Origin: an uncultured Alphaproteobacteria bacterium
Lineage (GTDB): Bacteria > Pseudomonadota > Alphaproteobacteria > Thalassobaculales > Thalassobaculaceae
Direction of reading: 5' to 3'
DNA length: 64,000 nt
Assembly (NCBI GenBank): GCA_902629125.1
Contig: CACOPQ010000002.1
Coordinates: 1-64,000 of the forward strand
Below are positions 1-64,000 of this stretch, piece after piece (within the stretch, counting starts at the first letter, position 1; every line of letters starts with the position of its first letter). The translations under genes were made by a program, and so were the position numbers. Below the pieces are notes generated by a model. The model made no database searches, was not told where the DNA came from, and worked only from the letters and a program-made list of their open reading frames with translations.

Positions 1-1
1 C

Positions 2-223
2 AATATTTTAGACACGCTTCCCCAGTTTAGTTTTGAAGGAGAAGCTTACAAGGGTTACACAGAACAGGTAGATGGATCGATACCCTTGTATCGTTTCTTT
101 AATACTCAAACAGGTACTCATTTCTATACAGCAGCTGAAGCGGAAAAGGATAGTATCATCGAGAACTTATCCACCTTCAACTTTGAAGGTACTGCCTACT
201 GGGTAGATCCTGTAATGGGGTGA
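2..223 (+). CDS. C-terminal fragment of a DUF5648-like repeat protein (truncated by window edge)
   Basis: Frame 2 reads NILDTLPQFSFEGEAYKGYTEQVDGSIPLYRFFNTQTGTHFYTAAEAEKDSIIENLSTFNFEGTAYWVDPVMG*; 'LYRFFNTQTGTHFYTAAEAE' is the typical DUF5648 motif. Confidence 0.75.
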   Translation, partial: NILDTLPQFSFEGEAYKGYTEQVDGSIPLYRFFNTQTGTHFYTAAEAEKDSIIENLSTFNFEGTAYWVDPVMG

Positions 224-262
224 TTCTTTTTTTGTTATTGCAGAATCAGTCCTGATTTTAGA

Positions 263-333
263 TGCGCAATTTGTTCTACATTCCAAGCCATATGATTGAC
301 ACAATGCTTGTGAATCAATGACTTGCGACACAT
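263..333 (+). repeat. intergenic palindromic repeat, copy A
   Basis: 283..333 matches the reverse complement of 8077..8127 at 46/51 positions; hairpin ATTGA-CACAA-TGC-TTGTG-AA-TCAAT. Confidence 0.8.
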
Positions 334-393
334 AAAGTGGGGATTATGGTGCGGTTGAGTAGAGCGGTTCCTCAGCGCTGTAACAATCTCAAA

Positions 394-783
394 TCAATCT
401 AACGTGCCTAAATTATGCCTAAATTGTACACCCCACTTTTTATATTTTTTTACTGCTATCCAAATTAATGTGATCGGTTTTTGCACGGAGGAGTTGTTTG
501 TTACCCATTTGGCTTTGATCAAAAATACAGCAGAACTTTTACTTGCAACTACCTGCTTAACGTCTTCATGTTTTGTCATAACCCATTCTGGAAAAGTAGC
601 AAGTATAGTTTCCCAAGGCGCAGGGTATATATTCCTGTATTGCAAAGAATTTTCTACTGTAAGTGACGTTCCATTGAAATTTTGGTAAGTAAATGGGAAC
701 GACGTGGTATCAATGTAAGCAACAAGATCTCGATTATTAATAGCGGATTGATGTTTCTCTATTACTAATCTTGGAATATCCAT
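394..783 (-). CDS. small NTF2/SnoaL-like protein
   Basis: 129-aa ORF; N-terminal helix plus hydrophobic/aromatic pattern typical of the NTF2-like fold; weak family assignment. Confidence 0.5.
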   Translation of the reverse strand: MDIPRLVIEKHQSAINNRDLVAYIDTTSFPFTYQNFNGTSLTVENSLQYRNIYPAPWETILATFPEWVMTKHEDVKQVVASKSSAVFLIKAKWVTNNSSVQKPITLIWIAVKKYKKWGVQFRHNLGTLD

Positions 784-834
784 AGTGCTTTTACACCTTT
801 TTGAGTCAGATTTTGAATGTTATTTAATAATGTC

Positions 835-851
835 GTGCCCAGTTTGGGCAC
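835..851. other. 7-bp perfect intergenic hairpin GTGCCCA-gtt-TGGGCAC
   Basis: Direct inverted repeat upstream of the 394..783 ORF; function unknown. Confidence 0.4.
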
Positions 852-1122
852 TCTTACTCAACTATTCATAGGTTTGTGTAAAACCCAATTCGATCTATAA
901 AATCTCCCTATTTGCACATGCATAAAAAAGAGCAACGTACCATGCTATTAGCCACCTAGAAATGGAAGCTATTGCCAATAATCACAGACGTATTTAGTCA
1001 AAGGTTTACACAATGATAAAAATTATTACTCGAGTCCAACATATTTCAGGTCCTGGCTTGTCAGATGTTTTTCTCCAAGGTCAAGACTGAGCATTTAAGT
1101 CCTATCATTTTTGGGTTTTGAA

Positions 1123-2286
1123 ATGAAGATTTTAAAGATTAAGGATATGACTTCGTCTATCGCCTCAAATATCTCCAACGCATTTATTGATTTTTCTCAA
1201 ATGACGTGTTCTGTGGTAGCAGTTATAACAGACCAATATCGTGACGGCGAGCAGGTTGTCGGATACGGGTTCAATTCAAACGGACGGTATGGTGTTAGCG
1301 GCCTTCTTAGAGAGCGCTTCTTACCTCGTATTAATTCGGCTTCTCCAGACGATCTTTTAAACGACAGTGCAGATAACCTAGATCCTTTTAAAATCTGGAA
1401 TATCCTAATGCAAAATGAAAAACCCGGAGGTCACGGTGAGCGATCAGTAGCAGTTGGTACTATTGATATGGCTATTTGGGATGCAGTATCCAAAATTGCA
1501 GAAAAACCGCTTTCTCAATTTTTAGCTGACTATTTTAATGGGGGAAACGCTGACACTAGTGTTTTTGTATACGCGGCTGGTGGGTATTATTACCCTGGGA
1601 AAAATGTTTTGGCATTGCAAGATGAACTCCGAGCGTACAAGGATCTTGGGTACCAAGTCCTAAAAATAAAAATTGGTGGAGCATCTCTGAAAGAAGATAT
1701 GGATCGAATTGAAGCGGCTCTGAAAATTTCTGGTGAAGGCAACTTATGCGTTGATGCGAATGGCCGTTTTAATATCGAGACTGCCTTGGAATACGCCAAA
1801 GAGTTAAAGAATTATAACCTTTTTTGGTATGAGGAACCTGGAGATCCTCTGGACTTTTATCTCCAATGTTGTTTGTCAGAGGAGTACGACCATCCATTAG
1901 CTACTGGAGAAAACCTGTTTTCGCACCAAGATGCTAGAAATTTGCTTCGTTATGGCGGGATGAAAGCCGATCGGGATTGGTTACAATTTGATTGTGCCTT
2001 AAGCTATGGTTTAGTTGAATACCTTAGAATACTCGACATTCTTAAAGAGTTTGGGTGGTCGAAACGTCGTGTTGTACCACACGGAGGGCATCAAATGTCT
2101 CTAAATATGGCAGCAGGACTTCAACTGGGAGGAAATGAATCTTACCCATATGTTTTTAAACCCTTTTGTGGCTTTGCAGATGATATTCAAGTCGAAGATG
2201 GTTTAGTCAAACTACCAAATATTCCAGGAATAGGGTTCGAAGCGAAATCTGAATTATTCTCAGTGATGCGACGATTATTAGAATAA
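1123..2286 (+). CDS. enolase-superfamily D(-)-tartrate dehydratase-like protein
   Basis: GYGFNSNGRYGVSGLLRERFLPR, NEKPGGHGERSVAVGTIDMAIWDAV, VFVYAAGGYYYPGK, CVDANGRFN, ATGENLFSHQDARNLLRYGG, VPHGGHQMSLNMAAGL resemble the D-tartrate dehydratase family; ATG at 1123 preferred over TTG at 1111. Confidence 0.9.
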   Translation: MKILKIKDMTSSIASNISNAFIDFSQMTCSVVAVITDQYRDGEQVVGYGFNSNGRYGVSGLLRERFLPRINSASPDDLLNDSADNLDPFKIWNILMQNEKPGGHGERSVAVGTIDMAIWDAVSKIAEKPLSQFLADYFNGGNADTSVFVYAAGGYYYPGKNVLALQDELRAYKDLGYQVLKIKIGGASLKEDMDRIEAALKISGEGNLCVDANGRFNIETALEYAKELKNYNLFWYEEPGDPLDFYLQCCLSEEYDHPLATGENLFSHQDARNLLRYGGMKADRDWLQFDCALSYGLVEYLRILDILKEFGWSKRRVVPHGGHQMSLNMAAGLQLGGNESYPYVFKPFCGFADDIQVEDGLVKLPNIPGIGFEAKSELFSVMRRLLE

Positions 2287-2451
2287 CCCAAATCATGGTA
2301 AATTATTGATATCAAAAATTTTTCAATGGGTTAGAATCATTTAGATCTGAATCTTGGTGAGGAAGGTGTCTACTTTATCCCTTTTTCCTGCACCAACAAA
2401 AAGTCTCCTACAAGCAATTACAGCAGGTTGCTATATCCGTGCGTTCTGCCA

Positions 2452-2485
2452 ATAGGCACCAAACGATATATAGTTTGGTGCCTAT
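2452..2485. terminator. convergent intergenic hairpin (13-bp perfect stem, 8-nt loop), possible bidirectional terminator
   Basis: ATAGGCACCAAAC-GATATATA-GTTTGGTGCCTAT between the convergent genes 1123..2286(+) and 2505..3977(-); no clear U-tract. Confidence 0.5.
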
Positions 2486-2504
2486 TCGGTATGCTTCGGT
2501 ATGT

Positions 2505-3977
2505 CTAGCTGGTTATATTCCATCCAGAAATAGCCTTCGTTTCTAAAAACTCCTCGAGCCCTTCAATGCCTCCTTCTCTACCATTTCCAGATTGTTTATA
2601 ACCCCCGAAGGGACTTCCCGCAGCTCGTGGAGCTCCATTGACTTGAACCATACCCGCCCGCAATTGACGAGCAACACGTTGGGTACGCTTGCTGTCACCA
2701 CTTTGCACATAGTCCGTGAGCCCATAACTCGTGTCATTTGAAATTTTTATAGCGTCGTCCTCATTGTCAAACGGTATCATCGAGAGAACTGGCCCAAATA
2801 TTTCTTCGCGAGCAATTTGCATATCATTGTTTACATCGGCAAATACAGTTGGTCTTACGAAATAACCTTTATTGAAGCCGTCAGGTCGGCCCAGACCACC
2901 TGCTATCAATCTTGCCCCTTCTTTTATGCCGGTATCTATGAGCCCTTGTACCTTATTATATTGCACTTCTGATACTAATGGGCCGATATGATTACCCATT
3001 AAGTTGGATTCGTTTACCTCCGTATTTTCGGCAGTTTTCTTGGCTATTTCGACAGCACTTTCATATACATCCCTCTGAACCAACATTCTTGTTGGAGCAT
3101 TGCAAGATTGCCCGGTGTTGTTAAAGCAGTGTAGCGCACCTCTTTTCACTGCTTTTTCTACATCGCAGTCTGAAAAAATTATGTTGGCGCCTTTTCCTCC
3201 TAATTCAAGGGATACCCTTTTAACACTATCAGCTGCCCCTTTAGTGACAGCAACTCCAGCTCTAGTTGATCCGGTGAAACTAACCATATCAATATCTGGG
3301 TGGCTACTCATAGCCTCTCCAACAGTTGGTCCGTCTCCATTTACAAGATTGAATACACCATTTGGAAAACCAGCGTCGTGCATCATCTCAGCAAACAAAA
3401 GTGACGACATAGGTGCTATCTCTGAAGGTTTCAAAACAACGGAACAACCAACAGCAACTGCAGGTACGACTTTCAAAGTCACCTGATTCATTGGCCAATT
3501 CCATGGCGTAATTAGTCCACAAACACCTATAGGCTCTCGTATTATAAACTCATCAGGCGTATCTTCCCTGAGAGGATGCTCAAATTTGAAGCTCTCTAGG
3601 GCCTTTATAAAAGCTTTAATATGACCTGCCCCTGCCGCTGTTTGAGCGTTTAAAGACAACTTTATTGGTGCTCCCATCTCCATGGATATAGCTTCCGCCA
3701 TGTCTTGTGAACGATCCTCATAGATAGTTAACAATTTCTTTATAACGCTAAGTCTTTCATCTAGATTGGTCGTGCTCCACGTCTCGAAAGCATTTTTTGC
3801 TGCCAAAACCGCGTCGTCTAAGTCTCTTTTTGTTCCTAGTGAGATTATAGCGAATGCTTCTTCGCTGGATGGGTTTACCACTGGGAAGTCATTTTTTACA
3901 TGTGGGGGCACCCACTTGCCATCAATATAAAAATCCGTTTTCTGCAACATCTCGATCTCCAAACATTTCATTCCCAA
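2505..3977 (-). CDS. aldehyde dehydrogenase family protein
   Basis: PWNWPMNQ, VSFTGSTRAG, LELGGKGANI, NTGQSCNAPTRM, EEIFGPVLS motifs. Confidence 0.95.
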   Translation of the reverse strand: MGMKCLEIEMLQKTDFYIDGKWVPPHVKNDFPVVNPSSEEAFAIISLGTKRDLDDAVLAAKNAFETWSTTNLDERLSVIKKLLTIYEDRSQDMAEAISMEMGAPIKLSLNAQTAAGAGHIKAFIKALESFKFEHPLREDTPDEFIIREPIGVCGLITPWNWPMNQVTLKVVPAVAVGCSVVLKPSEIAPMSSLLFAEMMHDAGFPNGVFNLVNGDGPTVGEAMSSHPDIDMVSFTGSTRAGVAVTKGAADSVKRVSLELGGKGANIIFSDCDVEKAVKRGALHCFNNTGQSCNAPTRMLVQRDVYESAVEIAKKTAENTEVNESNLMGNHIGPLVSEVQYNKVQGLIDTGIKEGARLIAGGLGRPDGFNKGYFVRPTVFADVNNDMQIAREEIFGPVLSMIPFDNEDDAIKISNDTSYGLTDYVQSGDSKRTQRVARQLRAGMVQVNGAPRAAGSPFGGYKQSGNGREGGIEGLEEFLETKAISGWNITS

Positions 3978-4211
3978 TTAATAGGGATAAGTTTATCAAA
4001 CCATACACGCAACTGCGAACGATTCGCAATACCTTAAACTTCTTTTGATCAGTTAGGGACAAAGTGACTAAAGCATGCGACTAAATTTTTAAAGGTCTTG
4101 ACAAATTTAAACCTCATTTCATGATCCATAGGGTGTTTTTTTATACAAAACAATAAAACCGGGTGGAGTTTCATACATCACAATGTAGCACAGATAGCGG
4201 CTCTTTTTTGT

Positions 4212-4250
4212 TGCGCAATTTGTTCTACACTTCAAGCCACTTGATCAGAC
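4212..4250 (+). repeat. intergenic repeat, copy B (partial)
   Basis: tgcgcaatttgttctacacttcaagccacttgatcagac resembles the left half of copy A (263..300). Confidence 0.65.
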
Positions 4251-4514
4251 TCTAAGATGACCTAAGCTATTGATAATACCTATATCCAAATGAGATTGGT
4301 GCATTCGTAAGGTAAATACCCACGCCATTCGCACGATTAACTAGTACCAATAACACCTTCCTGATTGAAACATATATACGTAAATTATCTCTATGTATTT
4401 TGGTGGGCTATAAACGAATGTAAAAAAAATCAGGCAAATATCTACTCAATAAAATGGTATATAAAATTTCATCTGATGAATTCCGGCTAATAAAAGTGAT
4501 CAATAAAAAAATAA

Positions 4515-4812
4515 CCAAACAAAGATTAGATAAGTTCGATACTTAATCCATCAGGAGCTGCCACATAGAAAATATAAAGCTCAGAATAAAGTCCCATGAT
4601 TCAACAATGAAAAGAACTCCTTTTTCCCGAAAATTTTCAATAATTCTGCAGGTCTCCGGTGTAGGTGAAACCAAAATGATCAACACCCCATCCATATATG
4701 ACTAGAAAATTTATCGATTTACTCTCTATCCAAAGGATGTCGGTGATTTCTTCTAAAACGCTTATCGCTAATTATGAGTTGCATACCAACTAATCTTACA
4801 TTTATCGTGTGT
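4515..4812 (-). pseudogene. decayed VOC/glyoxalase-family gene, paralogue of 12066..12488
   Basis: Reverse strand, with frame changes, reads INVRLVGMQLIISDKR...IDKFSSH-WMG-VDHFGFTYTGDL..YFREKGVLFIVESWDF...FYVAAPDGLSIELI, parallel to INVRLGSLQLIIRGER...FDKFSSHNEWGMDHFAFIYNGDLKIY...VAAPDGVSIELIQ. Confidence 0.75.
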
Positions 4813-4854
4813 CAGCTATGACTTGGAGTATGGAACAAAATTTACTATCCAAGA

Positions 4855-5055
4855 ATGAAAGGATTTATGATGGCGGGAGATAAGATTGAGCATACCTTTG
4901 AAATACAGGAGGATGCTATAAAAATGCTAGATGAGGCTGTCGAAAAGCATAACTTAGAAAGTAGAGACAAGGCATTACGTTGTCTTTTAGATTACTGCGC
5001 AGAAGATGGCGATTGGGAAGATATTTTTGAAACAGTTCGGTGTCTACGTTGTTAG
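4855..5055 (+). CDS. small conserved-looking hypothetical protein
   Basis: 66-aa ORF, EHTFEIQEDAIKMLDEAVEKHNLESRDKALRCLLDYCAEDGDWEDIFETVRCLRC; ribbon-helix-helix-like pattern with C-terminal CxxC. Confidence 0.45.
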   Translation: MKGFMMAGDKIEHTFEIQEDAIKMLDEAVEKHNLESRDKALRCLLDYCAEDGDWEDIFETVRCLRC

Positions 5056-5106
5056 CAGGCTTAGTGTATAATCGTAACGTTTAAATTTCGGTTAATTTAA
5101 AAATTA

Positions 5107-5565
5107 TCAAATTTTTCTTGGAGTTGCGAGTGTGTCATCAGCATTCAAACGGTGCTCATGAAAAACCGTATCTGTCAAGTTGTAGCATATCCAAGGAAGT
5201 GCTTCATTACTGTAGTAATGCATTGATACTTCGATTTTCTCAGGCTGATCCAGTGTGCCAATATTAATAACCTGCAGTTCCGGGAATCTTTCTAGAGTTG
5301 AACCGATACCGGTACCACACTTACCACAAAAGCTAGGCCATAGTGCTCGCCCATGTTCGGGAATTATGTGCTTATAGGTGGATAAAGTATCGCCACTTAT
5401 CTTGAATGATGAACGATTTACACCGATTGCGCTTCTAAATGCTGCACCAGTGGCTTTCTTACAAAAATTACAATGACAAGCGTAAGACCGTAATATTGGA
5501 CCTATAAATTCGTACCTTATAGAGCCACATAGACAGCCCCCTTCGAGAAAAAAATCAGTCATCAC
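5107..5565 (-). CDS. GFA/CENP-V family protein
   Basis: GGCLCGSIRYE, CHCNFCKKATGAAFRS, FCGKCGTGIGS zinc-binding motifs. Confidence 0.9.
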   Translation of the reverse strand: MMTDFFLEGGCLCGSIRYEFIGPILRSYACHCNFCKKATGAAFRSAIGVNRSSFKISGDTLSTYKHIIPEHGRALWPSFCGKCGTGIGSTLERFPELQVINIGTLDQPEKIEVSMHYYSNEALPWICYNLTDTVFHEHRLNADDTLATPRKI

Positions 5566-5600
5566 TTGCTCCAGATATTCTCAACATTTAAGCCATCCAA

Positions 5601-5925
5601 TCATACAAACCTTTTCCCTTTTTCGAGATTCAATATCTCTGGCTCTCCTAGAGAATTAACAAACTCCGTAAAATTTATCCCTTTTAAAGGATCTGTACGT
5701 TTCTTGAACGTATTTGAAACAACGGACTTAAATCGCCTTCTCTCTTGTTTATAGTCAAAGGGATAAAAAAGAAATACGTCATCGTCAGGAGGCAACTCAT
5801 AGTCTTTGGGATAATCTTTCATAAATAGTATCGCTGTTAATAGTACTGATAAATCGCACTCAGCAACACAATGTTTTGGGAAAATATAAAAAACATTACT
5901 TTGATAAGCAGGATGGTCTAGGTCT
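5601..5925 (-). pseudogene. 3' remnant of a duplicated GFA-like gene (paralogue of 7234..7848)
   Basis: MKDYPKDYELPPDDDVFLFYPFDYKQERRRFKS..NTFKKRTDPLKGINF..SLGEPEILNLEKGKRF matches the C-terminus of 7234..7848; nucleotide similarity continues to about 5922 and then stops. Confidence 0.85.
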
Positions 5926-6864
5926 TAACCTGGTCAGATCATCCATTAATTTACGAGGATCAATCCTTTTTCTCGGCCACAGATCCCTTGGTAAAAAATC
6001 GTCTGCGGAAGCGTTAGATATTGACCGATATTTTGCAACGAGTTCTATATACTCATCGAACTTACGGACACAGTCATTATAGCTTACGTCCTGATTCAAA
6101 AGTGACACAAAAATACTTTGGTAAAATCTACGTATATTGTCATCTTCGAGGTAGAAGCGCTCATAGCCAGTGTCTTTTATCTTTTCAAACAAGCAAATGA
6201 TTAAGCCAAGCGAATCTTTTTTATCGCTATGCTTCATGGTCACTTCCAGCCATTCACCTTTAAGTGAAGTGGTTTTGGTGTCTTCTATTTCTTCCCTTAT
6301 TGCTAATTCAGCAAAAGCTGATGCAGCGGATAGATTAATGATATCCTGTCTTTTAATTTCTTCTGCGAGGTCAGAAAAATTTTTACAACACCTGTTTAAA
6401 CTTTTTTTGATAATTGATTCCGCTAGCAGTTGCTCTTGTATTATTTGATGATCACGAGTCTTTGGTGAAGTATTTGCTGATGGAATCGGAATTCCAGTAC
6501 TGTACCCTTGTGACCTTAATTCGGTATTCACAGCTAGGGTGATTTCTGTTTTATCAACACCTGAAAGAAATTTGTCTGTCTTCGCAGTTTCGTAGATAAC
6601 TTTTTTTATGATGGATAAATTCTGCTGAAAAATATGCTCAACGTTTTCTGCCTTATATCGATTTTTGATTTTGTTAGTAGCATATAACGCTATATAGATG
6701 ACTAACAAAATTGGAGCTAAAAAATAAATTTGCTCCAATAAAAATTTTTCCATTATTTCCCTAGCTCTTGTTATTCGAAATGTGTCTACACAAAAACATA
6801 TTATAAGAAAGCCAAGGAACAAGCCTAGTTGGACGTTAACAGGGCTAAATAAGGCTAATAACAA
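5896..6864 (-). CDS. hypothetical protein with two N-terminal transmembrane segments
   Basis: 322-aa ORF; hydrophobic LGLFLGFLIICFCV and YFLAPILLVIYIALYA, then a soluble helical region; no family recognised. Confidence 0.65.
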   Translation of the reverse strand: MLLALFSPVNVQLGLFLGFLIICFCVDTFRITRAREIMEKFLLEQIYFLAPILLVIYIALYATNKIKNRYKAENVEHIFQQNLSIIKKVIYETAKTDKFLSGVDKTEITLAVNTELRSQGYSTGIPIPSANTSPKTRDHQIIQEQLLAESIIKKSLNRCCKNFSDLAEEIKRQDIINLSAASAFAELAIREEIEDTKTTSLKGEWLEVTMKHSDKKDSLGLIICLFEKIKDTGYERFYLEDDNIRRFYQSIFVSLLNQDVSYNDCVRKFDEYIELVAKYRSISNASADDFLPRDLWPRKRIDPRKLMDDLTRLRPRPSCLSK

Positions 6865-7101
6865 TCATTTTCGTTTCCAAAATGCATTTAAGCCGCGAAC
6901 TGATCCGCTTGCAGGGGTAAACTTTTCGGCCTTATAACTTCGTGGAACGACAAGTATGTTAGATCATGAAGAGGGGAGACGGTTTAAATGACTTGATTAC
7001 TTAAATAAGTCGGAACTCGTCTTATAAAGTAAAAGATACCGCTTGATTAGGTCAGGTATTTATCTGAATTATTGTATATTAGTGTGTGCCCGCCAACATA
7101 C

Positions 7102-7213
7102 GAGTAGAATATGTCTAATTATATTTTGGTGCAGTACATAATGCATAACAAATCTTCAGATAAACACCCGTATAATAGAGACGGTATTTATCAATTTATC
7201 ATGAGAATCCCAG
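7102..7213 (+). repeat. inverted repeat copy 1 (pairs with 18699..18810)
   Basis: gagtagaatatgtctaattatattttggtgcagtacataatgcataacaaatcttca matches the reverse complement of 18754..18810 with 2 differences over 57 nt; more diverged similarity continues (tataatagagacggtatttatcaatttatca). Confidence 0.9.
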
Positions 7214-7233
7214 TAGATCTGAGTGATCAATTA

Positions 7234-7848
7234 TTAAAACCTTTTTCCCTTTTCCAGACCTAATATCTTCGGCGTTCCAAGTGAGTCGATTAACGCCGTA
7301 AAGTTTATCCCTTTAAGTGGATCAGTGCGTTGCTTAAATGTATTCGCGACGGTTGGCAGAGAACGAAATCTATTCCGTTCCTGGTTATATTCAAAAGAAT
7401 AAAATAGAGGGACATCATCCTCAGGAGGTGGCTCATATTCCTTGGGGTAATCTTTCATAAATAGTATTGCTGTTAACGGTACTGATAAATCACATTCAGC
7501 AACACAATGCTTTGGGAAAATCAAAAAGACATTACTTTGATAAGCAGGGTGGTCTACCGCTATGACGGACCAACATTGATTACAATACAAACGAGTAGAC
7601 CTTCCGTCTTCACGAAGCTTATAAGCGCTCATAAACTCTTTGCCTTTGGTGGAGATAATATCAGCAGGGATATAATAACCGTGAGGTAACTGATCTGGTA
7701 TCACTGCGCTCTTAGCTGCCCTCCATTCAATACCTTGTCGACAGTCTTCGCAACCACAGCGAAAGTATTGTACTGCACGATTATCTGCTACGGTTATTTC
7801 GCACTTACCACAGTTGCAGCCAATAGTGCCAGATTGAAGATTTGACAT
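7234..7848 (-). CDS. GFA/CENP-V-like zinc-binding protein
   Basis: IGCNCGKCEITV, CGCEDCRQG, CNQCWSVIAVDHP motifs; 204 aa. Confidence 0.75.
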   Translation of the reverse strand: MSNLQSGTIGCNCGKCEITVADNRAVQYFRCGCEDCRQGIEWRAAKSAVIPDQLPHGYYIPADIISTKGKEFMSAYKLREDGRSTRLYCNQCWSVIAVDHPAYQSNVFLIFPKHCVAECDLSVPLTAILFMKDYPKEYEPPPEDDVPLFYSFEYNQERNRFRSLPTVANTFKQRTDPLKGINFTALIDSLGTPKILGLEKGKRF

Positions 7849-8076
7849 ATACAGTTTCCTTCATTAACTGACCACGAAATTGTTAATTAGGTTCACAACC
7901 CCATCTATTAGGGTCCAGATCGATGAAATGGCATCCATAAACTCTATCACTCTTTACTTCCTGTCAAAGTACTTGCAATCACATATATATGATAAAACTT
8001 ATCCAGTTTTATGTTGATAGTACGCAACTAGTTGAATAATTATATTTCATCCAGCTAGCGACGCACCACAGTCGGA

Positions 8077-8127
8077 ATGTGTCGCAAACCATTGATTCAC
8101 AAGCATTGCGTCAATCACGTGGCTTGG
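8077..8127 (-). repeat. intergenic palindromic repeat, copy C
   Basis: Reverse complement ccaagccacgtgattgacgcaatgcttgtgaatcaatggtttgcgacacat matches copy A. Confidence 0.8.
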
Positions 8128-8676
8128 GTTGAACGCATGTCCGGCAACTGAAGTAAAAAAACATGAAGACTATTATAAATCTTCTAAATAGTTTAGCCGC
8201 AAGTGACAGGTCATCGGTGGTAATTACATTGTTTTGATGCAACGATACCTTGATTATTGGCTTTCAAATCCCACGTTGTTATCTATGTTATTTAGCTGTG
8301 GTCGGGATCAAAAAGTCTTATGTTAAACCTTATCATGATTTTTTCATCAGCTGACGATCAAACCAAAAAAAAGCTTATCTATATAAAGAACATTTGCGCC
8401 CGTAAACATATGCTAGAGCAGAAACTAATTAAGCCGGTAAATAAGGTTTACTATTCAAAACATAGCCTCTTAGATAGAAATATCATTTGATATATAACGT
8501 TTTAACGAATGGTCCTATTAATACAATTCTTTGCTACGAGTTTACAAATTGGGATAGCGCTACCAAATTTGCAGAAAGAATTCCATAAAACTCAACTAAA
8601 TGAGGTTTAACGGACCTTTTGGAGGATTTTTTAAGCATGGATAATCTAATTAAAATTAATAAAAGGGTCGCGTTTT

Positions 8677-9795
8677 ATGCAGAATGTACTTACGCATCCT
8701 AAAAGGAAAACCAAAGTTGTTTTTGTACAACTTGGTTCTCCGGAAAACCCAACTCCCAAAGCTGTGCGAAAATACCTTCGTGCTTTTCTGGGGGATCCAC
8801 GAGTAGTTGATATTAACCCCTGGCTTTGGAAGATAATTCTTAACTGTTTTGTATTACCTTTGCGGCCGAGAAAGTCGGCACAACTGTATAAGAGAATTTG
8901 GGATGGTAAAAGCTTTCCACTGATTACCAATACTGCTGAGTTCACGAAAAGTGTGAGATCAGAACTAGCTACAATAGACCCTAAAGGTTATGTCGAGGTC
9001 GATCATGCCTTTTTATTGTCACCTCCCTTTGTCAACGAAGTGTATGACAGCTGGGAAGAAGATTTGAAAAATGGAACCGGAGCAACAAAGTTATTGGTTA
9101 TACCCATGTTCCCTCAATATTCCGAAAGTACAATAGCATCTGGCATAGATGCGCTTTCAAAAGAACTTGCGCAGCGCGTCAAAATTCCAACTTTTGAGGT
9201 AATTACAAATTTTCACCGAACACATGCATTTATAGATAATTCCGTCAGTAGGGTTGATGCTAAAATAAAGGAATTGCTTGACCAGGGTATACGATTAGAT
9301 AGTTTGGTTATATCCTTTCACGGAATGCAGAAACGACGCGTGGTTGAAAAAGGCGACGATTACTACCGTCACTGCTATGAGACATTTCGTCTGATTACCT
9401 CAAAATTGAAGCATCTTCGGCCTGAACAGGCGATAATGAGTTTTCAAAGTAGATTTGGCTCAGAAGAGTGGATTACACCGTATACAGACGATGTTGTTGA
9501 AGATTTGATAAACAAGGGGAAAAAAGAAATTGCTGTTTACTCTCCAAGCTTCGTTGCGGATTGCTTAGAAACAACAGATGAACTTGGTCATGAACTTGTA
9601 AATGAGGCTAGGGAATGGGGAGGTAATATTTATCCAATTGAGTGTTTGAATACCGACAAACAGTGGTGCAAAGATTTTGCTAAATATACATTTGTTCAGG
9701 CGGAGGGGTCGGCGCAGGACAAAGAAGACATTGAATACCAACTGTCTTCGAGTGACTATGCTGAAATACCTAGGCTGCGTATGAATGTGAAGTAA
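8677..9795 (+). CDS. hemH: ferrochelatase
   Basis: VVFVQLGSPENPTPKAVRKYLRAFLGDPRVVDI, LLVIPMFPQYSESTIAS, LVISFHGMQKRRV, MSFQSRFGSEEWITPYTDD, YSPSFVADCLETTDELG. Confidence 0.95.
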   Translation: MQNVLTHPKRKTKVVFVQLGSPENPTPKAVRKYLRAFLGDPRVVDINPWLWKIILNCFVLPLRPRKSAQLYKRIWDGKSFPLITNTAEFTKSVRSELATIDPKGYVEVDHAFLLSPPFVNEVYDSWEEDLKNGTGATKLLVIPMFPQYSESTIASGIDALSKELAQRVKIPTFEVITNFHRTHAFIDNSVSRVDAKIKELLDQGIRLDSLVISFHGMQKRRVVEKGDDYYRHCYETFRLITSKLKHLRPEQAIMSFQSRFGSEEWITPYTDDVVEDLINKGKKEIAVYSPSFVADCLETTDELGHELVNEAREWGGNIYPIECLNTDKQWCKDFAKYTFVQAEGSAQDKEDIEYQLSSSDYAEIPRLRMNVK

Positions 9796-9832
9796 TTATG
9801 TTGAACAGGCCTTTCCTATTTAGATAAATTTT

Positions 9833-10165
9833 TTAAAATGCATCGCGTGTTAAGCCTTGATCTAATAACCAATCACCGAACTTACCTGCATCTGATGTGC
9901 TATATTCACTTATCGGCCTACCACCTAATTCCTTGATGACACATTCCTTTGCTCGATTAGCACCTCTGATTAGCACCTCTATAGAATGTTTTACTTCTGC
10001 CGTGTCCTTTGAGTTCAAAGTAAAACTCTACAGCTCAGATAGAGTAGGGACGTTATCTACTCGATCTGTCCAATCAGGTATTACCGAGAGTTTAGGGATA
10101 TCCAGCTTCTGTAATCTGACACCAAGCCAGTAGTCGTCTAAGCGCTTAGAATCATAGATGACAAT
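9833..10165 (-). pseudogene. N-terminal/core-binding fragment of a DUF6538-type tyrosine recombinase
   Basis: Reverse strand ...LDDYWLGVRLQKL...VPTLSEL*SFTLNSKDTAEVKHSIEVLIRGANRAKECVIKELGGRPISEYSTSDAGKFGDWLLDQGLTRDAF*; core-binding domain pattern with an in-frame stop and abrupt truncation. Confidence 0.7.
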
Positions 10166-10262
10166 CTTAATTGGTTAATGTGCTTAACTTAAACTTTGCT
10201 TGTATAATTTGGATAATTAGCTTATCCACCGATCAAAGCACGGGTATAATCATGATGACTGA

Positions 10263-11027
10263 ATGTCTAGCCCAGTGTTAAGGGAGTTGAGAATGAAAGA
10301 GGTACGCGATAAATATATTGACCTACTAATGAGAACGATTCTTTGTTCAATGTATCCGGACCCAGCCCTGGCTTACGGTTCAGATGATAACAATCATCGA
10401 AAGGAAGGGAGAGATTGGCCAGGTATAGCTCACTCAATGATAGGAGAATATAGAGCAAAAAATATTGTCGATTTATGTAAACGAGTAATCGAAGAAGAGG
10501 TTCCTGGGCATTTTCTTGAAGCTGGAGTTTGGCGCGGAGGCACTTGCATCCTTATGCGGGGAATATTAGAAGCCTACCAAATAAATGACAGAAAAGTTTT
10601 TTGTGCAGATTCATTCGAGGGCCTACCTGTTCCTGATGAGAATAAATACCCGCGGGATGCAGGTGATATCCTTCACACATTTGAGCAATTGGCAGTGCCA
10701 TTAGAGACCGTTCAGGAAAATTTTAGACAATATGATCTTTTTGACGAACAGACAGTATTTTTGAAGGGCTGGTTCAAAGATACGATGCCAACAATTTCAG
10801 ACGAAACTTTTTCCATAATAAGGCTTGATGGAGATATGTATGGATCCACGATGGATATTCTAAACAATATTTATGACAGTGTTTCAAAGGGCGGCTTTAT
10901 TGTTGTAGATGACTATGCACTCCCAACTTGCAAGGCTGCAGTTGAAGATTTTCGCGAACAGCGGAATATCTGCGACAAAATTTATGAGATCGATTGGACA
11001 GGAATTTGGTGGCAGAAAACTCAATAA
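10263..11027 (+). CDS. TylF/MycF-family O-methyltransferase
   Basis: RDKYIDLLMRTILCSMYPDP, GHFLEAGVWRGGTCILMRG, VFCADSFEGLPVPD, IIRLDGDMYGSTMDIL, GGFIVVDDY. Confidence 0.92.
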   Translation: MSSPVLRELRMKEVRDKYIDLLMRTILCSMYPDPALAYGSDDNNHRKEGRDWPGIAHSMIGEYRAKNIVDLCKRVIEEEVPGHFLEAGVWRGGTCILMRGILEAYQINDRKVFCADSFEGLPVPDENKYPRDAGDILHTFEQLAVPLETVQENFRQYDLFDEQTVFLKGWFKDTMPTISDETFSIIRLDGDMYGSTMDILNNIYDSVSKGGFIVVDDYALPTCKAAVEDFREQRNICDKIYEIDWTGIWWQKTQ

Positions 11028-11030
11028 TTA

Positions 11031-11774
11031 TTGATAGGGTTGTTCAACTGCCAACCCAGACGCGATTATTTGAAATATTACCGCGGTACAATTATCAAAA
11101 GAAGGCTTAATTTACGAGAGGACGTGCACTTGAACCTTTGGCAAGATTTCAAAACAAATGACAAGAAATTAATCCATAAATGGATGCACTACTTCCCAAT
11201 ATATGAACGGCATTTATCGTGCTTTAGAAACAAAACGACCACAATGGTAGAGATTGGCGTTTCCAAAGGTGGTTCATTGCAAATGTGGCAGAGATTTTTA
11301 GGCCCCATGGCGACTTTAGTTGGGATAGACATTGATGCCTCCTGCGCAGAACATGAGGACGATAACATTTTTGTCCGCATTGGGGACCAAAGTGATAAAT
11401 CTTTTCTTCAGTCAGTTTTTCAGGAATTTGGGACGCCTGATATAATAATAGACGATGGAAGTCATATAATGTCACATATTGGCGCTACGTTTGAGTATTT
11501 TTATCCCAGATTATCGAAAAATGGAATTTACATTGTTGAAGATTTGCACACGGCGTATTGGGAGGAATTTGAAGGAGGAGTTGAAAACCCAGAAACGTTT
11601 ATAAATAAAAGCAAAAGCTTCGTTGATAAATTGAACGCTGATCATGCTAGAGGAGTAATTGAACCTGATTTCATATCCAAAAATACTTTTGGTATCTCTT
11701 TCTATGATAGTGTCGTAGTTCTCGAAAGAGGGTCAATACCGCTTAAAAAAGCTCCTATGACTGGTCATAATTAG
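11031..11774 (+). CDS. class I SAM-dependent methyltransferase
   Basis: MVEIGVSKGGSLQMWQRFLGPMATLVGIDID, PDIIIDDGSHIMSHIGATFEYFYPRLSKNGIYIVEDLHTAY; TTG start, true start uncertain. Confidence 0.85.
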   Translation: MIGLFNCQPRRDYLKYYRGTIIKRRLNLREDVHLNLWQDFKTNDKKLIHKWMHYFPIYERHLSCFRNKTTTMVEIGVSKGGSLQMWQRFLGPMATLVGIDIDASCAEHEDDNIFVRIGDQSDKSFLQSVFQEFGTPDIIIDDGSHIMSHIGATFEYFYPRLSKNGIYIVEDLHTAYWEEFEGGVENPETFINKSKSFVDKLNADHARGVIEPDFISKNTFGISFYDSVVVLERGSIPLKKAPMTGHN

Positions 11775-12065
11775 AAAGCTTCAACTAAATCAATCACTCT
11801 ACAGCCGAGTAGAAAATGCAATTTTAAAAATCTAGTAATATTTCCTTATTTGTTTTTCGTTACCAGAAAAACTGATCCAAAAATTTATGACTGGTATCTA
11901 AGAAGGGTCTATCAACCATTGATGGATATGGAAAAAGCGGAACTTGATGCCGCAAAAATCAGGCAGGTGAGGAAGATGGACTTATTTATTCACAACCGCT
12001 TCATTATTGTGTGGGTTGGAAATAGATCTTTTCTGAACGCCATTAAAAATGAGGAGTAATCAAAG

Positions 12066-12488
12066 ATGTCTTTGTTTACATTTGATCACATACATCTGCT
12101 TAGCAGTAATCCCCAAGAAGCTGCCGATTGGTATTGCGAGATGTTGGGAGGAACAATTGAAAAAAATGAAGTTATTAGGGATGCACCATCGATTAATGTT
12201 CGACTCGGAAGCCTCCAGCTTATCATTAGAGGCGAAAGGGCTGGCGAGTCCCCTAGTGTACCCAATGGGATAAAACACTTTGACAAGTTTTCGAGTCATA
12301 ACGAGTGGGGAATGGACCACTTTGCTTTTATTTATAATGGTGATTTGAAAATTTATTGCGAGGAACTGCGGAATAAAGGAGTTTCTTTTAATGTTGAACC
12401 TTGGGAATTCTTGCCCGGGATCTCAATTTGTTATGTGGCAGCCCCTGATGGCGTCAGCATCGAACTAATTCAAGCCTATGAAAGTTAA
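12066..12488 (+). CDS. VOC (glyoxalase/bleomycin resistance) family protein
   Basis: FDHIHLLSSNPQEAADWYCEMLGG, WGMDHFAFIY, YVAAPDGVSIELIQ. Confidence 0.9.
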   Translation: MSLFTFDHIHLLSSNPQEAADWYCEMLGGTIEKNEVIRDAPSINVRLGSLQLIIRGERAGESPSVPNGIKHFDKFSSHNEWGMDHFAFIYNGDLKIYCEELRNKGVSFNVEPWEFLPGISICYVAAPDGVSIELIQAYES

Positions 12489-12528
12489 TTAACTAGTTTG
12501 ATACGAAGATTGATTGGTTTAGAGAACA

Positions 12529-13332
12529 ATGTTTGAAATTACAGAGAAAGAAGCGACAGGAGAAGTTGCTGAGATTTATCAGGATATTCGTGAGACTATG
12601 AATATGCCTTTCCCGCAGACGATATGGAGGAACTTAGCCACCAAAGAGGGCGCACTCCAATGGGTTTGGTATTCATTGAAACCGATTTATCAATCTGGGG
12701 CAGTTGCACATTATGCATCGGAGCTTCGGGGTTCGTTGGATATTCCAAGTGTTTCGACGATTCCTGATTCGGCATTTAATGTATTGGGAATTAGTGACCA
12801 GGATAGGCAGCATATCAGCGAGTTTCTGGACAGTTTGAACTTTGGAAACTCACAAAATATTATAGGATTAAGCGCTCTATATTCAGACCCTTCGGGTGAA
12901 GTAACAACCAAAACATTCAAAAATCCTGTGAAACGAAAATATTCGGATCTACCATCTTTAATCGACCCCGATACACTTGGCAAAAATGAAAAGGCGTTAT
13001 TCGATTTAATAAATCAAATTGGACAAGATGTATCAGTTGGATTTCCTCCCGCTTGGAGCCGAGGATTGGCTCGATGGCCTAAGCTTCTACCTATTATTTG
13101 GAATACGCTCTCTATGATAGAAGCGGATGGAAGATTAGAACAATTAAAGCAAAAAACTAAAGATGAAGCTTTTCAAAACTCTTCTATACTTGCCTCATGG
13201 ATAAATAAGATCCCCCCTCCAAAAATAGGTAATCAAGTTTTAGAGCAGTTAAAAAAATTAACTCAGGGGGGGATCCCGAGAGCGCTCCCTGTTGGATTGC
13301 TACTGCATAAAATGTTTGATGCCAGAAATTAA
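12529..13332 (+). CDS. DehI-like (halocarboxylic acid dehydrogenase family) protein
   Basis: GEVAEIYQDIRETMNMPFPQTIWRNLATKEGALQWVWYSLKPIYQSG resembles the DehI-family N-terminus. Confidence 0.7.
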   Translation: MFEITEKEATGEVAEIYQDIRETMNMPFPQTIWRNLATKEGALQWVWYSLKPIYQSGAVAHYASELRGSLDIPSVSTIPDSAFNVLGISDQDRQHISEFLDSLNFGNSQNIIGLSALYSDPSGEVTTKTFKNPVKRKYSDLPSLIDPDTLGKNEKALFDLINQIGQDVSVGFPPAWSRGLARWPKLLPIIWNTLSMIEADGRLEQLKQKTKDEAFQNSSILASWINKIPPPKIGNQVLEQLKKLTQGGIPRALPVGLLLHKMFDARN

Positions 13333-13466
13333 CTTATATTAAAATTCATCCAATAGAATGAGCGAATATCGATCTAATAACATTTTCAGCGATCTGAATC
13401 TGGATACACTTGCGGCTATCTGAGAGAGTTCTGGGTATATATCCTATTTTCTGTAGAGGGTAACTA

Positions 13467-14216
13467 ATGGAAATTAATGATAAAGTAGCTTTTATTACTG
13501 GTGGTTCGGGTGGTCTTGGTTCAGTAATCGCACTTCGCTTGGCTGCAAGCGGAGCAAACATAGCGATAAGCTATGGCCAGAATTTGGCTGCGGCAAAAGA
13601 GATCGAAACGCAAATAATTGCTATGGGTCGTAAGTGCTGTACCTTAGAAATGAACCAGAGAGATCCTCAATCGGTAGTTAATTCAGTAAATCATATCGTA
13701 TCCGAATTAGGCGCGGTTGATATTCTAGTCAATAACGCCGCGTGGAATGCGGCAGTACCGTTTAAAGATTTAGACGCTCTCACTCCCGAGCTCTGGGACC
13801 GAATGCATGAGACTAACCTCCGAGGACCATTTTTGGTTACACGCGCTTGTGCGCCCCATTTGCGAAAGAATAAAATGGGACGCGTTATTAATATCTCTGC
13901 CTTTATTGGTCTAAGTGCCGAAGGAAGCAGCATTGCACATGCTACAGCTAAGGCTGGGTTGATACATCTTAATCGGTGTTTAGCAAGTGCTCTAGCTCCA
14001 GATGTTACGGTTAATAGCATTGCTCCAGGTTTAATGGAGGGCACAGTAATGTTTGAAAAGATAAGTGCTGAAGCTGTCGAGGCTGGGCGGCAACGCGCAA
14101 AACTAAATCGTCATACGAGTCTGGAGGATGTTGCTGATCAAGTACTAACGTTTTGCCGCGCAGAGAGCGTCACTGGTCAAGTTCTAGTTATCGATGGAGG
14201 TATTGTTTTTCATTAA
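13467..14216 (+). CDS. SDR family oxidoreductase
   Basis: AFITGGSGGLGSVIALRLA, DILVNNAAWN, RVINISAFIGL, HATAKAGLIHL, VLVIDGG. Confidence 0.95.
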   Translation: MEINDKVAFITGGSGGLGSVIALRLAASGANIAISYGQNLAAAKEIETQIIAMGRKCCTLEMNQRDPQSVVNSVNHIVSELGAVDILVNNAAWNAAVPFKDLDALTPELWDRMHETNLRGPFLVTRACAPHLRKNKMGRVINISAFIGLSAEGSSIAHATAKAGLIHLNRCLASALAPDVTVNSIAPGLMEGTVMFEKISAEAVEAGRQRAKLNRHTSLEDVADQVLTFCRAESVTGQVLVIDGGIVFH

Positions 14217-14265
14217 GTCGAGCGGTATGAAGAGCAAACGTTCTCAATAAAAAGATCTATAGAAT

Positions 14266-16062
14266 TTATTTTTGCGACAGCGTACTTAAAAATACTTTGA
14301 GCCCGTTGACTAGTCGTTCATTACTTTGTTGTTCTGAAAATACTATGTTTCTGCCATCTAGAACACTTTCAATAAAAGTAGGTGATGTGGTTCTGAGATG
14401 ATGAAAATGTTGTTCAGCTAATTCATAATTATTTATTTCTGACGCGTATGCGATCATAAGTGCACGTCGTATCGGTGCATTTTGAACAGCTTGAATAGCT
14501 TTTTCAGCCCAATCCAAAAACTTGTCATTATCTCTATCTACAAACGCACACATAGCCATTGTTAGATAAAAAAACCTACCTAAGTAGGGATCCTTTGGGC
14601 TTAACTTGTAAGCGCTCATTGCACAATCTTTTGCATCTTCCGACCGTGCTAGTGAAGCAAGTGCGTATGAAAGACCAAACGCCGTTTCGCTATCATTCGG
14701 GTTTAACTCTCGTGCTTTTTCTAGATCAGATAAGGCCGCCCGAAAATCACCCTGCCTAGTCCTCGTTAACCCTCTTACTCGATAACCGGTTACTGAATTT
14801 TGAATATTTCCCAGTAATTGCGTTGCTAATTCCAGAGCTTTTTGTGAAGCTCTTTCGGGAGCTTCGCCCCAACCAAACAAGCTTTTTACGAAAAGACAAG
14901 CACCAGCGTTATTATATGCGGCTTCACATTTTGGGTTAATATTTATGGCCGTTAAACACAAATTCAGAGCCAGGTCCACCTGCTCTGGTTTATTTGTTTG
15001 AAGCGCTTCAGAGATTAAGGCTGACGCTCTCCATGCTTTATCGTAGGACTCATCAAATATCCTTTGAGTATTTGTCCCTCTTGCCGATTGTTTGGAAATT
15101 ATTTCCGGCACCAAGCTCATAACCACTTGTCGAGTCACTTGCTCTTGAAGATCAAAAACATCCTCCAAAAGCCCATCATACCGCTCCGCCCATAGATGAG
15201 AATCATCATTTCCATCTATTAATTGTGCGCTGATCCGTACTTTTTGTCCTGCTTTTCTTACGCTACCTTCCAATACATATTGAACCTGTAATTCCTTAGC
15301 TGCTGTTTTCGTGTCCACAGCTACGTTTTTGAACGTAAAGGCTGAATTCCGCGAAATTACAAAGACACTATCAAATCGAGAAAGCTCTGTAATAACGTCT
15401 TCGGTAATGCCGTCACAAAAGTACTCTTGCTCGGGATCATTTGACATATTTACAAATGGTAAAACAGCGATTGAGGGTTTCATTAGCGTTGTGTTTAATT
15501 TTTGTATTTTTATTTGCTGTGTTTTGTTCACCTGTTCTATACCAGGTGGCCACATAAAAATTTCTACATCATCCTGTATATTTTTTAATTGATGGAAGCC
15601 TGTTGATACAAATTCTTCTGTTAGTTTTCCCTGAATTTCCTGGTTAACTTTTACGGGTATAGCTATTGCACTTGGGTTACAAATCGATTGAATCCTTACT
15701 GCCAAATTCACACCATCACCATAAATATCCTCATCGTCTATTATAACATCACCCGAATTGACACCGATCCGTAACTCTAATGCAACATTATCAGGGTAAG
15801 AAAGAGCGGTACGTTGCAAGGAGTTCTGAATATCAATTGCTGCTTTTAATGCGCCAACAACGCTTGGAAAATCTACAAGATAACCGTCACCCATTTTCTT
15901 AAAAATTTTCCCACTATGCTCTTTAACTATGGGCGTTAATATTTCCGTCTCAAGGCGTTTTACCAGGCCTAGAGTTCCCTCTTCATCTTGAGACATATAT
16001 TTCGAGAACGAAACAACATCTGCGGCTAAAATTGCTGTAAGTTTTCGCTCGAGATCAACCAT
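14266..16062 (-). CDS. class III adenylate/guanylate cyclase domain + TolB/FlgO-like domain + TPR protein
   Basis: AILAADVVSFSKYMSQDEEGT, KKMGDGYLVDFPS, DIYGDGVNLAVRIQ; PSIAVLPFVNMSNDPEQEYFCDGITEDVITELSR; C-terminal TPR-like helices. Confidence 0.92.
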   Translation of the reverse strand: MVDLERKLTAILAADVVSFSKYMSQDEEGTLGLVKRLETEILTPIVKEHSGKIFKKMGDGYLVDFPSVVGALKAAIDIQNSLQRTALSYPDNVALELRIGVNSGDVIIDDEDIYGDGVNLAVRIQSICNPSAIAIPVKVNQEIQGKLTEEFVSTGFHQLKNIQDDVEIFMWPPGIEQVNKTQQIKIQKLNTTLMKPSIAVLPFVNMSNDPEQEYFCDGITEDVITELSRFDSVFVISRNSAFTFKNVAVDTKTAAKELQVQYVLEGSVRKAGQKVRISAQLIDGNDDSHLWAERYDGLLEDVFDLQEQVTRQVVMSLVPEIISKQSARGTNTQRIFDESYDKAWRASALISEALQTNKPEQVDLALNLCLTAININPKCEAAYNNAGACLFVKSLFGWGEAPERASQKALELATQLLGNIQNSVTGYRVRGLTRTRQGDFRAALSDLEKARELNPNDSETAFGLSYALASLARSEDAKDCAMSAYKLSPKDPYLGRFFYLTMAMCAFVDRDNDKFLDWAEKAIQAVQNAPIRRALMIAYASEINNYELAEQHFHHLRTTSPTFIESVLDGRNIVFSEQQSNERLVNGLKVFLSTLSQK

Positions 16063-16164
16063 TTTATCTTTAGAAAATACCAGTGCCTAAACTTAAACAT
16101 CAAAATACTAAGGAGATTTATTGATAATGTTACAGCTAAAAAATAATACCATCAACATCACTGG

Positions 16165-16672
16165 TAAACGTATTAAAGATATGGGGTTGGCCGAGCTTGA
16201 GAGAAGTGAAGCCTGGATGATTAAAGTCTGATATTGTTCTCGATACAGAGACCCCTAACCTCAATTTGATCCGTCACCCTTGGCGTAGACTTAAGACGAG
16301 TGGAAATGAGAGAAAGGTACCTTTAGTTGGTACATCACTATGGTCAGCTAAACATATCAAACAATTTGATCCAACCACGCTATTTGCATTCCCAAGATAT
16401 AATGATGGGGAACTTGCAAATGTCAACTCAGCAAGTGCAGCCCTTTAATAAATGGTTGACGCCAATGGTCAGTGAAGGATGTGTTGTAGATTCATTCAGA
16501 CATTCCATGAGAGATCGATTAAGAGCCGTTGAATGTCCCAAAGAAATAATTGATCAGATTGGTGGATGAGCTTCACGTGATGTTGGCGAGAGTTATGGTG
16601 AGTGATTTCCGTTAGATAAAGTGAGTGAATGGGTACATAAAATCAGTCTTTGTTCATATGTGAGCAGCTGAT
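16165..16672 (+). pseudogene. C-terminal catalytic fragment of a tyrosine recombinase (degenerate)
   Basis: SDIVLDTETPNLNLIRHPWRRLKTSGNERKVPLVGTSLW...NVNSASAAL, frameshift, NKWLTPMVSEGCVVDSFRHSMRDRLRAVECPKEIIDQIGG*ASRDVGESYGE*FPLDKVSEWVHKI; HxxR and YG motifs retained, one frameshift and two nonsense codons. Confidence 0.85.
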
Positions 16673-16788
16673 TTAACTCGGATCAAGAATGCTTAGATCT
16701 TGCCCATCAATTTATCTTTAAACATAATAACTATTTATTATGCTATGAACCCAAATCATATCTAACCGTTTTTTTTAGGCTTAATAAT

Positions 16789-18585
16789 ATGACAGACCTC
16801 CAACGACACCGACGCCTTTCAGCCATAGTAATGGCAGATGTAGTTGGATATTCACTTTTGATGAATGAGGATGAAATAGCCACCTTAGAGGTAATAAAGG
16901 AAATTCAGACTGACTTAATTAATCCACTTGTGAACCAACATGGTGGTCGTATTGTTAAAACTATGGGCGATGGTTTTTTAATAGAATTCGCGTCAGTGGT
17001 AGAAGCAACACAATGCTCCATTGAAATTCAAAAATCTGTCTTACTATTGAACAGTGAAGATAAAAGCAAAAAAAATATTAATTTAAGGTTTGGTATACAT
17101 TTAGGCGATATTATAGAAACAGAAAACGATATTTATGGGGATGGCGTGAACATTGCTGCAAGGCTAGAGAGTCATTCCACACCAGGAGGTATCTGCATCA
17201 GCTCAGCTGTTCATGATCAAATTAATGGAAAGATAGATTATTTATTTCAAGAGTTTGGTAATTTAAATCTTAAAAATATAAAACATCCTATTAAAGCATA
17301 TACACTTGATTCAGATGCAATCGAGGCAAAGTTGAACGATATCGAACAAAGTTATGGCTTGTTCAATCCAAAGAGTATTGACGTGAGTGCAGCGGAGAGA
17401 CCTTCCATTATTATAATGCCATTTAAAAATCTGAGTGGTGATGATAGTGAGGGGATAGCAGACGGTATACGACTAACCTTGCATTCTACCCTAATTAAAC
17501 TTCCTGGATTATTCTTAATACATACAGGAACAGTAGAAAAATATAGAGGTCAAGCACCATCTTCTGAAGAGGTACGAAAGGAAATTAATACAAAGTATAT
17601 AATTAATGGAAGCATTCAGAAAATAGGAAATCAGATCAGAATCACAATTGAAGTAACAGATACCGACCAAGACCAAATAATATTAAGTGAGCGTTATGAC
17701 CGAATTATCCACGACATATTTTCTCTTCAGGATGAGATAGCTTTTGAGATAACGAAAACTTTAGGAGTTGAGTTCTTCGGTTTAGATAATAGTTCCGATC
17801 AAACTTCAACAAAAATTTCAGCTCCTGAAGCACAAGAAAACTTCCTTGTTGGTCTAAGTCATTTTTATAAGGGCACTCAACAAGATAATAGTATGGCACG
17901 GTCATTGTTTCAAAAAGTATTAGACATAGAACCAGAGGTGGGACGTGTTTATGGCCTTATAGGTCTAACTTATTGGCGTGATGGGAAACTGGGTTGGTCT
18001 GAAGATAAAGAAAAACAATTTGAAAAAGTAAGAGAATATGCTGAGTTGGCAGTGAAGAATAATGATCCAGATGGTATCGGAAACATACTCATGGGTAATT
18101 TATACTTACATAACAAAGAACATAAAGAGGCTCTTGAAGCATCAAAAATTGCTATGGATAAGCGACCAAGTTGCCCACTGGCCAACGCTTTATCGGCTGA
18201 GATACATCAATTTATAGGGAAACCAGAAGAAGCAGTCACTTATCTAAAACATTCAATTTCTCTCGCGAAATCATTCCCACCTTGGATGCTAAATATACTC
18301 GCATCATCTCTGCGGGATAAGGGTGATATAAACACGTCAATCGACGCTGCAAATGAAGCAGTTCGGCTTAATTATGGCTCGAATAAAATTGATGCGCTAG
18401 TGACCCTATGTTGCAACTATACTGGCCTCAATATGATGTCATCTGCGAAAAGCGTAGCTGAAACTATCTCTTCAATAGATATTCGTTTCTCTGTTACGGA
18501 TTATATTGGGAACCTACCATATACAGATAAGGATACGTTGAAAAACATCCGAAACGCCCTGCTGACGGCAGGATTAACGGAATAA
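16789..18585 (+). CDS. class III adenylate/guanylate cyclase domain + TolB/FlgO-like domain + TPR protein
   Basis: AIVMADVVGYSLLMNEDE, VKTMGDGFLIEF, DIYGDGVNIAARLE; PSIIIMPFKNLSGDDSEGIADGI; TPR-like C-terminus. Confidence 0.92.
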   Translation: MTDLQRHRRLSAIVMADVVGYSLLMNEDEIATLEVIKEIQTDLINPLVNQHGGRIVKTMGDGFLIEFASVVEATQCSIEIQKSVLLLNSEDKSKKNINLRFGIHLGDIIETENDIYGDGVNIAARLESHSTPGGICISSAVHDQINGKIDYLFQEFGNLNLKNIKHPIKAYTLDSDAIEAKLNDIEQSYGLFNPKSIDVSAAERPSIIIMPFKNLSGDDSEGIADGIRLTLHSTLIKLPGLFLIHTGTVEKYRGQAPSSEEVRKEINTKYIINGSIQKIGNQIRITIEVTDTDQDQIILSERYDRIIHDIFSLQDEIAFEITKTLGVEFFGLDNSSDQTSTKISAPEAQENFLVGLSHFYKGTQQDNSMARSLFQKVLDIEPEVGRVYGLIGLTYWRDGKLGWSEDKEKQFEKVREYAELAVKNNDPDGIGNILMGNLYLHNKEHKEALEASKIAMDKRPSCPLANALSAEIHQFIGKPEEAVTYLKHSISLAKSFPPWMLNILASSLRDKGDINTSIDAANEAVRLNYGSNKIDALVTLCCNYTGLNMMSSAKSVAETISSIDIRFSVTDYIGNLPYTDKDTLKNIRNALLTAGLTE

Positions 18586-18698
18586 AGAAATTTAGAATGG
18601 TGAGGGGTTTAACCTAAGCACCTTAAGTATTGGGTTATCTAAGGGGGACTAAATTGATACCCAGGAAGCTAAAGCTATTTTTTAGAAAAAAATTTCAG

Positions 18699-18810
18699 TC
18701 GGAATTCTTCTGATGAATTGATAAACACCATCTCGATTATATAAGAATTTTTGTGAAGATTTGTTATGCATTATGTACTGCACCAAAATATAATTAGATA
18801 TATTCTACTT
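18699..18810 (-). repeat. inverted repeat copy 2 (pairs with 7102..7213)
   Basis: tgaagatttgttatgcattatgtactgcaccaaaatataattagatatattctact is the near-exact reverse complement of the 7102..7158 core. Confidence 0.9.
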
Positions 18811-18847
18811 ATATTTCAATGATTTAGGTGTTATTTGTACGAGTTAA

Positions 18848-19146
18848 TGGTGCGGACGGCGGGACTCGAACCCGCAACCTCTAGGAGGGACAGATTTTCT
18901 TCCCAGCTACAGCTTTCGCTGCCGCCCTCAGGCGTTTGTGGGCTGGACTTTCTCTTCAGCGTAGTTCGAGGACCTTAGCTGCTGCCCGTAAAGTCTCTAC
19001 ACCTTCCTCGTTGTATTTTCGAGGCTTGGCACGGGATTGCCATTTTAAAGGTTTCCCCGTTTTTGAGCAGTTCTACTCCTATCCTTTCGCATAGGGCACT
19101 CAAATTAATTTAAGTCTGTTGTGTATACCAATTCCACCACGTCCGC
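18848..19146 (-). tRNA. tRNA-Leu(UAA), interrupted by a group I intron, CCA encoded
   Basis: Exon 1 19112..19146 GCGGACGTGGTGGAATTGGTATACACAACAGACTT; exon 2 18848..18898 AAAATCTGTCCCTCCTAGAGGTTGCGGGTTCGAGTCCCGCCGTCCGCACCA; acceptor GCGGACG/CGTCCGC, anticodon stem ACAGA/TCTGT, loop CUUAAAA; T arm GCGGG-TTCGAGT-CCCGC; 86 nt spliced. Confidence 0.93.
18899..19111 (-). ncRNA. group I self-splicing intron (213 nt) in tRNA-Leu(UAA)
   Basis: AAATTAATTTGAG...AATGGCAATCCCGTGCCAAGCC...GAAGGTGTAGAGACTTTACGGG...AAGAGAAAGTCCAGCCC...GGGAAG: P/Q-, R- and S-like elements; P1 CUU|AAA with UUUGAG gives U.G at the 5' splice site; P7-like GACUUU/AAAGUC; terminal G before exon 2. Confidence 0.92.
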
Positions 19147-19247
19147 GGCTATTTCTTTAAAGCGCATTTTGATTTCTTTTGCAACAACACGTAATTATTT
19201 TTTCACGTTTTAACTAAGCTGGAGCTAATTTGACGATTCTTATGACT

Positions 19248-20192
19248 TCATTCTGCCGCTTTCCTTGTTTCATCGCCATAGACGGCATATCGCCATTCTG
19301 GATAGCACTTATCTGTTCCATCGCAGATGGAGAAGAACTTCTCTTGTATAGACTTCGTCATTTTGCCAACGAAACCCGTTCCTATGTTGCTTCTATCGAT
19401 TGAAAGTATTGGTGTTACTTCCCAAGCCGTTCCGCAAAAAAAAGCTTCGTCCGCGAGAGAAATCTCAGACCGATCAATATCCCTTTCAACTGGCTCAACG
19501 TTGAAATGATCTTTTATTATATGCAAAATAGCGTCTCTAGTGACACTCTCCAAGATATCGTTTGAAATGGAAGGTGTTATTGGAATGCCGTCCCTAACAA
19601 TAAAGAAGCACATTCCTGGGCCTTCAGATACTTTGCCCCGAGAATTTAAGAATATTGCGGTATCATAGCCATCTGCTTCCGCCTGGACCGTTGCTAAACG
19701 TCCATTGTTGTAATTTGCATTACACTTTACTCGCATTGGCATTGCTTGATCCGGTACTCTCATCCAGGAGCTAACTTGTGCGGTGACCCCACCGAGCACA
19801 CGTTCACTTCTAGGGCGTTCTTGTGCAGTGATCGACAATCCAATAGGGCCACAGACACCTGGTCCACCCATTCCGGATACAAAAACCGTGGTCATAATAT
19901 GCAGGTTTTCACCTCTAAAATTATTTGCTTTGATTAACTCGACAGTTTGTTGCGCTATAGACTCTCCTGTCAGAAGTTCGTTGAAGCGCATAAAACGCTG
20001 AGAGAACTCGAGCCGGCGCATGTGTTCTTTCATGCGAAAAAGGTACATTTCTTCGTTGGATTTATTCCAATAGCCTCGCAAGCCTTCGAAAACCGCTGTT
20101 CCAAACTTAAAGCCTGCTGAGGCTACATGAACTTGCGCTTTATCCCATTCAACTATTTCACCGTTCAATGATGCAAATTTAGGTGTTGTCAT
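19248..20192 (-). CDS. ilvE: branched-chain amino acid aminotransferase
   Basis: FGTAVFEGLRGYW, MRVKCNANYNNGRLATVQAEADGYDTAIFLNSRGKVSEGPGMCFFIV, AFFCGTAWEVTPI. Confidence 0.9.
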   Translation of the reverse strand: MTTPKFASLNGEIVEWDKAQVHVASAGFKFGTAVFEGLRGYWNKSNEEMYLFRMKEHMRRLEFSQRFMRFNELLTGESIAQQTVELIKANNFRGENLHIMTTVFVSGMGGPGVCGPIGLSITAQERPRSERVLGGVTAQVSSWMRVPDQAMPMRVKCNANYNNGRLATVQAEADGYDTAIFLNSRGKVSEGPGMCFFIVRDGIPITPSISNDILESVTRDAILHIIKDHFNVEPVERDIDRSEISLADEAFFCGTAWEVTPILSIDRSNIGTGFVGKMTKSIQEKFFSICDGTDKCYPEWRYAVYGDETRKAAE

Positions 20193-20399
20193 TGCAAATT
20201 CCCTTATATAGCTCGTCGCCTAAAATTATTAATAAGCACCGGCCATTGTAATTACCGCAATAAAATGCGATCACTAAATAAATTTTTAATAAAATAAAAA
20301 TCCTTCGGGATTTTCTCCTTTTACCACTAATCCTCGTTTTAACAGACCTATCCACGCTTAGCATAGACTTTATTTTAATTTAATGAAACTAGATGAATG

Positions 20400-21947
20400 A
20401 TGTCCCACGAATTTGAAAATTATTATTTGCAAACCAAGGGCGCGTTATCATGGGAGACAATAGAGGAGGCTCAAAAACTAGATAGCTTGGTTGTGAAATT
20501 AGAAGATCAAAAGGCCGATTTTTCAGGTCTTAAAGTGAGGATTATTGGGGCTGCTTTCGACGAAGAAAACAGCATCTGGAAATATCAGCAATTATTTTTC
20601 TATGACCTATCGATTGCCCATAATGAGGCGGAGCTGAAGAACCAATACCTTAATACAACGGATAACGAAAATTCCGAAAAAATGAAAGTAGCATCAGCAA
20701 TTGAAACTTCGGAATTGGTGCATGGGAGCGGTATCTATAAAATTTCGAATTCGAACTTTCTTTATGTAATTCTAATTGTAGGTGGTTTAATTACGGCGAT
20801 TTCCTTCGGTGTAAGGCATGGTTTTGGAATTTTTCTGAGCCCGATCTCGCTTGAATTTGGTTTTGGCCGCGAGGTTTTTGCATTAGCAATAGCGCTTCAA
20901 AATTTAGTAATGGGATTTGCTCAGCCCTTTGTAGGTGCGTTCGCAGATAAATTCGGCGCATTTCGTACAATTATTTTGGGAACACTATTTTATAGTGCAG
21001 GTCTATTTGTAATGGCTTTCTCAACTACCCCTGATATGTTTTACATAAGTACAGGCGTTTTGGCTGGCGTAGGCCTTGCGGGGTCAGGACAATCTTTAAT
21101 AATGCCAGCAGTAGCAAAACGATTTCCTGCTGAGAAACGTTCTTGGGTCCTAGGGGTTGTTGGAGCCACCGGCTCTTTGGGAGGCTTTATCGCTTTACCA
21201 ATAGGGCAATATTTTTTAACGAATATAGGTTGGAGCGAGACGTCATTGATAACTGGCTTTTTAATCCTTGCCATAATTCCACTGGCTTTGGTTTTTAGAA
21301 GTCCAGCATCCTCTGAGAATGAAAAAACTGATCGAAAGGTATCCATGAAGGAAGCTTTGATTGAGGCTGTCAATCACAATAGCTTTTGGTTTCTGTGTGC
21401 AGGATTTTTTGTCTGTGGGTTCCACGTTGTGTATGTAGGTGTTCATCTTCCTTCCTACGTAACCGATCTTGGATTATCAGCAGAGACGGGAGCATGGGCG
21501 CTTAGTATAATTGGATTAATGAATATCGTAGGTGGCTACTCCGCAGGAGTTTTAGGAGGAAAGTTTCCAAAAAAATATTTATTAAGTGGTTTGTATTTAG
21601 GACGGTCTCTTGTGATGATTGGTTTTTTACTCCTTCCACCATCTGATATTGTTGTTTTCATTTTTGCCATCTTTATGGGTTTATTTTGGCTAAGCACCGT
21701 GCCCTTGACAACGGGATTAGTGGCAGATTTGTACGGTACTCGTTATATGACAATGTTGTATGGAATCGTATTCCTTTCACATCAGTTAGGTGCTTTTTGC
21801 GGTGGATGGCTCGGAGGGTATGTTTATGATACCACCGGATCATATAATTTAGTTTGGTGGGTGTCGGTCGTCTTGGGATTAATTTCTATGATTGCCCATT
21901 GGCCGATACGTCCGGTAATACATAAAGAGCTGTCCGCTGCCGTCTAA
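20400..21947 (+). CDS. MFS transporter with about 115-aa soluble N-terminal extension
   Basis: Hydrophobic MFS domain from FLYVILIVGGLITAISFGVRHGFGIFLSPIS onward; N-terminal extension has no TM segment. Confidence 0.88.
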   Translation: MSHEFENYYLQTKGALSWETIEEAQKLDSLVVKLEDQKADFSGLKVRIIGAAFDEENSIWKYQQLFFYDLSIAHNEAELKNQYLNTTDNENSEKMKVASAIETSELVHGSGIYKISNSNFLYVILIVGGLITAISFGVRHGFGIFLSPISLEFGFGREVFALAIALQNLVMGFAQPFVGAFADKFGAFRTIILGTLFYSAGLFVMAFSTTPDMFYISTGVLAGVGLAGSGQSLIMPAVAKRFPAEKRSWVLGVVGATGSLGGFIALPIGQYFLTNIGWSETSLITGFLILAIIPLALVFRSPASSENEKTDRKVSMKEALIEAVNHNSFWFLCAGFFVCGFHVVYVGVHLPSYVTDLGLSAETGAWALSIIGLMNIVGGYSAGVLGGKFPKKYLLSGLYLGRSLVMIGFLLLPPSDIVVFIFAIFMGLFWLSTVPLTTGLVADLYGTRYMTMLYGIVFLSHQLGAFCGGWLGGYVYDTTGSYNLVWWVSVVLGLISMIAHWPIRPVIHKELSAAV

Positions 21948-21967
21948 AGATGTTTTATAGTAAAAAC

Positions 21968-22564
21968 TTATTTGAAAATTTTGTTAAATTTATCAAGAAA
22001 ATTATGGCGAGCCGTGTCAGCTGTGCAAGGCTGTATTTTAATGTTGGGGATTTTTCTGAAATTCCCAAAAAACCGTCTTGCCTCTGCCTCGGAGAAACCA
22101 GCTAATTGCGTAGCCTCTAAATAAGCAGCAAGACGGTCGGATTTTTTTATTAGTTTGGTTATAGAGATTGGAAGGACAGAGGGTAGACCTACCCGAAGGT
22201 GTATAGCCTCTTGAAGACGCTGCTCTACACTTCGATATTCATCGCCAATCACTGCTTTAAATGGACTTATCATATCACCTATAACATATTCGGAAGCGTC
22301 ATGTAGAAGGGCTGCCAGCCGCCACTTGTTTTGTTTCTCAGATACATTTTCAGTAAATAATCTCTCTACTAAAAGAGAATGTTCAGCAACTGAATACGGT
22401 TCTGTGCCTTTGGTTTGTCCGTTCCATCGAGTAACTCTCGAAAGTCCAAGGGCAATATCGGTGATTTCAACATCTAGCGGTGAGGGATCTAGTAAATCTA
22501 AACGGCGGCCACTTAGCATTCGCTGCCAGGCTCTAGTAATGTTGTTCTCATTTGTTTTACTCAT
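21968..22564 (-). CDS. HD-domain phosphohydrolase (YfbR-like)
   Basis: YSVAEHSLLVERL, LAALLHDASEYVIGDMISPFK, metal-binding HD pattern. Confidence 0.85.
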   Translation of the reverse strand: MSKTNENNITRAWQRMLSGRRLDLLDPSPLDVEITDIALGLSRVTRWNGQTKGTEPYSVAEHSLLVERLFTENVSEKQNKWRLAALLHDASEYVIGDMISPFKAVIGDEYRSVEQRLQEAIHLRVGLPSVLPISITKLIKKSDRLAAYLEATQLAGFSEAEARRFFGNFRKIPNIKIQPCTADTARHNFLDKFNKIFK

Positions 22565-22950
22565 TTTTTCCGTATTCTTTTTTTAAGGGTTTTATCTTTC
22601 TTATTAAAAAAATAAAAACTGAGTAATAATATTGAAGGAAAGCTAGTGATAATTAAAACTCTATTAAATACTCCAACACTTTTCGTCTGAAAGTTGTCAA
22701 GTTTCATTATTGTAAGGCATCTTTCTCTAGATGCGTTTTCATAATATAACGTTTTACACTTCAATTTCTGTATATTGTAGTTTCTAGAAGTTGAAGAAGA
22801 AAAATTTTGCCAGGTATATGAAATGGCTATAACACTCCCAATTACCCAAAGGGTTGAAAACGTGATAAGACAAATGAGCAGAATGTTTCTCATGTTTAGT
22901 AAAAATATCCGTTGATTTTGATAAAAAGTAGAAAATAAATGGATATGCAA
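22561..22950 (-). CDS. small hypothetical membrane protein
   Basis: 129-aa ORF with two hydrophobic segments (ILLICLITFSTLWVIGSVIAI, VLIITSFPSILLLSFYFF); overlaps the start of 21968..22564. Confidence 0.4.
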   Translation of the reverse strand: MHIHLFSTFYQNQRIFLLNMRNILLICLITFSTLWVIGSVIAISYTWQNFSSSTSRNYNIQKLKCKTLYYENASRERCLTIMKLDNFQTKSVGVFNRVLIITSFPSILLLSFYFFNKKDKTLKKRIRKK

Positions 22951-23032
22951 GTTTATTATTATTCTTTAAAACGTAGTTTCTGTCGGTTGAATGATGAAAC
23001 CAACAGATTTTGACGAACAAAGAAATTAAATC

Positions 23033-24277
23033 ATGAATTCTGCACCTAATTTAATTAATGAAGGCGAATACGCCAACGTTAAAAGTAGCGATTTTAGAGT
23101 AATGAGCTTAGTCGGTACAGCTCACTTTTTTAGCCATTTTTATATCTATTTATTACCCCCGTTATTTCCATTTTTGAAAACCGCTTTAAATGTCTCATAC
23201 ACTGAGCTCGGTTTGTTAATGGCTGTCTTTAGCGGCACAACTGGTTTAACCCAAATACCGTTTGGTTTTCTAGTAGACAGGTTCGGTGCAAAATTTATAC
23301 TCATCGCGGGTCTTGCTGTCGAAGGTGTAGCGTTTAGTTGCATGGGCTTCGCTCCAGGGTATCCGTTTTTAGTTGCCTTGATGTTTTTGGCTGGTGCTGC
23401 AAATGGAGTTTATCATCCTGCAGACTATGCAATCCTGTCTGCGTCGGTTTCAAAAACCCGCATGGGTAGGGCGTTTAGCTTACATACTTTTGGGGGATAT
23501 GCTGGCTTCGCGGTCGCAGGGCCAGTAATAATATTCCTAAATTCAACAATAGGATGGAGCTCGGGCTTATTGCTATGCGGAATTGCCGGAATAGGAACAG
23601 CGTTCATATTAATGCTTTATTCTCGCGATTTGAAACATACCGTCCGGCGAAAAAACAATGTAATTGATCAAAAAACGAAAAATAAATCGTCGGGTGATAG
23701 TGGTGTAAAGCTACTCTTATCCCCGCCAATTTTGATGTGCCTAGTCTTTTTTACGCTTTTATCTCTTGGTTCTACGGGAATAGCTAGTTTCTTAATTGTA
23801 GCACTCGGTCAGCATCACGGGACAGCTGTTGAAACGGCTACGTTAGTGCTGTCAACCTATCTGGTACTGGGAGCGATCGGAGTGTTATTAGGCGGATTTA
23901 TTGCTGACAGAACGCAAAAACACAACGCGGTTGCCGCGGTTTGTTTTTTTTCAACTGCATTGATTATAGCAAGTGTTGGATTTTTTAGTTTGGGTTCCTT
24001 ACTACTTTTTATTCTTCTTGGGGTGATGGGATTAATGCATGGAGTAATCATGCCTTCCCGAGATATGATCGTCCGTTCAGTAACGCCGGAGGGTTCATTT
24101 GGGAAAGTATTTGGGTTTGTAACGTCTGGTTTTAGTATTGGAGGAATAGTTGCCCCGCCAATTTTTGGCTGGATATTAGATCAATCAGAGCCATCCTTTT
24201 TATTTTTTGGTATCGCTGGAATTATGCTTTGTTCAATGATGACAGTTTTTACCTCGGGGCGCCGCCGCGCCAACTAG
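23033..24277 (+). CDS. MFS transporter
   Basis: GTTGLTQIPFGFLVDRFGAKFILIAGL and 12-TM hydrophobic pattern. Confidence 0.9.
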   Translation: MNSAPNLINEGEYANVKSSDFRVMSLVGTAHFFSHFYIYLLPPLFPFLKTALNVSYTELGLLMAVFSGTTGLTQIPFGFLVDRFGAKFILIAGLAVEGVAFSCMGFAPGYPFLVALMFLAGAANGVYHPADYAILSASVSKTRMGRAFSLHTFGGYAGFAVAGPVIIFLNSTIGWSSGLLLCGIAGIGTAFILMLYSRDLKHTVRRKNNVIDQKTKNKSSGDSGVKLLLSPPILMCLVFFTLLSLGSTGIASFLIVALGQHHGTAVETATLVLSTYLVLGAIGVLLGGFIADRTQKHNAVAAVCFFSTALIIASVGFFSLGSLLLFILLGVMGLMHGVIMPSRDMIVRSVTPEGSFGKVFGFVTSGFSIGGIVAPPIFGWILDQSEPSFLFFGIAGIMLCSMMTVFTSGRRRAN

Positions 24278-25199
24278 TACTTCTTCTAGTTTTTCCTAGC
24301 TGTTGCTCTCGTGACCAAACATAAAGACCACTGGCAATTATTATGATAGTTCCAAGCCACGTCCAGCCATCTGGTGCAACGTCAAACACAAGAAGACCAT
24401 ATATTGTGGCCCATATGATTTGAAAATATTGAAACGGAGCAAGCATTGAGGCAGAAGCTCTCTGGTATGCCTTTATGACGATATAGTGTGAACCTCCGCC
24501 AATTGCTCCAATGAAAAGTAGCATTAGGCTTTGGGAAAGAGTTGGCGTTTGCCAATAATACCAAACAATCGCTGATGAACATGCCATCCCAACCAACGCT
24601 GTGTAAAACCACATAGAGGTCGCCGTTTCTGTGAAACTTAATGTTCGCGTTAATATTGTGAATAAGGCAAAGAAAAAGGCTACACCAATTATTAAAAAAT
24701 AGGCCCAGTGTATTTCCTGAAACCCCGGTCTTAATATAATCAATATACCTATGAAACCGATAATTACGGCTGACCACCGACGTACGCCAACTTTTTCTTT
24801 TAACAAAGGAATAGAGAGCGCAACAACAAAAAATGGAGAAATAAACATTATAGAATTTGCCTCTGCCAAGCCAATATAACCGATGGCTGTAAAAAATAGG
24901 CAAGTACACAGAAGCAACAATATTCCTCGAACAATTACTAATTTAAAATTCTTTACTTTGAATAGGTGATTGATTCTTCTTCCTGGAAAAAGCAATAACA
25001 TTAGTAAAAAGTGGGCGGTAAATCTTCCCCAAACAACCATTGCAACAGGCAACTCCTGCCGGGCTAATTTTACGACCGTATCTGATGTTACAAACAAAAA
25101 CCCGGCTAAGATAGCGAGCAGAATGCCAAGCATCACTCCATTATTATGAACGCTGGGTTTGTGATCACTAGTTGATTTGCCGTTATTTATAATGCTCAT
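24249..25199 (-). CDS. DMT-superfamily EamA-type permease
   Basis: Two EamA-like repeats, about 10 hydrophobic segments; 29-bp tail-to-tail overlap with 23033..24277. Confidence 0.88.
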   Translation of the reverse strand: MSIINNGKSTSDHKPSVHNNGVMLGILLAILAGFLFVTSDTVVKLARQELPVAMVVWGRFTAHFLLMLLLFPGRRINHLFKVKNFKLVIVRGILLLLCTCLFFTAIGYIGLAEANSIMFISPFFVVALSIPLLKEKVGVRRWSAVIIGFIGILIILRPGFQEIHWAYFLIIGVAFFFALFTILTRTLSFTETATSMWFYTALVGMACSSAIVWYYWQTPTLSQSLMLLFIGAIGGGSHYIVIKAYQRASASMLAPFQYFQIIWATIYGLLVFDVAPDGWTWLGTIIIIASGLYVWSREQQLGKTRRSTSWRGGAPR

Positions 25200-25354
25200 T
25201 AAAGTTGTTTCATTATTTATTTTGATTAGATATTTGCCGCACGGTGTGTGTCTATACTCCCGCGGGCTGAATTACTCACACGATGAGCTGCACTAAACAA
25301 AGATGCTGTTTACTTGCCAATAAAAATGGTGTGTCCTAATTTTTGGACGATTAA

Positions 25355-26551
25355 TTAGGGACGAGCTCGTTCCCCTTTGCAATACTGGCGTTTCGCCTTT
25401 AATTTTCTGCAAAAATTGTTGGCGGCTGCTTTTGTTTTGAATGGAACAGCCATAAGGCGAATGAAAGTTCCCTTTTTGCCAGCGTCGAACTCTGTTGTTG
25501 CAAATTTTAAGTCTCGTAGTTCATTGGAAAACTTCTTCTTTAGTTTTTTCCACCCACGTTTTGCTCCACTCAAGGTCCTATAAGACGCCAAATGTACCCC
25601 ATACTTTCCGCTTCTTTGGGTTTGAGGTGAAGTTGATGCGTTTTTCTTGTTGGCTGGTTCGATATTGCCTTCGATTTTGGCAATCATCGTTTCGAGTTTG
25701 TCGATTAACGCGTTTACCTTAGCATTTGCAGATTTTATCTCTTTTCTATCCATTAATAGGTCAGGATTAGCTTGAAGCTTTTTTAACTTAGTTTGGTGTT
25801 CTTCCTTTGGGCGATCGATCTTTACGGGAAGTTTGCTTGTCCTCGCATTTGACAATTGTACCGATACGAGTTCCTTTTGCGACTTCGTTTTCCCAAAGTC
25901 TCTCACTCTAAGTACGTAGTTTTGTACTACTGGGGAGTAATATAAATCCTCTTTTATGCCTTTTCTGTTACATGAAATCTGGAACGTAGTGTAATCACCT
26001 GCAGTGACATTCAAGTCTTTTTGACCGACAACTAGACATTTTTTTTCGTCTCGCCACCCCGTAGGTACATTCTCGCTATTACCTCTAATGCCAAAAGATA
26101 CTGTGTTATTTTCTTTTAATGGAAATAGAGCTTCAGGGTTACCGATCAGCGTTTGCCTACCTCTTCCCAGTTCCGGATGCGAAGACCATGAGAGTTGAGG
26201 AGTAATTATGTCGTTAGTTGTTGTCCACATAGCTCCTTGGTCATTAGTCCAAGTCACGCGTCCTGAATTAACATTTACAACTTGCTCTTGCACTATCGTT
26301 CCATCGGAAGAGTATACGAAGGTATCTCCTATAGCATATATAGGTAATGGAGCAGGATCTAACTTTACTTTTGGATCTGTCCGTATCCCAACTTTCTCGC
26401 CAAGCTTGACCAGACTTAACCCGCCAAGCTTTTCGGTGAATCCGGATACTGTTGTGGAGGCTAATTTTGATAGATTGAAGTCTTCACTAGAGCATCCCGA
26501 CAATAGCGAAGCTGCTATTAGCGTTCCGACGAAACCTCGAAAGGATGTCAT
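25355..26551 (-). CDS. lipoprotein with C-terminal SPOR domain
   Basis: LIAASLLSGC lipobox; C-terminal YGVHLASYRTLSGAKRGWKKLKKKF...IRLMAVPFKTKAAANNFCRKLKAKRQYC. Confidence 0.85.
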   Translation of the reverse strand: MTSFRGFVGTLIAASLLSGCSSEDFNLSKLASTTVSGFTEKLGGLSLVKLGEKVGIRTDPKVKLDPAPLPIYAIGDTFVYSSDGTIVQEQVVNVNSGRVTWTNDQGAMWTTTNDIITPQLSWSSHPELGRGRQTLIGNPEALFPLKENNTVSFGIRGNSENVPTGWRDEKKCLVVGQKDLNVTAGDYTTFQISCNRKGIKEDLYYSPVVQNYVLRVRDFGKTKSQKELVSVQLSNARTSKLPVKIDRPKEEHQTKLKKLQANPDLLMDRKEIKSANAKVNALIDKLETMIAKIEGNIEPANKKNASTSPQTQRSGKYGVHLASYRTLSGAKRGWKKLKKKFSNELRDLKFATTEFDAGKKGTFIRLMAVPFKTKAAANNFCRKLKAKRQYCKGERARP

Positions 26552-26789
26552 TTGTAAAACCTCGACTAGAGCTTCAAAAAAGTAAATATAATGCTAAGAA
26601 GATCTAATATCCAGAATGGTTTGTCAATCCGCACCCTACTCGTTTCAGGTATTGTGTACCACATTATCTATTTGCCCTGATATTACGAAGTCATTGAAGT
26701 AGTATTTGCCAGATGTTAATGATTATATTTACCCAAGGTTATAGACTTTGAACCGTCCGATTCGAAAAGCAATGTCAGGGAGATAAATC

Positions 26790-27578
26790 ATGGTTGCATT
26801 GAAATCACTCTCAAAAAACTCAGTCAGAGACAATGTAACGGAGGAGGAATGGAAAAAGCGTGTTGATCTTGCCGCATGTTATCGTCTCGTTGCTTACTAT
26901 GGATGGACCGATCTAATTTTCACGCATATCTCTGTGCGGGTGCCTGGTACACACGACAACTTTCTTCTTAATCCTTATGGCCTGATGTTCGAAGAAATTA
27001 CAGCATCGAGCCTCGTAAAATTGGACACTGAAGGCGAGATAGTGATGGATACTGAATTCAGTGTAAATGCAGCTGGGTTTACTATACATAGCGCTATTCA
27101 TCAGGTTAGAGAGGATGTGGATTGCGTTCTACATACGCACACTGTGGCAGGAATGGCTGTTTCAGCTCAAAAATGTGGTTTGTTACCACTAGCGCAAACA
27201 TCGTTGGAGTTCTATGACAATCTCGCTTATCACGATTATGAAGGTATAGCGTTCGACTTAGATGAAAGAGAGAGGTTAACAGGAGATCTGGGTGGCTCGA
27301 TGGCCATGATACTTCGCAACCACGGGCTCTTGACATGCGGCCGAAGTGTTGGGGATGCATTTATGAGAATGCATTCTTTGGAAAAGGCGTGCCAGTTACA
27401 AGTGTCTGCCCAAGGGGGCGGTCAAGAGTTGCTAATGCCATCTGAAGAGGTATGTGAACATACAGCTCGCCAATTTAAGGGGCCGGCCGATGACAACGGA
27501 AGTGGTGCCTTAGCGGACTTAGCGTGGCAAGCTCTGCTGAGAAAACTCGACCGCGAAAATCCAGGCTACGACAGTTGA
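26790..27578 (+). CDS. class II aldolase/adducin family protein
   Basis: GWTDLIFTHISVRVPG, FLLNPYGLMFEEITASSLVKLD, CVLHTHTVAGMAVSA, ILRNHGLLTCG. Confidence 0.92.
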   Translation: MVALKSLSKNSVRDNVTEEEWKKRVDLAACYRLVAYYGWTDLIFTHISVRVPGTHDNFLLNPYGLMFEEITASSLVKLDTEGEIVMDTEFSVNAAGFTIHSAIHQVREDVDCVLHTHTVAGMAVSAQKCGLLPLAQTSLEFYDNLAYHDYEGIAFDLDERERLTGDLGGSMAMILRNHGLLTCGRSVGDAFMRMHSLEKACQLQVSAQGGGQELLMPSEEVCEHTARQFKGPADDNGSGALADLAWQALLRKLDRENPGYDS

Positions 27579-27612
27579 GTGTAATATTAAATTAAGCTGT
27601 GCAGTCGCCTTA

Positions 27613-28779
27613 TTAATAAGACTTTGGCAAACCCAGTACTTTTTCCGCCAAAAAGCTTAGAACGAGTTGCGGGCTTATAGGGGCGATCCTTGTTATCATA
27701 ACTTCCCGCAAATATCGCTCTACTTGATATTCTTTGGCATAACCAAAGCCGCCGTGGGTCATTATTGCGGTTTGACACGCCTCGTATCCCGCCTCTGCTG
27801 CCAAATATTTTGCAGCATTTGCTTCTGGTCCGCAGGGCTGTCCGCTATCAAACAAAGCGGCGGCTTTCATTGTCATCAAGTTTGCTGCCTCAAGTTCTGC
27901 CCAGCACTTTGCAAGAGGGTGTTGTATCCCTTGGTTTTTGCCAATTGGACGGCCAAATACCACTCTATCTTTTGCATATTGTGTCGCTCTATTGAGGGCC
28001 GCTCGGCCTAGGCCAATTGCTTCTGCGGCAATCAATATTCGTTCAGGATTCATGCCATCCAATATATATCGAAAGCCCATACCCTCTTCACCGATTCTGT
28101 CTTCAATAGGAATCTTTAGTCCATCAATAAACAGGACGTTTGTATCAACAGCTTTACGTCCCATCTTATCAATTTCTCGTATTTCTACAGCGTTCCTGTC
28201 GAGATCAGTGTAGAATAGCGTCAATCCTTCTGTGGGTTTCCGCACGTCTTCCACATCAGTCGTGCGTGTGAGAAGAAGGACCTTTTTTGCCACCTGAGCC
28301 GTGGAAGTCCAAACCTTGGTGCCGTTTACGACATAACCATTCCCGTCGGGCGTTGCTCTAGTTTTGAGTTTTGTTGTATCTAAACCTACGTCAGGTTCTG
28401 TAACAGCGAAGCAGGCTTTTTCTTTTCCAGCTATAAGGGGCGGTAGAAATCGTTCCCGTTGTTCTTCATCCCCAAAAATCTCAACAGGTTTCAATCCAAA
28501 AATATTCATGTGTAGAGCGGATGCACCACTCATTCCAGCTCCAGACTCGGCTACCGCCTGCATCATTAAAGAAGCCTCTGTTATACCTAGCCCGGCACCA
28601 CCATACTTTTCAGGCATGGCTATCCCAAGCCAGCCGTCCTCAGCAAATTTAGAGTAAAAATCTTCTGGGAAGCCGCCTGCTTTATCTTTTTCAAGCCAGT
28701 AACTGTCGTCGAACTCACTAGCCACTTTTAAAATCGTATCTCGAATAGTTTGCTGGTTTTCAGTTAAATTAAAGTCCAT
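27613..28779 (-). CDS. acyl-CoA dehydrogenase
   Basis: EKYGGAGLGITEASLMMQAVAESG, CFAVTEPDVGLDTT, MGFRYILDGMNPERILIAAEAIGLGRAAL, THGGFGYAKEYQVERYLRE. Confidence 0.95.
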   Translation of the reverse strand: MDFNLTENQQTIRDTILKVASEFDDSYWLEKDKAGGFPEDFYSKFAEDGWLGIAMPEKYGGAGLGITEASLMMQAVAESGAGMSGASALHMNIFGLKPVEIFGDEEQRERFLPPLIAGKEKACFAVTEPDVGLDTTKLKTRATPDGNGYVVNGTKVWTSTAQVAKKVLLLTRTTDVEDVRKPTEGLTLFYTDLDRNAVEIREIDKMGRKAVDTNVLFIDGLKIPIEDRIGEEGMGFRYILDGMNPERILIAAEAIGLGRAALNRATQYAKDRVVFGRPIGKNQGIQHPLAKCWAELEAANLMTMKAAALFDSGQPCGPEANAAKYLAAEAGYEACQTAIMTHGGFGYAKEYQVERYLREVMITRIAPISPQLVLSFLAEKVLGLPKSY

Positions 28780-28791
28780 CTTATACCATCC

Positions 28792-29637
28792 TTATTTATT
28801 CTGAGGTGGGGGTTGATCTGAAGCTGCATAATCTACTGTTATTTCCGAGATGCCATAGCCAGCCTCAATCGGAATTTTTAAATGACGGCCACCTTCCACT
28901 TCTGAGACTTCGGGAAGTACGGTCACAACAGGAGTATTTTTTGCAATATCGATTGCTGTTTGCACATTGGGCGACTCGTCCACTTTTTTTAAGTTCATCC
29001 GAGTAGGAAAAACTACGCGCCTTTTACCTGCTTTTGCATCTGCGATGGCAGTTTTGGGTCTAATCCAAATCGTATCTAGTGTTTCTGACCCATCGTGAGA
29101 GGCCTCATGATCTTTTAACGCTTTGGCAATTAGAAAGTGAGTGTCAAATCTCTTTTTACCAGTGATGGGCGTAATCCAGTGTGCAAATGGCACTAGCAAA
29201 TCTGTTGCTATCATTAAATTTTCATCATTTATTATCTGACTGAACGTTAGCTTTTTGTTAAGTAGTTTTTGCCTGTACCTGCCAGTTATCGCTTGTGCCC
29301 TAACATCGTCTATTAATTGTCCACTCTCAGCATCACGCGCAAATAGTAATCCCGCTTCTTCAAAGATTTCTCGAGCACCTGCAATCCTAAGGGCGCGCAA
29401 TTCGTTATCGATCGTTTCCGAAAAGTCACAAAGCTTGGATTCTAAAAGATGGTGATCATCCCCATCCACCTTGCCGCCAGGGAATAATAGAGCCCCTCCT
29501 GCAAAATCGGCCTTTTTCGTCCTTTGAACCATCAACACTTCAATCCCGCTAGGAGTGTCTCTAAGAACCATTACTGTGGCGGCAGGGACTGGAGTTACCG
29601 GAGCGGAAGAGATTTTTTTTTCTAGGTCATTCAGCAT
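28792..29637 (-). CDS. NUDIX-like hydrolase
   Basis: LLFPGGKVDGDD...ALRIAGAREIFEEAGLL, degenerate Nudix box. Confidence 0.85.
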   Translation of the reverse strand: MLNDLEKKISSAPVTPVPAATVMVLRDTPSGIEVLMVQRTKKADFAGGALLFPGGKVDGDDHHLLESKLCDFSETIDNELRALRIAGAREIFEEAGLLFARDAESGQLIDDVRAQAITGRYRQKLLNKKLTFSQIINDENLMIATDLLVPFAHWITPITGKKRFDTHFLIAKALKDHEASHDGSETLDTIWIRPKTAIADAKAGKRRVVFPTRMNLKKVDESPNVQTAIDIAKNTPVVTVLPEVSEVEGGRHLKIPIEAGYGISEITVDYAASDQPPPQNK

Positions 29638-29648
29638 TCATAAGTTCC

Positions 29649-30458
29649 TTAGACTGGACTTTTGCTTGGGAAATTGGGCTTTCTTTTTTCTAGGTGGGAA
29701 GCCAGACCTTCTCTTGCTTCAGGTCCTGTAAAGCCCAGCATTTCAAGTGCGGTTGAAGCATCAAAAGCAGGTCCGGCCATTCTATACCAATTATTCAACG
29801 CGTACTTAGTCCATCTAATTGCACTCTGAGCACCAGTTGCGAGTTTTTTTGAAATTTCTAGTGCCTTATCCTGAAGGAGTTCGTCGTCAACACAAAGTGA
29901 AACTAGTCCAATCCTTTCAGCTTCTTCGCCATTAATGGGTTCACAAGTGAGTAACAGATATTTCGATTTTGCCATGCCGCATAGTAATGGCCAGTTAATT
30001 ATCGCCGAGTCCCCTGCAGCAACGCCGAGATTAGTATGTCCATCTACTATTTTTGCCTTCCTCCCGGCAATTGATATGTCGGCCAATAACCCGGCCACTA
30101 ACCCAGCACCTACAGCAGGTCCGTTGATCGCCGATACAATCGGCTTTGAACAATTTATAACGTTATAAACAAGGTCTTTTGCTTCCTTCCATATCTGAGC
30201 ACGAAAGTCGAAATCGTCCATCACTTTTTCGATCATTTCAAAATCGCCGCCAGAGGAGAAAGCTTTACCAGTCCCTGTTAAAATAACACTATTAATGGCA
30301 GGATCGTCATCAATTTCACGCCAAATGTAAGCAAGTTCCCGGTGGCCGTCGGCATCAAGAGAATTATATGTTTCGGGTCTGTCAAATGTAATTCTGAGCA
30401 CTTTTTCTGCTGGACAGTCAAGTTTAAGAACCTTGTATTTTGTCTTATCTAGAGGCAT
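29649..30458 (-). CDS. enoyl-CoA hydratase/isomerase family protein
   Basis: [58 protein letters not shown]. Confidence 0.93.
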
Positions 30459-30572
30459 TGGACCTTCTTTCATTTCCCATTATCAGATAGCGCTGAAGTA
30501 GTAAGGCGTCAAGCTGGTGTTCCCGCTATAAAATTACTGTTTCTTAGGAACGTGCGGCACAACTAAAACGAC

Positions 30573-31721
30573 CTACGTAGCTTTTCTAGGCAATTTTGCC
30601 GTTGCAGTACCTAATACCGATAGTTCATCATCTTGGTTTCTCGCCTCGTGGGTTACTTCAACAAAGCCTTCTCCATCTTGCTCAAATTTGTTCGTGACCT
30701 TACCGTTAATCATAAGGGTATCGCCTTCAGGGTTATGGCGTCTAATTTTACTGCTAGAAGATACTAAAAAGCCATCATCACCAATCCAGTTTGTCATATG
30801 GTGTGTCATCCAAGAACATCTTTCCGGACCGTAATCGTAGGCGCCCGGCGCTCCAACTTTTAGAGCAAAATCTTGTTCCCAATGAACACGCTCCGGGCAG
30901 TCTGGAATATTAAACCTATTGGGTATACCGAGACCATTATGGCGATCAATTTGCTTCCAAGCCAATTTATTAGCTCGAATATACAAACCTCCCCAACCTT
31001 GGGCAAACGCTATGAACCCCGTGACAGTCATCGGACCCTTTACCATTGTTGGTAATTCTTCACCTATTTGGGTGTCCTCAAAATACCGCGGTTTTGCTCC
31101 CCTTATTGGCTCATTTGCATACAAACTAAAAATCTTCTCTAATTCTGCTTCGCTATATACTTTACCTTTCTGAGCCTGCAGATTTTTATATTTTGTGCCC
31201 TCTTCCCTAGCAGTGTCACGCTCCGTTCTGAAACACCAGCTATCACACTCCGCAACATGGCTACCTGATTGATTAAAGAAATCAACATGGTAGATTTGTT
31301 GTATAGCTCTGCCCGCAAATTTAGTGTCGTGCTCAATCAAATCTTTTAGAAATGATTCTGTTGTTATTTCATCATTTCGGAATACTGGTTGATGCCATTT
31401 CCAGTCAGCACCCGCCCACATTGCATGTATGCCAGGTAAACCACCAACATATCCAGAAGCAATACGGCTGGTGGCAAAAAGAAAAGATGGAAGCGCAATC
31501 ATGCTGTTGTATCTTGTTTGTACTCCGTAGTCGGGCTCGCACCAAAGCGGATTATCATCACCAATTCCATGTGCATAATGTCTAATATTGTCGCGTGTTG
31601 CCTCAAAGCACCAAGGTTCTGGGTCTCGTGAAATTTTTACCCCAAGACGGTTGCGGAGCTCTTCTAAAGCAGCCTCCGTAATGCGTGGAAATTTTAAATT
31701 GTCTTGATGTTTATGTGTCAC
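30573..31721 (-). CDS. MaoC/FAS1-like acyl dehydratase (two-hotdog protein)
   Basis: HYAHGIGDDNPLWCEPDYG, ALPSFLFATSRI; second half GPMTVTGFIAFAQGWG..., AYDYGPERCSWMTHHMTNWIGDDGFL. Confidence 0.85.
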   Translation of the reverse strand: MTHKHQDNLKFPRITEAALEELRNRLGVKISRDPEPWCFEATRDNIRHYAHGIGDDNPLWCEPDYGVQTRYNSMIALPSFLFATSRIASGYVGGLPGIHAMWAGADWKWHQPVFRNDEITTESFLKDLIEHDTKFAGRAIQQIYHVDFFNQSGSHVAECDSWCFRTERDTAREEGTKYKNLQAQKGKVYSEAELEKIFSLYANEPIRGAKPRYFEDTQIGEELPTMVKGPMTVTGFIAFAQGWGGLYIRANKLAWKQIDRHNGLGIPNRFNIPDCPERVHWEQDFALKVGAPGAYDYGPERCSWMTHHMTNWIGDDGFLVSSSSKIRRHNPEGDTLMINGKVTNKFEQDGEGFVEVTHEARNQDDELSVLGTATAKLPRKAT

Positions 31722-33264
31722 GTTTATTATCCTTATTAGTCGACTCTCGTAATGCTTTTCGATTAACTTTCCCGGCGGGTGTCTTGGGAAGAGTATCTGT
31801 GAATTCTATTAGACGGGGGTATTCATGCAGACTAAGTCGTTCTCTTGTAAATGCTTGTAGCTCTTTTACCAATGAAGTCTTTTCGTTAGATTTTGTAATA
31901 ATAAATGCCTTAACTATCTGGCCTCGTTCTTCATCTGGAACGCCAATAACGGCCGCCTCTTCAACTGCTGTGTGTTTCAGCAAAACATCCTCTATTTCCA
32001 CTGCGCTCATGGTCCATCCTGCCGAAATTATAACGTCATCAGCTCTGCCGTGATGAAAATAGTATCCATCCTGGTCAAAGCTTCCTAAATCTTTTACCGG
32101 AAACCAAGTGCCATTCTTAAACAGCTTAATTTCCCCAATATTACCAACAGTACAAGATACCCCGTTGGCGTCTTGAATATCAATTTTACAACCGGGGAGT
32201 GGTTTGCCAAGTGATCCTAGCCGGGCAGGGAGGTCTTTAGCTCCCGGATAATTCGCAATTATTACTCCCACTTCTGTTGACCCATAAATGCTGCATACAT
32301 CATGGCCAAATTGTTTTTTTGCCCAGATAGCTGTTTCTGTATCTAATGGTTCCCCTGTGAACGAGAGCTTCTCAAGTTTTAAATCTCTAGATTCACTGTC
32401 GCCGAGATTTCGCATCATTCGGTAATGAGTCGCTGCTGCGGATAAATTGGTAGTTTCAAATTCTTCCAGTGCTTCGAGAAGCCTGCCTGGATGAAATTTT
32501 CCAGAGTAGGTTGCAATCTCAACACCTAACGCAAGCGGAGCAAGAGTTCCATGCCAAAGACCATGGCCCCAGGCGGGAGAGGATGGGCACATGTATTTGT
32601 CGCCCGGTCTTACCCCGGTTGCATATAGTGCAGCAATCATAACAGTAACAATTGCTTTGTGCCTATGCTTTACTGCTTCAGGTAATTCCCTAGAGGTTCC
32701 TGAAGTATATTGGTACATTGCCATATCGGAGGAATTTGTATTGGCTACAAATTCTTTATCGAAATTGCATAGTTCTTTAAGTAATGTCTCGTCGCCAATA
32801 ATAGTTTCCAAATTTATTTTGGAAATGAGAGAGGATTTTTCAGGAGCGAGTATAAGTAATTTCGGTTGACAATCCTCTATTCTTGCCAAAAGCCCGTCAG
32901 GTCCAAATGCTGTAAACAGGGGGACGGCAACGCAACCTGCCTTCATCGTTCCAAACAATGCTGTATAGAACTCAAGTGATGGGTCAAGCATTATGGCTAT
33001 TTTGTCGCCCTTTTTCAGTCCTTTGTACTTTAAGAAATTTGCGAATCTATTGGAATTATCTATTAACTCGCCAAAGGAAATAGAACGACTTTTGCCTTTT
33101 TCGTAACAAATTCGTATTGCTGTATTAAGTCTTGGATGCCGATCAATACACTCGCTAGCAATATTTAGCTCATCTTTATTGCCATCGAAAAGTTCCCAGA
33201 GCGCTTCTTTACTAAAGTATTTTTGGGCGTCGCTATATTTTATGTAGTCGGTAAGCTTCGGCAT
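31711..33264 (-). CDS. AMP-dependent acyl-CoA synthetase/ligase
   Basis: YQYTSGTSRELPEAVKH, IYGSTEVGVII, GRADDVIISAGWTMSAVEIEDVLLKH, LPKTPAGKVNRKALR; start MPKLTDYIKYSDA preferred over upstream Met. Confidence 0.93.
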   Translation of the reverse strand: MPKLTDYIKYSDAQKYFSKEALWELFDGNKDELNIASECIDRHPRLNTAIRICYEKGKSRSISFGELIDNSNRFANFLKYKGLKKGDKIAIMLDPSLEFYTALFGTMKAGCVAVPLFTAFGPDGLLARIEDCQPKLLILAPEKSSLISKINLETIIGDETLLKELCNFDKEFVANTNSSDMAMYQYTSGTSRELPEAVKHRHKAIVTVMIAALYATGVRPGDKYMCPSSPAWGHGLWHGTLAPLALGVEIATYSGKFHPGRLLEALEEFETTNLSAAATHYRMMRNLGDSESRDLKLEKLSFTGEPLDTETAIWAKKQFGHDVCSIYGSTEVGVIIANYPGAKDLPARLGSLGKPLPGCKIDIQDANGVSCTVGNIGEIKLFKNGTWFPVKDLGSFDQDGYYFHHGRADDVIISAGWTMSAVEIEDVLLKHTAVEEAAVIGVPDEERGQIVKAFIITKSNEKTSLVKELQAFTRERLSLHEYPRLIEFTDTLPKTPAGKVNRKALRESTNKDNKRDT

Positions 33265-33265
33265 T

Positions 33266-34465
33266 CTACCGACCTTTGTTAATAATCTTGTTGACGATAT
33301 TTTTTGAAATTCCAGCGCCGAGCAAGATTTCTTCGGAATGTTCGCCAAGAGCGGGAGCAGCAGACCTCACAGTCGCTGGTGTGCCTGAGAAATCGACTGG
33401 CGGCGCTGTGGTAAAGACAATGTTTTCATGCGGATCGTCTATTTTTTGGAAAAAATTTGTTTCTTGTAAGTAGGGGTCCATCATTAACTCATCGATTTTA
33501 GCAACGGGACCGTTAGGCAGGTCGGCTTCGTCTAATTTTCGGAATGCTTCCGCCGTTGTGAATTTAGCGAGCTCCTCAGCCAGATAAGACTGGAGTGTGG
33601 CAATATTTTGGGCCCTCTCGGAAAGTTTAGTGAATCTGGAATCTTCAATTAAATCTGATCTCCCGATTGCTCTCAGCAATCTATGCCATTGTTCGTCGGT
33701 GTGTGCCAGAACGCAGACCATACCATCTTTAGTTTTGTAAGGTATTCGGTAAGGCGATAGTGCCCGAGGATAACCAAGATCATTAGTTGGGCCTTTGGTG
33801 CCTTCCCAAAGATGTGTCGTCAGATTAAACGCTAGCATTGTTTCCAGCATTGGGACGTGGATTTCTTGGCCTTTTCCGGTTTTCTCGCGAGAAAACAGTG
33901 CCATTCCAATGGCTGAAGCCAGCGTGTGTCCACAAAATTTGTCTGAAATAGGCATTGGCACAAATCGCGCCTCACCATTGGTTTTATCAATTAAATCGAC
34001 TAAGCCGCTCTCCCCTTGAATTACGTCATCATATGCCGGACGTCCATCCTTTGGGGAGTTTCTGCGATAACCTGTTGCGGAAGCGTAAATAATGTTTGGC
34101 GCAGCTTTTCTTAAGTTTTTATAATCTATGCCCAATCTCGCAGTCGCGGCTTGGCGCATGTTGTGAACAAAAACATCACAACCAACGGCTATTTTGAGTA
34201 AAGCATTCTTTTCCTCAATCTTTTTAAGATCTAATACAACACTTTTCTTGTTGCGGTTTGTTGTCTGAAAAAAGGGACCTAACATACCGGTCTTACTTGA
34301 ACCAATCAACCGCATGGGATCGCCCGAAGGTGTTTCTACTTTAATTACTTCGGCTCCCAGGTCACCGAGGATTTGGGTTGCTACCGGCCCAAGGACGTTG
34401 ATCGTTAAGTCTAGGACGCGGACGCCTGTTAATGGACCAATATTTTCATCTTCCCGCGACTTCAT
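33266..34465 (-). CDS. CaiB/BaiF family CoA-transferase
   Basis: VRVLDLTINVLGPVATQILGDLGAEVIKVETPSGDPMR, NKKSVVLDLK, ASATGYRRNSP...RPAYDDVIQGESG. Confidence 0.95.
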   Translation of the reverse strand: MKSREDENIGPLTGVRVLDLTINVLGPVATQILGDLGAEVIKVETPSGDPMRLIGSSKTGMLGPFFQTTNRNKKSVVLDLKKIEEKNALLKIAVGCDVFVHNMRQAATARLGIDYKNLRKAAPNIIYASATGYRRNSPKDGRPAYDDVIQGESGLVDLIDKTNGEARFVPMPISDKFCGHTLASAIGMALFSREKTGKGQEIHVPMLETMLAFNLTTHLWEGTKGPTNDLGYPRALSPYRIPYKTKDGMVCVLAHTDEQWHRLLRAIGRSDLIEDSRFTKLSERAQNIATLQSYLAEELAKFTTAEAFRKLDEADLPNGPVAKIDELMMDPYLQETNFFQKIDDPHENIVFTTAPPVDFSGTPATVRSAAPALGEHSEEILLGAGISKNIVNKIINKGR

Positions 34466-34468
34466 ATC

Positions 34469-34945
34469 TTAATCATTTTTGGTGATGTTTGGATTTTTAC
34501 ACTTAATCATTCGGAGAGGTGTATACGTAATTACAGTTACATTTTTTTGGTTGATAATATGGTTTTTGGTTCTTACTAAACCGCGCCCTGATCGGCTTGT
34601 TAAACGCGCTTCCACCACTTCACATTCGACATGTATTGTATCACCAGAAAATGTTGGGGCTTTAACGTCTAATTCCATATTCAGGAAGGCAAAGCCTGTG
34701 TGTTGCATGGTAGATTGCACGAGTAAGCCCTCTGCGAATGTATACACAAGTGCGCCCGGTGAAACCCTTCCTTTAATATCACTGTCTGTTTTTAAAAATT
34801 CTAAGTCTGTGAACATCGACTCAACCATACCCGTCGCATTTATAAAATTTGTTATATCCGCGTCTGTTATAGTTCGGCCTATCGTCTTAAATTGGCGACC
34901 GATAGGCAAATCTTCAAAGTGAAATCCAAGGCCAACAGTCTCCAT
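34469..34945 (-). CDS. MaoC-like dehydratase
   Basis: FEDLPIGRQFKTIGRTITDADITNFINATG, GRVSPGALVYTFAEGLL, hotdog pattern. Confidence 0.88.
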   Translation of the reverse strand: METVGLGFHFEDLPIGRQFKTIGRTITDADITNFINATGMVESMFTDLEFLKTDSDIKGRVSPGALVYTFAEGLLVQSTMQHTGFAFLNMELDVKAPTFSGDTIHVECEVVEARLTSRSGRGLVRTKNHIINQKNVTVITYTPLRMIKCKNPNITKND

Positions 34946-35112
34946 TATTTGTTTCTCCATCGATAAACTCGAGCACAGATATCTTTATGCACTATCACTA
35001 CTCTAACTTCATCATTACGAGTTTAAAATCCTATTAGTGATAATAGAGGTCGATATTCCAGATGCAGATTGCCCTAAATCAACTATCCGACTATCGAGAT
35101 TTCAAACAAAAA

Positions 35113-36747
35113 TTATTTGCGGTATCTAAAAACTTCTTCCATCAAATTTGCTGTAGACGGGTCTAAATTAGAGGCGATGGTTTTGTTTTGTAAAAGCGGC
35201 AATATTTCATTAGTCAGTTCCTTGCCAAGCTCTACACCCCATTGATCAAAGCTGTTGATGTTCCACAGCGCCCCCTGGACGAAAGCTTTGTGTTCATAAA
35301 TAGCTATTAATTGTCCTAGTATATTCGGGGTCAATTGTTTGAATAGAAACATTGTTGAAGGGCGGTTTCCTGCGAATGAAGAATGTGGCGCAAGACGGTC
35401 GGAATCTTCATCTGAAAGCCCGCAGTCGCCTAATCTTTTTGTTGTTTCTTTTAGATTGCGGCCAGTCATCAGGGCTCTAGATTGTGCGAGACAATTAGCT
35501 AGCAATACCTCTTGATGTCCTGCAAATTCTTCGTCGGAAACCGCAGCAATCAGGAAATCACATGGGATAACAGATGTTCCTTGATGTAGAAGCTGAAAGA
35601 AAGAATGTTGGGCATTCGTACCCTCTGCTCCCCAAACTACAGCAGCAGTTTTTTTAGTCATTTTATTACCGAGTTTGTCGACAGATTTGCCATTTGATTC
35701 CATTTCTAACTGCTGAATGTATGAGACAAAATTTTGAAGGCGATAATCATATGGAATTATAGCACGCGACCCAAAATTCAAAATGGACGTGTACCAGATT
35801 TCGAGCATTCCGAGAATTAGAGGTAAGTTCATTTCTGGTGCGGTGTTTTGAAAATGCTCATCTATTGTGCGAGCACCTCGTAAGAATTCTTTGAAATTCT
35901 CGGAACCAATACCCAAAGCAATTGTCAAGCCTACAGCTGACCATAAAGAAAAGCGACCACCAACCCATTCCCAGATCTCAAAAATATTTTGGTCTACAAT
36001 TCCAAAAGAATTTGCGCGATTTTTGTTTCCGGTTATTGCTACAAAATGTTTTGATAAGGAGGATGGTCCAAGTCTTTCAAGCATCCATTTTTTCATGGTT
36101 TCGGCATTGAGGATGGTTTCTTGCGTAGAGAATGTCTTGGATGCGATAACCACAAGTGTCGTTGCAGGGTCTAGTTTGCGTAATTTGGCTTGTAAGTCTG
36201 AACTGTCAGCATTTCCTACAAAGTCGATCTGTATATGTGGGGTTTGATACGAAGTTAGTGCTTTTAATACCATCATTGGTCCGGTAAGAGAGCCTCCTGA
36301 TCCAATATGCAGGATATTAGTAAAACGCCTGTCTGTAAGGCCTTTTTTACAACCATTCCTAATTGAATCGGCAAAAGACATCATCTCGTCAAGCTGTCTA
36401 TGGACCTCTGGGACGATATTTTTCCCTTGGACAGTTATAACACTACTCTTTGGCGTTCTTAGAGCAACGTGAAGAGCTGGTCTTTTCTCAGTATTATTTA
36501 GGATTGCGCCACTAAAAAGGCCTTCCCTTATCTTATCAACCTCCTGGATGGTTGCGAGTTCCTGTAAATCTTTTAAAACTTGTTGGTCTATGAGGTTTTT
36601 TGATAAATCAACGAAAAGATTATTTAGGCGGAAGGAAAATACATCATGCCGTTGCGGATCCTTTTGAAACTGGTCTAAAATTGACGCGTGGTTGAACTTT
36701 CGGCGAGCTTTTTCTAATTTGTTCCAGACAAGATCTCGTTCTCTCAT
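35113..36747 (-). CDS. pgi: glucose-6-phosphate isomerase
   Basis: NILHIGSGGSLTGPMMVLKAL, VIASKTFSTQETILNAETMKKW, EIWEWVGGRFSLWSAVGL, QQLEMESNGKSV, SFDQWGVELGKEL. Confidence 0.95.
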   Translation of the reverse strand: MRERDLVWNKLEKARRKFNHASILDQFQKDPQRHDVFSFRLNNLFVDLSKNLIDQQVLKDLQELATIQEVDKIREGLFSGAILNNTEKRPALHVALRTPKSSVITVQGKNIVPEVHRQLDEMMSFADSIRNGCKKGLTDRRFTNILHIGSGGSLTGPMMVLKALTSYQTPHIQIDFVGNADSSDLQAKLRKLDPATTLVVIASKTFSTQETILNAETMKKWMLERLGPSSLSKHFVAITGNKNRANSFGIVDQNIFEIWEWVGGRFSLWSAVGLTIALGIGSENFKEFLRGARTIDEHFQNTAPEMNLPLILGMLEIWYTSILNFGSRAIIPYDYRLQNFVSYIQQLEMESNGKSVDKLGNKMTKKTAAVVWGAEGTNAQHSFFQLLHQGTSVIPCDFLIAAVSDEEFAGHQEVLLANCLAQSRALMTGRNLKETTKRLGDCGLSDEDSDRLAPHSSFAGNRPSTMFLFKQLTPNILGQLIAIYEHKAFVQGALWNINSFDQWGVELGKELTNEILPLLQNKTIASNLDPSTANLMEEVFRYRK

Positions 36748-36789
36748 TTTTTCCCAATCGATAAGTGCATTGGATTTGTAATGCTTTAG

Positions 36790-37137
36790 TTATTTAAGTG
36801 GAAGCGTGCTTCTGTGAGTAAGATACTTTTCTAAAATCGTAAAGTTCTCGCTTGAAAGGTTTTCAAATTGAAACGCAGTCTGTTCTGCTTGATCATCCAC
36901 TCTAGTCACTTTCAAAGCAATCTTCATTGTTACAGGTTTTTGATTTTTAAGTGGCATACTCAGTATAGCGAGCAATTCTTGTTCTTTTTTGAAGATGTCT
37001 ATTCCATTGGAAATTGCTAATCCGCCTAAACTGCAATCAATGACTCGGAATTCATTTTCTTCGAAGATGAGCACTAAATTAGAATGTTGCCTCCGATCTC
37101 GTCTTTTTTCTTGGTTGCGCATTCTTATTACGGTCAA
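36790..37137 (-). CDS. PilZ-domain protein
   Basis: MRNQEKRRDRRQHSN...VIDCSLGGLAI: RxxxR and D/NxSxxG motifs. Confidence 0.8.
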   Translation of the reverse strand: MTVIRMRNQEKRRDRRQHSNLVLIFEENEFRVIDCSLGGLAISNGIDIFKKEQELLAILSMPLKNQKPVTMKIALKVTRVDDQAEQTAFQFENLSSENFTILEKYLTHRSTLPLK

Positions 37138-37388
37138 TGCTAACTCCTACAAGTTTGTTTCACTTTTCAAATTACTTATTTATTATGCCGGACTTTTTGC
37201 AAATAATTGTTGTGACGAAGGATTGATATTTTAATAAGTTTCAGTTCAATTTACACTAAAATATAAAGACATTACAGAAGCAACCAATTTTGATTTGTCT
37301 CAAGTTTGATAGTTCCAGGATTGCAATTCATCTGTTAGAAGTCTTTTGTTACACGACTGTGCACGGATTAGGGGAGAAGGAATAGGAG

Positions 37389-38255
37389 ATGGCGAAAATA
37401 AATTTAAACCCGTTATCAGTTTCCGTTGGTGCCGAAATATTAGATTTTGATATAACGAATTTCGATGCCGTAAAATTTAAAGACATAAGAATTGCTTTAG
37501 ATACTTATGGGGGGCTCCTTTTTCGGAGCCAGGAACTTTCGCCGGAAAGTTTTGTAAAATTTAGTAAAATGTTTGGTGATTTAGACCATGCTCCACAAAT
37601 GGAGAATGGTAAAACAGCTGTCGACGGGTTTCCTGAAATCTATATCGTTTCCAACATTTTGGATGATAATGATAAACCTATCGGCTCACTGGGCGCAGGC
37701 GAAGCTGTTTGGCATACAGATATGTCGTATTTGCCCAATCCACCCGATTTCTCGATGCTTTACGCAATTGAGGTGCCGCCAGAAGGTGGTAATACTTCGT
37801 TGTGCGGCATGGCAGCAGCTTATGACGCGTTGCCCGAGAAACTCCGCGATAGCATTAAGAAGAAGGTGATTAAGCATGATGGCACCTATAACTCAGGCGG
37901 CTTTTTGCGTAAGGGTGTTCGCGAAGATAATGACCCTATGACATGTGAAGGGCAATCGCACCCGATAGTGTGTGCGCATCCTCGCAACGGAAGGCCTGTC
38001 CTATATCTTGGAAGAAGAAAGAATGCTTACATAGTCGGATTGGATAGAGAGGCATCAGAAACACTTTTGGATACCTTGTGGGAATATGCAGCACTTGCAA
38101 GTAACTCCTACATGCACAAGTGGCGAGTTGGCGATTTATTGCTATGGGATAATAGAGCCACCATGCACCGCCGTGATCCATTTGATAACAGCGCTAGAAG
38201 ATTGATGCAAAGAACACAGATTAGGGGAGCGTCGCCTCCAGCAAGTTTTCACTAA
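37389..38255 (+). CDS. TauD/TfdA family Fe(II)/2-oxoglutarate dioxygenase
   Basis: WHTDMSYLPNPPDFSMLYAIEVPPEGGNTSLCGMAAAYDAL, GDLLLWDNRATMHRRDPFD. Confidence 0.93.
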   Translation: MAKINLNPLSVSVGAEILDFDITNFDAVKFKDIRIALDTYGGLLFRSQELSPESFVKFSKMFGDLDHAPQMENGKTAVDGFPEIYIVSNILDDNDKPIGSLGAGEAVWHTDMSYLPNPPDFSMLYAIEVPPEGGNTSLCGMAAAYDALPEKLRDSIKKKVIKHDGTYNSGGFLRKGVREDNDPMTCEGQSHPIVCAHPRNGRPVLYLGRRKNAYIVGLDREASETLLDTLWEYAALASNSYMHKWRVGDLLLWDNRATMHRRDPFDNSARRLMQRTQIRGASPPASFH

Positions 38256-38271
38256 ACACGATGTTGTAAAG

Positions 38272-39396
38272 TTATCCTAACCCGTTTGACCTGATAACTT
38301 TTAAAACTTTTTGACAAAACTCATTGTAAGCAGAGCCTTCGAGCCAGCGTGTAACACAAACAAGTTCAAAGTCAGGTTCAATCCAGATAAAATTACCACC
38401 AAATCCGACAGCACATACGCTATTACGCGAAGCGTTAGTCAGGCGCTTCCCGCTATTATTTAACCACCAGAATAGCCCATAATCTGGGTTTACGCGGCAA
38501 GGTGAAAGTGCTTGGCTGATATAATTTTCTGACAAAAGCTGTTTTCCATTCCAACGTCCTCGGTTCAACATGAGTAAACCTACGCGCGCCTGATCCAACG
38601 TGTTGATGAATAATCCTCCACCCCAGTGCGATCCGCCGGACACTGACTGAATTTGTCGACCTTCTAAATTTATCCAAGAATTCTTGTAGCCGTGCCACTC
38701 CCAGGTTGGGCTGGCACTAATCGGATCCATTATCCTTTTTTTAAGCAAATCAGGTAGTGGCTGTTTAGCTACTCGGAGCAAGGCAAGTGATAAGCGATTA
38801 ACTCGAACATCATTGTACTCCCAGTGAGTTCCAGGTTTCTTTAATTGTCTCTGTGTCCCTTTGGTCGTGTTGTCGCTTGGTTGAATCGTTAAATCCCGGT
38901 TATGGTCGACCTGGTCTGGTTTTCCCCATAATTCACCATGCCATTCACTGGTCATCTGTAACATCTGCCGCCAAGTGATATCTTTGTTTTGATCGCTATC
39001 AAACCCACCGTCGTCGACAAGCTTTCTGATAGGATCGTCAAAGCTCGGGATAATGCCATCATCTAGCAATAGCCCCGCGCAAATCGACAGAAAGCTCTTG
39101 GCGACTGAAAACGTTATATCGGGACGAGAAATATCTCCCCATTTAGTTAATATTTTACCCTTTAAAAGAATAATCCCATGTGGCCCCTCTCTAGGACGTG
39201 TTTTTCCTATTATGTCACCCCAAGGTGGCGGTTCGGCAAATGCTCGGTTTTCAAGGGCTTTTTGGATGTTTCGGTCTAATTTTGCCTCGTTTTTGAGCGC
39301 AAAGTTGACTGCCGGTTGCAGTCGTTCCCGCCAAAAAGCACGCTCTGATGACCATTTTTGGTCTGTGGTGGGAAAATAATTTGAATGATCAAGCAT
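38272..39396 (-). CDS. serine hydrolase, beta-lactamase/class C-like
   Basis: FSVAKSFLSICAGLLLDDG (SxxK), YNDVRVN (Y-x-N-like), HWGGGLFIN. Confidence 0.85.
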   Translation of the reverse strand: MLDHSNYFPTTDQKWSSERAFWRERLQPAVNFALKNEAKLDRNIQKALENRAFAEPPPWGDIIGKTRPREGPHGIILLKGKILTKWGDISRPDITFSVAKSFLSICAGLLLDDGIIPSFDDPIRKLVDDGGFDSDQNKDITWRQMLQMTSEWHGELWGKPDQVDHNRDLTIQPSDNTTKGTQRQLKKPGTHWEYNDVRVNRLSLALLRVAKQPLPDLLKKRIMDPISASPTWEWHGYKNSWINLEGRQIQSVSGGSHWGGGLFINTLDQARVGLLMLNRGRWNGKQLLSENYISQALSPCRVNPDYGLFWWLNNSGKRLTNASRNSVCAVGFGGNFIWIEPDFELVCVTRWLEGSAYNEFCQKVLKVIRSNGLG

Positions 39397-39460
39397 TGTA
39401 AACGCTCACTGAATAAATAGATGATTGAAATAATGAAAAGTTATTTGAAAGCGGATTACA

Positions 39461-40732
39461 TTAGCGTTTCTCGAAATCTATACGCTCGTCAATAGGAAGT
39501 TTCATAAGGTGCCGACGAAACACATCCAAAGTCAGCTCAATCGCTCCCAGACGCACCCATTCATGACCACCTAGTATTCTGGCTTTTCTGCAATAAGAGC
39601 CACCCATTGTCGATATACCTATAATAATATCGCCGCCAGCTTCGATGCCATCCTTGTCTTGATCGATATTTAACAGTGTGGCGAAGGCATAGGTTGAAGC
39701 CGCCTCAGTTCTGAGAGCAGTAGAAATTTTTTCTGCACTCTCAGTGTTAAAAGAAATAGCTTCCTCCTGTAAAGTAAGGTTGACGGCCCGAGATAATTCT
39801 TTGAGATTTCTAGAAACTAAACTTCTTATTACGGGGTCCGGGTCTCCAACTGGGGGGTTCAGGCGGGCTGAAATTGCACCGCTTGTATACATTTCAGCTG
39901 TAGCAAGAGTTGAATTTGTTCTGGCCAATTCTGCTAAAATTGATCCTTCCAGCGTTGCACTGTCTTCAGCAATTATAAAATTTCCAAATCTTTCCCTTAC
40001 AGTCTCTGTTATAGGTTGCAGTATTTTCTCTGTTTCAGACTCATTTTCTGCCTGAATAACAATCTTTGTTTCAAGTTGTGGATAATGAGCTTGAAAACCA
40101 AGTTTAACGAATTCTTTATTTTTATCTGTTTCAATATCATTTAACATCTGATCTGCACGAGACTCTCCAATTCCAAATGAATGAAAGCGTTTAAGCGTCG
40201 TCAGTTTTTTAACGCCACTCATTTCGAGTAAGCGCGGTATTATTTGTTCGTCCAACATACGCTTCATTTCTCTCGGCACCCCGGGCGTGAAAAAGAATCT
40301 TGCATTGCCAATATCAATCGCAAAACCGCACGCTGTGCCTATTGGATTATCAATAAATTCCGCGCCTTCCGGGAGTAACGCTTGTTTTTTATTGTTTGGA
40401 GGCATGGTCCTACCTCGTCTCTCATAAAAAGTTAGCATCTTATCTAACCATGCCTGGTTTAATTTGAGTTTTACACCTGCAGCTTCTGCCGCAATTTCTT
40501 GTGATAAATCGTCAACTGTAGGTCCTAATCCACCGTTTACGATAACAATATCTGCTCGTTTGGAGGCTTGTTCAAACGCTTCTCGCAGGTCTTCACGGCT
40601 GTCTCCAACAATTGTACCCCAGTGCATTTTTAAGCTTACTTCGTTAAGGCGACTAGCCATGTGACTGTAGTTTGTGTTGACAGTTTTACCGGTTAAAATT
40701 TCATCACCAGTACACAGTATTTCAATTAACAT
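39461..40732 (-). CDS. cinA: CinA-like protein (MoCF-type domain plus degenerate C-terminal amidase-like domain)
   Basis: EILCTGDEILTGKTVNTNYSHMASRL, DIVIVNGGLGPTVDDLSQEIAAEAAG, IGTACGFAIDIGNARFFFTPGVPREM. Confidence 0.88.
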   Translation of the reverse strand: MLIEILCTGDEILTGKTVNTNYSHMASRLNEVSLKMHWGTIVGDSREDLREAFEQASKRADIVIVNGGLGPTVDDLSQEIAAEAAGVKLKLNQAWLDKMLTFYERRGRTMPPNNKKQALLPEGAEFIDNPIGTACGFAIDIGNARFFFTPGVPREMKRMLDEQIIPRLLEMSGVKKLTTLKRFHSFGIGESRADQMLNDIETDKNKEFVKLGFQAHYPQLETKIVIQAENESETEKILQPITETVRERFGNFIIAEDSATLEGSILAELARTNSTLATAEMYTSGAISARLNPPVGDPDPVIRSLVSRNLKELSRAVNLTLQEEAISFNTESAEKISTALRTEAASTYAFATLLNIDQDKDGIEAGGDIIIGISTMGGSYCRKARILGGHEWVRLGAIELTLDVFRRHLMKLPIDERIDFEKR

Positions 40733-40830
40733 TTTTTTATCTCAACAATAGGTTTAAAAATATTCCGTCTATAAGTGGTGTCTATAATTGATACCTTTAA
40801 CGTCACAACTTTCTTTAGATCAGAGGTCGT

Positions 40831-41805
40831 TCATCTAGGGTCGTATACTATGTCCTCTCGAGGTATGGTCTCGTCCCTCAAAAACGATTTTATATTGGTT
40901 ATCGCTCGCTCCGAGATATCATCAAAATTATCCAGCGTAGCTCCAGCGCAATGCGGGGAAATCACAGTATTTTCTAACTCTAGAAGGGACGCATTATCGG
41001 GTGGCTCTTTTGAAAAAGTATCGAGGGCTGCTGAAAATAATTGCCCTGTCTCTAGCGCCTCTACTAGTGCAGTCTCGTCGATAAGACCGCCCCTAGCGCA
41101 ATTTATGAGCATAGCACCTTTTTTTATATTTTTTATCGCTTTTTTGTCTATAAGGTTCCTCGTATCGGCATTCAGTGGGCAGTGAAGGGTGATAATATCT
41201 GAAAGTTTAAGAATCTGACTAAGATCAACCCGTTTCAGGTTCAGCGTTCTATGCAATTTTTGTGGTGCTGGCACAGGATCACAATAAAGAATATTTACTC
41301 CAAAGGCATATAAAAGCTTAGCAACTTGACGCCCAATAGCTCCTAGTCCAACAATACCAACTGTTTTTCCATGTATATGTTGATTGGAACCCCGTGCAAT
41401 CTCTTTTTCCCATGATCCGGCGCGAGTACTTTTGTCAAAAGTTACAAGTTGACGGCTGGCAGCGAGCATCATCATCAGGGTATGCTCAGCTACAGGAACA
41501 GCATTACCTGCATTCAATCTACCAACACCTATTTTATGCTCTATACAGTAGTCTAAGTCTATATTATCTACACCGGCCCCTAATTTTTGTATATACAATA
41601 AATTTTCTGCCTCAGCAAGGAGTTTTTCGTTTAAAGGGGCACCCATGACTAATGCCGCAGTTGCATTCTTTATCGCAGTTTTTCTTTCTTTAAACGTAGT
41701 CCGATCTATCGGAACAAGGGTCCAACCTCGAGGTAATTTTGAGAGAAGTTTGCCCGAGATAATTGGCGAAAAGCGATCGAGTAAGGCTACCGTTACAGAG
41801 TCCAT
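40831..41805 (-). CDS. D-isomer-specific 2-hydroxyacid dehydrogenase
   Basis: KTVGIVGLGAIGRQVAKLL, CPLNADTRNLIDKKAIKNIKKGAMLINCARGGLIDETAL, VISPHCAGAT. Confidence 0.93.
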   Translation of the reverse strand: MDSVTVALLDRFSPIISGKLLSKLPRGWTLVPIDRTTFKERKTAIKNATAALVMGAPLNEKLLAEAENLLYIQKLGAGVDNIDLDYCIEHKIGVGRLNAGNAVPVAEHTLMMMLAASRQLVTFDKSTRAGSWEKEIARGSNQHIHGKTVGIVGLGAIGRQVAKLLYAFGVNILYCDPVPAPQKLHRTLNLKRVDLSQILKLSDIITLHCPLNADTRNLIDKKAIKNIKKGAMLINCARGGLIDETALVEALETGQLFSAALDTFSKEPPDNASLLELENTVISPHCAGATLDNFDDISERAITNIKSFLRDETIPREDIVYDPR

Positions 41806-41882
41806 AAGGAACAATCCTAGAAATTGTTAGGGTGCGTCAAGATTATCCTACAAACTAAAAAAGTTGTCATTACGATAACCAT

Positions 41883-42794
41883 TCAGATCATTCCTAATGC
41901 CTCAGTAATAAATTGCCTGTTTACATAGTCTGCTGCGTTCCTTCCTCGCCTTTTGGCAATTGATCTTATCAGAGCACTCTCATCTATCAAACATTGAATG
42001 CCTTCTATACTAAATTCACCATTTACCGAAAACATATCTTCTTCAGTATATTCTTTCCATGCTGCATCTGCGTGCTTTCCAGAAATACCAGTTTCTTTGA
42101 TAGCTATGTCTCGCATAAGTTTTTGATCACTAAAAAAAAGTCGATGAGCTTTGATGAAAGCTCTCATAAAACCCGTAAGCAATTTTGAATTGTTTTGGGC
42201 CCAGCGTGCGTCGACATTTAAGGAAGTGAACTGAAAGTGAGGAAAATAACTTTTGGGTTCTACTATGGAATTAAATCCCTGTTCTAATGCGATTTGATTT
42301 AATGGTGTGCCTTGGAGGCCAGCATCTATTTCTTCTGATTGAAGTTTTTCCCACCGCGCTAGGATTGGACCAACTTCAGCCAACTCATAATCTTTTGGAT
42401 AATTCAGTCCTTTTGTCTCGAGTATTTTCATTATCAATGACGAGCTCCCCGCTAATTTTGAGGACACACCAATTACCTTGTTCTTTAAATCACTGAATTC
42501 CTTTATTGATGGTTTAGCAATAAGCGAAAATGGCAGTTTATTAATATTACCACCTATTATTGTTAGAGTGCCACCTGCCTCATGACTAAGAATAACGTGT
42601 TCCGTAACCCCAAGTGCAAGCTGCACCTTACCCTTTTCAAGTCGTGCCGTTACTTCGTCAATAGGTTCGTGCAATTCGATATCAACTTGCAGGTTCTCTT
42701 CTTTAAAAAGATCGCAGTGGGTGGCAACCCATATAGGCATGTTAAAATAATTTCGTGAAACCGCTGCAAGTTTTATTGTTTGGGTGGAGTTCAT
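41883..42794 (-). CDS. NMT1/THI5-like substrate-binding-fold protein without evident signal peptide
   Basis: IWVATHCDLFKEENLQVDIELH, GKVQLALGVTEHVIL, KPSIKEFSDLKNKVIGVSS; N-terminus MNSTQTIKLAAVSRNYFN lacks a hydrophobic leader. Confidence 0.8.
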   Translation of the reverse strand: MNSTQTIKLAAVSRNYFNMPIWVATHCDLFKEENLQVDIELHEPIDEVTARLEKGKVQLALGVTEHVILSHEAGGTLTIIGGNINKLPFSLIAKPSIKEFSDLKNKVIGVSSKLAGSSSLIMKILETKGLNYPKDYELAEVGPILARWEKLQSEEIDAGLQGTPLNQIALEQGFNSIVEPKSYFPHFQFTSLNVDARWAQNNSKLLTGFMRAFIKAHRLFFSDQKLMRDIAIKETGISGKHADAAWKEYTEEDMFSVNGEFSIEGIQCLIDESALIRSIAKRRGRNAADYVNRQFITEALGMI

Positions 42795-42894
42795 ATTTTT
42801 ATCAAATCTTTAGTTTCATAGTTGTTAATTCAGTAAGCATCTTGTTAAGATTTTACAAACTGAAAATAATTTATCTCAGCTGAGAGGGTCTAAA

Positions 42895-43638
42895 ATGGAA
42901 ACTTCTGCTAAACGTGTTTATGGTGCCAAAGCTCGCATGGCGCTCATGGTACCATCAACTAATACTGTAGCGGAAACCGAATTTTGGGAAATGGCACCGG
43001 ATGGAATAACTATACATACTTCGCGAATGCCGTTTTTCGCTGAACGGTTTGAAAAGCCTTTCGATGAAATGGAAAGCCATTTGCCCCGTGTAATAGACGA
43101 AGTAAATTCTGCAGAACCAGATGTTATCGCTTATGCTTGCACAGCTAGTTCAGCCAAAGGTAACCCAAAAGTGTATGAAACTGAGCTTTCAAAAAAGACA
43201 GGGAAGCCAACAGTAACCGCAGCAGCGGCACTTGTAGAGGCAATGAGAGTTTTTAAAGCTAAGAACATAATTATGATCACACCATATCCCCAGGAAACCA
43301 ATGATAAAGAATGCGGATTCTTCAAAGAGAATGGGGTTGAGGTTATACAGGACGAAAGTATTATCGTGGACGAATCACAGCAAAAATTTAAAAACATGAA
43401 CCGGGTCCCGAGTGATTTAATTGTGGAAAGAGCCATAAACTTGGGCAGTCAAAAAAATGTCGAAGCAGTGGTTTTAAGCTGTTGCGATATGCCTACTTTA
43501 GCAGCGATTCCCAAGATCGAGAGCGCGCTCGGTAAACCGGTTACATCAAGTACGCAATCATTATTTTGGCGAACGATGAAAGCAGCAAAGCTCCCTGACC
43601 AAATCAAGGGTAGGGGGCTGCTTTTTGAGATGTCCTAA
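42895..43638 (+). CDS. maleate isomerase/Asp-Glu racemase-family protein
   Basis: RMALMVPSTNTVAETEFWEMAPDGITIHTSRM, VIAYACTASSAKGN, AVVLSCCDMPTLAAIP. Confidence 0.85.
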   Translation: METSAKRVYGAKARMALMVPSTNTVAETEFWEMAPDGITIHTSRMPFFAERFEKPFDEMESHLPRVIDEVNSAEPDVIAYACTASSAKGNPKVYETELSKKTGKPTVTAAAALVEAMRVFKAKNIIMITPYPQETNDKECGFFKENGVEVIQDESIIVDESQQKFKNMNRVPSDLIVERAINLGSQKNVEAVVLSCCDMPTLAAIPKIESALGKPVTSSTQSLFWRTMKAAKLPDQIKGRGLLFEMS

Positions 43639-43666
43639 AAATTTATAAGCAAAGTTTGGTAAAGTT

Positions 43667-44821
43667 ATGAATTCACCTCTTTTATTTTCACCTTTTACTC
43701 TCAGAGATATAGAACTTAAAAACCGAGTAGTGATTGCTCCAATGCATCAGTATTCGGGCGTTAGAGGTTTTCCTACTGATTGGCATGTTATGAGCGTAGG
43801 GCGTTACGCTGCAGGTGGAGCAGGTCTTGTTTTCGTTGAGTCAACAAAAGTAGAACGAAGAGGTTGTGGAACAGTTGGTGATCTTGGTTTGTGGAATGAC
43901 GAATTTATTCCTCACTTCAAAAAAATATCTGACTTTATTAGATTGCATGGCTCTTGCCCCGGTATTCAATTGGGTCATAGTGGAAGAAAGGCTCGAAGGT
44001 ATAGGCCTTGGGAAGGAGGAAAACCCCTCGACCCTTTGCCAGAAATTGAAGATTGGGAAAGCTGGGAATTAGTCTCCTCGACAGGCGAAGGTGATCCCGG
44101 GGATCCACCCCCTCGTTCACTATCCGTCGATGAAGTCCAAGACATTGTCCAAAAATGGGGAGATGCCGCTGAACGCGCTAACAAAGCCGGTTTTGATGTC
44201 TTGGAGATCCATGCAGCCCATGGTTATTTAATACACCAATTTCTCTCACCTCATGTTAATCGCCGGAATGATAGATACGGTGGGTCGGAGGAAAATAGAA
44301 TGAGGTTTGCCTTAGAAATCGTGGAGGAAGTACGTTCACGATGGCCCGACGGTAAACCATTATTTGTTAGATTGTCGGTTGAAGATGATGCGGGCTGGGG
44401 ACCCGATGAGAATGTTAGGCTTTCCGTTCTACTCAAGCAAAAAGGCGTTGATGTGATAGATTGTTCATCAGGAGGTATAAAAGGGGCGCCGGTAGTTAGC
44501 GCCGGGCCGGTTGGGTATGGGTATCAAGTACCATATGCAGATAAGCTTAAAGCAGAAGCTAAAATAAATACCATGGCTGTAGGTTTGATCGTGCACGCTG
44601 ACCAAGCAGAAGAAATCCTCCAAAAACAAAGGGCTGATCTAATTGCTATAGCAAGAGAGGCGATGCATAATCCAAATTGGCCCATTGATGCGGCACAAAA
44701 GCTTGGAGTCTCGAGTTCTTATAGCCTCATGCCTAGCCCTTATGAATATTGGCTTGAAAAACGCTCAAAGCAGGTGCAGAACCTTGTCCCATCTACGCAT
44801 TCAAAGGGTATTGCAATCTGA
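43667..44821 (+). CDS. NADH:flavin oxidoreductase/Old Yellow Enzyme family
   Basis: KNRVVIAPMHQYSG, GIQLGHSGRKAR, FDVLEIHAAHGYLIHQFLSPHVNRRNDRYGGSEENRMRF. Confidence 0.95.
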   Translation: MNSPLLFSPFTLRDIELKNRVVIAPMHQYSGVRGFPTDWHVMSVGRYAAGGAGLVFVESTKVERRGCGTVGDLGLWNDEFIPHFKKISDFIRLHGSCPGIQLGHSGRKARRYRPWEGGKPLDPLPEIEDWESWELVSSTGEGDPGDPPPRSLSVDEVQDIVQKWGDAAERANKAGFDVLEIHAAHGYLIHQFLSPHVNRRNDRYGGSEENRMRFALEIVEEVRSRWPDGKPLFVRLSVEDDAGWGPDENVRLSVLLKQKGVDVIDCSSGGIKGAPVVSAGPVGYGYQVPYADKLKAEAKINTMAVGLIVHADQAEEILQKQRADLIAIAREAMHNPNWPIDAAQKLGVSSSYSLMPSPYEYWLEKRSKQVQNLVPSTHSKGIAI

Positions 44822-44886
44822 CTTATACATCTCATTGCCAGTGAAGGTTACAATAGGTACTTAGAAAGAACTTTGGAGGTAAGAAA

Positions 44887-46476
44887 ATGAACTTAACTCA
44901 TTCACCTTCTAGAGCATTAGGAGGAATGGTAGCTTCTGCGCACCCCCTAGCTTCGGCAGCTGGGGCGGAAATCTTGAAAAGTGGCGGCAACGCTTTTGAT
45001 GCCATGGTTGCTACAGTTTCTACACTAAATGTTGTGGAACCATTCATGTCTAGTCTAGCGGGGTTGGGGGTTGCAACATGCTGGATTAGTGCAGAAAAGC
45101 GTGTCAGGTGTCTTGATTTTACGCCTAATGTTCCATTTGACTTTAAGTCAAATGTCCTAACTAGAGAAGATACCATGACAGGGCCCTCTGCCAGTGGAAT
45201 ACCTGGAAACTTAGCTGGTTGGAGCGAACTACTAGATACTTATGGCAGAAGAAAATTATCGGATGTATTGTCTCCTGCCATCAAGCATGCGCGTGATGGT
45301 TTTCCTGTATCAGCCCTCTACGCTCACATGGCTCATACTACGGCCAGCAGGGCATGTACGTCCGAATGGAGCAAAATATATAGTGCCCCCTCAGAAAAGG
45401 TTTGCGAGGGATGGGTTTTGAAGCAACCCGAATTAGCTAAAACCTTCGAAGGTATCGCATCACAAGGAAGTTCATATCTTTATGACGGTGCGCTGGGTAA
45501 AAAAATAATTGATCATCTGCAAGAGCTGGGTGGCTGTATGTCTATCAGAGACTTGCGGTCAGTCAAACCGGAATGGCAAGAACCTATTAGCGCTATGTAC
45601 CGGGGGTTTGATATACATGTACCACCCCCGCCGGCCGAAGCTTTTCAATTTCTATTAACGATGCGAATTTTAGAAGGCTTTGACTTAGATAAATCTGATC
45701 ACCTAGGCACCGAGCATCTTGATACAGTATTTCGTGCTATCCGCGTTGCGGCGGGTGTACGGATCGATAACAATAACAAATCAATTGAAGAAATCGTAGA
45801 GCTTTTGACTGATAGAAATATACAGCCCCTTCGGCAGCGTGTTGCCGATAAACAAGTTGTCGAAGGATTAACAGAACAATTTGGTGAACAAGTAACGCCT
45901 CAAATGGCAGAAAATAGATCTCATACGACTTCTATCTCGATCGCTGATCAAGAAGGTAATATGATTTGCCTTACTCAAAGTTTAGGTTCGCCGTGGGGGT
46001 CAACAGTTGTAATTCCTGGTACAGGAGTTTGCATGAACAACTTCATGTATTGGGGAGATTTGAATCCTGCATCACCAAATCATTTGGTGGGTGGACAGCG
46101 ATGGGCAATGTGTTTAAGTCCATCGATCTCGTTAAAAAATAATCAAGCTGTCTTAGCATTAGGGACTCCAGGAAGCTATGGCATCATGCAAACTCAGGCG
46201 CAGGCACTAGTGCACTACGCTGACTTCGGTTTAAATTTGAGGCAAGCAATAGAGGCACCTCGTGCAAGACTATTTGATGGAAAAGAGGTTGTGTTGGAGG
46301 ACCGCGTGGCTAATACAGTGACTGAGGAATTAAAACGTCGAGGTCATGAAATCAAAAATCCGGGTCCGTTTACAATGCAGTGTGGTGGGATGCAAGCGGT
46401 TTCACGAGATCCATCCTCAGGCTCGCTCGCCGGAACCGCGGACCCACGGAGAGACGGGGTGGCTATTGGTGTTTGA
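44887..46476 (+). CDS. gamma-glutamyltransferase family protein
   Basis: GGNAFDAMVATVSTLNVVEPFMSSLAGLG, SHTTSISIADQEGNMICLTQSLG, GGQRWAMCLSPSI. Confidence 0.93.
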   Translation: MNLTHSPSRALGGMVASAHPLASAAGAEILKSGGNAFDAMVATVSTLNVVEPFMSSLAGLGVATCWISAEKRVRCLDFTPNVPFDFKSNVLTREDTMTGPSASGIPGNLAGWSELLDTYGRRKLSDVLSPAIKHARDGFPVSALYAHMAHTTASRACTSEWSKIYSAPSEKVCEGWVLKQPELAKTFEGIASQGSSYLYDGALGKKIIDHLQELGGCMSIRDLRSVKPEWQEPISAMYRGFDIHVPPPPAEAFQFLLTMRILEGFDLDKSDHLGTEHLDTVFRAIRVAAGVRIDNNNKSIEEIVELLTDRNIQPLRQRVADKQVVEGLTEQFGEQVTPQMAENRSHTTSISIADQEGNMICLTQSLGSPWGSTVVIPGTGVCMNNFMYWGDLNPASPNHLVGGQRWAMCLSPSISLKNNQAVLALGTPGSYGIMQTQAQALVHYADFGLNLRQAIEAPRARLFDGKEVVLEDRVANTVTEELKRRGHEIKNPGPFTMQCGGMQAVSRDPSSGSLAGTADPRRDGVAIGV

Positions 46477-47283
46477 TTACTTTTTAGGTAACTGACCGAG
46501 ATCTAAAATACGTTTTTCAAATTCTGGTGCTAAAGCTGGATACCAGTCCGTCACTTTGGGGTCATGGCCAGAGATTAAAAACTCATAGCCTCCAGCAATT
46601 TTGATGCACTTGCGGTACCCTTCAATCATCTTCTGAAGATCGTGAAATATTGCGAACGGCCTTTCAAATTCAACTTCGTCGTAAAGATGGACTGCGTCTG
46701 ATGCTAGAAGTATCCATCCTCTGCTAGTATGGACTCGCAACGCTAGTTGCCCTCGTGAATGACCGCCTATTAAGTGGAACTCGATGCCTGGTGCAACAGT
46801 ATTTACCGTGTCCTCATAAAACTTTAATCTTTTATCATAAAGCAACTCAATTAATTTTTTCGTATCACGCGAATGGTAAGCAAGTCGGAAGGGCGCAAAT
46901 GTCATATCTGGGCCGGTGATTGATTTCATTTCTTCAGCGTGTATTGAAAATGTTGCGTTCGGATAATCATCTAAATTTCCAACATGATCAAAATGAGCAT
47001 GAGTTAATAAAACGTTTTCAACGGTACTAGCCTTAATCCCTATTTTAGAGAGGCTCTCGGCTGGTGACTCTAAAAAATTGCGTCCCCCTTCGCCTGACAG
47101 ATCAGGATTAAACCCAGTATCAACAACAAAAGTTTGACCATTGCCGGTTATAACATAGGTAAAGAAGTCTAAACCTCTAATCATCTTTGTAGGGTCGCCA
47201 CCTAAATAAGTCGCCCCGTCAGCGCGTTCTAATTGTTCTGCATATCTTATAGCGTAAACTTCGTATGTCGGAATATCAGTCAT
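46477..47283 (-). CDS. MBL-fold hydrolase, N-acyl-homoserine-lactonase-like
   Basis: FVVDTGFNPD, LLTHAHFDHVGNLDDYPNATFSIHAEE, HLIGGHSRGQLALRV, LLASDAVH. Confidence 0.88.
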   Translation of the reverse strand: MTDIPTYEVYAIRYAEQLERADGATYLGGDPTKMIRGLDFFTYVITGNGQTFVVDTGFNPDLSGEGGRNFLESPAESLSKIGIKASTVENVLLTHAHFDHVGNLDDYPNATFSIHAEEMKSITGPDMTFAPFRLAYHSRDTKKLIELLYDKRLKFYEDTVNTVAPGIEFHLIGGHSRGQLALRVHTSRGWILLASDAVHLYDEVEFERPFAIFHDLQKMIEGYRKCIKIAGGYEFLISGHDPKVTDWYPALAPEFEKRILDLGQLPKK

Positions 47284-47410
47284 CTTTCTAACTTCCTAAC
47301 CGCCGCGGTTACGGTTTTTAGTAATTTTTTAAATCGTACTAGTCGTCAGGTTCGACCCAAAGGTAAGTCTGGTAGAAATACGCCTCATTTTTTATATTAG
47401 CGGCTTATTT

Positions 47411-48535
47411 TTATAAAAATACTGCTAAAACGCCTGTGTAAGCATAGATTTCATCTCTGCTGATTTCGCCATTTGCATAGAAGCCTGCAAGTGGGAAATC
47501 TCCTAAAGTTTCCTTGATAATATCAACTTCCCTAGCGGAATCTGAAAATTGATTAGGTCCCCTTGCCGCGCATGAAATGTAAACACCACCTCTAATTTGT
47601 TTTTTGCCGATCCTACGTTTCAAATCTTCAGACATCCTATACATGTCCTTCACGGCGCTTTCTTTGTCGCGGCGGCAAAACAGTAATTTGTCTCCGTTAG
47701 AAATATTTTCGGAAATAGCTATGACTTTATTCTGGGGATCCAGACCGACCAAGTTCCTTACAGTGTAATCTGCCTTGTCAGATCCTGGTATTGGAAAGGC
47801 AACAAAGATTGTTCCGCCCATTTTTTGTAAGTTGTCGAGAAATTCTTCCCCTGTAACTTCTAACAAAACATCAAAGGCAGGCTTCCCATCGAGCTCCAAA
47901 ATGATGTTTTGTTGTGAGTTAGTGATAGTAAGTGTTTCACTTATTGGACTACAACCCTGACTTAGCCCTGTTAGCATCTCACATGTCTCTGGTGACAGTA
48001 GCGCCCCACTAATTGCCTTACCAGACTGATCTGAAATGTGCGGGCTTTCACCAGTAGCCGCTGTTAGACCACCAATTAAGTAACTATTTGTTTCTTGAGC
48101 TAGGTTCTTAATTGCCTCCGTGGTTGTCGGTTGTCTCGGATCTGCATGTGTTATTGCAAGGGGTATGTGCGCCCGCTCTAGCCACTTTGTTTCGCTTTCC
48201 TTGATTGCTGACCCTACATTCTCATTTCCAGAAAATATTTTGAAGCTCTCTTCTGGTAAATCTAAAAGTAGTACTGTTGCTGAGGTCTCACCGTAAAACT
48301 CGCCAAAGTTGCTCAAAACCCCGTACCCAACGGCACCTAACCATTTATTGCAGCTGGTTTCAATTTTCAATTGTTCGATAATGTGTTCTAAAGACACCAA
48401 AAGGTCTTCGGAAAGGTATATAATACCGAGGGTTCCCGAGCCTTTCTCTAATTTAAAAGAAAGATCACTAACGACATCTTGCCAATCCTTTTTCGTGCTG
48501 GTTGCGCTATAAAACGTTTTATCTGAATTGGCCAT
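47411..48535 (-). CDS. FIST-domain sensory protein
   Basis: GTLGIIYLSEDLL, WLGAVGYGVLS, SYLIGGLTAATG; C-terminal RIGKKQIRGGVYISCAARG, FPLAGFYANGEIS. Confidence 0.85.
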   Translation of the reverse strand: MANSDKTFYSATSTKKDWQDVVSDLSFKLEKGSGTLGIIYLSEDLLVSLEHIIEQLKIETSCNKWLGAVGYGVLSNFGEFYGETSATVLLLDLPEESFKIFSGNENVGSAIKESETKWLERAHIPLAITHADPRQPTTTEAIKNLAQETNSYLIGGLTAATGESPHISDQSGKAISGALLSPETCEMLTGLSQGCSPISETLTITNSQQNIILELDGKPAFDVLLEVTGEEFLDNLQKMGGTIFVAFPIPGSDKADYTVRNLVGLDPQNKVIAISENISNGDKLLFCRRDKESAVKDMYRMSEDLKRRIGKKQIRGGVYISCAARGPNQFSDSAREVDIIKETLGDFPLAGFYANGEISRDEIYAYTGVLAVFL

Positions 48536-48609
48536 TTTAACATTTTGCCTCAAATTAGAAGTTCAGCTTATTAGCAAAAGACGGTAAATTCTAGTTTTTG
48601 ATAAACTAC

Positions 48610-49161
48610 TTAGTCATCTTCCGAGAGAACCCTCTCAACAGCTGAGATTAGTTTGGGAGATGATGGGCTGGTACTTGAGGCAAACCAGTCTACAGCTTCT
48701 CCTTGTTTATTTATCAAAAACTTGTAAAAATTCCAACGTGGTTTAGACAACGTGCCAAGTTGTCCACTTGCCCATAAGAAAAATGGATGGGCCTGTTCCC
48801 CTTTGACTTTTGTTTTCTCCGTCATGGGAAAGCTTATATTAAAATTTACTTGGCAAAATTCTTTAATTTCCTTCTCAGTGCCAGGCTCCTGTCCTCCAAA
48901 ATCATTTGATGGTACGCCTAACACGACCAACCCGTTTTTTCTATATTTTTCCCACAAACTTTGGAGCCCATTATATTGTCGGGTAAAGCCGCAGCGAGAC
49001 GCTGTGTTTACGACTAATATCGCTTTACCGGTATAGTCAGAAAGAGCAATAGACTCTCCGTCAATTGACTTAAATGTAAACATGTGAGCGGTCTCCGCAA
49101 TGGCTAATGAACAAGACTGAATCAACAGACTAAAAGAAAGTATAAGTACCCTTTGCCACAT
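48610..49161 (-). CDS. glutathione peroxidase (Cys-type) with putative signal peptide
   Basis: ILVVNTASRCGFTRQYNGLQSLWEKY, LGVPSNDFGGQEPGTEKEI, WNFYKFLINKQG. Confidence 0.93.
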   Translation of the reverse strand: MWQRVLILSFSLLIQSCSLAIAETAHMFTFKSIDGESIALSDYTGKAILVVNTASRCGFTRQYNGLQSLWEKYRKNGLVVLGVPSNDFGGQEPGTEKEIKEFCQVNFNISFPMTEKTKVKGEQAHPFFLWASGQLGTLSKPRWNFYKFLINKQGEAVDWFASSTSPSSPKLISAVERVLSEDD

Positions 49162-49188
49162 CCGACTAAGCCTTTTGCTGTAAAATTA

Positions 49189-50094
49189 TTAGGTCCCAAT
49201 TAGCAAGACCAAGATCCCGATTACTAACGCTATTATTCCTGCTATCTCGCTTAAATTACTTTTCTCCTTAAAAAATAGGTAGGAAGCGACAAAAGTAAAT
49301 ACCAGTTCAATTTGGCCTAACGCTCTTACATATGCAGCATTTTGTAAGGTCATGGCAGTGAACCAGCATGCAGAACCAACCATGCCGCTTAAACCTACGA
49401 GCCCTGCCACACTCCAATTCTTAATGACGTTTGTTATTTCACCGGGTTCCCTTGCAATCAAATAGGCTGACATAAGAACCGATTGCAATACTGTCACACA
49501 AGCGAGGGTAAATGCTGCTTGAATAGCGACCCCCTCACCACCTAAGGAAAGGGAAGCTGCTCGATAGGAAATCGCCGAGATACCAAACATGGTACCTGAC
49601 GCAATTCCGATGAGTGCAGTTTTTTGCAAAAGCGAAGAAAATAAACTCTTTAGGCCCGTTTCTTGACGAGCTGTGGAAATAGCCATCACTGCTATTAGGC
49701 TAATTGCTATACCGAGTATGGCACCTGGTGTGAGAGTGTCTCCTAAAATTACGAGGCCGAAAATCGCTGTCTGAGCGGTTTCAGTCTTTGAATATGCTGT
49801 TCCAACTGCAAAATTTCGAAAGGAAAAAAGATACACTAAAAGACCGGTTGCTATAATTTGTGTTATGCCCCCCATTATGCCAAAAAATACAAATTCCATA
49901 TTTGGATTGGGCATTTTTAGGTCAAAGACTTGGTTGAGTACTAAAAGGTAAGCGAGAGCAAATGGGATCGCATAGAAAAAACGAATATACGTGGCGCCAG
50001 CAGTGCTAAGTTTAGACTTTAAATGTTTTTGAAGTGCAGACCTTAAATTTTGGGAAAACGCAGCAAGTATTGTTATGGGTATCCATAATTCCAT
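49189..50094 (-). CDS. EamA/DMT-type transporter
   Basis: 10 hydrophobic segments; C-terminal ELVFTFVASYLFFKEKSNLSEIAGIIALVIGILVLLI. Confidence 0.85.
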   Translation of the reverse strand: MELWIPITILAAFSQNLRSALQKHLKSKLSTAGATYIRFFYAIPFALAYLLVLNQVFDLKMPNPNMEFVFFGIMGGITQIIATGLLVYLFSFRNFAVGTAYSKTETAQTAIFGLVILGDTLTPGAILGIAISLIAVMAISTARQETGLKSLFSSLLQKTALIGIASGTMFGISAISYRAASLSLGGEGVAIQAAFTLACVTVLQSVLMSAYLIAREPGEITNVIKNWSVAGLVGLSGMVGSACWFTAMTLQNAAYVRALGQIELVFTFVASYLFFKEKSNLSEIAGIIALVIGILVLLIGT

Positions 50095-50243
50095 CAATAA
50101 ATAACCTTGGGATAATGATTAGCTGTCAATTGCAATTTAGAAAATAAACAATTGTAATTAAGAAAATTGGTAATATTCAAAGATAATTTTTCTCTGATCT
50201 TATTACTATTTCGGCTTTGCATGTTTTGAAAATGTAACTTGTT

Positions 50244-51443
50244 TTAGCTTGGGAGAGACCGCCTGATGTGGCAATCCTTTCTCTTTAATGTTTCTGGTTG
50301 GAGTGCTGTTCCTAATCCCGCGGCATTGGGTGCGGAAATTCTGCCATTATTTATCGGAGGGAGGCTAGTCATCAATTCAGTATACCAGCCAAAATAGAAT
50401 GCCCTTACTATTTCTTGTATTTCACAATTTTTTGAAGCCATAGCAAGATGAGTGGAAGCAGTTAAGGCTACGGGACCTGTGCAATCATGAAAAGCAACAG
50501 GAACGTGCCACGCCTCAGCCATCACAGCAACTTTTCTAGCCTCGGTGAGGCCACCGCACCAGGCAATATCCATTATAATCAAGCTAAGTGAGTCTAATTC
50601 GAGGAGGTACCTATAGTCGGCAATACCTCCACGTGTCTCTCCCACTGCTATGGGGCATGATGTAGATCGTGCTACACGATCTAATGAACCGAGATGATCC
50701 ATGAAAACGGGATCCTCGACCCAGTAAGGTGAAAATTGTTCCAGTTCGCGAGCAATTTTAACGGCATTTGGCCGATCCCAAAGGGCATGAAGCTCGGCCA
50801 TAACGTCCATTTTGTCGCCGACGGATTTCCGTATTTTTTCGAATGGGTTTAAAGCTGTTTTCATATCAGCGCTTGATATGTGATGGCCTCTTGATAACTC
50901 CGCGGCATAATCGAATGGCCAAATTTTCATGCCATCTATACCCATTTCGAGAAGCGAGTTCGCGAGGTCATCTGCATTATTCAAAAATGCATCAAGATCT
51001 TCAAAAGGGCCTTCACTTGTATCGAGTCCAAAGTTGTTAGTGCTTTGGCCAGAACTTTTTCTAACATACCGGTAGCCAGCACATGTATTATACACTCTTA
51101 TATCGTCCCTGACTGCACCTCCAAGCAGTTGATGAATAGGTTGATTGGTTGCTTGTCCCCAGATATCCCAAAGGGCTACGTCTATAGCTGAGCGCCCGCG
51201 TTGCTCTGCACTTGCTCCACTGAATCCAACATAACCAATAAGTTTTGAATGATGTTTAGAAATAAGTAATGGGTCTTGGTCTAGGATTATTGGTGCAATA
51301 GTTTCATGTATATGAGCCTCCGCTGCCCCCGGGCCATAGAAAGTCTCACCCAATCCAACAATTCCATCATCAGTGCAAACATGTACCCATAGTAAATTTG
51401 GGAATTCATCTATTCGAATAGTTTCTATAGCGCTTATTTTCAT
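50244..51443 (-). CDS. mandelate racemase/muconate lactonizing enzyme family (enolase superfamily)
   Basis: GIVGLGETFYGPGAAEAHIHE, RSAIDVALWDIWGQATNQPIHQLLGG, WVEDPVFMD, IAVGETRGG, VAFHDCTGPVALTAS. Confidence 0.93.
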   Translation of the reverse strand: MKISAIETIRIDEFPNLLWVHVCTDDGIVGLGETFYGPGAAEAHIHETIAPIILDQDPLLISKHHSKLIGYVGFSGASAEQRGRSAIDVALWDIWGQATNQPIHQLLGGAVRDDIRVYNTCAGYRYVRKSSGQSTNNFGLDTSEGPFEDLDAFLNNADDLANSLLEMGIDGMKIWPFDYAAELSRGHHISSADMKTALNPFEKIRKSVGDKMDVMAELHALWDRPNAVKIARELEQFSPYWVEDPVFMDHLGSLDRVARSTSCPIAVGETRGGIADYRYLLELDSLSLIIMDIAWCGGLTEARKVAVMAEAWHVPVAFHDCTGPVALTASTHLAMASKNCEIQEIVRAFYFGWYTELMTSLPPINNGRISAPNAAGLGTALQPETLKRKDCHIRRSLPS

Positions 51444-51482
51444 GAAATTTTTTCCATTAATTTTTCTGTTAGAATGCAGAAT

Positions 51483-52394
51483 CTAGGGCTTTCGCGCTAG
51501 TGCTTCGGTTAATCCATCAACAGCGTGTTGAACCGAAGTCCTAAGAGTTGTCTCCCATATTTTTGGGCTCGAGGTGTAACTTCCATCGGAAAATAGTATT
51601 CCCCGTGATGAATTAACGATCCCACCTTCATAACCGTTACTCCCTTTTACAAAAGCTTTGACGGCATCGTCGGCTGCACCGCCTTGTGCACCGTAGCCCG
51701 GGATTAGAAATGGCACATTCGGTAGTATTTCGCGGAGTCGATCTGCTTGTTCTGGATAGGTTGCGCCAACCACAATCCCTATGGAAGACCAGCCAGTAGC
51801 TGATCCAACATACCCAGAGGCAATTGAACGCAACGACTTACCTATTAATTCGTAAAGAGGTATATTCTTAACAAGCACATTTTGGTAATCCCCAGAACCT
51901 GGATTACTTGTTTTGACCAAAATGAAAAGGCCTCTATTATTATCGTTAACTTCAGTTAGATATGGCTCTAGGGTGTCTTTGCCTAAAAATGGATTAACTG
52001 TTAATGCATCGGAAAGTAGCGGGGCTTCATTACTTAGATAGGTCTGTGCGTATGCCCTAGCTGTAGTTCCAATGTCTCCTCGTTTAGCATCCATAAGAAC
52101 CAAAATATCCTTGCCGCGAGCATATTGTATAATAGCATCCAAAGCTTTAATGCCTCTCCATCCGAGCCGCTCAAAAAACGCTGACTGAGGTTTGACAATC
52201 GCTACCTTGTCAACGATTAAATCAACCACAGCTTTTAAAAACGTTTCAACTGCGAGTGCTGTCCGCGGGTCATTAGGCTTCATTGTACCATTTTGGAATA
52301 AGGGGGGGATTTTATCTAGGTATGGGTCAAGTCCCACACAAAGCGGATTTCCGATTTTGTGAGTGCTTTTAATAAGCCGGTCTCCAAAATGCAT
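51483..52394 (-). CDS. pyrF: orotidine 5'-phosphate decarboxylase (type 2)
   Basis: PLCVGLDPYLDKIP, VLMDAKRGDIGTTARAYAQTYL, ALTVNPFLGKDTLEPYL, FLIPGYGAQGG, VNSSRGILF. Confidence 0.95.
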   Translation of the reverse strand: MHFGDRLIKSTHKIGNPLCVGLDPYLDKIPPLFQNGTMKPNDPRTALAVETFLKAVVDLIVDKVAIVKPQSAFFERLGWRGIKALDAIIQYARGKDILVLMDAKRGDIGTTARAYAQTYLSNEAPLLSDALTVNPFLGKDTLEPYLTEVNDNNRGLFILVKTSNPGSGDYQNVLVKNIPLYELIGKSLRSIASGYVGSATGWSSIGIVVGATYPEQADRLREILPNVPFLIPGYGAQGGAADDAVKAFVKGSNGYEGGIVNSSRGILFSDGSYTSSPKIWETTLRTSVQHAVDGLTEALARKP

Positions 52395-52531
52395 AGAAAG
52401 TTTCCTTTATGAAGATTTTGAAACGTGAATTTAGCTAACTTGCTTATTTTATACCATGAGATCGGGAGAAAAAATAATTTTGGAAAAGTTAAGTTTTTGT
52501 ATTATTTGTTGGTAACGACAAGCAATAATTT

Positions 52532-53341
52532 GTGTTCACTTTGCAAATTGATTCGGGGCTTTTATTGTCACTTTTAAATCTAAACGACCCTGCAGCTTTT
52601 TCCCAATATAGAGTTGGGAAAAATTCTGGCCTCTTGTTTACTTCAGACCATAATGGAGACGCGATACCACAAGAGCTTGAAACTCTTGGCGTTCCAAAAA
52701 ACGAACTAAGACGCCATGTGGCCTATGATATTGGAATAAACGCCGTCGCGCATTATTTATCAAAGAGATTTGATGCGCCCCTGATAGTGGCAAATTATTC
52801 TAGACTTGTCATAGACTGTAATAGACGCCCGGGCAGTTTTGGATCGATACCTTCTGTCTCGGATAAAACGGAGATACCGGGCAATAAGGATCTTGATCCG
52901 CACCTGCAGAAGCTTAGAGAAGAAGAAATATTCTATCCTTACCACAACGCTATTGATCAACATTTGAGGCGTTGGAGGCCAACATTGCATGAAAGAAAAA
53001 ATCAGCTTTTAATCGCTCTACACAGTTTTACACCTGTTATGGATGGAGTTTTTCGACCATGGCAGATAGGTATTCTATGGAAAGACGATAAGCGTTTAGC
53101 ATATCCATTGATATCTAGCTTGCGTGAGAATAGTTCACTAAATGTTGGAGACAATAAGCCTTATTCGGGAAGTGAGCCCGCTGGTTATACTTTCCTAAAA
53201 CACGTACCCGAACACAATCTCATTTCAATAGCAGTTGAGTTTAGGCAAGATTTGATAGAGTTTACATCTGGTGCAGAGAAGTGGGCAGAGGTATTTGCTT
53301 CATCACTTGAAAAAGTAATTCCTTCTTTGGACTCCATTTAA
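52532..53341 (+). CDS. N-formylglutamate amidohydrolase family protein
   Basis: GLLFTSDHNGDAIPQELETLG, HVAYDIGI, DCNRRPGS, IALHSFTPVMDG; GTG start. Confidence 0.9.
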   Translation: MFTLQIDSGLLLSLLNLNDPAAFSQYRVGKNSGLLFTSDHNGDAIPQELETLGVPKNELRRHVAYDIGINAVAHYLSKRFDAPLIVANYSRLVIDCNRRPGSFGSIPSVSDKTEIPGNKDLDPHLQKLREEEIFYPYHNAIDQHLRRWRPTLHERKNQLLIALHSFTPVMDGVFRPWQIGILWKDDKRLAYPLISSLRENSSLNVGDNKPYSGSEPAGYTFLKHVPEHNLISIAVEFRQDLIEFTSGAEKWAEVFASSLEKVIPSLDSI

Positions 53342-53459
53342 GTTTTTGGCAAATGCGATGCTTGTAATTTTTGATGCTGTGTCTAATCTGGTACATAATG
53401 GTTGATGATTGACCACAAGGACAACAAATTAGCAGATAATTAAGAGTTGGAAGAATCTT

Positions 53460-53774
53460 ATGGCAAGTCCGGACGAGCATTTTGATAAACAAACAAAACT
53501 TGAGTTAGAGGCGGCAGCGTTTCGCCAGTTAATGGCACATTTAGATGAGCGCAAAGATGTACAAAACATTGATCTGATGAATTTGGCAGGTTTCTGCAGA
53601 AATTGCTTATCCAAATGGTACCTAGCAGCTGCTGAGGAACGCGGTCAAAATTTAGATTATGATCAAGCAAGAGAAATAGTTTATGGGATGCCCTATTCAG
53701 AGTGGAAAGAAAAATATCAGGCAGAGGCCTCGTCTGCACAGAAAAAGGCATTTCAGCAAAATATAGAGAAGTAG
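53460..53774 (+). CDS. DUF1244-domain protein
   Basis: FRQLMAHLDERKDVQNIDLMNLAGFCRNCLSKWYLAAAEERG..YDQAREIVYGMPYSEWKEKYQ. Confidence 0.93.
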   Translation: MASPDEHFDKQTKLELEAAAFRQLMAHLDERKDVQNIDLMNLAGFCRNCLSKWYLAAAEERGQNLDYDQAREIVYGMPYSEWKEKYQAEASSAQKKAFQQNIEK

Positions 53775-53924
53775 TCGACTGATCTCGCTATTCTCATTGT
53801 TGTGTTACAAGATGGTGATATCGTTAGTTGAGTTCGATTTTTTGGCCTTCTTTTTATCTGAATATGATATCACTGCGGCCCAAACTAGAGTTTATGAATA
53901 AAGTCGCATAGGAAAGGAACAATA

Positions 53925-55577
53925 ATGCCAGACGCGGGTGCTTCTAAATCAAAATCGACTAACTATGATTTTGATATTTTAGTTGTTGGTGGAGGATTGG
54001 CTGGTCTTTACTCCATATACCGTTTCAGGAAAATGGGACTTTCGATTAGAGTATTAGAAGCTGGGGATGGAGTAGGTGGGACCTGGTTCTGGAATCGTTA
54101 CCCTGGTTGTCGCTGTGATGTTGAAAGTATGGAGTATTCTTACTCGTTCGATGAGCAATTACAACAAGATTGGAAATGGCCCGAAAGATATGGTACGCAG
54201 CCAGCTATATTAGAGTATATCCAACACGTTGCAAATCGTTTCGATTTGATGAGAGATGTCCAATTGAGCACTCGCGTGACAAGTGCGACGTTTGATAAAG
54301 ACGCGGGTATTTGGACCATAGGCACTGATACAAATGAAATTTTCAAAGCCCCGGTATGTATAATGGCTACAGGAAATCTATCAACGCCAAGGAAGCCAGA
54401 GTTTCCTGGCTTAGACGTATTCAAAGGAGACTGGTACCATACTGGTCTTTGGCCTAAAGAAGGGGTCGATTTTTCTGGAAAGCGTGTTGGCGTAATTGGT
54501 ACGGGCTCATCTGGGATCCAGATGATGCCCCATATTGCACGGCAAGCAAAGCATTTAACAGTTTTCCAGCGGACCGCAAACTTTAGTCTGCCAGCGAGAA
54601 ATGCTTCTCTAAACCCTGAAAAAGAGCGGAAGCATAAAGCAGAATATTCTGAGCGCCGCAAAGCTGCCTATGATACGCCATTTGGCATAGCAGGGTTTCC
54701 TCCCCCAACTAAATCGGCATTAGAAGTGACCGAAGAAGAACGATTGAAAAGTTACGAGGCAAAATGGCAGGAGGGCGGCAGTATAAGTTATCTATATGCA
54801 TATACTGACTTGTTGCTTAACAAGGCGTCTAACGACACAGCATCTGAGTTTGTTAGAAATAAAATCAGAGAAACAGTGAAAGACCCCAAGACTGCCGAAT
54901 TACTTTGCCCTGATAATCATCCCATTGGAACGAAAAGACTTATCTTGGATAGTCAATACTATGAAATTTTTAATGAAGAACATGTTGAGCTTGTTGATGT
55001 AAGAAGTGCGCCAATAACGGAAATAACTGAAACCGGTATACGGACTACAGATCAACATTACGAACTGGACGCCATAGCTTTTGCGACGGGTTTTGATGCA
55101 ATGACTGGAGCGATGCGGGAGATCGACATCAAGGTTGAAGATGGTCCAACGCTTGATGGCCAATGGGAAGCAGGGCCCAGAACATACCTAGGGTTGATGG
55201 TAGCTGGTCTCCCAAATTTATTCATGATAACAGGGCCTCAAAGTCCCGGCGTAAAAAGCCAAATGATATTATCTATTGAGTGGCATGTAGATTGGATCGC
55301 AGATTGTCTACAATACATGAAAGACAAAGAGTTTAATCGGATAGAAGCTAAGTTGGATGCGCAAGAAAATTGGGTTAAGCATGTTAAAGAAGTTGCGGAC
55401 TCCACTTTATACCCGCTCGCTAACTCCTGGTACATGGGTGTAAATATACCCGGTAAGCCAAAGGTTTTCATGCCCTATGTTGGGGGCGTGCATACCTATA
55501 CGAAAGAATGTGAGCGAGTGGTTGCAAATGGATATGAGGGTTTTGTTATGTCTAAAGAAAAAGTCCACATTTCCTAA
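53925..55577 (+). CDS. flavin-containing Baeyer-Villiger-type monooxygenase
   Basis: LVVGGGLAGLYSIYRFRKMG, BVMO fingerprint-like FKGDWYHTGLWP, GKRVGVIGTGSSGIQMMPHIA. Confidence 0.93.
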   Translation: MPDAGASKSKSTNYDFDILVVGGGLAGLYSIYRFRKMGLSIRVLEAGDGVGGTWFWNRYPGCRCDVESMEYSYSFDEQLQQDWKWPERYGTQPAILEYIQHVANRFDLMRDVQLSTRVTSATFDKDAGIWTIGTDTNEIFKAPVCIMATGNLSTPRKPEFPGLDVFKGDWYHTGLWPKEGVDFSGKRVGVIGTGSSGIQMMPHIARQAKHLTVFQRTANFSLPARNASLNPEKERKHKAEYSERRKAAYDTPFGIAGFPPPTKSALEVTEEERLKSYEAKWQEGGSISYLYAYTDLLLNKASNDTASEFVRNKIRETVKDPKTAELLCPDNHPIGTKRLILDSQYYEIFNEEHVELVDVRSAPITEITETGIRTTDQHYELDAIAFATGFDAMTGAMREIDIKVEDGPTLDGQWEAGPRTYLGLMVAGLPNLFMITGPQSPGVKSQMILSIEWHVDWIADCLQYMKDKEFNRIEAKLDAQENWVKHVKEVADSTLYPLANSWYMGVNIPGKPKVFMPYVGGVHTYTKECERVVANGYEGFVMSKEKVHIS

Positions 55578-55648
55578 TATCTTAGGTGTTTCTATAGTTG
55601 ATACCAAACTAGTATCTCATTTAATTTTAAAAAACGAGGTGATTTAAT

Positions 55649-56890
55649 TTGCCCCTTTATCGCGTTTCGGTAAGTAACCGATCACTTATAATGGTTGGCT
55701 GGTTTTTTTGCGCTCTATTTTTCTTTTATGCATTCATTTTGCGCGTCGCGCCAGCTGTTATGGTCGATGATTTGATGAAGGAATTCAGTGTTGGTGCCGC
55801 AATTTTAGGTTATTTATCTGCGACCTACCTTTACATTTACGCAGCACTTCAAATTCCTCTTGGGTTAGTTGTCGATAAATATGGATTACGAGGCGTAGTT
55901 GCAGGTGCCTGTGCGCTATGCGGTATAGGCTCAATCGTTTTTTCTTTGGCTGACAGCGTGTACCTCGCTTATATGGGAAGAGGGCTCGTGGGTGCTGGGG
56001 CCGCGTTCAGTTTTGTTGGAGCGTTAAACATGGCTGCCAGATGGTTCCCTTCCCGATTTGCTGTGCTTGGCGGCTGGGCCCAGATGATGGGGTCTGCTGG
56101 CGGGTTTGTCGGTCAAGCTCCACTCAGTTTGGCTGTAGCTACATTTGGTTGGAGAAGTTGCAATTTAAGTCTTGGAATAGCAGGGTTATGGTTGGCTATT
56201 CTACTGTTGTTCACTGTTAAAGACCCTAAAGAAGATCAAAAGTCTGGAAATAATTTTTCCATTTGGCTTGGCCTTAAAAATGTATGTGCGAACACACAGA
56301 CCTGGCTCGCAACTCTCGCTGCAGCTGGCTTAACAGGTACTTTATTAACATTTGGTGGTTTGTGGGGCGTTCCCTATCTTATGAAGGCGCGAGAAATAGA
56401 TAAACCGGATGCGGCTAGCTTTATCTCAATAATCTTTGTTGGTTGGGCCATTGGAGCGCCATTTTTTGGCTGGTTGTCTGATAGAATTGGAAGGCGTCGT
56501 ATTTTATTGCTTTGGGGTACGGGTGGCGCGGCATTGACCACTGGAACAACAATATTGGTCCCAACATTATCAACAACGTTGGTTATAGTTGTTTTGTTTT
56601 TGCAAGGCTTTTTTTCAGCGTCTATGATACTGGGTTTTGCTTTAGCAAAAGAAAGCAATCCGACAGAGTCGAGCGGGGTAGCTCTTGGTTTGATAAATAC
56701 TTTCGTAGTTGGAAGCGGTGCAATCTTACAACCGTTAGTAGGTGCCTTACTTGATTATAGATGGGCAGGTGAAATGCGTGACGGTGTTAGGAGTTTTAAT
56801 GTCGTCGATTTTCAAGAGTCGATGCTGATTCTTCCGATCGTTTGCTTGATAAGTTTCGCCTCGGCTTATTATATACAAGAAGCCCAATAA
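55649..56890 (+). CDS. MFS transporter
   Basis: 12-TM pattern, LQIPLGLVVDKYGLRGVVAGA, APFFGWLSDRIGRRRILL; start codon position uncertain. Confidence 0.9.
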   Translation: MPLYRVSVSNRSLIMVGWFFCALFFFYAFILRVAPAVMVDDLMKEFSVGAAILGYLSATYLYIYAALQIPLGLVVDKYGLRGVVAGACALCGIGSIVFSLADSVYLAYMGRGLVGAGAAFSFVGALNMAARWFPSRFAVLGGWAQMMGSAGGFVGQAPLSLAVATFGWRSCNLSLGIAGLWLAILLLFTVKDPKEDQKSGNNFSIWLGLKNVCANTQTWLATLAAAGLTGTLLTFGGLWGVPYLMKAREIDKPDAASFISIIFVGWAIGAPFFGWLSDRIGRRRILLLWGTGGAALTTGTTILVPTLSTTLVIVVLFLQGFFSASMILGFALAKESNPTESSGVALGLINTFVVGSGAILQPLVGALLDYRWAGEMRDGVRSFNVVDFQESMLILPIVCLISFASAYYIQEAQ

Positions 56891-57064
56891 ATCTAAAATT
56901 TGGCGTGGCTGTCATCCTTCTATAAGCTAGTCATAGCAATTTGATTATGCGGGTTTCTAATTACTCGCAGACTTGTATTAAAAAGTTAATGTGATAGAGA
57001 TAGGTAGTAATGAACGTCAATTAGAAGTAGAACACTTTTACTGGTTTAAAAGACTGGATGTAAA

Positions 57065-58438
57065 ATGGCGGAAGGTGAAGACTGGCAGGACCGAATTTCA
57101 AGCCAAAATATTGAAAAAACGGATAAAGGTAATAGTTCCGGATCCGCAAAGTCTGAAGGTGATTCTTGGCAGGATCGCATTTCTAGCGGAACAAAAGATC
57201 AAGAAAAAACTACAGATCCCTTGGCTGGCTTAAGTGAAGAACAAAAGCAGACACTTCTCCTGATAAAGAATGCAATGTCTGGCCACAAAAAATGGTTGGC
57301 TAAAAGAAGTGGTGGAAAACAAGCAGATTTTTCAAAAAAGGCTTTTGAAGGACAAAACCTAGAAGGTTGGCAGCTGGCAAAGACTGTTATGGCTGGAACC
57401 AATTTAACCGGCTCAACTCTCAAAGGTGCTGACTTAACGGAAGCGGATATGTTCGGCGCCACTTTGAGCGACGTAGACCTCCAGAATGCAAATTTGGAAG
57501 GCGCTGTTTTACGAGGGGTTTCTCTAAAAGGGGCGAACCTAACCAACGCAAACCTCAAAGATGCGGATCTGCGAGGAGGTGTTATGATGGGGGCAGATGG
57601 TAGCGCTTCAATGGGAAACGAAAGATCGGATTTAACCGCGTGTCTCATGGATTATGCACAAGGGACGCGCGCTAAAATGGCCAATGTAGATTTTCAAGGC
57701 GCTAGTTTAGTTGGAGCAAATCTGGAAGGGGCGCAATTGTTTGGGTCTGACCTATCAGATGTCGACTTGTCATATGCTAATCTTAAAGACGCAGATTTAT
57801 CGGATACAAGACTTACGAATACGAATTTAAATGGTGCGGATATTCGGGGAGCAAAATTTGCTAATGCGAAGGTAGAAAACGTTAGTATGCGGGGAACTAA
57901 AACCAGTGAAAATTCTCTGGATGGACTTGACGCATCAGAGATTGATATTGGAGATGCGCCAAAGGTGATTGCCTTTGATGAGATGGCACCAGAAGTTAAA
58001 GATAAGTTAGAAAATCACAAGAAATGGATTGTTACAAATGGGGCCGAAGGAGAACGAGGTAGCTTAGACGGTATGGACTTATCATATCATGATCTTAGCG
58101 GATTAGATCTTTCTGGCATACAAATGCGGGGTGGAAAGCTTAGGGGGGCGCAATTAAAAGCTTGTAGCCTTATTTTAGCTGATCTTGGGGGAACGGATAT
58201 CTTTGACGCCAATTTGTGCGAGGCTGTTATAATCGGTACTAATCTCACTGGTGCCAATTTAAAACGCTGTAATCTAGCAAATGCGGAAATGGGCGAAATA
58301 AGTATAGTTTCTAAGGATGGTTCGGATACTGGGAGATCTCACAGAACGAATTTTCATGAGGCAAATTTAGTTCGGGCAAATACTCAGGGTTGTAATCTGG
58401 ACGGATGTGTTCTCGAAAAGGCAATCCGTGATAATTAA
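57065..58438 (+). CDS. pentapeptide-repeat protein with duplicated N-terminal WQDRISS motif
   Basis: Many A(N/D)LxxA-type repeats such as GTNLTGSTLKGADLTEADMFGATLSDVDLQNANLEGAVLRG; EDWQDRISSQ and DSWQDRISSG at the N-terminus. Confidence 0.92.
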   Translation: MAEGEDWQDRISSQNIEKTDKGNSSGSAKSEGDSWQDRISSGTKDQEKTTDPLAGLSEEQKQTLLLIKNAMSGHKKWLAKRSGGKQADFSKKAFEGQNLEGWQLAKTVMAGTNLTGSTLKGADLTEADMFGATLSDVDLQNANLEGAVLRGVSLKGANLTNANLKDADLRGGVMMGADGSASMGNERSDLTACLMDYAQGTRAKMANVDFQGASLVGANLEGAQLFGSDLSDVDLSYANLKDADLSDTRLTNTNLNGADIRGAKFANAKVENVSMRGTKTSENSLDGLDASEIDIGDAPKVIAFDEMAPEVKDKLENHKKWIVTNGAEGERGSLDGMDLSYHDLSGLDLSGIQMRGGKLRGAQLKACSLILADLGGTDIFDANLCEAVIIGTNLTGANLKRCNLANAEMGEISIVSKDGSDTGRSHRTNFHEANLVRANTQGCNLDGCVLEKAIRDN

Positions 58439-58454
58439 CATTAGATATTTATTT

Positions 58455-59576
58455 CTAACTAGCTTTCCCAAATAAATCAGAATGCTGCAGGCCGATGAAG
58501 TAAGGTTCGTCTCCGTTAAGAAAGACATTTACCTTTGCGTTGTAACAAATATGCTCGAACCCGTGTTTATCGATTACTCGCATTTTTTGGTTCTTGAAAG
58601 TGCCGTTTTCCCTTTTTGGTCCAGTAATATACGATGAAAATTTTTCTACCGGATTTCCAAATAACGGCATACCTTCGAATTCTTTTAGTTGCTCCGAAGC
58701 TACTTCCATCATTCGCTCTGGAGTTAGAGGGCTTTCACCATCTCTTCCGGGGCGCGAAAATGCGCCAATGACAATCTGATGCGTATTAGTTTTACCTATG
58801 AGCCGCGCGACATCGATAGTCACATCACCGACTATATACTCGTCGCTTGTATACAAAACATCTCTACCAGGGGCATAGAAAGAATAATGGCTTCCGAGAC
58901 CTGCGGCCGTTCTAATATCGGGGGCGGCATTTTTTTCTGTGATAGCTCGTTTGAGTCCAGAATAGTAGGTGAGAAAAAGTTGCATCAATACAAAAAGAGC
59001 GATATCAGCTTCTGGCCCAGTGAGGCGGTTCCATATATAAAAGCCGTCACCTGTTGTACTTCTCCTCATTTCGATAGGAAGACTTTTTTGTTTGCAACTT
59101 TCTTCGGCTATGTTCAGTGCAAACTCTAAAGTCGATAATTGACTGGCTTGCGCCTCCGGAGTGTGTTTGGAAAACCCAACAATATCTAGTAATAAGACTG
59201 CCCGGTAATCAGTTTTAAAAGTTGCATAATTTCGAAAAATTTCTTCAACTTCGGCTTCTGTTAATCCAGATTCATCATCTCCAATAGTGAATTCTAAACG
59301 TATTTCCATCGGCTCGGAGTCTACTAATTTACTGGTTTGTCGAAACTCATCAATTTCCATTTGCCGTTGTCCATGAAAAACCCTGCTTTCCGGGTTTTCT
59401 ATATTGAATAACCGAACTTTTGGTACGCTCAGTATATCTATACCAAGTCTGGTTGGCATCCAGGCTACTAACGAATTGCTCCCAAATGCCCAGAGGTTAA
59501 AAAACAGTCCATTTATCTGTTTTTTTAGGGGGTCTTTGAAGCCAGAAACATTGGCCTGATCGACTATTTCATCCAA
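58455..59576 (-). CDS. divergent class III nucleotide-cyclase-like protein
   Basis: VLLLDIVGFSKHTPEAQASQLSTLEFALNIAEE, RRSTTGDGFYIWNR, EYIVGDVTIDVARLIGKT. Confidence 0.75.
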   Translation of the reverse strand: MDEIVDQANVSGFKDPLKKQINGLFFNLWAFGSNSLVAWMPTRLGIDILSVPKVRLFNIENPESRVFHGQRQMEIDEFRQTSKLVDSEPMEIRLEFTIGDDESGLTEAEVEEIFRNYATFKTDYRAVLLLDIVGFSKHTPEAQASQLSTLEFALNIAEESCKQKSLPIEMRRSTTGDGFYIWNRLTGPEADIALFVLMQLFLTYYSGLKRAITEKNAAPDIRTAAGLGSHYSFYAPGRDVLYTSDEYIVGDVTIDVARLIGKTNTHQIVIGAFSRPGRDGESPLTPERMMEVASEQLKEFEGMPLFGNPVEKFSSYITGPKRENGTFKNQKMRVIDKHGFEHICYNAKVNVFLNGDEPYFIGLQHSDLFGKAS

Positions 59577-59688
59577 TGTGTCCCTCCTTTGTTAACGTCT
59601 TCTCTAGATCATAAACCAATTAGAAGTGAATGAAAAAAACTGATTGTTTAACGGAATAGCACGGATAAATAAATTTCCATGTTAACTT

Positions 59689-60489
59689 CTAAATATCATA
59701 AGGTGGCTTATGCAAGCCTGAGGGCGATATCGTGAAGAGTTCGCACCCACTTTCAGTAACCCCGAGAGAATGCTCAAATTGTGCCGATAAAGATCTATCT
59801 CGAGTCACGGCGGTCCATCCATCTGGTAGTATTTTGACGGCATATTTGCCGGCATTTATCATTGGTTCTATTGTGAAAAACATTCCTTTTTGTAGCACTG
59901 CTCCCTTCCCAGCAGTTCCATAATGCAAAATACTTGGAGCCGAATGGAATACACGGCCTAAACCGTGCCCACAAAAATCTCTAACAACCGAAAACCTCTG
60001 GTTTTCAGCATATTCTTGGATGGCATGACCTATATCACCTAGGGTCGCTCCTGGTTTCACTACTTCTATTCCCTTCATAAGGCACTCGTAAGTAACATCC
60101 ATTAAACGGGCAGCCTTGACCGCTACTTTACCAACTCCAAACATTCGGCTTGTATCACCATACCAGCCATCCAAAATAACCGTTACATCGATATTTAAAA
60201 TATCTCCGTCATTTAATTTTCGTCCACCTGGTATACCATGACAGACAACATGATTGATGGAGGTACATATAGATTTTGGAAACCCCTTATAATTTAGGGG
60301 GGCGGGAATGGCTTTATTATCTAAAATAAAGCTATGACATAACTGGTCCAACTTCTCGGTTGTTACACCTGGCTGCACATGAGGAGTAATAAAATCTAGG
60401 GTTGCTGCCGCGAGTTGCCCTGCTTTGCGCATACCATGGAAGTCGTTATCCTCATGGATATGAATGCTGTTCGACCCCGAACTGATCAT
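59689..60489 (-). CDS. map: type I methionine aminopeptidase
   Basis: NYKGFPKSICTSINHVVCHGIP, DGDILNIDVTVILDGWYGDTSRMF, FCGHGLGRVFH, MFFTIEPMINAG. Confidence 0.95.
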   Translation of the reverse strand: MISSGSNSIHIHEDNDFHGMRKAGQLAAATLDFITPHVQPGVTTEKLDQLCHSFILDNKAIPAPLNYKGFPKSICTSINHVVCHGIPGGRKLNDGDILNIDVTVILDGWYGDTSRMFGVGKVAVKAARLMDVTYECLMKGIEVVKPGATLGDIGHAIQEYAENQRFSVVRDFCGHGLGRVFHSAPSILHYGTAGKGAVLQKGMFFTIEPMINAGKYAVKILPDGWTAVTRDRSLSAQFEHSLGVTESGCELFTISPSGLHKPPYDI

Positions 60490-60590
60490 TTTAAGTAATT
60501 AAATCCAGTGTAATTGAAAGTTTGATTATGCAACTAAATCTTAGCACAAGTTTTCTTAGCAATGAAAGTCTGAGCCGATAAGAGTATGAT

Positions 60591-63383
60591 CTAGAAGTGA
60601 ACTGATTTTGACCCAGACGGCGTGTCAATGGGTGGAGAAAACTTTGTAAGGTTTATTCCGTCAACGGCTGTTTTGTATTCTTCGATTGTTGGCGTTCGTC
60701 CGAGTATTGCAGATAGTACAACTACTGGTGTCGAAGCTAGCAGAGATTCTCCCTTTTTCTCTGGCGTATCTTCTACCACGCGTCCTTTAAAAAGACGCGT
60801 GGAGGTAGCAAGAACCGTATCCCCTTTCGCGGCTTTTTCTTGGTTGCCCATGCAAAGGTTACACCCCGGTCGTTCAAGATATAGGATATTTTCATATTCG
60901 GTTCGAGCCGAGTTTTTTGGTGATTCATCGTCAAATTCAAAACCTGAATATTTTTGCAGAATGGTCCAATCACCCTCTTCCTTTAATTCATCAATGATAT
61001 TGTAGGTAGGGGCCGCTAATACGAGTGGAGCTTTGAATTGAACATCGCCGGTTTTATTTTCCAGATTACGAAGCATTTGAGCAACAATTTTGACATCACC
61101 TTTATGTACCATACAAGATCCGACAAAACCCAAGTCTACTTTTTTGTCAGCTCCATAATATGAAATAGGTCTAATCGTATCGTGCGTATAGCGTTTAGAA
61201 ATGTCGATGTTGTTCACATCTGGATCGGCAATCATCGGCTCATTGATCTCATCTAAGTCGACAATTACTTTGGCATAATATTTTGCATTTTCATCGGGTT
61301 TTAGTGCTGGTTTTATTCCTGTCTGTATTTCCGAGATCCTCGTGTCCGCAATGTTTATAAGCCCCTTCAGCATCTCTTTTTCATTTTCCATACCTTTGTC
61401 AATCATGACCTGGATACGGTGTTTGGCAATCTCTAGGGACTCTATAAGTGTTTTATCTTCAGAAATACAAATGGAGGCCTTCGCCTTCATCTCGGCTGTC
61501 CAATCGGTAAATGTGAAGGCTTGATCAGCCAACAGGGTTCCAATATGAACTTCAATAATACGGCCTTGAAAGACATTATCGCCGAATTGATCGAGCATTT
61601 GAGCTTGGGTTGCGTGCACAACATCTCTAAAGTCCATGTGATCTGCCATTTTCCCTTTGAATGTAACTTTGACTGACTCAGGAATTGGCATGGTTGCTTC
61701 GCCGGTTGCAAGGGCAAGTGCGACAGTCCCGGAGTCTGCACCAAATGCAACGCCTTTAGACATCCTAGTATGTGAGTCCCCTCCTATAATGATGGCCCAA
61801 TCATCGACAGTTATGTCATTAAGTACCTTGTGAATAACATCTGTCATTGAATGATATATTCCTTTTGGATCTCTTGCTGTTATCAGGCCAAATTTGTGCA
61901 TGAATTCCATGAGCTTAGGGGTGTTTTGTTGAGCTTTCACATCCCAAACGGAGGCTGTATGGCAGCCTGATTGATATGCTCCGTCTACTGACGGTGAAAT
62001 AACTGTGGCAGCCATTGACTCCAACTCCTGAACAGTCATTAGACCTGTAGTATCTTGAGATCCTACAATATTGACTTTTACTCTCACGTCCGAACCTGCG
62101 TGGAGGACCGTACCCTCTTTTATACCCCGAGCATTTGCATTGAAGATTTTTTCGACAGCAGTTAACCCCTGTTCCTCGTGGGAGATTTCCTTAGAGGGTG
62201 CAAATGCAGAGGTGGGTTCCAATCCGAGTGTTTCGTTTGCAAAGCTTTGTAATTTTTTTCCAAACACAATCCCGTAGGCGCCTCCTGCCTTAATAAATTC
62301 TAATTTTTGGGGTGTGAAAGAGTCAGCTGCGTCAACTAGTTCTTCCTTTCCGCTCTCATCATAAACTTTTTTATCTTCAGTATTTATTTTTAAGACGGTA
62401 CCTGTATCTACTGAAAATTTCTGCTCTAATATTGGACTTCCATCATTATTGAGTATTGGATTACCGTCCGAGTCTAATTTCTTTACCCAGTTCTTTAAAT
62501 CAATCCCAATACCACCAGTAACCCCTAAAGCAGTTTGGAAGATCGGTGAAATTCCATTAGTTCCTCCTACGATTGGTGCTATGTTGACGAATGGTATGTA
62601 TGGGCTTGCTTGCTTTCCTGTCCACAATGCGACATTGTTTACACCTGACATTCTGGAGGATCCAACTCCCATCGTTCCCTTCTCGGCAATCAACATGACT
62701 TGCTTATCAGGATGTTGTGCTTGTAGTGCTCGAATTTCTTCTTGTGCTTTCTCAGAAATCATACATTTGCCATGCAATTCCCGGTCTGATCGGGAATGCG
62801 CTTGGTTGCCTGGCGATAACAAATCAGTAGAAATATCACCCTCAGCTGCAACATAAGTGACAATCGGTATCTCATTTTCTACATCAGGCAAGTTTGTAAA
62901 AAACTCGGCCCTTGCATAACTATCTAAAATATCTTTGGATACCAAATTCCCTGCTTCGTAACTTTCTTTAAGACGCACCAAGTCTGCCTCATATAAAAAG
63001 ACCTGGGTCTTCAAAACTTCTGCTGCCTTATTAGCAATTGGCACGTCCTCGGCAAGTGCTAAATCTAAAAGCACTTCGACCGATGGTCCGCCTTTCATAT
63101 GCGACAGTAATTCAAAAGCAAGATCAACGGAGATTTCTGAAACTTCCGACTCTCCAACAATTATTTTCTTTAAAAATTTTGCTTTTTCACCAGCAGCACT
63201 TGTTGTTCCCGGGATGGTGTTAAAAATGAAAAATTCCAAGCTCTCCGAGCGGTGAGCGTTTTCTGGATCCTCTATTTGGCTTACCAATTCTCTAATAAGC
63301 GCGGCGTCCTCTATTGGCTTGGGTTTCAAACCTTGTTGCTTTCTAGTTTCAATTTCTTCTAGGTAATCGCTATACAAGCTCAT
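60591..63383 (-). CDS. acnB: aconitate hydratase B (long form)
   Basis: IPGTTSAAGEKAKFLKKI, GTMGVGSSRMSGVNN, IIGGDSHTRMSKGVAFGADSGTVALALATGEA, LERPGCNLCMGNQEKA; start at MSLYSDYLEEI (63383). Confidence 0.95.
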   Translation of the reverse strand: MSLYSDYLEEIETRKQQGLKPKPIEDAALIRELVSQIEDPENAHRSESLEFFIFNTIPGTTSAAGEKAKFLKKIIVGESEVSEISVDLAFELLSHMKGGPSVEVLLDLALAEDVPIANKAAEVLKTQVFLYEADLVRLKESYEAGNLVSKDILDSYARAEFFTNLPDVENEIPIVTYVAAEGDISTDLLSPGNQAHSRSDRELHGKCMISEKAQEEIRALQAQHPDKQVMLIAEKGTMGVGSSRMSGVNNVALWTGKQASPYIPFVNIAPIVGGTNGISPIFQTALGVTGGIGIDLKNWVKKLDSDGNPILNNDGSPILEQKFSVDTGTVLKINTEDKKVYDESGKEELVDAADSFTPQKLEFIKAGGAYGIVFGKKLQSFANETLGLEPTSAFAPSKEISHEEQGLTAVEKIFNANARGIKEGTVLHAGSDVRVKVNIVGSQDTTGLMTVQELESMAATVISPSVDGAYQSGCHTASVWDVKAQQNTPKLMEFMHKFGLITARDPKGIYHSMTDVIHKVLNDITVDDWAIIIGGDSHTRMSKGVAFGADSGTVALALATGEATMPIPESVKVTFKGKMADHMDFRDVVHATQAQMLDQFGDNVFQGRIIEVHIGTLLADQAFTFTDWTAEMKAKASICISEDKTLIESLEIAKHRIQVMIDKGMENEKEMLKGLINIADTRISEIQTGIKPALKPDENAKYYAKVIVDLDEINEPMIADPDVNNIDISKRYTHDTIRPISYYGADKKVDLGFVGSCMVHKGDVKIVAQMLRNLENKTGDVQFKAPLVLAAPTYNIIDELKEEGDWTILQKYSGFEFDDESPKNSARTEYENILYLERPGCNLCMGNQEKAAKGDTVLATSTRLFKGRVVEDTPEKKGESLLASTPVVVLSAILGRTPTIEEYKTAVDGINLTKFSPPIDTPSGSKSVHF

Positions 63384-63678
63384 TTTATTCTCAAAAAAAT
63401 ATATGTTGGTCCCGGGCGACATTATAACCCATAACTTGGGCTAAAATCGAGAGATAAGTGGGATAAAATTGCGTAGATATGTGTTTGTTAGAAAACTTTA
63501 GAAACGAAAAAATCACGATATGCTTTCCAAATCAAAAAGTGGTATCTATCCTATTCAAAATTGTATGGTGCACGCAAACATGAATGCTTTGCATTGGTTT
63601 TGACAGCAATCGTTGTTAATGCAATTAATAAACATCCTCTTACATACTTTACCAGGAATTTGCGAGGAAACCTGCGAA

Positions 63679-64000
63679 ATGGAAAAAATTGTTTTTCTCT
63701 ACAAACAAGCGAATGTGCCAGATGAAATAATTGAAGCAATTAAGCTAAGAACGCCAGCTGGCTTCGAGGTAATATTTTGTGAGGAAAAGATGCCAACTGA
63801 GGAGCGTAGAAAATATGTCGCTATAGCAGATTATTTTATGCTCTACACTGTTGGCTTTGACGATTTAGATGTAGCAAAAAAAGCAAAGCTTATGCAGATA
63901 TTAAGTGCTGGTTATGATCGACTTAATGTTAAAAATTTGAAATCAGCGGGGATACCATTAGCCACAAATGGCGGCGCTAATGCACCAACTGTTGCAGAAC
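63679..64000 (+). CDS. D-isomer-specific 2-hydroxyacid dehydrogenase, N-terminal part (truncated by window edge)
   Basis: MEKIVFLYKQANVPDEIIEAIK...KLMQILSAGYDRLNVKNLKSAGIPLATNGGANAPTVAE. Confidence 0.85.
   Translation, partial: MEKIVFLYKQANVPDEIIEAIKLRTPAGFEVIFCEEKMPTEERRKYVAIADYFMLYTVGFDDLDVAKKAKLMQILSAGYDRLNVKNLKSAGIPLATNGGANAPTVAE

Follow-up and report, generated by a model that had tools for sequence, protein, structure and literature searches.

A small group I intron splitting the anticodon of a tRNA-Leu(UAA) gene belongs to a lineage widespread in the Alphaproteobacteria

Group I introns in the anticodon loops of bacterial tRNAs are textbook knowledge, and the small tRNA introns of Anabaena and Azoarcus self-splice in vitro. 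Reviews list group I introns in cyanobacterial, alpha- and betaproteobacterial tRNAs (PMC4033280), and the alphaproteobacterial tRNA-Arg(CCU) intron of Bartonella, a relative of the intron described here, splices both in vivo and in vitro (PMC7717549). In Beggiatoa and Ca. Thiomargarita, introns have been reported in tRNA-Leu-TAA and tRNA-Arg-TCT (PMC4853749). One paper notes that the tRNA caller tRNAscan-SE was not designed with the detection of such introns in mind (PMC8450103). Our literature search, which is weak evidence as the main specialist papers lay outside it, found no reports of alphaproteobacterial tRNA-Leu(UAA), tRNA-Leu(CAA), tRNA-Lys, or tRNA-Thr introns.

The gene studied here lies at 19146..18848 on the minus strand of the window (the whole 64,000-nt stretch of DNA that was analysed). 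A 5′ exon of 35 nt (19112..19146; GCGGACGTGGTGGAATTGGTATACACAACAGACTT), running from the acceptor strand to U34, is followed by a 213-nt insert with a terminal G (18899..19111) and a 3′ exon of 51 nt (18848..18898; AAAATCTGTCCCTCCTAGAGGTTGCGGGTTCGAGTCCCGCCGTCCGCACCA), which runs from A35 to the encoded CCA and has the discriminator A73. The insert splits the tRNA-Leu(UAA) anticodon between U34 and A35. Run without introns, ARAGORN found no tRNA in the whole window, in agreement with the remark of the first-pass annotation that a simple tRNA caller might miss or mis-annotate the gene. When introns were allowed, it returned tRNA-Leu c[18848,19146] (taa) i(36,213), which places a 213-nt intron after base 35. 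Given only the spliced exons, it recognised an 86-base tRNA-Leu(taa) with a class II cloverleaf, the UAA anticodon, A73, and CCA all present. This call is identical to the one read from the sequence in the first-pass annotation, including coordinates, exons, the anticodon loop CUUAAAA, and the insert length. Moving the junctions by 1–3 nt leaves the mature tRNA unchanged owing to an AAA repeat, and the rule that the exon ends in U and the intron in G selects the unshifted junctions, placing the insert exactly where it had been proposed.

The Rfam model Intron_gpI (RF00028) matches positions 18925-19121 of the minus strand over its full length (1-253) with 58.2 bits, above its cut-off of 50 bits (E 4.4e-14 for the 801 bases searched and 3.5e-12 for the whole window), as expected from the initial assignment to group I. 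This is the sole Rfam match reaching its cut-off in the window and the only Intron_gpI match in the genome assembly. A match to HPnc0260 on the plus strand (18738-18883; E 0.03; 37 bits, below its cut-off of 59) was rejected, as it mostly covers the tRNA 3′ end on the opposite strand. No homing endonuclease ORF is present in the 213-nt intron, whose longest stop-free frame comprises 64 codons; homologous introns are 198–281 nt long.

The P1 helix, the P/Q, R, and S elements, the GAAA-capped hairpin, and the terminal G were all recovered in the sequence. In P1 (19098..19115, minus strand), UUUGAGU pairs with the exon bases ACUU and the adjoining intron bases AAA, and U34, the last exon base, faces a G to form the U.G pair at the 5′ splice site. 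P2 pairs CCUAU with AUAGG. The catalytic core from P3 to P7, including P8, occupies 18945..19070 (minus strand; ends approximate by a few bases) and consists of P3 (CUGCUC/GGGCAG), P4 (ACGGG/CCCGU), P5 (CC/GG), P6 (GCC/GGU, with P6a CCUCG/CGAGG), P7 (GACUU/AAGUC, within the AAAGUC/GACUUU pairing noted at first), and P8 (CAGC/GCUG). It is followed by a P9 domain of two hairpins, the second of which is GAAA-capped and precedes the terminal G. The same architecture is found in the congeneric genomes G001, G003, and G004, in the last case partially, at a contig end.

Covariation was assessed in a MAFFT alignment of 60 distinct tRNA-Leu(UAA) introns. Pairing is complete in P3 to P8 (100% of cells) and reaches 91% in P1, and double-sided pair changes were found in P3 (3), P4 (1), P5 (1), P7 (2), P8 (2), P9.1 (4), and P9.2 (4). 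When the partner strand was slid by one or two columns as a control, pairing of the core helices fell to 1–78%, indicating that the fold is not due to chance. The exon anticodon stem is 97% paired across the junction, again with covariation. The basal P9 as initially drawn was paired in only 76%; inspection by eye suggests that this helix is CCC/GGG here and ACC/GGU in most other introns, a compensatory change. A possible P10 (UUU with AAA of the 3′ exon) showed no excess over slid controls. The folding z-score of the whole pre-tRNA, calculated from single-sequence energy, is only −1.86, as expected for a pseudoknotted ribozyme because such folding ignores the P3/P7 pseudoknot. The intron aligns well with the IC3 introns of Azoarcus and Anabaena and probably belongs to subgroup IC3.

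Group I matches were found in at least 31 of 395 genomes drawn evenly from the class Alphaproteobacteria, a lower bound as few candidates were scored per genome. Introns were assigned to tRNAs by a rule-based splice fit; applying ARAGORN to candidates spliced by brute force produced numerous spurious anticodons. By this fit, 14 introns of the survey interrupt tRNA-Leu(UAA), and the others interrupt tRNA-Leu(CAA), tRNA-Lys(UUU/CUU), tRNA-Thr(GGU), or tRNA-Arg(CCU). A scan of named genomes yielded at least 120 stretches; tRNA-Leu(UAA) is interrupted by an intron in 66 of the matches listed and intact in 51. Counting all 120 pattern matches as introns was wrong, as these 51 are intact tRNA-Leu(UAA) genes with GAGTGC in the variable arm; apparent introns in Planctomycetota, Verrucomicrobiota, WOR-3, Absconditabacterales, and Tistrella were dropped with them. 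An Rfam match in locus L017 (E 5e-4) has no surrounding tRNA and was also dropped.

The intron-bearing loci among the matches listed are mostly alphaproteobacterial (Bradyrhizobium, Caulobacter, Sphingomonas, and others), and intron-bearing isolates include Bradyrhizobium lablabi, Sphingomonas yantingensis, Pelagibacterium luteolum, Camelimonas lactis, Chelatococcus reniformis, Aureimonas frigidaquae, Xanthobacter agilis, and Methylocapsa palsarum. The gammaproteobacterial isolate Tahibacter aquaticus also carries a tRNA-Leu(UAA) intron. The intron of the window belongs to a lineage that is widespread in alphaproteobacterial tRNA-Leu(UAA) genes. The view of the first-pass annotation that such introns are rarely reported in proteobacteria was too strong, given the 66 cases among the at least 120 loci listed and the published gammaproteobacterial examples (PMC4853749). 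Porisulfidus MAGs also have introns of the same type, as do MAGs labelled Acidobacteria and Cytophagales, reflecting either transfer or misbinning (these loci and that of Tahibacter are L154, L140, L173, L090, L111, and L120). Within the family of the window, there are four genomes (G002, G020, G022, and G027) in which it is tRNA-Leu(CAA) that is interrupted by a related intron, with the cut after U33; tRNA-Leu(CAA) introns cut after U33 were seen at loci L012, L013, L015, L004, and L043, from this family and one other genome. Further alphaproteobacterial group I introns lie in tRNA-Lys(UUU/CUU) and tRNA-Thr(GGU) genes (L014, L042, L037, L044, L052, L053, L054, and L055). An alphaproteobacterial draft genome (G117, locus L033) contains a plastid/cyanobacterial-type tRNA-Leu(UAA) intron, probably a contamination from an algal plastid.

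The phylogeny was based on 98 rows and about 196 columns with the guide region left out; the rows include Anabaena and Azoarcus introns, and the cyanobacterial/plastid sampling comprises one cyanobacterial sequence and one plastid-type locus. The intron of the window groups with those of its genus, genus g8, a Magnetovibrio MAG, and a Cytophagales MAG, the last possibly misbinned. A single group (99/98) contains the proteobacterial introns of Leu(UAA), Arg(CCU), and Thr(GGU); outside it fall the Lys, most Leu(CAA), Ile(CAU)/Arg(UCU), cyanobacterial, and plastid-type sequences. The first-pass annotation had likened the intron to that of cyanobacterial and plastid tRNA-Leu(UAA); this holds for the insertion site and the group I type, and the question of a common origin is where the tree is less favourable. 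Common descent with the cyanobacterial/plastid intron, as opposed to independent arrival at the same site, would account for the same position in the same gene, and the AU test on these about 196 columns does not reject a clade that joins the proteobacterial with the cyanobacterial Leu(UAA) introns (p-AU 0.26–0.30). On the same columns, monophyly of the Leu(UAA) introns without Arg is not rejected either (p 0.43). The free tree, however, unites the proteobacterial Leu(UAA) introns with those of Arg(CCU) and Thr(GGU) and sets the cyanobacterial/plastid pair apart, and the presence of the intron is patchy even inside one family. We regard shared ancestry as the less probable history. An origin independent of the cyanobacterial intron is favoured by the best tree. 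More broadly, these introns may represent a large, mostly unannotated family lacking endonucleases that spread among the anticodon loops of alphaproteobacterial tRNAs (Leu-UAA, Leu-CAA, Lys-UUU/CUU, Thr-GGU, and Arg-CCU), in each case following a U and with guides retargeted to the recipient anticodon, probably by reverse splicing, and that colonised the Leu-UAA site independently of cyanobacteria. We put this scenario forward tentatively, as a possibility that we would not yet favour.

For the locus itself, we are highly confident that it represents a small, endonuclease-less group I intron after U34 of tRNA-Leu(UAA) that would be spliced to give a normal tRNA and belongs to an alphaproteobacteria-wide lineage; this is a genuine intron of an already known kind, in an under-annotated lineage. 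Before splicing, the 3′-terminal ACUU of the 5′ exon would pair with GAGU, the internal guide of the intron, and a guanosine bound in P7 would attack the phosphate following the U.G pair. The freed 3′-OH of U34 would then attack after the terminal G, joining the exons to the 86-nt tRNA. We infer that the transcript is spliced, that the reaction is autocatalytic, and that its product is the sole decoder of UUA. A real intron whose splicing depends on a host protein, and which is not autocatalytic alone, appears improbable: group I introns at times need protein co-factors, but the Bartonella tRNA-Arg(CCU) intron, a small tRNA intron of the same type, self-splices in vitro (PMC7717549).

UUA is the commonest leucine codon in the long ORFs of the window (434 of 1500), and its decoding requires a UAA anticodon. 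Pattern searches revealed no intact tRNA-Leu(UAA) in the genome of the window (G000, 68% complete) or in G001, G003, G004, and G012, the single match in G001 being a chance CAA-like match. Likewise, no intact copy was detected by pattern in 20 of 21 intron-bearing genomes of 91–100% completeness, and in G045, G104, G403, G623, and G691, which lack an intact copy, the intron is located on a chromosome-sized contig. Of 15 good same-family genomes without a reported Leu(UAA) intron, 14 did contain an intact gene by the same pattern; thus, interrupted and intact genes are nearly mutually exclusive, with G010 and G179 as exceptions. In G010, the interrupted copy lies on an 1818-bp contig that is possibly misbinned. 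As no intact copy was found in the genome or in 20 of 21 relatives, the interrupted gene is probably the sole, essential tRNA-Leu(UAA) and would have to be spliced. The suggestion of the first-pass annotation that it may be the only such gene thus gains support from the relatives, and the draft genome itself is consistent with it. That the locus is a tRNA pseudogene with a decayed, non-splicing intron, an intact tRNA-Leu(UAA) being encoded elsewhere (for instance in the part missing from the draft assembly, as the intact-like matches beside the interrupted genes of G010 and G179 might suggest), is very improbable in view of the perfect core and tRNA, the architecture shared with the congeners, the compensatory evolution of the helices, and the lack of a pattern match to an intact copy in 20 of 21 intron-bearing genomes.

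The genomic context permits a comparison of occupied and empty sites. The upstream neighbour is a branched-chain aminotransferase-like ORF (19248..20192, minus strand; named by eye), and tblastn searches showed that this gene adjoins both interrupted and intact tRNA-Leu(UAA) genes in the family, with the tRNA directly downstream of it. At this locus, the intron is present in genera g1 and g8 (L001, L003, L005, L006, L008, L010, and L011), and the gene is intact in G020 (L022), G011 (L207), G006 (L024), G025 (L209), and G030 (L210). This is a true present/absent site: orthologous positions either hold the intron or lack it. Immediately downstream of the interrupted tRNA, we observed a 34-codon remnant resembling an integrase N-terminus (DUF6538-like; 18682..18786, minus strand; weak Pfam match, E 0.019). 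Loci L005, L010, and L011 were considered for comparison; L010 and L005 have a much longer integrase-like frame at this position, and a second copy of the remnant with 86% identity lies at 7103..7211 (plus strand). Mobile elements probably use the interrupted tRNA-Leu gene as a site of integration. Elsewhere in the window, two neighbouring ORFs of 598 aa (14266..16062, minus strand, and 16789..18585, plus strand) were judged by eye to have adenylate/guanylate cyclase-like domains and repeat-rich C-termini, and a direct repeat of 191 nt with 83% identity is found at 5730..5920 and 7366..7556, 1636 nt apart.

The moderate interest of this intron stems from the hidden breadth of its distribution. 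A gene of this kind is easily lost in annotation, in which case UUA, here the commonest leucine codon, would seem to be without a tRNA. The wide but patchy occurrence, together with intact alleles at the same locus, offers a natural system in which to study the inheritance, loss, and movement of such introns, and to ask whether the well-known cyanobacterial/plastid tRNA-Leu intron stands alone or whether this anticodon was reached several times.

Compared to known systems, the intron resembles the cyanobacterial/plastid tRNA-Leu(UAA) intron in its host tRNA, its U34/A35 insertion site, the P1 guide GAG, and in needing no endonuclease, but it differs in its core (GGTGTAGAGACT..GACGGGCAGC vs. 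GGTGCAGAGACTC..ACGGGAGC) and falls outside that pair in the tree. With the Azoarcus tRNA-Ile(CAU) intron (IC3), it probably shares a small IC3-type architecture and has core motifs in common, whereas P3 is of the GGUGUC/GGCACC type in Azoarcus and CUGCUC/GGGCAG here, and the two are on separate branches. The tRNA-Leu-TAA introns of Beggiatoa and Ca. Thiomargarita likewise represent putative group I introns in a proteobacterial tRNA-Leu(UAA), albeit from Gammaproteobacteria and likened here by description; that study determined neither their structure nor their type (PMC4853749). The alphaproteobacterial tRNA-Arg(CCU) intron of Agrobacterium and Bartonella comes from the same bacterial class and belongs to the same tree group with a very similar core, and differs in residing in another tRNA, with its junction after position 36 and another guide sequence.
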